From a virus, in IMG/VR virus record IMGVR_UViG_3300038469_000051, positions 1 to 24,794 of that record: a stretch of DNA of 24,794 nucleotides; one strand, 5' to 3'. Positions 1 to 24,794 of the stretch are shown in pieces. The notes under the pieces were generated by a model, which searched no databases, had not been told where the DNA came from, and saw nothing but the letters and a program-made list of their open reading frames with translations. The translations under genes and the position numbers were made by a program. The stretch's first letter is position 1. Each line of letters starts with the position of its first letter.

Positions 1-369
1 CTCGACCGCGTTCTCTCTTCCCGCTCTCAGGCCGCCGCAGTCACCGAGACGCAGCTCGCGGCGGAATCGGTGAAAGCCACCGAAGCCGAAGTCCTGCTCG
101 GGCTCAACCCGACGATCTCCGGCGGCGATCCCAAAGGCAGGGAGGCAATGAAGCGCTGGGATTCCGTTGGAGACAACCGCGTGCGTGAGGCGCATCTCGA
201 AGCCGATGGTCAAGAGGTTCCGGTAAGCCAGCCGTTCATTGTGGACGGGGAATCGCTTATGTACCCCGGCGACACCAGCCTCGGGGCTGGCCCTGGCAAT
301 GTAATCAACTGCCGGTGCTCGGCTTCCTACGACACCGAAGATATAGCCAATCAGCGATTGGAGGAGTAA
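1..369 (+). CDS. MuF-type head morphogenesis protein, C-terminal part
   Basis: The frame is open from base 1 to a TAA at 367-369, so the 5' end lies outside the window and 122 residues are visible. The visible part has the typical C-terminal pattern of phage Mu gpF-like (SPP1 gp7-like) minor head proteins: W-D-S-V-G-D-N-R-V-R-x-A-H, then F-x-V-x-G-E-x-L-M-Y-P-G-D, then N-V-I-N-C-R-C near the end. Family members sit inside the procapsid close to the portal and take part in head assembly or DNA ejection. A GTG at 70 is an internal codon rather than a start, because the conserved region continues upstream in frame. It lies 3 bp before the protease gene, the usual portal-MuF-protease order. It could also be the tail of a portal-MuF fusion, which cannot be judged here. 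Confidence 0.85.
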   Translation, partial: LDRVLSSRSQAAAVTETQLAAESVKATEAEVLLGLNPTISGGDPKGREAMKRWDSVGDNRVREAHLEADGQEVPVSQPFIVDGESLMYPGDTSLGAGPGNVINCRCSASYDTEDIANQRLEE

Positions 370-372
370 TTT

Positions 373-1494
373 ATGCCTGCCACCACCCCTTCCTGGATGT
401 ACGCCATGCAGAGAAAGCACGCCGAATTCCAGCAGATCGACGAATTCCTGGACGCGCCGCTTGAGATCAAGCAAATGTCGGAGGACGGCAGCTTCCAGGG
501 CTACGGCGCGGTCTTCGGCAATATGGACAGTGACCGAGACATCATCGCGTCCGGTGCATTCTCTAAGACGCTCGCGAAGAAAAAGCCGAGCCAAGTGAAA
601 ATGCTCTACCAGCATGACCATCGCCAGCCGATCGGAATCTGGGAGAACATCCAGGAGGACAAAAAAGGACTTCTGGTTCAAGGCAAGCTGTTGATCGGAC
701 AAGGCGTGCCGAAGGCGGACGAAGCCTATGCGCTCATCAAGGCCCGGGCAGTGGACGGCCTGAGTATCGGCTTCTCGATTCCGGAAGGCGGCGCGAGCTT
801 CGATCAGGAAAAGCGGGTGCGCACGATCAGCGAGATCGACCTGTGGGAGATTTCTCCGGTGACCTTCCCGGCCAACCCGCGCGCCAAGATCAGCCGGGTG
901 AAAGCCGTGGTGCCATTCCAGGATCTTCCGCTCTCCGATCGCGGCCGGGCCTGGGATGGATCAGCCGCCGAAGCGCGGGTGCGCCGCTGGGCCGGAGGCG
1001 GAGCCGATCTCACTGACATGGATTGGCAGCGCTATCGAAAGGCGTTCCTCTGGTTCGATTCGGACAACCAGGAGAATGTGACCAGCTACAAACTGGCTAT
1101 CGCTGACGTGATCGGCGGCGAGCTGACAGCAGTGCCGCGCGGAATTTTCGCATCGGCCGGAGTGCTGCTCGGCGCGCGCGGCGGGGTGGATATTCCCGAA
1201 GACGCCAAGCGCCGGATTATTTCTCACCTTGAGCGCTACTACGCCAAGATGGACATGGAGTCGCCGTTCAAGGCAATAGATATGGGCGATGCAATGAAGA
1301 ACGCTGTGCGCGCGATGCTCACAGCTTGCACCAATGTGCGAGAATTCGAACATACCCTGCGCGATGTGGGGTTCAGCAACAGCGAGGCCAAGATGATCGC
1401 CTCGCTGGCATTCAAACCTCAGCGTGAGGCTGTAGGCTCAATCGCGGAAGCCGTGAAGGCTGCCAAGAAAGTTTTGCAGCAACTCAACCCCTGA
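373..1494 (+). CDS. HK97-family prohead protease with C-terminal extension
   Basis: This 373-residue protein is a serine protease that matures the procapsid by cleaving capsid and scaffold. Residues about 30-180 form the S78 (HK97 gp4-like) protease domain. Likely catalytic residues are His81 in Y-Q-H-D-H-R-Q-P-I-G, Ser131 in D-G-L-S-I-G-F, and Glu159 before the conserved V-T-F-P-A. Residues about 185-300 carry a second domain (P-L-S-D-R-x-R-A-W-D-G...R-K-A-F-x-W-F-D...T-A-V-P-R-G-I-F-A) that I have seen attached to phage head proteins but whose role is unknown. The last 60 residues, including E-F-E-H-T-L-R-D-V-G-F-S, are another recurrent tail. The family norm is near 200 residues, so nearly half is extension; it may act as a scaffold delivered with the protease. 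The gene sits directly upstream of the capsid gene, as expected. Confidence 0.93.
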   Translation: MPATTPSWMYAMQRKHAEFQQIDEFLDAPLEIKQMSEDGSFQGYGAVFGNMDSDRDIIASGAFSKTLAKKKPSQVKMLYQHDHRQPIGIWENIQEDKKGLLVQGKLLIGQGVPKADEAYALIKARAVDGLSIGFSIPEGGASFDQEKRVRTISEIDLWEISPVTFPANPRAKISRVKAVVPFQDLPLSDRGRAWDGSAAEARVRRWAGGGADLTDMDWQRYRKAFLWFDSDNQENVTSYKLAIADVIGGELTAVPRGIFASAGVLLGARGGVDIPEDAKRRIISHLERYYAKMDMESPFKAIDMGDAMKNAVRAMLTACTNVREFEHTLRDVGFSNSEAKMIASLAFKPQREAVGSIAEAVKAAKKVLQQLNP

Positions 1495-1510
1495 GCCGGA
1501 AAAGGAACCG

Positions 1511-3112
1511 ATGCCCTATCCGAACGAACACGCGTGCCGTCTGCGGAACCCGGATGATTTCCAGCCTGGCAGCTTCAGGCGAATGACTGGCGCGCAGGAG
1601 CATAACGGCAAGAAATACGATGTGATCGTGGGAAGGCTGAAGGGCCAGGATACGCTTACGCAGCAGGCGTACCGTTACCCGAAAACAGTCTGGCCGGCCC
1701 GCGAAGCACAAAGCCATTGCCGAGCACATGACGGATCGTTCGAAGCGGCAGCGAAGAGCCTCTGGCTCAACTCACACGAGGACCCGAAGATGGAAAACGA
1801 AGACGTTGGAAACGAGATCGCCGCCCTGGCGGAGAGCGTCAAAACGACGCATACGGAACTCAAGAAGTCGTTCGAAGAGTTCGCGAAGACCCAGCGCGAG
1901 GCCGCCGCGGAATTTATGAAGAAAGGCGAGGTCGATCCTCTGCTGGTGCAGCTCCGCGAGCGCATCGCGGCGGACATGCTTGCCATGCAGGAGAAGATGG
2001 ACGCCGCCATGGTCGCGCTGAACCGCCCGCGGCTCGACACCGACAGCTATTCCGAGAAGGACAAGGAATTCCGCAACGCGCACAAGTTCTTCACGCTCGT
2101 CGCGCACCGCAACCGCCGTCTCGATGCCGGCGATGAGCTTCCGGCGAAGGAAGTGAACATCGAGAACTACCGCGCCTACAAGCATGCGTTCATGCGCCTG
2201 CTCAGGAAAGCCGACGATCGCAAGATCAAGGTCGATGAGCTGAAGGCTCTCTCGGTCGGCTCCGATCCAGACGGCGGCTATACCGTCCATCCCGAGCTGA
2301 GCAACCGCATCATCGAGCGCCAGTTCGAATCCTCGCCGCTCCGGCAGGTCGCCATGATCGAGACCATCAGCAGCAATTCGCTGGAGCTGCTGGAGGACCC
2401 GGAAGAGTTCAGCGCCAACCGTACCAGCGAAGTCGCATCCGGCGGCGAGACCGCCACGCCCAAGCTGGGCAAGCGCGAGATCGTGGCCTACATCATGGAA
2501 GCCCGGCCGCGCGCCTCGCAGTCGCTTCTCGACGACTCCAGCCAGGACATCGAGGCATGGATCGCGAGGAAGGTGGCGAACAAGTTCGGCCGCATCGAAG
2601 CCAACGAGTTCATCGTCGGCAATGGCATCGGCAAAGCCCGCGGTATCACGACCTACACCGCTGGCACGACTTGGGGCACGATCGAGCAGCTGAACTCCGG
2701 CGCGAATGGCGGCGCGACCTACGCTGGGCTTGCGACCATTTCCACCTCGCTGAAGGAAATGTACTACGCCAACGCGCAATGGCTCCTGCATCGCACGCTG
2801 ATCGGCACGATCCTCGGCCTCACCGCCTCGGCCTCGCCGCTCTGGATTCCGTCGATCGCGGTCGGCCAGCCTTCGACCCTGCTCGGCTATCCGGTGCGCT
2901 TCGCTCAGGATTTCACCACGCCGGCGACCAACAGCCTGTCCGGCGCCTTCGGTGATTTCCGCGCGGGCTATACCTGGGTCGATCGCCTGGGCATCCGCGT
3001 GCAGCCTGACCCGTACACCGCCAAGCCCTTCGTGGAGTTCTATACCACCAAGCGCTCGGGCGGCGATGTCGTCGATTTCGACGCCATCAAAATCATCAAG
3101 CTAGCGGCCTAA
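1511..3112 (+). CDS. HK97-fold major capsid protein with extra N-terminal domain
   Basis: The full frame encodes 533 residues. From about residue 246 (S-V-G-S-D-P-D-G-G-Y-T-V-H-P-E) onward it is a typical HK97-fold capsid protein of about 288 residues, ending in a normal E-loop/P-domain region. Residues 94-180 are charged and helical, like the delta domain that acts as a built-in scaffold and is removed by the upstream protease. Residues 1-93 are unusual: a small domain (P-Y-P-N-E-H-A-C-R-L-R-N-P-D-D-F, later A-Y-R-Y-P-K) normally met as a separate or differently attached phage domain. An ATG at 1790 (residue 94) has a GAGG 8 bp upstream, while the ATG at 1511 has AAGGA about 4 bp upstream, so two products (533 and 440 residues) are possible. 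Which start is used for the bulk capsid is not known. Confidence 0.95.
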   Translation: MPYPNEHACRLRNPDDFQPGSFRRMTGAQEHNGKKYDVIVGRLKGQDTLTQQAYRYPKTVWPAREAQSHCRAHDGSFEAAAKSLWLNSHEDPKMENEDVGNEIAALAESVKTTHTELKKSFEEFAKTQREAAAEFMKKGEVDPLLVQLRERIAADMLAMQEKMDAAMVALNRPRLDTDSYSEKDKEFRNAHKFFTLVAHRNRRLDAGDELPAKEVNIENYRAYKHAFMRLLRKADDRKIKVDELKALSVGSDPDGGYTVHPELSNRIIERQFESSPLRQVAMIETISSNSLELLEDPEEFSANRTSEVASGGETATPKLGKREIVAYIMEARPRASQSLLDDSSQDIEAWIARKVANKFGRIEANEFIVGNGIGKARGITTYTAGTTWGTIEQLNSGANGGATYAGLATISTSLKEMYYANAQWLLHRTLIGTILGLTASASPLWIPSIAVGQPSTLLGYPVRFAQDFTTPATNSLSGAFGDFRAGYTWVDRLGIRVQPDPYTAKPFVEFYTTKRSGGDVVDFDAIKIIKLAA

Positions 3113-3137
3113 AGAGCAAAGGCCGGACATTCTCTCA

Positions 3138-3157
3138 GCCGGGCCGCGAGGCCCGGC
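3138..3157 (+). promoter_or_regulatory. Perfect 8-bp hairpin with GCGA tetraloop after capsid gene
   Basis: GCCGGGCC (3138-3145), loop GCGA (3146-3149), GGCCCGGC (3150-3157) is a perfect inverted repeat in the 65-bp gap after the capsid gene. The loop is of the GNRA class, which stabilises RNA hairpins. No U-tract follows (CTCTATAGG), so it is a poor intrinsic terminator; it ends 6 bases before the GGAGG of the next gene. It more likely protects or processes mRNA, or tunes translation of the next gene. Confidence 0.6.
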
Positions 3158-3177
3158 CTCTATAGGAGGCTTCAGAC

Positions 3178-3597
3178 ATGCGTGACCTTCACGACAATAT
3201 CAACCCCATCAATCCCGATGTGGTGACGGTGACCGATACCACTCCGGTGGTCTCCGGCATCGTCGACATGCAGGGCTACGACGCACTCGAGTTTGTGATT
3301 GCGACCGGAACCTTGGCCGATGCCGATGCGACCTTCACCGTGCTGGTGGAGGATGGCGATGCGTCGAACCTTTCCGATGCGGCGGCGGTGGCCGATACCT
3401 ACCTGCTCGGCACGGAGGTTCTGGCGGCCTTCACCTTCGCGGAAGACCAGAAGACGCGGAAGATCGGCTACATCGGCCAGAAGCGCTACGCCCGCTGCAC
3501 CGTGACGCCGGTGGCGAATACCGGCAGCGCGCCGATCGCTATCGTTCCGATTCTGGGCCGGCCGAAGGATGCTGCAACGCCGAACCCGCCCGCCTGA
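3178..3597 (+). CDS. Conserved phage protein, possible capsid decoration protein
   Basis: The product has 139 residues and begins M-R-D-L-H-D-N-I-N-P, with a strong GGAGG about 9 bp upstream. It is rich in Thr, Val, Ala and Asp, has no membrane segment, and looks all-beta (alternating V-x-V and T-F-T-V-L-V stretches; R-Y-A-R-C-T-V-T-P-V). The pattern is familiar from hypothetical proteins found just after capsid genes in other phages. Its place between the capsid protein and the connector genes is where decoration or capsid-stabilising proteins usually lie, and the strong ribosome site and flanking hairpins fit a highly expressed virion protein. No enzymatic motif is seen. The decoration role is inferred from position and composition only. 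Confidence 0.8.
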   Translation: MRDLHDNINPINPDVVTVTDTTPVVSGIVDMQGYDALEFVIATGTLADADATFTVLVEDGDASNLSDAAAVADTYLLGTEVLAAFTFAEDQKTRKIGYIGQKRYARCTVTPVANTGSAPIAIVPILGRPKDAATPNPPA

Positions 3598-3616
3598 GCA
3601 GTGGCCATGGAGCTTT

Positions 3617-3643
3617 CCCGCTCCGAAAGGGGCGGGGTCTTTT
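3617..3643 (+). terminator. Intrinsic terminator or attenuator, GAAA-loop hairpin plus U-rich tail
   Basis: CCCGCTCC (3617-3624), loop GAAA (3625-3628) and GGGGCGGG (3629-3636) form an 8-bp stem with one G-U pair, followed by GTCTTTTC. This has the form of a Rho-independent terminator, with a short U-run interrupted by one C. Since genes continue downstream on the same strand with no obvious promoter, partial termination that lowers expression after the capsid and decoration-like genes is the more likely role. Confidence 0.55.
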
Positions 3644-3661
3644 CAAAGAGAGAGGGCAAAG

Positions 3662-3907
3662 ATGACCGTTCGAATCCTAAAGCCAGTTCGCGTTCTGCTG
3701 AAAGGCGCGGTGATCACTTTGTCAAAGGATCAGGTCGTGAGCCTGTCTCCTGAAGACGAGGCCGCGCTCATCCGCGGGAAAGATGCCGAGAAAGCACCCG
3801 ACAAGGCAGCGGAGAGTAGTGCGCGGGATGAAGGCCAGGATGACTCCAAGCGGAAGCCCGGGTGGCCGAAAGGCAAGAGCCGCGGCAGCGCTCCGCTCAA
3901 CAAGTGA
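3662..3907 (+). CDS. Small hypothetical head-region protein
   Basis: The ATG at 3662 follows a purine-rich stretch (GAGAGAGGG) and gives 81 residues; an upstream in-frame ATG would run through the terminator hairpin and is unlikely. The first half (M-T-V-R-I-L-K-P...A-V-I-T-L-S-K-D-Q-V-V-S-L-S-P-E-D-E-A-A-L-I) looks like a small beta domain. The second half is a Lys/Ser/Asp-rich, low-complexity tail ending W-P-K-G-K-S-R-G. It resembles the short proteins often placed between capsid and connector genes in siphophages and myophages, whose role is unknown. The stop lies 3 bp before the next gene. Confidence 0.65.
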   Translation: MTVRILKPVRVLLKGAVITLSKDQVVSLSPEDEAALIRGKDAEKAPDKAAESSARDEGQDDSKRKPGWPKGKSRGSAPLNK

Positions 3908-3910
3908 GCC

Positions 3911-4525
3911 ATGCCGCCTATTTCGGTCCCCACCTCCCGGCCGCTCCCGGCCGGAGTTATCGTCTCCATTGACCGCTATTCGGAGCCGGACAATTCTCCG
4001 CTTCTCTCGATAGCCAAAGAGCAGCTGCGCGCGGAAACAACCGCGCATGACGCGCTCATTCAGCGTCTCATCGATTCGAGTGTCCGCTATGTCGAGCAGA
4101 TAGCGCGGGTCTCGCTCTTCGACCAATCGCGCCGGCTGGTTCTCGATAGCCCGCCGAACGATGACTACATTCCGTTGTTCGGCCCGCCGGTGAAGGCGGT
4201 GACCACATTCACCACCTACAATCTCCAGGACATCGCCGACACAACCTTCGCGGGCTATCTCCTGGACATTCCCGGGGTGCGCCTCATTCTCAAGAATGGC
4301 TACAGCTGGCCGGACAATCTAAGGCCGCGCTCGGCGGTGCAGATCGTCTATACCACGGGCTTCGGAACGACCGTTGCAGGGCTCCCGCGTGATCTGGTGC
4401 AAGCGGTGCTGCTGCTGACCACGCATTGGTATGAGAACCCCTCTGCCGTTGGCTGCGATCCATCGCCTGAGATGGCCAATTCGGTGCGCGACATCGTCGG
4501 CATAGAGCGGAGGTGGCGCCTATGA
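3911..4525 (+). CDS. Head-tail connector (HK97 gp6 / phiE125 gp8-like adaptor)
   Basis: The 204-residue protein matches the gp6-like adaptor family that forms a ring under the portal. Evidence is the helical N-terminus (residues about 30-70: L-L-S-I-A-K-E-Q-L-R...L-I-Q-R-L-I-D-S-S-V-R-Y-V-E), a central beta region containing R-L-V-L-D-S-P-P and G-P-P-V-K-A-V, and the hallmark sequence A-V-Q-I-V-Y-T-T-G-F-G near 142, followed by P-R-D-L-V-Q-A-V-L-L-L-T-T-H-W-Y-E-N and a C-terminal R-R-W-R-L. These C-terminal features are typical of the phiE125 gp8 group. The ribosome site before ATG 3911 is weak. Its stop overlaps the next start (ATGA), which fits coupled expression of the neck proteins. Confidence 0.87.
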   Translation: MPPISVPTSRPLPAGVIVSIDRYSEPDNSPLLSIAKEQLRAETTAHDALIQRLIDSSVRYVEQIARVSLFDQSRRLVLDSPPNDDYIPLFGPPVKAVTTFTTYNLQDIADTTFAGYLLDIPGVRLILKNGYSWPDNLRPRSAVQIVYTTGFGTTVAGLPRDLVQAVLLLTTHWYENPSAVGCDPSPEMANSVRDIVGIERRWRL

Positions 4526-4896
4526 GTTGCGTGCGCGTAGGCGGAAGGCATCGGGTTGTATGCGCTGGTGATCTCAACAAGCGGATCAGCATTCAGAACC
4601 GAGCCATTGTTCCGCCGGTTTCAGGCACGCCGGATTTCACCGAGACATTCTCCGGCTCAATCGACCGCTGGGCGGCCATTCAGACGGTGAAAGGAAAGAC
4701 CATTTTCGATGGGCTCAACCAGCGCGATCGGGAAGTGACGCACGAGGTTTTCATTCGCTACGAGTCCGGGGTGACTTCCGAAAGCTGGATCATCTACAAC
4801 AGCCGGCGCTTCGACATTATCGATGTCGAGGACCTGGAAGAGCGCCATGAATTCCTGCGTATTCTTTGCACCGACAAGCTCGGGAGCGCGCTGTGA
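4522..4896 (+). CDS. Head closure / head-tail joining protein
   Basis: The ATG at 4522 overlaps the stop of the connector gene and has GGAGG at 4509-4513, which favours it over an in-frame GTG at 4513. The product has 124 residues: L-N-K-R-I-S-I-Q-N-R at the start, then W-A-A-I-Q-T-V-K-G, T-H-E-V-F-I-R-Y and W-I-I-Y-N-S-R-R-F-D-I-I-D-V-E-D-L-E-E-R. This is the order of motifs in the SPP1 gp16 / HK97 gp7-like head-tail joining family, small beta-barrel proteins that close the head after packaging and make the surface for the tail. Position between the gp6-like and gp10-like genes agrees. The N-terminal M-S-C-V-R-V-G-G-R-H-R-V-V-C-A-G is longer than usual. Confidence 0.85.
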   Translation: MSCVRVGGRHRVVCAGDLNKRISIQNRAIVPPVSGTPDFTETFSGSIDRWAAIQTVKGKTIFDGLNQRDREVTHEVFIRYESGVTSESWIIYNSRRFDIIDVEDLEERHEFLRILCTDKLGSAL

Positions 4897-5351
4897 TCAA
4901 GATCAAAGAGGACCCGGCCAATGCCGGGGTCTACTTCGTCCTGGCGAACCTCGGGCAGCTCAGCCAGCGAGCCATCCGGCAAGGCTTTTTCAAGCTCGGG
5001 CGCGATCTCAAGACCACGGCTTCAAAGGAAATACTGCGCCGGCCGAAGGGCGGCAGAACCTATCTCATCCGCGGCCCTGGAGGCCGCAGGCGCCGGCATA
5101 TAGCCTCCGCCCCTGGCGAGACCCACGCCAACCTCTCCGGGCGCCTGCGTCGGTCCCTGGGCTGGTCTGTGAAGGCCGCGGAAGAGCTGGAGTTCGGCTA
5201 TATGGACGGGGTCATTCCCGGCTATGCGCCGTTCGTGGAATTCGGAACTTCCCGCATGGCGGCTCGGCCGAGCCTCAAGAACGCCATTGACGCCGTCTCG
5301 CGCAATTCTGAGGTCTATTTCGGTCAAGAGCTTGACAAGGGCTTCCGCTGA
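4893..5351 (+). CDS. HK97 gp10-like tail completion protein
   Basis: The GTG at 4893 overlaps the preceding TGA (GTGA) and has GGGAG at a suitable distance, so it is chosen over an upstream TTG; this gives 152 residues. The C-terminal half, with G-Y-A-P-F-V-E-F-G-T-S-R-M-A-A-R-P-S-L-K-N-A-I, carries the signature of the HK97 gp10 family (the usual form is Y-A-x-x-V-E-F-G-T...x-P-F-L-R-P-A). The N-terminal half is helical and very basic (R-R-P-K-G-G-R-T and G-G-R-R-R-R-H). Family members act at the head-tail interface or in tail completion. It sits where expected, between head closure and tail terminator. Confidence 0.83.
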   Translation: MIKIKEDPANAGVYFVLANLGQLSQRAIRQGFFKLGRDLKTTASKEILRRPKGGRTYLIRGPGGRRRRHIASAPGETHANLSGRLRRSLGWSVKAAEELEFGYMDGVIPGYAPFVEFGTSRMAARPSLKNAIDAVSRNSEVYFGQELDKGFR

Positions 5352-6433
5352 TGAGAGCGGCGGACATTGTCTACCAACTTGCGGCGAAACTGCCGCTATT
5401 TTCGGATAAATTCACCACCAACATTGCCCTGACCTCTCTTACCCAAGCGGCAGGTGTCGCAACCGCCGCAACCGCTGTCGCCCATGGTCTCGCCGCCGGC
5501 CAGCAGGCAAACATCGTTGGCGCGAAGGTGGCCATTCCGCTTACCAGCCTGACGCGGTCAGGAACCGTCGGAACCGCGGTTTCGGCGAGTTCCCATGACC
5601 TGACGCGTGGCTACTCCCAAAACGTCGAGATAACCGGCGCGCCGGAGGCAAACTTCAACGGGAGCTTTGCGCTGCTCAATGTGCCCGATCGCTTTACCGC
5701 TACCTTCACCATGCCGGATTCCGGCGCTACCGCTGCGACCGGGAGCCCGCTGCTGCTCAATGCCAGCAATTATCTGTCGCAATACAACGGCCTGCATGCG
5801 ATCACGGCGGTGCCAACTCCCACCAGCTTTCAATTCGCGGTGCCGGCCGGGCTCTATTCGCCGGCCTATGGCTCAATCTCCGCTCGAAGCCTCCCGCGTG
5901 TCTCGGCCGCGCTGAGCGAGGATGTCATCCTGGACGCCTATACCGCGCAGCCGCAGGACGCCGTTTGGGCATTCGTGGTGCTGAACGATGTGGTCGCCAG
6001 CAAGAGCCGGCAGACCGAAACCGACGCCAGCTCCAACATCCAGCGCGGAGAGTATTTCCGAATCCAGGTCATCCAGCCATTCACGGTCTATGTGCTTATT
6101 CCTACCGCTGCGGAGAACGCCGCGCGCTCGGCGCGCGATCTCTGCGAAGAGCTGCTAAGGCCGCTCTGCCAAGCGCTCGTGCTGAAGAAGTTCGACTCCC
6201 TGCTCTCGGTGGGCGCAAAGAACCCTGTGCAGTTCCTCGGGCATGGCTTCGCGGCTTACTCGAGACCGTTCTACATGCATGCATTCCAATTCGGGCAGCT
6301 CGGAGACATGACCTTTGCTGATACAGTGGGGTACGATGACGATGTGGCGTTCCGGGACATCGGCCTCACCATGCATAGCTCGCTCGGTACCGGAATCATC
6401 CAGACCGCCAACATCAACCTGGACGAAGGATAG
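5351..6433 (+). CDS. Tail terminator-position protein with nested Ig-like domains
   Basis: Translation starts in a TGATG overlap and gives 360 residues. The N-terminal 25 residues and the region from about 180 on (A-A-L-S-E-D-V-I-L-D-A-Y..., V-Q-F-L-G-H-G-F-A-A-Y-S-R-P) make up the core and resemble a tail terminator of the Mu gp37-position type. Residues 28-175 are an insertion of Ig-like/beta-sandwich modules rich in Thr, Ala and Gly: an outer unit (28-65 plus 138-175, with A-H-G-L-A-A-G-Q and later Y-N-G-L-H-A-I-T-A-V-P) interrupted by an inner unit (66-132, R-S-G-T-V-G-T-A-V...F-N-G-S-F-A-L-L). The insertion roughly doubles the usual length. Terminator function rests mainly on order, directly before the gp38-like and sheath genes. 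Confidence 0.68.
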   Translation: MRAADIVYQLAAKLPLFSDKFTTNIALTSLTQAAGVATAATAVAHGLAAGQQANIVGAKVAIPLTSLTRSGTVGTAVSASSHDLTRGYSQNVEITGAPEANFNGSFALLNVPDRFTATFTMPDSGATAATGSPLLLNASNYLSQYNGLHAITAVPTPTSFQFAVPAGLYSPAYGSISARSLPRVSAALSEDVILDAYTAQPQDAVWAFVVLNDVVASKSRQTETDASSNIQRGEYFRIQVIQPFTVYVLIPTAAENAARSARDLCEELLRPLCQALVLKKFDSLLSVGAKNPVQFLGHGFAAYSRPFYMHAFQFGQLGDMTFADTVGYDDDVAFRDIGLTMHSSLGTGIIQTANINLDEG

Positions 6434-6436
6434 GCT

Positions 6437-6694
6437 ATGGGGCGCATTGCTACCGTGACGGTCTTGAAGCCGTTCTCCGGCTTCAAGCCCGGGAAGAAAT
6501 TGACCATCGCCGTGGACGACGAAGGCACTGCGCTGGATCCTCTCTGGAGGCGGCGCATCAAGGACGCGGAGACGGACCAATGCTGCATGGTTGAATACAG
6601 CCAGCCTGGAGCGGAGCGCGCGGAGCCGGAAGACAAACAACACGCTGAGTCGCGCCGGGCATCCCGAAGGGATAAACTTCTGCGCGGTGAATAG
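6437..6694 (+). CDS. Small protein before sheath, Mu gp38 position
   Basis: The product has 85 residues, starting 3 bp after the preceding stop. Its first 55 residues carry a compact pattern with a beta-rich start (T-V-T-V-L-K-P-F, K-L-T-I-A-V-D-D-E-G) and the sequence D-P-L-W-R-R-R-I-K-D-A-E, recalling the DUF2635-like small proteins that precede the sheath gene in Mu-like phages. The end (residues 56-85) is charged and low-complexity. Its function is unknown; the Mu counterpart is encoded at the same place. The family assignment rests on position plus a faint pattern. Confidence 0.68.
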   Translation: MGRIATVTVLKPFSGFKPGKKLTIAVDDEGTALDPLWRRRIKDAETDQCCMVEYSQPGAERAEPEDKQHAESRRASRRDKLLRGE

Positions 6695-6718
6695 GCGATC
6701 CAATAGGAGGTAGACAAA

Positions 6719-8269
6719 ATGAGTTCGATCATCCTGCAACCCCGGGTCGCCGTCGACATTGTCCCGGCCACGGTAGCCGTCGAGAACAGCGAACACCGCA
6801 TCCTCTTCGTCGGACAGATGACCTCCGGCAGCGCCACTGCCGGGGCCCTGAATGAGAATCTGGCCAACGACAATTCCGAAGACACGCTCTTCGGCTCGCA
6901 CTCCATGCTGGCCGGAATGATCCGCGCGGCCAAGGCTTTGAACCAGACCACCCGCATGGATGCCATCGCTCTTGCGGATGCCGGCGCTGGTGTCGCTGCT
7001 ACCGGCACCATTGTGGTTGGCGGCGCTCCGAGTGCAGCGGGCACGCTGAAGGTTCGAATCGGCTCCGAGTTGAATCACGAATACAGTATCGCCGTTGCCA
7101 CGACCGACACGCCTACCACCCTCGGCGATGCGATCGTCGCGGCGGTAACCGCTGACGGCGACTGCCCGGTCTCTGCCGCGAATGTCACCGGCACGGTCAC
7201 CTTCACCGCGCTCAACAAGGGCACGCTCGGCAACCAGATAGGCATCGAGGTGGTCGGGTCGGTGGCCGGCGTCACGACCGCTGTCACCGGAATGGCCAGC
7301 GGCGCGACCGATCCCACGCTTACGACGGTTTTCGATGTCGTCGGGAACGCCCGTTACCAGACGATCGTCTGGCCCTATGCTCAGGCGACGACTGTCCTGC
7401 GCACGTTCCTGGACGGCCGCTTCAATGACGACAACCGGGTGCTGGATGGCGTTGGGATAACGGCGTGGCATGACTCGCTTGCGAACCACCTTTCCGTTCT
7501 CAATGCGCTCAACAGCCAGAGCCTCGTGTTCCTGGCTGACAAGGCTCAAAGCGAATCGCTCTACAAGGGCTCGGCGGTATTCGAACTTGAGCCGGTCAAG
7601 GCTGCTCAATTCGCCGCCATTCGCGGGCTGCGTCTTACCGATGGCGCCGGCATCAGCCATTTCGTCATTACCACCAATGGCCCGCTCGACTCATTCGGCG
7701 GTCCTGCCCTGGCCAGTAAGCCGTATTTCAACACGGCTTTCCCGAACCTCCCTCTGGTTGCTTCGACCCGCGGCTGGCTGACCAGCGAGATCGAAGACCT
7801 CCATGATGCCGGCGGCTCGGTACTTGGCATCAATGTCTCCGGAAACGCCGCGCTGGCGGGAGAAGTGACCACGACCTACAAGAACGACACCGCCGGGAAT
7901 CCGGATGTCTCGTTCAAGTATCTCAACTACGTCGATACCGCCAGCAATGCGCGCGAGTATTTCTACAACAATCTCCGGTCGCGCTTCGCTCAGAGCCGCT
8001 TGACCGCTGGCGATGTGATCAAGGGCCGGGACATGGCCAATGACATCACGATCGCGAACTTCTGCGAGAAGCTGTATCAGGACCTCTCGGGACCGACCTA
8101 CGTTCTGTTGCAGGCCGGCGAAGACGCGGTGAAGTTCTTCAAGGACAATCTGTCCGTTGTGCTCGATCTCGCCTCGGGAAGAGCGACCATCACCATGACG
8201 GTGCCCATTGTGACCCAGCTGCGCGAGATTCTGGCGACCATGAAGATCGCGTTCTCTACCGAAGGCTGA
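6719..8269 (+). CDS. Contractile tail sheath protein (Mu gpL-like)
   Basis: The 516-residue product follows a clear AGGAGG ribosome site. It begins P-R-V-A-V-D-I-V-P...H-R-I-L-F-V-G-Q-M, contains the Mu-type inserted domain near residues 95-185 (G-T-I-V-V-G-G, T-P-T-T-L-G-D-A-I-V-A-A-V, G-T-L-G-N-Q-I-G-I-E-V), and then the conserved sheath core with L-D-G-R-F-N-D-D-N-R, S-N-A-R-E-Y-F-Y-N-N-L-R-S-R-F and a terminal T-M-T-V-P-I-V-T-Q-L-R-E-I. Length and motif order agree with Mu gpL-type sheaths, which wrap the tube and contract during infection. The tube gene follows after 26 bp. It is the strongest evidence that this phage is a myovirus. Confidence 0.95.
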   Translation: MSSIILQPRVAVDIVPATVAVENSEHRILFVGQMTSGSATAGALNENLANDNSEDTLFGSHSMLAGMIRAAKALNQTTRMDAIALADAGAGVAATGTIVVGGAPSAAGTLKVRIGSELNHEYSIAVATTDTPTTLGDAIVAAVTADGDCPVSAANVTGTVTFTALNKGTLGNQIGIEVVGSVAGVTTAVTGMASGATDPTLTTVFDVVGNARYQTIVWPYAQATTVLRTFLDGRFNDDNRVLDGVGITAWHDSLANHLSVLNALNSQSLVFLADKAQSESLYKGSAVFELEPVKAAQFAAIRGLRLTDGAGISHFVITTNGPLDSFGGPALASKPYFNTAFPNLPLVASTRGWLTSEIEDLHDAGGSVLGINVSGNAALAGEVTTTYKNDTAGNPDVSFKYLNYVDTASNAREYFYNNLRSRFAQSRLTAGDVIKGRDMANDITIANFCEKLYQDLSGPTYVLLQAGEDAVKFFKDNLSVVLDLASGRATITMTVPIVTQLREILATMKIAFSTEG

Positions 8270-8295
8270 CCCAACGACACCGGAGGAAACCGACC

Positions 8296-8688
8296 ATGTC
8301 CGAACAGCTGAGTAATCCGCAGGTCCTCGTCAACAACGACGTGGTGGCGGTCATTCCCAACACCGTGACCTTCACCGAAGGGCTCGGCGAGCAGACCATC
8401 CGGGCCGCCTCTGCCGGAGGCGCGCAGACCGAACAGGTCTATTCCGACAACATCGAGATGCGCTATTCGACGGTGAAATTCGAGCTTCCGCCTACCGTCG
8501 AAAACATCGCCAAGGCCCGGGAGTGGAAGGTCAACAAGAACCAGAACCTCATACAGATTTCCGGACGCACGGCCGAAGGAAGAGTGACCCGCACATTCTC
8601 CCAAGCGGCGTTGCTCAGCGACTACGAAGTGCCGCTGACCAACGACGGCAACATCACTCTCGAATGGCGGGCGAACCCGGCGGTCTAG
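8296..8688 (+). CDS. Tail tube protein (Mu gpM-like)
   Basis: The product has 130 residues, with GGAGG upstream. Small size, strong beta character, G-L-G-E-Q-T-I-R-A-A-S-A-G-G near residue 30, and the end (Y-E-V-P-L-T-N-D-G-N-I-T-L-E-W-R-A-N-P-A-V) suit the Mu gpM-type tube family. Tube subunits stack as hexameric rings around the tape measure and form the DNA channel. Position between sheath and chaperone is the canonical one. No cysteine or membrane segment is present. Confidence 0.9.
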   Translation: MSEQLSNPQVLVNNDVVAVIPNTVTFTEGLGEQTIRAASAGGAQTEQVYSDNIEMRYSTVKFELPPTVENIAKAREWKVNKNQNLIQISGRTAEGRVTRTFSQAALLSDYEVPLTNDGNITLEWRANPAV

Positions 8689-8717
8689 TGCGGTAGAAAC
8701 TGGAGGAAGAAAAACCA

Positions 8718-8903
8718 ATGAGCGAGTATCTTTTCGACATCGGCGATCAGGTCACAATCATCGAGGAAAATCTCGAAGGCAAGGTCGCCGACATGCAAAA
8801 GGACGACGATGGCAACCGCATGTATCTCGTGTCCTATGTGGACGAGAACGGCGTCGATTTCGAGAAGTGGTTCGAAGAACCGCTGATCACGAAGACGCCA
8901 TGA
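8718..8903 (+). CDS. Small SH3-like hypothetical protein
   Basis: The product has 61 residues with a GGAGGAAG ribosome site and ends in an ATGA overlap with the tail chaperone gene. It is acidic, and its pattern (F-D-I-G-D-Q-V-T-I-I-E...G-K-V-A-D-M, then Y-L-V-S-Y-V-D-E-N-G-V-D-F-E-K-W-F) looks like a small SH3/KOW-type beta barrel. I do not recognise a characterised family. Tight coupling to the chaperone suggests a role in tail assembly or in regulating the downstream gene, but nothing in the sequence shows it. Confidence 0.78.
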   Translation: MSEYLFDIGDQVTIIEENLEGKVADMQKDDDGNRMYLVSYVDENGVDFEKWFEEPLITKTP

Positions 8904-9331
8904 ACAAGGAGATTACCTACAAGCTCCAGAATACGATCCAGTATGCCAGGGCCGGAGAAATGCAGAACGGCGAGTTCATCCAGCTCAGCGCGCCGACCTC
9001 CAAGAACATCGTCGAGTGCGCATTCCTGAAGCAAGCGTTCTACCGCGCGCTCCCGAAGGATGTCGAGGAAGAGCCGGACGCCAAGCCGTCGGAGATCAAC
9101 GGCGAAGGCGTCATGACCCTACTGATGATGTCGAACGATGTCGAGCTGTCGAAAATACTTCTCTCTGCGCGCGACCTCTTCACCTCGGGCGTGGCCATGC
9201 TGGACGGCGAGCAGAAGCTCACCAAGCCGCTGATCGATCTCATGGCGCAGGAAGACTTGGAGGCCATGACCGGGGAGTATCTCGCAAATTTTTTGCTTGC
9301 TTCGGTATTGCAGAAACAGAAGAAGAGCTGA
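8900..9331 (+). CDS. Tail assembly chaperone, short (unshifted) product
   Basis: The ATG at 8900 overlaps the previous stop (ATGA) and gives 143 residues. The start M-N-K-E-I-T-Y-K-L-Q and a helical acidic body fit the G-type tail assembly chaperone found between tube and tape measure in long-tailed phages (Mu gp41). The reading frame ends at 9331, only 39 bases after a slippery heptamer at 9286-9292, so this is the product made by most ribosomes. Chaperones of this type coat the tape measure protein during tube polymerisation and are absent from the virion. The family match is by order, size and frameshift architecture. Confidence 0.87.
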   Translation: MNKEITYKLQNTIQYARAGEMQNGEFIQLSAPTSKNIVECAFLKQAFYRALPKDVEEEPDAKPSEINGEGVMTLLMMSNDVELSKILLSARDLFTSGVAMLDGEQKLTKPLIDLMAQEDLEAMTGEYLANFLLASVLQKQKKS

Positions 9332-9486
9332 CCGAGAAAATCGCGCGGCTCTGCCTGTTCTTTGAAGGCGCCTTGCCCTATGACGTAGCATGGTCGCTGC
9401 CCATCCCGGAGCTGCTGGTTCTGGACAAGACCGCGAAAAAGGTGAACGAAGAGCGGAAGCGGGAAATCAAGAAAGCCGGAGGCTAG
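8900..9486 (+). CDS. Tail assembly chaperone, -1 frameshift (G-T type) product
   Basis: A -1 slip at AAATTTT joins 8900-9292 to 9292-9486 and makes a 195-residue fusion: 131 residues of the short form and 64 residues of the -1 frame, reading F-A-C-F-G-I-A-E-T-E-E-E-L-T-E-K and ending K-R-E-I-K-K-A-G-G. The extension has normal codon usage and no ribosome site of its own. It matches the T extension, which recruits the tape measure protein in lambda and has an equivalent in Mu gp41/gp41'. The stop lies 1 bp before the tape measure start. A ratio of products set by the slip rate is expected but not visible in sequence. Confidence 0.85.
9286..9292 (+). promoter_or_regulatory. Slippery heptamer AAATTTT for -1 ribosomal frameshift
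   Basis: The zero frame reads GCA AAT TTT TTG; the heptamer A-AAT-TTT lets both tRNAs re-pair as AAA-TTT after a -1 slip. This is the X-XXY-YYZ form. It lies in the chaperone gene, 39 bases before the zero-frame stop, in a 6-base T run. I see no strong downstream pseudoknot by eye. Confidence 0.85.
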
Positions 9487-9487
9487 C

Positions 9488-10984
9488 GTGGCGAACAAAG
9501 TTACTTGGATATTCCTGGCCCGCGATCAATACAGCGCCATCGCCAAGCAGGTCAGCTCTGCCACTTCTGGCATACGCGACAAATTCGCCGCCGCCGCCGC
9601 TGCTGCCAAGCAAGCCGCGGATCAGACCACCACGCTCGCCGATCGCATGCGAAAAAGCGGTGCCGATATGCGGAAAATCGGTCGCGATATTTCGCTGTAT
9701 GTCTCGGCGCCGGCAACGCTGTTTGCGGCGACCGCCATCAGATCCTATGACCAGCAAGCGGTCGCGCTGGCGAAGGTCGAAAGCGCGGTGCGATCTACCG
9801 GCGGGGCGGCCAAGCTCAGCGTGCAGGAACTCGCAGCCGAAGCCGACAAATTGCAGGCCAGCACCATCTTCGGCGATGAAGCGATACTGAATGATGTCAC
9901 TACCACGCTGCTCGGATTCGGGAAGATTGCCGGAGAGACATTCAAGCGCACACAGAGTGCCGCGGCGGATATGGCCACTCGCACGGGCGGCGATTTGCGC
10001 TCGGCATCGCTGGCCCTGGGCAAGGCTCTGGATGATCCGCTGACCGGCCTGGATGGGCTGCGGCGAGCTGGAATAACCTTCACGAAGGACGAAAAGGCTC
10101 TAATTCAAGCTCTGGCACAGGCCAATATGACCGCTCAGGCACAGGCGCTCATTCTCAAAAAAGTCGAGACCGGTGTCGGCGGCATGGCCCAAGCGGCGGC
10201 CAAGGCCGGCCTGGGGCCGCTGCGCCAGCTCGGTAATGCATTCGATGATTTACGCGAGAACATCGGCAAGGTGTTGTTGGATTTGCTGAGCCCGTTAATT
10301 GCTTCTCTGCGTGGTATGGTCGAATGGATGAAGAATCTGTCACCGACCACGACCAAGGTAATTGCCGGGATCGTGATTCTTGCCGCAGTTCTCGGACCTC
10401 TTCTCATTGTCATAGGGTCTCTCATCGCCATAAAAGCGGCGCTGATTGCAACCTTCGTAGGGATCGGTGCCGCGATCACATTTGCTACTGGACCAATCGG
10501 GTTGGCGATCATTGCAGTCAGTGCATTGGTTGCCGCTGCTATATGGCTTTACAACGAGTTCAAGCCGGTGCGAGACATCGTCGGTCTGCTGACCATGGCA
10601 TTTGCTGGATGGTGGGAAATACTGAAACTTGTGTTCTCAGGATTGCAGGCGATAGCAGCTCCAGTGCTCGGAGCCGTGACCGACGCATTCAGCGCTTTGT
10701 CGGATGCGCTGTCAGGAACACTAGAGATCGTGAGCGGAATATATGAATCGGTGGTCGGGATAATGTCCGCCATGAAAGGCGCGGTGCAAATGGCGGCGGA
10801 GGAAACGGCCGCCTATGTCGAGTTCGGCGGGAATATTCAGACCGCCGCGGCGACGACCACTGACATCAATGTGAACCTTCGGGCTCCGAAGGGCGCGGTT
10901 GAATCGGTGAAGACCAGAACCAATGGCCGCGCTCCAGGAATGAACGTGGGCGTGAATATGGTCGCGCTCGGTATCACGCCGTGA
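9488..10984 (+). CDS. Tape measure protein
   Basis: GTG at 9488 follows GGAGG with good spacing and gives 498 residues. The long helical N-terminus (A-A-A-A-A-A-A-K-Q-A-A-D), a central K-A-L-D-D-P-L-T-G-L-D-G-L-R-R-A-G-I-T-F-T region near 180-200, and two or more hydrophobic stretches at about 290-355 are typical of tail tape measure proteins that fix tail length and pass into the membrane at DNA ejection. At about 0.15 nm per residue the length suggests a tail near 75 nm; this is a rough rule only. The gene overlaps the next by a GTGA. It is shorter than lambda gpH (853 residues) but reasonable for a Mu-like phage. Confidence 0.9.
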   Translation: MANKVTWIFLARDQYSAIAKQVSSATSGIRDKFAAAAAAAKQAADQTTTLADRMRKSGADMRKIGRDISLYVSAPATLFAATAIRSYDQQAVALAKVESAVRSTGGAAKLSVQELAAEADKLQASTIFGDEAILNDVTTTLLGFGKIAGETFKRTQSAAADMATRTGGDLRSASLALGKALDDPLTGLDGLRRAGITFTKDEKALIQALAQANMTAQAQALILKKVETGVGGMAQAAAKAGLGPLRQLGNAFDDLRENIGKVLLDLLSPLIASLRGMVEWMKNLSPTTTKVIAGIVILAAVLGPLLIVIGSLIAIKAALIATFVGIGAAITFATGPIGLAIIAVSALVAAAIWLYNEFKPVRDIVGLLTMAFAGWWEILKLVFSGLQAIAAPVLGAVTDAFSALSDALSGTLEIVSGIYESVVGIMSAMKGAVQMAAEETAAYVEFGGNIQTAAATTTDINVNLRAPKGAVESVKTRTNGRAPGMNVGVNMVALGITP

Positions 10985-12153
10985 ATCTCGACGAAGTTCT
11001 CAGCGGAAAGTTCAAAGACGTCCCATTTCTCATGACGTCCGGACAAGTGTCCGGAGGAAATAAGAACGTCGTGCATTCCTATCCGAATTCAGACCGGCAG
11101 ACGGTTGAAAATCTCGGGCGCACTCCGCGCAGTTTTCCGATCACCATCTTGCTGCCTTCGTTCGAATACACGGCGCGCCGCGATGTGTTGCTTTTGGTTC
11201 TTGAAGAAAAAACACCCGGCGTACTCATCCATCCTTTCCATGGGCGAATCGAGAACGCCATCGCGGGCCCGTATACCCTTTCCGAAGACTTCACATCGCT
11301 CGGCTCCGGGACAATTCAGGTCACGTTCCTTATCGATAACGGTCCTGGCGTACCTCAAGCGGCGGGCATCACGGCCTCTGCGGTGGCCAAGGCCAACCAG
11401 CTTGCGAGTCAGGCTATACAGACCAACTTCTCCAGCGCTTATCACGTCACTCCTGGCTTCCTCGGGAGCTTCGAGTCAGCGACCGAATCGGTGCGGGACG
11501 CCGCGCTCGCTTTCCAAAAGAGTCAGGCGCCGCTCGATCAGGCCAGCGAATACCTTACCGCTGCGGAGGCCCTGGCAGCGGAATCCGCCGCGCTGATCAC
11601 TGCGCCGATCAACCTCGCGCTGCGTATCACCGACATGTTCGAAAGGGCAACGACATTGTTCGATGACCCGGTAAATGCGCTCAAGCACTTCTCCGGGTAT
11701 TTCGGCTTCGGCGATTCAATGACGGCAAAGGTTCCGGTCACCGCCGCGCAGATCGAAGTCGCTAACAACAAGGCGTTGTTCGACTCGGCAATGAAGACCC
11801 AAGCACTCGGCTATGCCTACCAGTCCATTGTGCAAGTAGAATTCTCTACGGTAGAGGATGTCGATTCCGCGAGCCTCGCGCTGGAAGAACAATACCTCGC
11901 TGTTCGGGATGCGGAGGGAGTCGATACGGATTCCCGCGAGCTGCTGTCGGATCTCCGGGAATTGGCTAACCAGCTGCTCGATGACCAGAAACTCACCGCC
12001 AGGAGGATCGTCACGGTGCGCACCCATCCCACGACCGCGCGGCTCCTGGCATTTTCCTACTACGGCAATGATGAGCAGGGCGAGGCAATCGCCGACATCA
12101 ACGGCAATGGCGTATCGAACCTCTCCGGCTATGTGAAGGTTCTCACCGCATGA
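10981..12153 (+). CDS. Mu gpN-like DNA circularisation/baseplate protein
   Basis: GTG at 10981 overlaps the tape measure stop (GTGA); the product has 390 residues. Its first 110 residues (V-P-F-L-M-T-S-G...F-P-I-T-I-L-L-P-S-F-E-Y and H-P-F-H-G-R-I-E-N-A-I-A-G-P-Y-T-L-S-E-D) carry the pattern of the DNA_circ_N family named for Mu gpN. In Mu-like phages the protein is part of the baseplate/tail tip, though the family name comes from an older claim about circularising DNA. The C-terminal two thirds is helical, ending with R-T-H-P-T-T-A-R-L-L-A-F-S-Y-Y-G-N and N-G-V-S-N-L-S-G-Y-V-K-V-L. It is stop-start coupled to gpP. Confidence 0.88.
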   Translation: MNLDEVLSGKFKDVPFLMTSGQVSGGNKNVVHSYPNSDRQTVENLGRTPRSFPITILLPSFEYTARRDVLLLVLEEKTPGVLIHPFHGRIENAIAGPYTLSEDFTSLGSGTIQVTFLIDNGPGVPQAAGITASAVAKANQLASQAIQTNFSSAYHVTPGFLGSFESATESVRDAALAFQKSQAPLDQASEYLTAAEALAAESAALITAPINLALRITDMFERATTLFDDPVNALKHFSGYFGFGDSMTAKVPVTAAQIEVANNKALFDSAMKTQALGYAYQSIVQVEFSTVEDVDSASLALEEQYLAVRDAEGVDTDSRELLSDLRELANQLLDDQKLTARRIVTVRTHPTTARLLAFSYYGNDEQGEAIADINGNGVSNLSGYVKVLTA

Positions 12154-13235
12154 ACCTTGAGGTTGAAGGCACAGCGTATGAGTTCTTCACCGACATAGCG
12201 GTGAATCTCAGAATGGACGCACTGTGCCGAGAGTTCAGCTTCGGAACAACCCGAGTAGCCGGAAAGGGTCTGCCATTCAAGGGAGGCGAATCGTGCCGGG
12301 TCATTGATGATTCGGAGACCGTTCTCACTGGCTTCATAGAGCGGGTGGACATTGACTATTCCGCCAGCTCGCATTCGATACAGGTCGCCGGAAGAGACAA
12401 GCCGGCCGACATTGTCGATTCGACCCTGCGCTCGACTTCCGACTTCCTGCCGCCGATCACGCTCAAGCGGGCCGCGGAGCTGGCTATCAAGGACATAGGC
12501 TCGGACATCAAGGTTGTCGATCTCGCAAGCCCTGAGCCTTTCAAGACCACGATCGACATGGTCACTCCAGAGCCAGGAGAGGGCGTGTTCGAATTCCTTG
12601 AGAAGCTGGCCAAGAAAAGAAAGGTTCTGCTCACCTCTGATGCGGACGGCAATCTGGTAATCGCTCGGGCAGGAGACGAGCGGTCAGCTGGAGCCATTCA
12701 GAACATAGCCGGAGCTGATGACAACAACGTGCTGTCCTCTTCCATCAGCTATGACACCACGGCCCGGTATTATCGCTATACCTTCACGTCTTCGCTCAAC
12801 CTCGTCGCCCTGGCAAAGGCCGGGCTCGTGATTCCGAAGGACATCATCAACCAGCGCGGCTATGCCATCGATGCCGCCGTGCGGCGGAGCCGACAGCTTG
12901 CTCTTCAGCCTGAGAGCGCGTTGGCCGCCAAGGACACTACCGCGCGCGCCGAGTGGGAAGCGAACGTAAGGCAGTCCCGCGGCAAGCTCTATTCATGCGT
13001 GGTGCAGGGCTTCCGCGAAGTTCCAGGAGGAAATTTGTGGAGCATCAACAAGCTGGTGCGTGTAAAGGATGAGTTTGCCGACATCGAGGGAGACATGCGG
13101 ATCAGCGCGGTAGCTTTCTCGCTCTCGGAGAATGGCGGAAGCACCACGACGCTTACCTGCATGCCGCCGAATGCATTCACGCTGTCTCTCAGCCAGCCGA
13201 AAACGGAGATCGTCGGTGCAGAATTTATTGACTAA
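12150..13235 (+). CDS. Baseplate hub protein (Mu gpP / T4 gp27-like)
   Basis: The product has 361 residues and begins in an ATGA overlap. Motifs fit Mu gpP-type hubs: an N-terminal domain with F-G-T-T-R-V-A-G...C-R-V-I-D-D-S-E-T-V-L-T-G-F-I-E-R-V-D, then Q-V-A-G-R-D-K-P-A-D-I-V-D-S-T, G-V-F-E-F-L-E-K-L-A-K-K-R-K-V-L-L, and a C-terminal W-S-I-N-K-L-V-R-V-K-D-E. The protein forms the trimeric hub that joins the hexameric tube to the trimeric spike. The last 20 bases overlap the spike gene in another frame. No lysozyme domain is fused. Confidence 0.92.
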   Translation: MNLEVEGTAYEFFTDIAVNLRMDALCREFSFGTTRVAGKGLPFKGGESCRVIDDSETVLTGFIERVDIDYSASSHSIQVAGRDKPADIVDSTLRSTSDFLPPITLKRAAELAIKDIGSDIKVVDLASPEPFKTTIDMVTPEPGEGVFEFLEKLAKKRKVLLTSDADGNLVIARAGDERSAGAIQNIAGADDNNVLSSSISYDTTARYYRYTFTSSLNLVALAKAGLVIPKDIINQRGYAIDAAVRRSRQLALQPESALAAKDTTARAEWEANVRQSRGKLYSCVVQGFREVPGGNLWSINKLVRVKDEFADIEGDMRISAVAFSLSENGGSTTTLTCMPPNAFTLSLSQPKTEIVGAEFID

Positions 13236-13824
13236 GCTCATCCGCTGGGCGTCGGTAGTCCGGGCCGGCTCTGATGCTGACCAGTTTCCCACCCAGCAGG
13301 TGGAATACCTGGGCAAGGTCGCCGACTGCATCATGGTTTTTCCCTATGGCATGCACGCGAATGTGCACGGGGATTCTCTGGCGGTGATGCTCGCCATGAA
13401 CGGCGCGCTCGATAACCGAGCGGCTATCCCTTCCAGCATGAACAACCGGCAAGCCCTGGCCGGCGGCGAGGTTATGATCTATAGCCCGCTGTCGGGAAGC
13501 TCCGTGATATTCAAGGCAAACGGTGACATCATTGCCAATGCCAAGGGAAATATCACCGCGATCGCAGGAGGGAATGTCAGTGTCACCGCCTCGGGAACCG
13601 CTGATGTGACCGCTTCGGGCGCCTTGAGCCTGAACAGCTCGGCGAGCATTGCGCTCACCGCTCCGGCCATAGGGCTGAATGGAGCCGTCACGGTAGTCGG
13701 CGGACTGAATTCCGACAGCGTTACGGTTAGCGGGGCTCTGTCGCAAGGCGGAAAAAACGTCGGCGCCGCGCATGTCCACAGCGGGGTAACGACTGGAACG
13801 TCCAACACCGGAGGGGTGGTCTGA
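13216..13824 (+). CDS. Baseplate spike protein (Mu gp45 / P2 gpV-like)
   Basis: GTG at 13216 has GGAG upstream and gives 202 residues, overlapping gpP by 20 bp; earlier in-frame codons read inside gpP and lack spike-like sequence. The N-terminal OB-like part carries Q-Q-V-E-Y-L-G-K...V-F-P-Y-G-M-H-A-N. The C-terminal half is a repetitive beta-helix (I-F-K-A-N-G-D-I-I-A-N-A-K-G-N-I-T-A-I, V-S-V-T-A-S-G). His186 and His188 in A-H-V-H-S-G are the HxH motif that binds an iron ion at the tip in P2 gpV-type spikes. The spike pierces the outer membrane. The sequence and place support this clearly. Confidence 0.92.
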   Translation: MQNLLTKLIRWASVVRAGSDADQFPTQQVEYLGKVADCIMVFPYGMHANVHGDSLAVMLAMNGALDNRAAIPSSMNNRQALAGGEVMIYSPLSGSSVIFKANGDIIANAKGNITAIAGGNVSVTASGTADVTASGALSLNSSASIALTAPAIGLNGAVTVVGGLNSDSVTVSGALSQGGKNVGAAHVHSGVTTGTSNTGGVV

Positions 13825-13825
13825 C

Positions 13826-14254
13826 ATGGGCGCCGAAGCGATCCTCTACGCGGATGAAGGCTATGACTTCCATCTGGACGAGAACGGCGACATTGGCACG
13901 GCGGACCAGCTCGATACCGCCATGCTTATGTCGGTCTTCTGCGAACGGCGGGCCTCGCCTTCCGAGATGCAACCGCCGGAGCTGCGCCGCGGATGGATTG
14001 GCAATTCGGCCACCCCGGGCTTTGAAATAGGGTCCAAGCTGTGGTTGTATGAGCAGGCGAGGCTTACGCGCAGCACCTTGAACGGCATTGCCGCCGAAGC
14101 CCTGGCCGGTCTGAAATGGCTAATCGAAGACGGCATCGCACTCGACATGGAGGCCAGCATGTCGATCGACGGTTTGACGGTCGCGATCACCCGGCCGAAT
14201 TCGGAGGTAGCAACGCGGTTCTACAATCTCTGGGAGGGAACGGGTGCATATTGA
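13826..14254 (+). CDS. Baseplate protein, Mu gp46 family
   Basis: The product has 142 residues, starting 1 bp after the spike stop. Motifs G-D-I-G-T-A-D-Q-L-D-T-A-M-L-M-S-V-F, R-R-G-W-I-G-N-S and G-S-K-L-W-L-Y-E-Q-A-R-L-T follow the pattern of the gp46 family, which is related to the gp25/gpW sheath-initiator proteins in T4 and P2. Family members form the base from which sheath polymerises. It overlaps baseplate J by 11 bp, the same coupling seen in Mu. Trp residues and length are as expected. Confidence 0.9.
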   Translation: MGAEAILYADEGYDFHLDENGDIGTADQLDTAMLMSVFCERRASPSEMQPPELRRGWIGNSATPGFEIGSKLWLYEQARLTRSTLNGIAAEALAGLKWLIEDGIALDMEASMSIDGLTVAITRPNSEVATRFYNLWEGTGAY

Positions 14255-15554
14255 ATTGCCAAGCTCCGCCAACGAGGTCATCCAGCGAGCCAAGACGGAT
14301 GTCCTGCGGGAGATGCCCGGCTCCAATCCATTCCTGCGGAACAGCTGGCTCTCGGCGATCATCACCGGGATCGCGAGCAGAATCTACGACTTCTATTTGC
14401 AGCTAAAGGCCGCCATCCGTCAGTCGATCCCTGACACTGCCACCGATGACTATCTCGTGCGCTGGGCCGCCATCTGGGGCATCACGCGTCTGCCGGCTAC
14501 GGCCGCGAGCGGGATAGTCGTTTTCACCGGCACGGCTGGAACGGTTATCCCGGCGGGAACGGTAGTCACTTCTTCCGACGGTCTCGAGTACGAGACCGAA
14601 GGCGATGTCACCATTTCCGCACAGACTATTTCGGTATCGTCGATCAACCGCTCGGGATCGACTGCCACCGCTGTCACGGCAAGCGACCACAACCTGGGCT
14701 CAGGGGTTGCCGTGACCATAGCCGGAGCGGATCAGAGCGAATACAACGTCACCGAAGACATCACAGTCAACGGGCTCGCCAGCTTCACTTACCCGGTGAG
14801 CGGGACGCCTGTCACTCCTGCAACCGGAACCATCACGGCGTCGTTCACCACCGCCTATGCGACTGTCGATGCTCTGACGCTCGGAGAGGCCGGGAATCAA
14901 TCGGCCGGCGCTGAACTAACCATCCAGACGCCGATCGCGGGTGTCGATAACACTGCCTACGTTACCTTCGGAGAATTGGGCGGAGGAACGGATGCCGAGA
15001 GCGACGATGATCTGCGAGCTCGCTTTCTCTCTCGTCTCCAGAATCCAGTCGCGCAATTCAACGCTGCGTCGATCGAAGCCAAGGCCAAAGAGGTTGCCGG
15101 GGTAACGCGCGTCTTCGTGCAAGAGATCACCCCGGCGGTAGGGCAGGTCACAGTGTATTTCATGCGCGACAACGAGACTCCGGCTATACCCAGCGGCTCG
15201 GAGGTAACTGCGGTTCGCGACAAGCTCCTGGAAATACTGCCGGCCAATACCGACCCGGCTGATCTCTTCGTAGCGGCTCCAACTGCCGTGGCAAACAATT
15301 TCGTCTTCACTGCTGTTTCTCCCAACACCGCCACCATGCGGCAGGCGGTTCAGGATTCGCTCGACCAGCTATTCGGCGAAGAGCTTGATGTTGGCGAGGA
15401 CCTTTCGGAGGACGCTTATCGCTCGGCCATCTACAACACAGTCGATACGGCGACCGGAGATCGTCTCGCCTCATTTACTCTTACTTCGCCAAGCGGCGAC
15501 ATCTCCATCAGCGACAGCCAGATTGCCACCAAGGGCACCGTGACATGGCCGTAA
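14244..15554 (+). CDS. Baseplate J-like protein (Mu gp47) with Ig-like insertion
   Basis: GTG at 14244 follows GGGAGGG and gives 436 residues. It has the baseplate J pattern: an N-terminal helical part (D-D-Y-L-V-R-W-A-A-I-W-G-I), V-I-P-A-G-T-V-V-T-S-S-D-G-L-E-Y near 101-116, G-G-G-T-D-A-E-S-D-D-D-L-R-A-R-F-L-S-R-L-Q-N-P, and V-F-V-Q-E-I-T-P. Baseplate J proteins make the wedge that links sheath and fibres. Residues about 131-199 are an inserted Ig-like unit (S-I-N-R-S-G-S-T-A-T-A-V-T-A-S-D-H-N-L) closely resembling the inner insertion of the tail terminator gene. It overlaps the next gene by 10 bp. Confidence 0.93.
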   Translation: MHIELPSSANEVIQRAKTDVLREMPGSNPFLRNSWLSAIITGIASRIYDFYLQLKAAIRQSIPDTATDDYLVRWAAIWGITRLPATAASGIVVFTGTAGTVIPAGTVVTSSDGLEYETEGDVTISAQTISVSSINRSGSTATAVTASDHNLGSGVAVTIAGADQSEYNVTEDITVNGLASFTYPVSGTPVTPATGTITASFTTAYATVDALTLGEAGNQSAGAELTIQTPIAGVDNTAYVTFGELGGGTDAESDDDLRARFLSRLQNPVAQFNAASIEAKAKEVAGVTRVFVQEITPAVGQVTVYFMRDNETPAIPSGSEVTAVRDKLLEILPANTDPADLFVAAPTAVANNFVFTAVSPNTATMRQAVQDSLDQLFGEELDVGEDLSEDAYRSAIYNTVDTATGDRLASFTLTSPSGDISISDSQIATKGTVTWP

Positions 15555-16141
15555 GCCAGCTGCCTTTCGATACCCATGTCCAGCGGATCGCCGACTATCT
15601 TCCGGGCGGGCGGATATTTCAGGCCAAGAACATGCCCGCGTCGAATCTCCGGAAGCTCATCACCGGGATCGCGCACGAGCTGTTCACCGCCGATGGCTAT
15701 GTATGTGATTACCAGAACGACATAAACCCGAGCCTCACGACCTATTTCCTGGATGAGTGGGAGAGCGCGCTCGGAATTCCTGACAGCTGTTTCTCTGGAA
15801 CCGGAAGCCTGAACGAGCGGCGGCGAGACATTGTGGTGAAGCTCGCCTCACTCGGGGTGCAGACCGCCGATGATTTCGTCGCCCTGGCCGCGCTCTTCGG
15901 AATCGCGATCACGGTCGAATCTGGCTTTTCCTACGCCGTGTTCCCTATGACTTTTCCGATCTATCTCACCACCATCGAGGAAGCGCGGTTTACCATCTTC
16001 ATCACATTCACTGTCGTCGGCTTGGACAGATTTCCGCTGACCTTCCCGATTCTCTTCGGCGACAATACTCTCGCCGTGCTGGAGTGCTTGTTCCGAAAGC
16101 TCAAGCCGGCTAACTGTCAGATCGTTTTCACACAGGTATGA
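15545..16141 (+). CDS. Baseplate/tail end protein, Mu gp48 (DUF2313) family
   Basis: The product has 198 residues and begins 10 bp before the baseplate J stop. The opening (Y-L-P-G-G-R-I-F-Q-A-K-N, N-L-R-K-L-I-T-G-I-A-H-E-L) and the D-E-W-E-S-A-L-G-I-P-D-S-C-F segment, followed by L-N-E-R-R-R-D-I-V-V-K-L, are characteristic of the DUF2313/gp48 family, the P2 gpI equivalent that connects baseplate wedge and tail fibre. A Phe/Pro-rich stretch (V-F-P-M-T-F-P-I-Y-L, F-P-L-T-F-P-I-L-F-G) is seen near 140-180. The gene is followed by the fibre gene after 4 bp. Confidence 0.9.
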   Translation: MAVSQLPFDTHVQRIADYLPGGRIFQAKNMPASNLRKLITGIAHELFTADGYVCDYQNDINPSLTTYFLDEWESALGIPDSCFSGTGSLNERRRDIVVKLASLGVQTADDFVALAALFGIAITVESGFSYAVFPMTFPIYLTTIEEARFTIFITFTVVGLDRFPLTFPILFGDNTLAVLECLFRKLKPANCQIVFTQV

Positions 16142-16145
16142 ATCC

Positions 16146-17486
16146 ATGCAAGACCTAAACGACAAAGTCACCGGCGGCACCCTCTCCGCATCGGAATGGA
16201 ATCAGGTTCCGAGCGAGCTGCAAAATGTCATCGAGGCCATCGGCCAGACGCTCTCGGGCGCCGATCTCAATCAGCTCGGTAAGGCGATTGCCGGCTATGC
16301 CGCGAGCGGGAAGTTCTATACCGATACCGGCGCTGCCGATGCCTATGTGCTCGGCACGATCGGATCGCGGCATGCACCGCATGCCTATATCGACGGCATG
16401 GAGATCATCTTCTCGCCGGGCAATACCAATACCGGCGCTTCCACCGTGAATGTTTCAACCCTCGGTGTGAAAGACCTGCGCGATTATGCCGGGGCCGTGC
16501 TGGTCGCCGGGGCGCTCACCGCTGGATCGCAAGTGCAATTCGTCTATAACGCCTCGGCGGGTCATTTCCGGCTCAAGCGATCCTCGTTCGTCAACCGTCT
16601 GCTCAGCGCCGCAACCGCCGCGCTGGCCCGAACTGCGGTGGCGATTCAGAATCCGCACGCGGTCTGCGATGGGCGCCTAACCCTCACCAGCGGAACGCCG
16701 GTCACGACCGCTGATGTGACGGCGGCGACCAATGTCTATTTCACGCCGCACATCGGCAATCAGGTGGCGGTCTATTCCGGCGGCGATTGGATACCGCTCA
16801 CTTTTTCCGAGCTGACCCTGGCGGTTCCGGCCACGACGGGCACGAACTACGACGTCTTCGCCTATGACAATTCCGGGGTGCTCGCGATCGAGGCGCTGGC
16901 GTGGACGAACGACACCACGCGCGCCACCGCCTTGGCGAAACAGGACGGCGTGTATGTGAAATCGGGTGCCGTTACTCGCAGATATCTTGGGACATTCCGC
17001 ACCACGACGGTATCTGGACAAACCGAAGATTCCACGGATTTCAGATACGTCTGGAATTACTACAACCGTGTTGATCGCACTCTCTACGCGAACTCCGGGG
17101 CGACGGTATACGCCTACACTACCGATGCCTATCGCCTCGTGAACAACGATGCCGCAAATCAGGTGAAAATAGTCGTCGGCGTCGATGAAGATGAAATCAG
17201 CGCCAAGGCTTTTCATAGCGCAGCGAACACAAATACCGGAGTCAATTTCACGACCGGTATCGGTCTGGACAGCACTTCCGCTCCGGTCTCTGCATCTCTT
17301 ACCGACAATCCGGTAACCTTGCTTGCGAACCAGAGAACGACAGCAAAAGCAGCATGGAATGGCCATTGCGGAGTAGGACTGCACAGCATTACTTGGCTGG
17401 AGCGAAGCGTAGCGTCTGGAACGACTACGTGGACAGCGAATTCGGGTGAAACCCGCGGTGGTCTTTTCGGCAATATGAAAGGCTGA
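16146..17486 (+). CDS. Tail fibre protein
   Basis: The 446-residue product lies after the gp48 gene, where the fibre is placed in Mu-like phages. The first 60 residues (L-S-A-S-E-W-N-Q-V-P-S-E-L-Q-N-V-I-E) look like a baseplate-attachment helix, followed by Gly/Thr/Ser/Ala-rich beta repeats and a conserved-looking segment V-T-R-R-Y-L-G-T-F-R-T-T, then S-T-D-F-R-Y-V-W-N-Y-Y-N-R-V near 280-310, which recurs in other phage fibre or tail proteins. The C-terminal part from about residue 330 is probably the receptor-binding end. No chaperone gene for it follows; the endolysin comes next. Role is inferred from place and composition; the receptor is unknown. Confidence 0.78.
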   Translation: MQDLNDKVTGGTLSASEWNQVPSELQNVIEAIGQTLSGADLNQLGKAIAGYAASGKFYTDTGAADAYVLGTIGSRHAPHAYIDGMEIIFSPGNTNTGASTVNVSTLGVKDLRDYAGAVLVAGALTAGSQVQFVYNASAGHFRLKRSSFVNRLLSAATAALARTAVAIQNPHAVCDGRLTLTSGTPVTTADVTAATNVYFTPHIGNQVAVYSGGDWIPLTFSELTLAVPATTGTNYDVFAYDNSGVLAIEALAWTNDTTRATALAKQDGVYVKSGAVTRRYLGTFRTTTVSGQTEDSTDFRYVWNYYNRVDRTLYANSGATVYAYTTDAYRLVNNDAANQVKIVVGVDEDEISAKAFHSAANTNTGVNFTTGIGLDSTSAPVSASLTDNPVTLLANQRTTAKAAWNGHCGVGLHSITWLERSVASGTTTWTANSGETRGGLFGNMKG

Positions 17487-17492
17487 TACCGC

Positions 17493-17942
17493 ATGCCAAG
17501 CCGCGAGCTCTTCGATCTTCATCCCGACATGGCCGCCAAGGCGGCGGCCTTCGAACATGAATGCAGAGTGCGCGGCATCGACTTTATCTTCACCTGTACC
17601 TATCGCTCGAATCAGGAACAGGAAGAGCTTTACGCACAGGGACGCACCAAGCCCGGGCGCATCGTGACCTGGGCGCATGCCGGCGAGTCGCTGCACAATC
17701 GCGTCGATGCCGACGGCAATCCTGCATCCCGCGCGTTCGATATCGTCGTGCTGCGCCATGGCAAGCTGGTGTGGGGAACCGGAGGCAACGGCATCGACAA
17801 TGATCCGACCGACGATGACACCGACGATCTCGAACTCTGGCAGCGCGCGGGAGCCGTTGGAAAATATGTCGGTCTCGAATGGGCAGGAGACTGGCCGAAG
17901 AACAAAAGGGAGTTTCCTCACTTCCAGCTGCCGGAGGTCTGA
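17493..17942 (+). CDS. M15 family peptidase endolysin (L-Ala-D-Glu peptidase type)
   Basis: The product has 149 residues and no signal peptide. It follows the VanY/M15C pattern: substrate-binding Arg38 in T-Y-R-S-N-Q-E-Q-E-E-L-Y-A-Q-G-R, zinc ligand His68 in S-L-H-N, zinc ligand Asp83 in A-F-D-I-V-V, and zinc ligand His143 in E-F-P-H-F, with Glu140 in the position of the catalytic acid. Between His68 and Asp83 a 14-residue loop (V-D-A-D-G-N-P-A-S) is longer than in the shortest members. Such enzymes cleave the peptide stem of peptidoglycan at lysis. The stop overlaps the start of the holin candidate (TGATG). Ribosome site is weak (AAAGG, long spacing). Confidence 0.9.
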   Translation: MPSRELFDLHPDMAAKAAAFEHECRVRGIDFIFTCTYRSNQEQEELYAQGRTKPGRIVTWAHAGESLHNRVDADGNPASRAFDIVVLRHGKLVWGTGGNGIDNDPTDDDTDDLELWQRAGAVGKYVGLEWAGDWPKNKREFPHFQLPEV

Positions 17943-18298
17943 TGCATGACATCCTGAACAAGGCAATGGACATCCTGACCGATCCGTTCGTTCTGATGAT
18001 ACTCGGGCTGTTCGCTCATTTCCTCCGGAAAATTATCGCCGGGGCCACCCATGAAGGCGCGAAGATTCCGACAGTCATCGGTTACTGGTTCAGAAATCCA
18101 GCACAGTCAGCCTTCGCGTTTATCGGCGCGCTCGCTGGCTACGCCATGTTCGCGCATTTCCCAGACTTCAACTCGATGGCGCCGGACATCAAGAACGTCG
18201 TTCGCACGACCGCGTTCGGAATTGGCTACATGGCCGACAACATGGTCGATGCCATCGGCGGAAAAACCATGGATCGAATTAGAGGGACCAAGCCATGA
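17942..18298 (+). CDS. Holin candidate, small membrane protein
   Basis: The ATG at 17942 overlaps the endolysin stop and gives 118 residues; an earlier in-frame start would lie inside the endolysin. Hydrophobic segments fall at about 15-28 (F-V-L-M-I-L-G-L-F-A-H-F-L) and 57-72 (A-F-A-F-I-G-A-L-A-G-Y-A-M-F); a third weaker one may lie near 88-104. The C-terminus is basic (M-D-R-I-R-G-T-K-P). Position between endolysin and spanin genes is the usual place of a holin, but no named holin family is recognised. The next gene also encodes a membrane protein, so either may be the holin. It is coupled to the next gene by ATGA. Confidence 0.68.
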   Translation: MHDILNKAMDILTDPFVLMILGLFAHFLRKIIAGATHEGAKIPTVIGYWFRNPAQSAFAFIGALAGYAMFAHFPDFNSMAPDIKNVVRTTAFGIGYMADNMVDAIGGKTMDRIRGTKP

Positions 18299-18858
18299 AA
18301 TTTCTTCTGCTGTTGCTGGTGCCGGTGATGTCCTGGCTCGATCGCCAGAGGGGCATGTCTAAGGACGTCGAGACCATACCGAAAGCTCCTGCTCTTCTCG
18401 CAATGGGCTATCTCTGCGCGCTATTCACCGGCCATGTCTCTGATCCGGCCGCCGTGGGCCTCGCGCTCGCCTTTGCCATCGCCGACAGCATCGGCTTCGG
18501 AGAGCCGATGGGGCATGCGCTGACCGGCAAGGGCGGGGTGCCAGCTGCGGACGGCACGGTATACGAGGGCTGGCAGTTCGGGCCGCTCAGGACAAATCCA
18601 TGGCTGGCGCTGGCGGTGCGCGGCGCCATGCTGGCAGTTGCCGGATTCGCCGCGCTCGATCTTCGGGCGGCAGCGATAATCGGCATTTCCTGGACCCTCG
18701 CTTACCCGGCTGCTCCGGCGATCGTGCGCTTCCTGCTCAGGATGCCCACCAAGACCACGGCGCAGTCAGGCCGGGCTTGGGCAGCCAATGAGTGGATACG
18801 CGGCGTCCTGGCCGGCCTGCTCATGGCAAGCGGCGGAATATGGCTGGTCTGGCTATGA
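18295..18858 (+). CDS. Multi-pass membrane protein in lysis cassette
   Basis: The product has 187 residues and begins M-K-F-L-L-L-L-L-V-P-V-M-S-W-L with a short hydrophobic start, then hydrophobic stretches near 31-46, 52-66, 102-120, 123-145 and 168-187. It has a loop with F-G-E-P-M-G-H-A-L-T-G-K-G-G near 68-81. I do not recognise a characterised family. It lies between the holin candidate and the spanins with ATGA overlaps at both ends, so it is likely expressed at lysis; it could be a second holin, an antiholin, or a superinfection-exclusion membrane protein. Function is undetermined. Confidence 0.75.
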   Translation: MKFLLLLLVPVMSWLDRQRGMSKDVETIPKAPALLAMGYLCALFTGHVSDPAAVGLALAFAIADSIGFGEPMGHALTGKGGVPAADGTVYEGWQFGPLRTNPWLALAVRGAMLAVAGFAALDLRAAAIIGISWTLAYPAAPAIVRFLLRMPTKTTAQSGRAWAANEWIRGVLAGLLMASGGIWLVWL

Positions 18859-19259
18859 CAACTCGAGTATGGATAGTCGTGGTGGCCATTCTTGCCCTAG
18901 CTCTCGCTGGAGCTGGAGCCGCGCTCTGGAAACAGATAAAGGCCAACGGAGAGAAACAGGCCACGATTGATACCTTGAGCGCCGGGCTCAAAGCCGAGAA
19001 GGACGCGCGGCGCGCCTCTGACGAAGCCGTGAAGCTCAGGGACGATGGCCTTGCAAAGGCCCGGCAGGAAAACTCCCGCTATCAAACTCGGCTGCGGGCT
19101 CTGGAGGCAAAAGATGCCGAAGTTTCAGACTGGTACAACCGTCCTTTGCCTCGCTCTGTCATTGTCTTCCTGTGCGACCGAACCCACAGTGACAGTGACA
19201 CGTGCCTGTCCCTCCGGGACTCTGCTCCAGGTCCGCCCGCTCCCGAAGTGGGACGGTGA
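18855..19259 (+). CDS. i-spanin (Rz-like)
   Basis: The ATG at 18855 overlaps the preceding stop and gives 134 residues. Residues 5-24 are a single N-terminal transmembrane segment (V-W-I-V-V-V-A-I-L-A-L-A-L-A-G), followed by a charged coiled coil (about 28-90: K-A-E-K-D-A-R-R-A-S-D-E-A-V-K) and the terminal pattern D-W-Y-N-R-P-L-P-R-S-V typical of Rz-like proteins. Such proteins anchor in the inner membrane and pair with an outer-membrane lipoprotein to fuse the membranes at lysis. A second lysis gene begins inside it in the +1 frame. The last 30 residues (D-S-D-T-C-L-S-L) overlap that gene and are low-complexity. Confidence 0.88.
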   Translation: MTTRVWIVVVAILALALAGAGAALWKQIKANGEKQATIDTLSAGLKAEKDARRASDEAVKLRDDGLAKARQENSRYQTRLRALEAKDAEVSDWYNRPLPRSVIVFLCDRTHSDSDTCLSLRDSAPGPPAPEVGR

Positions 19260-19362
19260 GAATACCGGGGCGCTGCTGAGCTGGGCGCTCGATGCCGCGG
19301 AGGTCGTGGACCAAGGGAATGCCGATAAAGAAGGGATTTGGCTGTTCTGCAAGCCGGAATGA
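19114..19362 (+). CDS. o-spanin lipoprotein (Rz1-like), overlapping Rz
   Basis: The ATG at 19114 lies within the Rz-like gene, in another frame, with GGAGG about 7 bp upstream; this start is chosen over a longer frame because it yields a clean lipoprotein signal. The 82-residue product starts M-P-K-F-Q-T-G-T-T-V-L-C-L-A-L and has a lipobox L-S-S-C, so Cys20 would be lipidated and the mature protein is 63 residues. The following T-E-P-T-V-T-V-T and proline-rich part (V-R-P-L-P-K-W-D-G) fit an o-spanin. The reading frame runs 103 bp past the Rz stop, giving an overlapped rather than fully embedded arrangement. It ends at the TGA that forms part of a ParB-box-like site. Confidence 0.87.
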   Translation: MPKFQTGTTVLCLALSLSSCATEPTVTVTRACPSGTLLQVRPLPKWDGENTGALLSWALDAAEVVDQGNADKEGIWLFCKPE

Positions 19363-19375
19363 TCCACGTGGAACA
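19360..19375. promoter_or_regulatory. parS-like (ParB box) site
   Basis: TGATCCACGTGGAACA matches the conserved bacterial parS form TGTTNCACGTGNAACA at every defined position but the third; that base belongs to the TGA stop of the o-spanin gene. The inner 10 bases, TCCACGTGGA, are a perfect palindrome. It occupies the 14-bp gap between the rightward and leftward operons. A terminator is unlikely, since there is no loop-separated stem or U-tract. Its binding by ParB is inferred from the sequence only; no parA or parB gene is in the window. Confidence 0.6.
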
Positions 19376-19376
19376 T

Positions 19377-19829
19377 TCACGCGGCTCTTCCTATCCTGCT
19401 GACCCCAGTTCTTCGGAATTTCAACGCCATACGCAGAGCCCGTTTCCGGCCGAGTGTTCGAATATTGAACGATCTGCGGCTCTGTATTGTCGTCCGCCTC
19501 TGGTAGTAGGCTGAGAACTCTTCCCGCCAGTACCGATACTTACCGACCTTCTGTTGATACCGGGTGTAGGTCACTCCGATCGGCAGCTTCGTCCGCTTGT
19601 TTCTTCTCCGCCGCACATGGACTACCCGCGGCTGGATCCTCGGCGCATGCCTGTCGCGGAAAGCCATCGCCGCGCGCTCGGCTTTTCGGTAGCCACCATG
19701 CTTGCTGTCGGAGAACGCACGCTGTATCTGACGTTTTGGATTGCCTGGATAGATTCGCACCCACCAGCTGGACTCAAGGCGCGTTATGTACCTGTGCCTT
19801 TCGGGCCTCGTCGCTCGCTTTCTCTTCAT
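19377..19829 (-). CDS. Tandem AP2-like DNA-binding protein
   Basis: Starting at the ATG 19829, which overlaps the stop of the upstream leftward gene (ATGA), the product has 150 residues; a longer in-frame start at 19853 is possible. It is extremely basic (Arg/Lys-rich). Two AP2-like units can be seen: residues 14-58 (Y-I-T-R-L-E...W-W-V-R-I...Q-R-A-F-S-D-S-K-H-G-G-Y-R-K-A) and 84-139 (I-G-V-T-Y-T-R...F-S-A-Y-Y...R-R-S-F-N-I-R-T-L-G-R-K-R-A). AP2-like domains in phages bind DNA and are often part of HNH homing endonucleases, but no HNH or nuclease motif is seen here. It may be a transcription factor or DNA-binding remnant of a mobile gene. It is the last gene of the leftward operon. Confidence 0.78.
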   Translation of the reverse strand: MKRKRATRPERHRYITRLESSWWVRIYPGNPKRQIQRAFSDSKHGGYRKAERAAMAFRDRHAPRIQPRVVHVRRRRNKRTKLPIGVTYTRYQQKVGKYRYWREEFSAYYQRRTTIQSRRSFNIRTLGRKRALRMALKFRRTGVSRIGRAA

Positions 19830-20059
19830 GCCTTGTGCTGCAACCTCAGCCATAGCCAGTGCAGGCGCGCGGCGAACAATGACCTATGCTGGCGGTGGCA
19901 GGCATCGCAGCATGTCCAGACAATGCGGATGCGGCGCCGCTTTCTGTATGCGTGTTCGCTCTTCACAGATAGACGCTTAATGCCTTTGATGTGGCGCTGG
20001 CGATCTCGAACGATTGCCATGCGTTCGTTTATCGAGCACTGAAGATGTAGTTTTTTCAT
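19826..20059 (-). CDS. Small basic protein with Cys cluster
   Basis: The frame ends in an ATGA overlap with the AP2-like gene, which supports it as a real gene despite weak ribosome sites. From the first ATG it has 77 residues; an internal ATG at 20020 would give 64. It is basic (Y-R-K-R-R-R-I-R-I) and contains W-T-C-C-D-A-C-H-R-Q-H-R, a possible metal-binding cluster with C-x2-C and histidines. The N-terminal part overlaps the preceding gene in another frame by up to 83 bp. I recognise no family; a small DNA- or RNA-binding role would suit the composition but is a guess. Confidence 0.5.
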   Translation of the reverse strand: MKKLHLQCSINERMAIVRDRQRHIKGIKRLSVKSEHAYRKRRRIRIVWTCCDACHRQHRSLFAARLHWLWLRLQHKA

Positions 20060-20183
20060 CGGGTCGCTCGATCCGATTCCTTTCTCGCTTGAGATTGGCG
20101 CGCATCATTCGCACCATGTCCTGACAGTGCTTGATCTCCGCACGCATGCGCGCGATGTCGTCTTTCGCTTGCTGTCTGGTCAT
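19977..20183 (-). CDS. Small coiled-coil hypothetical protein
   Basis: The product has 68 residues; the ATG at 20183 lies 3 bp after the preceding stop. Residues 1-44 form a highly charged helix (Q-Q-A-K-D-D-I-A-R-M-R-A-E-I-K and R-M-M-R-A-N-L-K-R-E-R-N), as in many short phage coiled-coil proteins. The last 24 residues (T-T-S-S-V-L-D-K-R-T-H-G-N-R) look like overrun into the next gene's territory, since the following gene is read there in another frame. Function unknown. It is placed in the middle of the leftward operon. Confidence 0.6.
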   Translation of the reverse strand: MTRQQAKDDIARMRAEIKHCQDMVRMMRANLKRERNRIERPDEKTTSSVLDKRTHGNRSRSPAPHQRH

Positions 20184-20186
20184 AGC

Positions 20187-20474
20187 CTATGCCTTCCCGG
20201 AGCGCTCGTGCTCGGGCGCCAGCTGAGGCCCGCCCCATGTCGGCCGAGCGCCGGTCTCCGATTCGATCGCCTCGGTGATGATATCGCGCATCATGTCCAT
20301 GAACAGGTCCTTTCTTCCCGGGTTGCTTTCCACCGCTCGCATGAGAATCGAGCCTATGACTACCGCTCGATCCATGGTCTCGTTCTGCGCGTAGTAGGCC
20401 ACCCACATCTCGCCTTCGCGCCGCATTGCCAGCCGGCCGATCTGCGGGCCTTTGTCGATATTCTCTTCAGCCAT
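20187..20474 (-). CDS. Conserved phage hypothetical protein
   Basis: The 95-residue product starts 8 bp inside the end of the nucleotidyltransferase gene. It is an acidic, mixed alpha/beta protein with recurring phage patterns I-G-R-L-A-M-R-R-E-G, W-V-A-Y-Y-A and R-K-D-L-F-M-D-M-M-R-D-I-I, and a tail with P-T-W-G-G-P-Q-L-A-P-E-H-E-R. I recall similar hypothetical proteins in proteobacterial phages, but no function is established. Its gene coupling to the nucleotidyltransferase suggests joint expression. No membrane segment, signal or catalytic motif is visible. Confidence 0.82.
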   Translation of the reverse strand: MAEENIDKGPQIGRLAMRREGEMWVAYYAQNETMDRAVVIGSILMRAVESNPGRKDLFMDMMRDIITEAIESETGARPTWGGPQLAPEHERSGKA

Positions 20475-21246
20475 CTATCTTTCCCTCTTGAACAATTTCA
20501 ATCGAAGTCGCTGCTGACGAACTTTCGTCATTGAACATAACCGGCTCTATGCCATCGATGATTGACAATGGGTCTACTTCCAGCAAGAGCGAGAGAATTA
20601 TCAGCATCGTCTTCTGCTCGTCCAAGCGCGCCGCGTCGTCCTGGTGTACGACCATGCCGTCATCGATCCGAATGCCGGTCAGAAGTCGCGCCACAACTCC
20701 TGCAAGCGCTGGAGCCTGAATGTTGTAGCCGCGTCCGAGATACTTCAGCACTCGCATAATGGAGCCTCCCGCGTCTTCGTGCCGGTGCGGAGCTGTATAG
20801 ACCAGCCGGCGAGCTGCGAGATCGGAGTAGAAGCTGTCCGCACATAGAGATCTCCATTCTCCGGTTACTGTCTCTGAGTCTCCCGGCACCCACCAGATCA
20901 CCGCCTGCACAATGGTAAAGTCGAATTGTTCGACCAGTTTCTTCGGATCGTCATAGAGCCAGCGGGTTATGAATTGAACCGGAGTCCTTGGCGGAGCGAG
21001 AACCGTAAGCGCGTTGTCGGTTTGATGAACTCTTCCGTTTCGGTTGGTAGCAAGTTCAAGAGCGATGGCCTCCAGCTGGCGTTCGTCGGCTCCGAGCAGA
21101 TCGATGTCAGCCGGAGTTTCGCCAGCAATGCACGCGCGTATGAATCCTCCCGCCAGGAACACCCGTCTGCTCTTCAGCAGCTCTACAACGTCTTTCGGAA
21201 TGCGCGAGGTAATGAAGTGTTGGTCTACCGCGGTCAGCTTGTTCAT
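20467..21246 (-). CDS. Nucleotidyltransferase (Pol-beta fold, poly(A)/CCA-like head)
   Basis: The product has 259 residues. It carries the nucleotidyltransferase signature: G33-G34 and Arg37 in L-A-G-G-F-I-R-A-C-I, then A-D-I-D-L with acidic residues Asp47 and Asp49, and a third candidate acid Asp109 in F-D-F-T-I. The later segment (L-A-A-R-R-L-V-Y-T, then S-I-M-R-V-L-K-Y-L-G-R-G-Y near 163-174) is like the region after the catalytic head in poly(A) polymerase/CCA-adding enzymes. A dedicated RNA-binding tail is not recognised, so the substrate may be tRNA, other RNA, or a protein. Similar proteins of unknown role occur in other phages. ATGA overlap with the preceding gene (21243-21581). Confidence 0.85.
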   Translation of the reverse strand: MNKLTAVDQHFITSRIPKDVVELLKSRRVFLAGGFIRACIAGETPADIDLLGADERQLEAIALELATNRNGRVHQTDNALTVLAPPRTPVQFITRWLYDDPKKLVEQFDFTIVQAVIWWVPGDSETVTGEWRSLCADSFYSDLAARRLVYTAPHRHEDAGGSIMRVLKYLGRGYNIQAPALAGVVARLLTGIRIDDGMVVHQDDAARLDEQKTMLIILSLLLEVDPLSIIDGIEPVMFNDESSSAATSIEIVQEGKIDG

Positions 21247-21581
21247 GCGTTGCCCCTGCTCTTGAGTGTGTCGATTCTCTGCCCGAGAGCTTGGCCGTAG
21301 AGTTCGAGTTCGTTAGCGATCAAATCCATACGGCGCATGTCGTCGTCGGTTGGCTCGGTTTCAGCATCCAGCATGCCCATGATGCTTCCGAACAAGTGCT
21401 GAGCGCCGGCCATGAAAGCCATACGCAACTCTTCGGTTTGTGCTTCGGACGCTCCTTCGGGAATGGCGAGCGATCGGAACAGCACGAAGCCCGCCTCTAT
21501 GAGTTTGCCGCTGTCGGTCAGTTTCTTCACGATCTCGTCGTGGACAGCTCGAACTTCTCGTTGTGTATCTCTGTCTGCCAT
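21243..21581 (-). CDS. Conserved phage hypothetical helical protein
   Basis: The 112-residue product is acidic and almost wholly helical. It contains recurrent phage motifs M-A-D-R-D-T-Q-R-E-V-R, D-E-I-V-K-K-L-T-D-S-G-K-L-I-E-A-G, M-A-F-M-A-G-A-Q-H-L-F-G-S-I-M and E-P-T-D-D-D-M-R-R-M-D-L-I. I recall the pattern in hypothetical proteins of rhizobial and other proteobacterial prophages; no function is established. Its stop overlaps the start of the nucleotidyltransferase gene (ATGA), so the two are probably translated together. No membrane segment or metal-binding motif is visible. Confidence 0.85.
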   Translation of the reverse strand: MADRDTQREVRAVHDEIVKKLTDSGKLIEAGFVLFRSLAIPEGASEAQTEELRMAFMAGAQHLFGSIMGMLDAETEPTDDDMRRMDLIANELELYGQALGQRIDTLKSRGNA

Positions 21582-21605
21582 GGATGCCTCCGCTGTTTTA
21601 GTTTG

Positions 21606-21848
21606 TCAGTCGCAAGATATTCCGCTATTGCACGACTCGTGCTCTTCTCTGATCAGCGGCTCGCTTGAGTGGTAGCGCGCCAGCTCGGGCTTGCAGTTGC
21701 AGGGCCCGGCCGGCCACGAGCATTCGATGTCGTGCGGTGCGCGCTCGTATTCACGAATCACCGGCAGCATTCGCCGTATCTCGTCAGAGAGTGATTCGTT
21801 TGCTCGAATGATCGAATCGAGCAGGTCGGCGGCTTCGGTGCTTGTCAC
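21606..21848 (-). CDS. Small Cys-containing hypothetical protein
   Basis: The GTG at 21848 overlaps the preceding stop (GTGA) and gives 80 residues; longer frames read inside the neighbouring gene. The N-terminal half is helical (A-D-L-L-D-S-I-I-R-A...R-M-L-P-V-I-R-E-Y-E). The second half has five cysteines, in E-C-S-W-P-A-G-P-C-N-C-K-P and S-C-N-S-G-I-S-C-D, suggesting a metal site or disulphides. No family is recognised. It lies 24 bp before the next leftward gene. Confidence 0.7.
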   Translation of the reverse strand: MTSTEAADLLDSIIRANESLSDEIRRMLPVIREYERAPHDIECSWPAGPCNCKPELARYHSSEPLIREEHESCNSGISCD

Positions 21849-22138
21849 GGCTTGGGGTTCTCCAGTGGGGTTATCGATTGCCGCGGCTTGATGACCATCG
21901 GCTTTTTGGCCGGCGTCTCTTCCGTTGGCGTGCATGAATACTGCCCGCCATCGTTCGGGAAATAGAGCGTCACCCAGCCGGTCGGATCGCATTTCGCGAG
22001 GCTATAGACCACCTGTGCATTTGAAGCTCGCTGCACAAGCGTGGCGCCATACCAGACCGCACCCATGCTGAGCGCGCCATAAGCCATGCCGGCGATGAAC
22101 ATTCGGACATCACTGCCTGTTATTTTCCATTCCATCAC
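21845..22138 (-). CDS. Single-pass membrane protein
   Basis: Translation starts at GTG 22138, in a GTGA overlap, or at the ATG one codon later; the product is 96-97 residues. A hydrophobic stretch at about 13-34 (M-F-I-A-G-M-A-Y-G-A-L-S-M-G-A-V-W-Y-G-A-T-L) forms one transmembrane segment. A short soluble domain with C-D-P-T-G-W-V-T-L-Y-F-P-N-D-G-G-Q-Y-S-C follows, with two Cys that could form a disulphide, and a Pro/Lys-rich tail. Location of the soluble part is not predicted with confidence. Function unknown. Confidence 0.72.
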   Translation of the reverse strand: MMEWKITGSDVRMFIAGMAYGALSMGAVWYGATLVQRASNAQVVYSLAKCDPTGWVTLYFPNDGGQYSCTPTEETPAKKPMVIKPRQSITPLENPKP

Positions 22139-22344
22139 ACATGCCCCATGTCGTTATCGATCTGGTCAGCGATACTTCGGAGTATCTGAGGAAGTAGCAA
22201 AAGATCGGCGGTTGAAGACTGGACCGAAAAACCGTGGCCGTGCTTTCCTCCGAAGACAATCAGAACCACGCTCGCTGCCTCGGTTGCCTCGGTTGCCTCG
22301 CGGGCCTGCGTACAGACGTCGTCGTATTTTCCTGGCCCGTTCAT
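22135..22344 (-). CDS. Small hypothetical protein with repeat in gene
   Basis: The product has 69 residues and starts in an ATGA overlap. A beta/alpha pattern A-S-V-V-L-I-V-F-G-G-K-H-G-H-G-F-S-V-Q is followed by a helix L-L-L-L-P-Q-I-L-R-S-I-A-D-Q-I. The strand-loop-helix layout with G-H-G-F recurs in small phage proteins that I cannot assign. A 9-bp tandem repeat in the gene encodes A-T-E-A-T-E-A. Function unknown. Confidence 0.72.
   Translation of the reverse strand: MNGPGKYDDVCTQAREATEATEAASVVLIVFGGKHGHGFSVQSSTADLLLLPQILRSIADQIDNDMGHV
22276..22300. repeat. Short tandem repeat, 9-bp unit
   Basis: TGCCTCGGT is repeated at 22276 and 22285, with a partial third copy to 22300. It is in frame in the small leftward gene and encodes A-T-E repeats. 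In-frame unit length means copy changes would keep the frame. Confidence 0.8.
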
Positions 22345-22595
22345 CCGGGAGTCGATCTATGAAAAAACCGCTTGCAGGATATGCAGTAGTACATCGGTTT
22401 TTTGGCCAAGAATCGATTCGCCGTCGCCCCGATGGAAGCGAGGATCAGAATCGGGAACATGATCCAGCCGATAATCGGAATACACAGCGAAACAGCGGCC
22501 ATGATGAGAAGTTCTCCGGGTCCGAATTTTTTTGCGCCAAGCGTATCGCAATGTGGGCACTCGACGCGGTCAACCTTGCTGCTCAATGCGGTCAT
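22341..22595 (-). CDS. Membrane protein with split zinc ribbon
   Basis: The ATG at 22595 has GGAG about 11 bp upstream and gives 84 residues; a longer frame from 22661 overlaps the preceding gene and has no clear start signal. A pair C-P-H-C sits at residues 13-16 and a second pair C-I-S-C at 71-74, which together could make a four-cysteine zinc ribbon. Between them lies a hydrophobic region (about 28-60: L-L-I-M-A-A-V-S-L-C-I-P-I-I-G-W-I-M-F-P-I-L-I-L) long enough for a membrane hairpin that would place both pairs on the same side. No family is named. Tight coupling (ATGA) to the next gene. Confidence 0.75.
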   Translation of the reverse strand: MTALSSKVDRVECPHCDTLGAKKFGPGELLIMAAVSLCIPIIGWIMFPILILASIGATANRFLAKKPMYYCISCKRFFHRSTPG

Positions 22596-22623
22596 GACTT
22601 GAATTCTCCGAAAATTATCGAAC

Positions 22624-22815
22624 TCACCAAACACCGAACCAGATGCCAGTGCCGTGGACAATAGCGACCGGGAAAAATAGAGCGCCAGCGATCAGGAAGC
22701 CCCAGTCTCCCGCCTTGAGGCATACGATCACATGGGTAAGCCAAGACGCTACCGGCCATATCCACAGAAGCCATAGCAGCGAGCCGAAAGTAGAAGAACC
22801 TCGTTCACGTTTCAT
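22624..22815 (-). CDS. Small two-pass membrane protein
   Basis: The ATG at 22815 has AGAGG about 7 bp upstream; a TTG two codons earlier is less likely. The 63-residue product has a short basic N-terminus (M-K-R-E-R-G) and two hydrophobic stretches, about 11-33 (L-L-W-L-L-W-I-W-P-V) and 39-62 (G-F-L-I-A-G-A-L-F-F-P-V-A-I-V), separated by a short loop. It looks like a small inner-membrane hairpin protein. Role unknown; it lies next to other membrane proteins in the same operon, which may act together. Confidence 0.78.
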   Translation of the reverse strand: MKRERGSSTFGSLLWLLWIWPVASWLTHVIVCLKAGDWGFLIAGALFFPVAIVHGTGIWFGVW

Positions 22816-22817
22816 TT

Positions 22818-22903
22818 TCAAACCTCTTCATAGTTGAACCAACGACCAGCTCGGCGCCGGCCCTTCACACCATTGCCGCAAGCGCGGCGATCACTCCAGC
22901 TCC
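22818..22903 (-). other. Gap with micro-ORF and small hairpin, no clear gene
   Basis: The gap between the small membrane protein and the coiled-coil gene holds a 16-codon frame (22818-22868, GTG start, product rich in Arg and ending F-N-Y-E-E-V) and a 5-bp GC hairpin (22875-22879 with 22884-22888) lacking a U-tract. No terminator or promoter is recognised. The micro-ORF stops just before the next start, so it could be a leader peptide, but short frames arise by chance. Confidence 0.3.
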
Positions 22904-23749
22904 CTACCGCACAGTAACGTGCTTGTCCTCGTAAAATTCAACGCCCGGCAGCTCGGCGCATTTCCCGGAGTCGCGCAGCTCTGACAGCCGCGTCTCGAGT
23001 AACGGCCGCAGAGCTTTCCGAATCTCGTTGCGCGCGCTCTCGCTCGCCATGATCAGCGCCACCGCCTCATCGGGCAGGGCCCGCAGATTGACGAGGCGGA
23101 TTCTCCAGGTCACAGTCGTGGAGCTGGTCGAGCCATAGAGCCCGCGTGCCCGGCGAACCTCCGGGTCAGCCTGCGGGAGCGCCGCGGCTTGGTCGATCAC
23201 GGCGTCCCGGCGCAATTCGGCCGCCCTGGCATCCTCCGCGGCCTGCTGGGCGGCCTCGGCATTCCCGGCCGCCGCTGCCTTGGCTTCGGCCTCCCGGGCC
23301 GCCCTGGCGGCTTCCTCGGCGGCCTGCGCGTCCTTCAGGGCCCTTTCCTCCGCTTCCCGGCGCTCCTGCTCGATCTTGGCACGGTTGATGCGCTCCTGCT
23401 CGGCGGCCCACTTGTTCTGGAGCTGGCCAGCAAAGTCGTCAGCCTGTTCGAGCGCCGCCGTGCGGCCTTTGAAATATTCGTTGATGTTCTTGATGCCCTG
23501 GTTGATCGGGCGCGTCCAGGACAGCCGCAGCTCTTCGGCCGCCTTGATGCGCGCCTTCAACATTTTCCGCAGGTCGCCAACCGCGGCGAATGTCTCTCGG
23601 GTCCAGTTGGCGGTGTCGGCAGGAATTCTCCCGGCCTGTTCGATCAAGCTCGGCGCATCGCGGAGAATCGAGTCGATGTCGCCGGGCTTGATAACATGCA
23701 GCATGGCCGCGGGGTTGGTGATGACTTCAGGGATTGCTTGGTTGCTCAC
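22904..23749 (-). CDS. Long Ala/Glu-rich coiled-coil protein
   Basis: GTG at 23749 has AGGAG about 9 bp upstream and gives 281 residues. Residues about 45-110 are a helical domain with V-G-D-L-R-K-M-L-K-A-R-I-K-A-A-E-E-L-R-L-S-W-T-R-P-I-N; about 115-190 is a long charged coiled coil (R-R-E-A-E-E-R-A-L-K-D-A-Q-A-A-E-E-A-A); about 205-281 is a small C-terminal domain with V-T-W-R-I-R-L-V-N-L-R-A-L-P-D-E-A-V. The three-part layout recalls phage proteins encoded beside recombination genes (ERF/RecT-like), whose function is unknown. No recombinase gene is in view. It overlaps the preceding gene by 23 bp in another frame. Confidence 0.85.
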   Translation of the reverse strand: MSNQAIPEVITNPAAMLHVIKPGDIDSILRDAPSLIEQAGRIPADTANWTRETFAAVGDLRKMLKARIKAAEELRLSWTRPINQGIKNINEYFKGRTAALEQADDFAGQLQNKWAAEQERINRAKIEQERREAEERALKDAQAAEEAARAAREAEAKAAAAGNAEAAQQAAEDARAAELRRDAVIDQAAALPQADPEVRRARGLYGSTSSTTVTWRIRLVNLRALPDEAVALIMASESARNEIRKALRPLLETRLSELRDSGKCAELPGVEFYEDKHVTVR

Positions 23750-24080
23750 GTTGTGGCTCCTGTTGTTGGAAAAATGTCCGGCCGAGAATCACTACCGCCT
23801 CTTTTTTCGCTGAAGACATGGATGTGAAGCTCTTCACCGGAGTGAAAAGTACTTTATTTCCTGGGATTGAATTGAATCTGTTCAGCGGCATGTCGTCTGT
23901 CACTCGCCACTGCCAGCCTTCTACACGCATCTGGTAAAGCGCGTGCCGCACGAATCTGATCCTGGCCACCACCACTCCGTCTATGGTGCCAACCGCTGAG
24001 CGCTTCGACGTGAAGTCATGCCACGTTATGGCTCCGCGCGGAATAAGAGCCGCCCCGTTTTCGTTCCATTCGCCGTTCAC
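23727..24080 (-). CDS. Hypothetical protein, beta-rich
   Basis: GTG at 24080 overlaps the upstream stop (GTGA) and gives 117 residues. The pattern G-V-V-V-A-R-I-R-F-V-R-H-A-L-Y-Q-M-R-V-E-G-W-Q-W-R-V-T-D-D is beta-rich and Trp/Arg-rich, and the end is polar (F-F-Q-Q-Q-E-P-Q-R-E-Q-P). The last 23 bp overlap the coiled-coil gene. No family is recognised and no motif is diagnostic. Its coding nature is supported by stop-start coupling and continuation of the operon. Confidence 0.65.
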   Translation of the reverse strand: MNGEWNENGAALIPRGAITWHDFTSKRSAVGTIDGVVVARIRFVRHALYQMRVEGWQWRVTDDMPLNRFNSIPGNKVLFTPVKSFTSMSSAKKEAVVILGRTFFQQQEPQREQPSNP

Positions 24081-24613
24081 TTCAACTCTCCGGCGCTCTT
24101 TGGGTTGCGCCCATTTTCCCGGGCTTCACGTAGCATCCTGGCCACTTCCTGGAGCGCCCAGCAACAGAACTGTTCACATGTTGCGTCTTTGGGAGTGTTC
24201 CCTGTCCGTTCCAGTTCCAGATTGGCCATTGCCTCACGGCCGGCCTCAATCATTCGTTTGAATGCTTCAGTGCCTCTGAATCTGTCGTTTGCCTCAAACT
24301 CCAGTGCCGCCAGAAAGTCGAGCATTTCTTCGACGTCTGATTTTATTGGTACTCGTTTCACGTCACTCTTTCTCCCCTCGCCTTGGCGATGGTGGCGTGG
24401 GCGTCCTTGTGTGAGCGCGCGCGCGCTAAAAAATATCGGCGACATCACGATAGTGGTATCCCCTAACCGATCGTTCTTTTCTTCGCGGACGCGGATCGAT
24501 TCGGCCAGGGAGCCGTCGGTAAATTCGGCCGCTCCATGGTACGGACCCCATGTGCGTTCGTCGGCTTGGAGAAAGGTTCCGCGTTCGACGTTGACGATGT
24601 GGTATGTGCTCAT
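24077..24613 (-). CDS. Hypothetical protein, probable fusion of two genes by a T-run shift
   Basis: As sequenced, ATG 24613 (GAGGA upstream; ATGA overlap with the preceding gene) gives 178 residues. Residues 1-62 (Y-H-I-V-N-V-E-R-G-T-F-L-Q-A...W-G-P-Y-H) and residues from about 90 on (D-V-E-E-M-L-D-F-L-A-A-L-E-F-E...C-E-Q-F-C-C-W-A-L-Q-E-V) look like two unrelated proteins. The linker (about 63-89) is His/Arg/Gln-rich and unlike either. Dropping one T from the T6 run at 24428-24433 makes the first part continue as L-A-R-A-R-S-H-K-D-A-H-A-T-I-A-K-A-R-G-E-R-V-T-stop, whose TGA overlaps a GTG that starts the second part. So two coupled genes are likely the original state. Functions unknown. Confidence 0.6.
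   Translation of the reverse strand: MSTYHIVNVERGTFLQADERTWGPYHGAAEFTDGSLAESIRVREEKNDRLGDTTIVMSPIFFSARALTQGRPRHHRQGEGRKSDVKRVPIKSDVEEMLDFLAALEFEANDRFRGTEAFKRMIEAGREAMANLELERTGNTPKDATCEQFCCWALQEVARMLREARENGRNPKSAGELK
24415..24433. repeat. (GC)6 tract next to A6/T6 homopolymer
   Basis: On the + strand GCGCGCGCGCGC, then T, then AAAAAA. Both simple tracts are prone to replication slippage and sequencing error. They sit exactly where the leftward gene's reading seems to leave its natural frame. Confidence 0.8.
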
Positions 24614-24794
24614 TTCCTCAATTCTCCCGCGCCCTTCGGCGACTCAAGGTTGTGTTTCGAGACCAGCGCGTCTTCGATCAGCTGAGCTGCCGGCCGCTCC
24701 TGATGGCGCAGCCAGACAACCAGCCAGCGCGGGAGCTTGTAGCCGACCGGAATCTTGAATAGATCGCGAGCGACTTGTGGCCGGCCGCGCTTCC
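24610..24794 (-). CDS. Small basic protein, C-terminal part (cut by window edge)
   Basis: On the reverse strand the frame is open from the right edge to a TGA at 24610-24612 that overlaps the start of the next gene (ATGA). The 60 visible residues read K-R-G-R-P-Q-V-A-R, then K-L-P-R-W-L-V-V-W-L-R-H-Q-E-R-P-A-A-Q-L-I-E-D-A-L, and end G-A-G-E-L-R-K. The K-R-G-R-P start and P-R-W-L...A-x-L-I-E-D-A-L pattern recall short phage proteins with a ribbon-helix-helix-like or similar DNA-binding region. The start lies outside the window, so length and function remain open. Confidence 0.7.
   Translation of the reverse strand, partial: KRGRPQVARDLFKIPVGYKLPRWLVVWLRHQERPAAQLIEDALVSKHNLESPKGAGELRK

Follow-up and report, generated by a model that had tools for sequence, protein, structure and literature searches.

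A capsid frame with an additional domain at its N terminus

The window, by which we mean the whole stretch of DNA analysed, is a virus record of 24,794 bases with its head module at the left end. Directly after the gene for a head maturation protease lies a single frame that opens with a small domain, here called DOM, and continues into a major capsid protein. The features of the head module are as follows.

1..369, plus strand: Mu-F-like head morphogenesis protein, C-terminal part, cut by the window edge (PF04233, E 4.2e-8; phrog_2468)
373..1494, plus strand: S78 head maturation protease, 373 aa, without a DOM copy (PF04586, 5.7e-34; TIGR01543)
1511..1756, plus strand: DOM, residues 1-82, a putatively BRX-like beta-beta-beta-alpha core after a PYPNEHACR strand (AF2 model, homologues, codon constraint)
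1757..1789, plus strand: linker, residues 83-93, unconserved, containing the Shine-Dalgarno sequence GAGGAC of the putative internal start (sequence comparison)
1790..3112, plus strand: ordinary delta-domain and HK97-fold major capsid protein, probably made from the internal ATG 1790 (PF05065, TIGR01554; start as in the relative L006)
3178..3597, plus strand: phrog_5707 gene of the head module, downstream of the capsid (PHROGs; homologues follow the capsid in the relatives L004 and L006)

Past the phrog_5707 gene come the sheath, tape measure and baseplate genes of a contractile-tail module. Elsewhere in the window, positions 20467-21246 on the minus strand match phrog_4400 and, weakly, the nucleotidyltransferase family phrog_1614.

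The frame 1511-3112 is open and encodes 533 aa, with one ATG at 1511 and another, in frame as residue 94, at 1790. As the preliminary description of this DNA had proposed, it runs on into a normal delta-domain/HK97 capsid protein at 1790: Pfam Phage_capsid covers residues 255-530 (8.5e-60; 202.9 bits against a cut-off of 24.2) and NCBIfam major_cap_HK97 covers residues 111-530 (7e-81; 272.3 bits against a cut-off of 27.5). That description had also counted an extra domain of 93 residues. A domain is present, but its compact part ends at about residue 82, and the remaining 11 residues (83-93) form an unconserved linker. Residues 1-93 matched no family when searched alone against Pfam and PHROGs, and no NCBIfam match fell within them in the full-protein search.

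Selection on DOM was assessed from codon-position counts in place of dN/dS because dS is saturated. Between the window and its nearest relative, the 80 core codons show 27, 21 and 56 mismatches at positions 1, 2 and 3 (p = 4e-5), a pattern indicating that DOM is translated and constrained at the protein level. At the level of sequence, we regard the in-frame fusion of an extra domain to the capsid as confirmed, and as common to the window and one relative. A short direct repeat flanking DOM, CAACTCA, was considered as an insertion scar and rejected, since equally good repeats occur in 14% of random pairs.

DOM is widespread in phage head modules

With a DOM profile, relatives turned up in over 500 viral contig stretches and 22 bacterial/archaeal genome loci, and other seeds added more; plasmids gave no match. 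The window copy carries the motif PYP[NS]EHA[CA]R and the conserved core residues R55, A66, F77 and A80, and across 94 copies the invariant columns are P2, Y3, P4, E6, H7, A8, R10, P14, R55, A66, F77 and A80.

We assigned the context of 217 distinct copies with local profiles. DOM is joined to an S78 protease in 96 (S78 then DOM in 72, DOM then S78 in 24), stands at the front of DOM-S78-capsid polyproteins in 48, and is found with ClpP/S49-like proteases in 22, with the XkdF type in nine (five of which also match the local S78 profile), with portals in two (both confirmed by Pfam) and with a capsid alone in one, the window (L004 enters the count by way of its twin L056, which a contig end cuts), while 39 copies have no assigned partner or are cut by contig ends; because the copies are motif-seeded samples, these counts show the range of contexts and not natural frequencies. 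For 82 DOM members a scan with Pfam gives the same picture (S78, 38; CLP_protease, 10; S78_2, eight; S49, three; Mu-like_Pro, three). Only one DOM copy per contig was found in each of 25 long contigs (25/25). Among the copies found, the window and L004, together with L056, are the sole cases of a capsid directly after DOM with no protease between. One phage, L033, has DOM at the C terminus of its portal (minus strand, 1498-3171 of L229, which is the same contig; Pfam). Its protease and capsid are without DOM, and that capsid is related to the capsid of the window.

Judged by these profiles and motifs, DOM is a widespread, unnamed head-module domain, normally carried on maturation proteases and sometimes on portals. 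Pfam, PHROGs and NCBIfam lack a dedicated family for it, and none of the papers searched mentions the motif YPNEHA.

Three other arrangements were seen. A single 838-aa ORF combines portal, DOM and a Mu-F-like domain (L091, 2067-4580). One DOM-protease-capsid polyprotein (L260, 3126-5780) also has a Hva1_TUDOR match at residues 218-264. Six Anaerolineaceae-type genomes (L135-L140; Thermanaerothrix, Bellilinea, Levilinea, Anaerolinea and relatives) share a DOM-XkdF-type protein in an ORF of about 465-490 aa, perhaps part of a conserved prophage or of a domesticated head-gene cluster.

The predicted fold weakly resembles a BRX domain

The AlphaFold (AF2) model of DOM has a pLDDT of about 95 over most of residues 2-80. 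It consists of a short strand, three long strands (23-31, 34-43 and 49-57) and a helix (63-72). Foldseek searches with the model gave nothing under E 0.001 in the PDB, where BRX was not among the top matches, and three matches under 0.001 in BFVD, one of them named prohead protease. A search by sequence for homologues of solved structure gave none that was convincing.

With VIA-align, the best structural match was the BRX domain of RLD2 (6l0v_E). The match is weak, with a Z of 4.5 over 51 residues, a value that common arrangements reach. The Pfam BRX family (PF08381) independently matches 10 of 94 DOM copies in the same region as the structural match. The copy in L146 scores 30.3 bits and is the one copy above the cut-off of 24.5; seven others score 15-22 bits, below the cut-off, in the same region. 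Residues 1-93 of the window protein have no PF08381 match at E up to 1. The BRX domain of the plant protein RLD2, a beta-beta-beta-alpha-alpha module, takes up a partner hairpin between its third strand and first helix with an affinity of about 10 nM (PMC6941992). Taken with this hairpin binding, the structural match and the independent Pfam matches suggest that DOM is a BRX-like docking fold.

Close relatives share the fusion

Few close relatives are available for comparison, namely the window, L004 and L006. At 75% identity L004 is the nearest, and it retains DOM, the internal start and a linker free of stops. L056 is 99.7% identical to L004, has the same layout and is cut by a contig end. 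L006 is 69% identical to the window, and DOM is found nowhere in its 8.2-kb contig. The preliminary description had asked whether relatives carry a stop codon before 1790; the closest one has none, which leaves that reading unrefuted.

In a tree of 42 capsids, the window, L004/L005 and L006 form one clade (support 100), with L006, which lacks DOM, outside the window and L004 (98). DOM may have been gained on the window/L004 branch or lost in L006, two histories that three lineages do not distinguish. Since 25 of 27 records of this capsid's relatives have no detectable DOM (many of the records being fragments), DOM is optional for this capsid family.

The linker differs in length by one codon between the window and L004, and the frame is open in both. 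The chance that an 11-codon linker is free of stops is about 0.71, or about 0.24 when multiplied by 1/3 for keeping the frame, a value at which chance could account for the open frame without selection for the fusion itself. This leaves room for a neutral or leader-like fusion, in which the DOM gene came in between protease and capsid without a stop and either works free, in trans, or is tolerated because nearly all capsid is made from ATG 1790. Loss of a stop between two genes, which the preliminary description had offered as its alternative, would likewise fit phages such as L213, whose protease and capsid genes flank a separate DOM gene that has a strong Shine-Dalgarno site and its own stop. 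The unconserved linker and the conserved Shine-Dalgarno sequence of the internal start agree with a neutral fusion. However, the frame has stayed open in both phages despite the change in linker length and strongly diverged third positions, and in most phages DOM is joined to other procapsid proteins. We consider a neutral fusion the main rival of the docking reading given below, and somewhat less likely than it.

Two starts in one frame

Ribosome sites had been proposed at both ATG codons, and each does pair moderately with the anti-SD (-5.6 kcal/mol for 1511, -5.9 for 1790). Stronger sites in the window reach -9 to -11. Several other in-frame ATG or GTG codons score equal to 1790, so the pairing score alone proves nothing for that codon, and it is homology that backs it. 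The capsid of L006, which is without DOM, begins at an ATG matching 1790 behind the same Shine-Dalgarno sequence, GAGGAC; the capsid leaders of L006 and the window are identical at 21 of 27 bases, CACGAGGACC included, and GAGGAC before the capsid ATG is kept in L004 too. Most simply, then, 1790 is the ancestral capsid start, and the ordinary capsid is probably made from it. A literature search for known internal starts in capsid genes found nothing relevant.

Opening energies favour the internal start, which is the more accessible site both in the window (4.95, against 7.11 upstream) and in L004 (7.25, against 16.7 upstream, where the only candidate is a CTG). Like the preliminary description, we infer that the long form from ATG 1511 is a minor product. 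As far as sequence can tell, the idea of two starts is well supported. The CTG of L004 (2990-3003) has a good Shine-Dalgarno site (-8.5) eight bases past the protease stop and is a candidate weak reinitiation site.

If instead all capsid were the 533-aa form from ATG 1511, DOM would be an enlarged delta or scaffold present at 1:1 and the internal ATG a relic. ATG 1511 does have a usable Shine-Dalgarno site, 16 bases past the protease stop, and DOM heads the capsid polyproteins of other phages. Such a scheme is doubtful given that the DOM frame of L004 has no ATG, GTG or TTG start, and that the internal Shine-Dalgarno sequence is kept in the window, L004 and L006 at the more accessible site.

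A +1 ribosomal frameshift at CCC-TGA (1489-1494) could in principle join the protease to DOM-capsid as a polyprotein, as DOM is read in the +1 frame relative to the protease, a frame that stays open upstream past CCC TGA, and protease-capsid polyproteins with DOM are common. We judge this very improbable: DOM in the window has a normal ATG with a Shine-Dalgarno site, and in L004 the shift would have to be -1, with no site of this kind present. The difference in frame offset between the two phages rules out a conserved frameshift from the protease.

Least credible is an assembly artefact, a sequencing frameshift that broke up a protease-DOM-capsid frame or ran two genes together; the record does come from an assembly collection and S78-DOM is a single ORF in many phages, but L004 and L056 (fused protein 75% identical) share the arrangement of the window at another frame offset, with no indel separating the two.

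A proposed role in head assembly

To our knowledge, little is understood, for most HK97-type phages, of how the maturation protease enters the procapsid. One small domain common to several protease families, to portals and, here, to a capsid points to a shared docking interaction, and DOM probably helps to gather the parts of the immature head.

Our preferred reading, to which we give a probability of about 0.45, is that DOM is a mobile docking domain and that two products are made here from one frame. DOM would be present in one copy per phage, riding on whichever inner component of the procapsid (protease, portal or capsid) each lineage has settled on. In the window it precedes the delta domain, joined in frame to its N terminus. 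Ribosomes reaching ATG 1511 soon past the protease stop would make a minor DOM-delta-capsid form, and the ancestral ATG 1790 would supply the bulk capsid. The long form would co-assemble with the capsid, placing DOM inside the procapsid, where it would dock the maturation protease or the portal. A capsid-borne DOM that docks one of these is the simplest proposal, since DOM elsewhere sits on them and the protease here is without it. At maturation DOM would leave together with the delta domain.

The location is argued by analogy. The HK97 capsid protein carries its scaffold as an N-terminal domain (PMC10275583), and for phage phi12 cleavage removes delta from the capsid protein and from its satellite homologue Ccm alike (PMC8569155). 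Because DOM precedes delta, the same geometry would put it inside the procapsid and remove it on maturation. The ratio of the two products, the docking role with its partner, and the loss with delta are what we infer for this phage.

The longer form had been suggested to act as a built-in scaffold or adaptor. We favour docking over a scaffold made by DOM itself, because delta, downstream of it, already serves as scaffold and because DOM is normally found on proteases and sometimes on portals. More tentatively, BRX-like DOM may be a common currency of the procapsid among tailed phages, with a single copy in each, swapped among proteases of several families, portal and capsid, and carried here by a minority of the capsid through the weaker upstream start so as to recruit the protease.

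The analysis adds that the piece ahead of the capsid belongs to a widespread, unnamed and probably BRX-like head-assembly domain; its mechanism is a hypothesis. Through DOM, the recruitment of the protease into the procapsid becomes a testable question.

Comparison with known systems

The BRX domain (PF08381) of the plant BREVIS RADIX and RLD proteins has a beta-beta-beta-alpha arrangement that DOM, as modelled, putatively shares, and the L146 copy exceeds the Pfam cut-off. In contrast to plant BRX, DOM carries an additional PYPNEHACR segment towards its N terminus and belongs to a phage head protein.

The capsid itself is of the HK97 type with an N-terminal delta. The mature fold matches PF05065/TIGR01554, a coiled-coil-like delta region lies before it, and the S78 protease gene is directly upstream; removal of delta by that protease is predicted here. 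In HK97, delta is the N terminus itself, whereas here a separate folded domain precedes delta, with the ordinary start internal to the gene.

In prohead protease/major capsid fusions (NCBIfam NF045541-like; Synechococcus phage S-CBS1 and Roseobacter phage CRP-831) the same DOM stands ahead of the capsid in one ORF. There the protease lies between DOM and capsid, whereas in the window the protease has its own gene and DOM is joined directly to delta.

The C and Nu3 genes of phage lambda are nested, the long form being a protease and the short form the scaffold, read in one frame with an internal start. The window would likewise yield two head proteins by internal start, the longer with an extra functional domain at its N terminus, the second product being predicted from sequence. 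Unlike C and Nu3, the long form here would be DOM-capsid and the short form the capsid.
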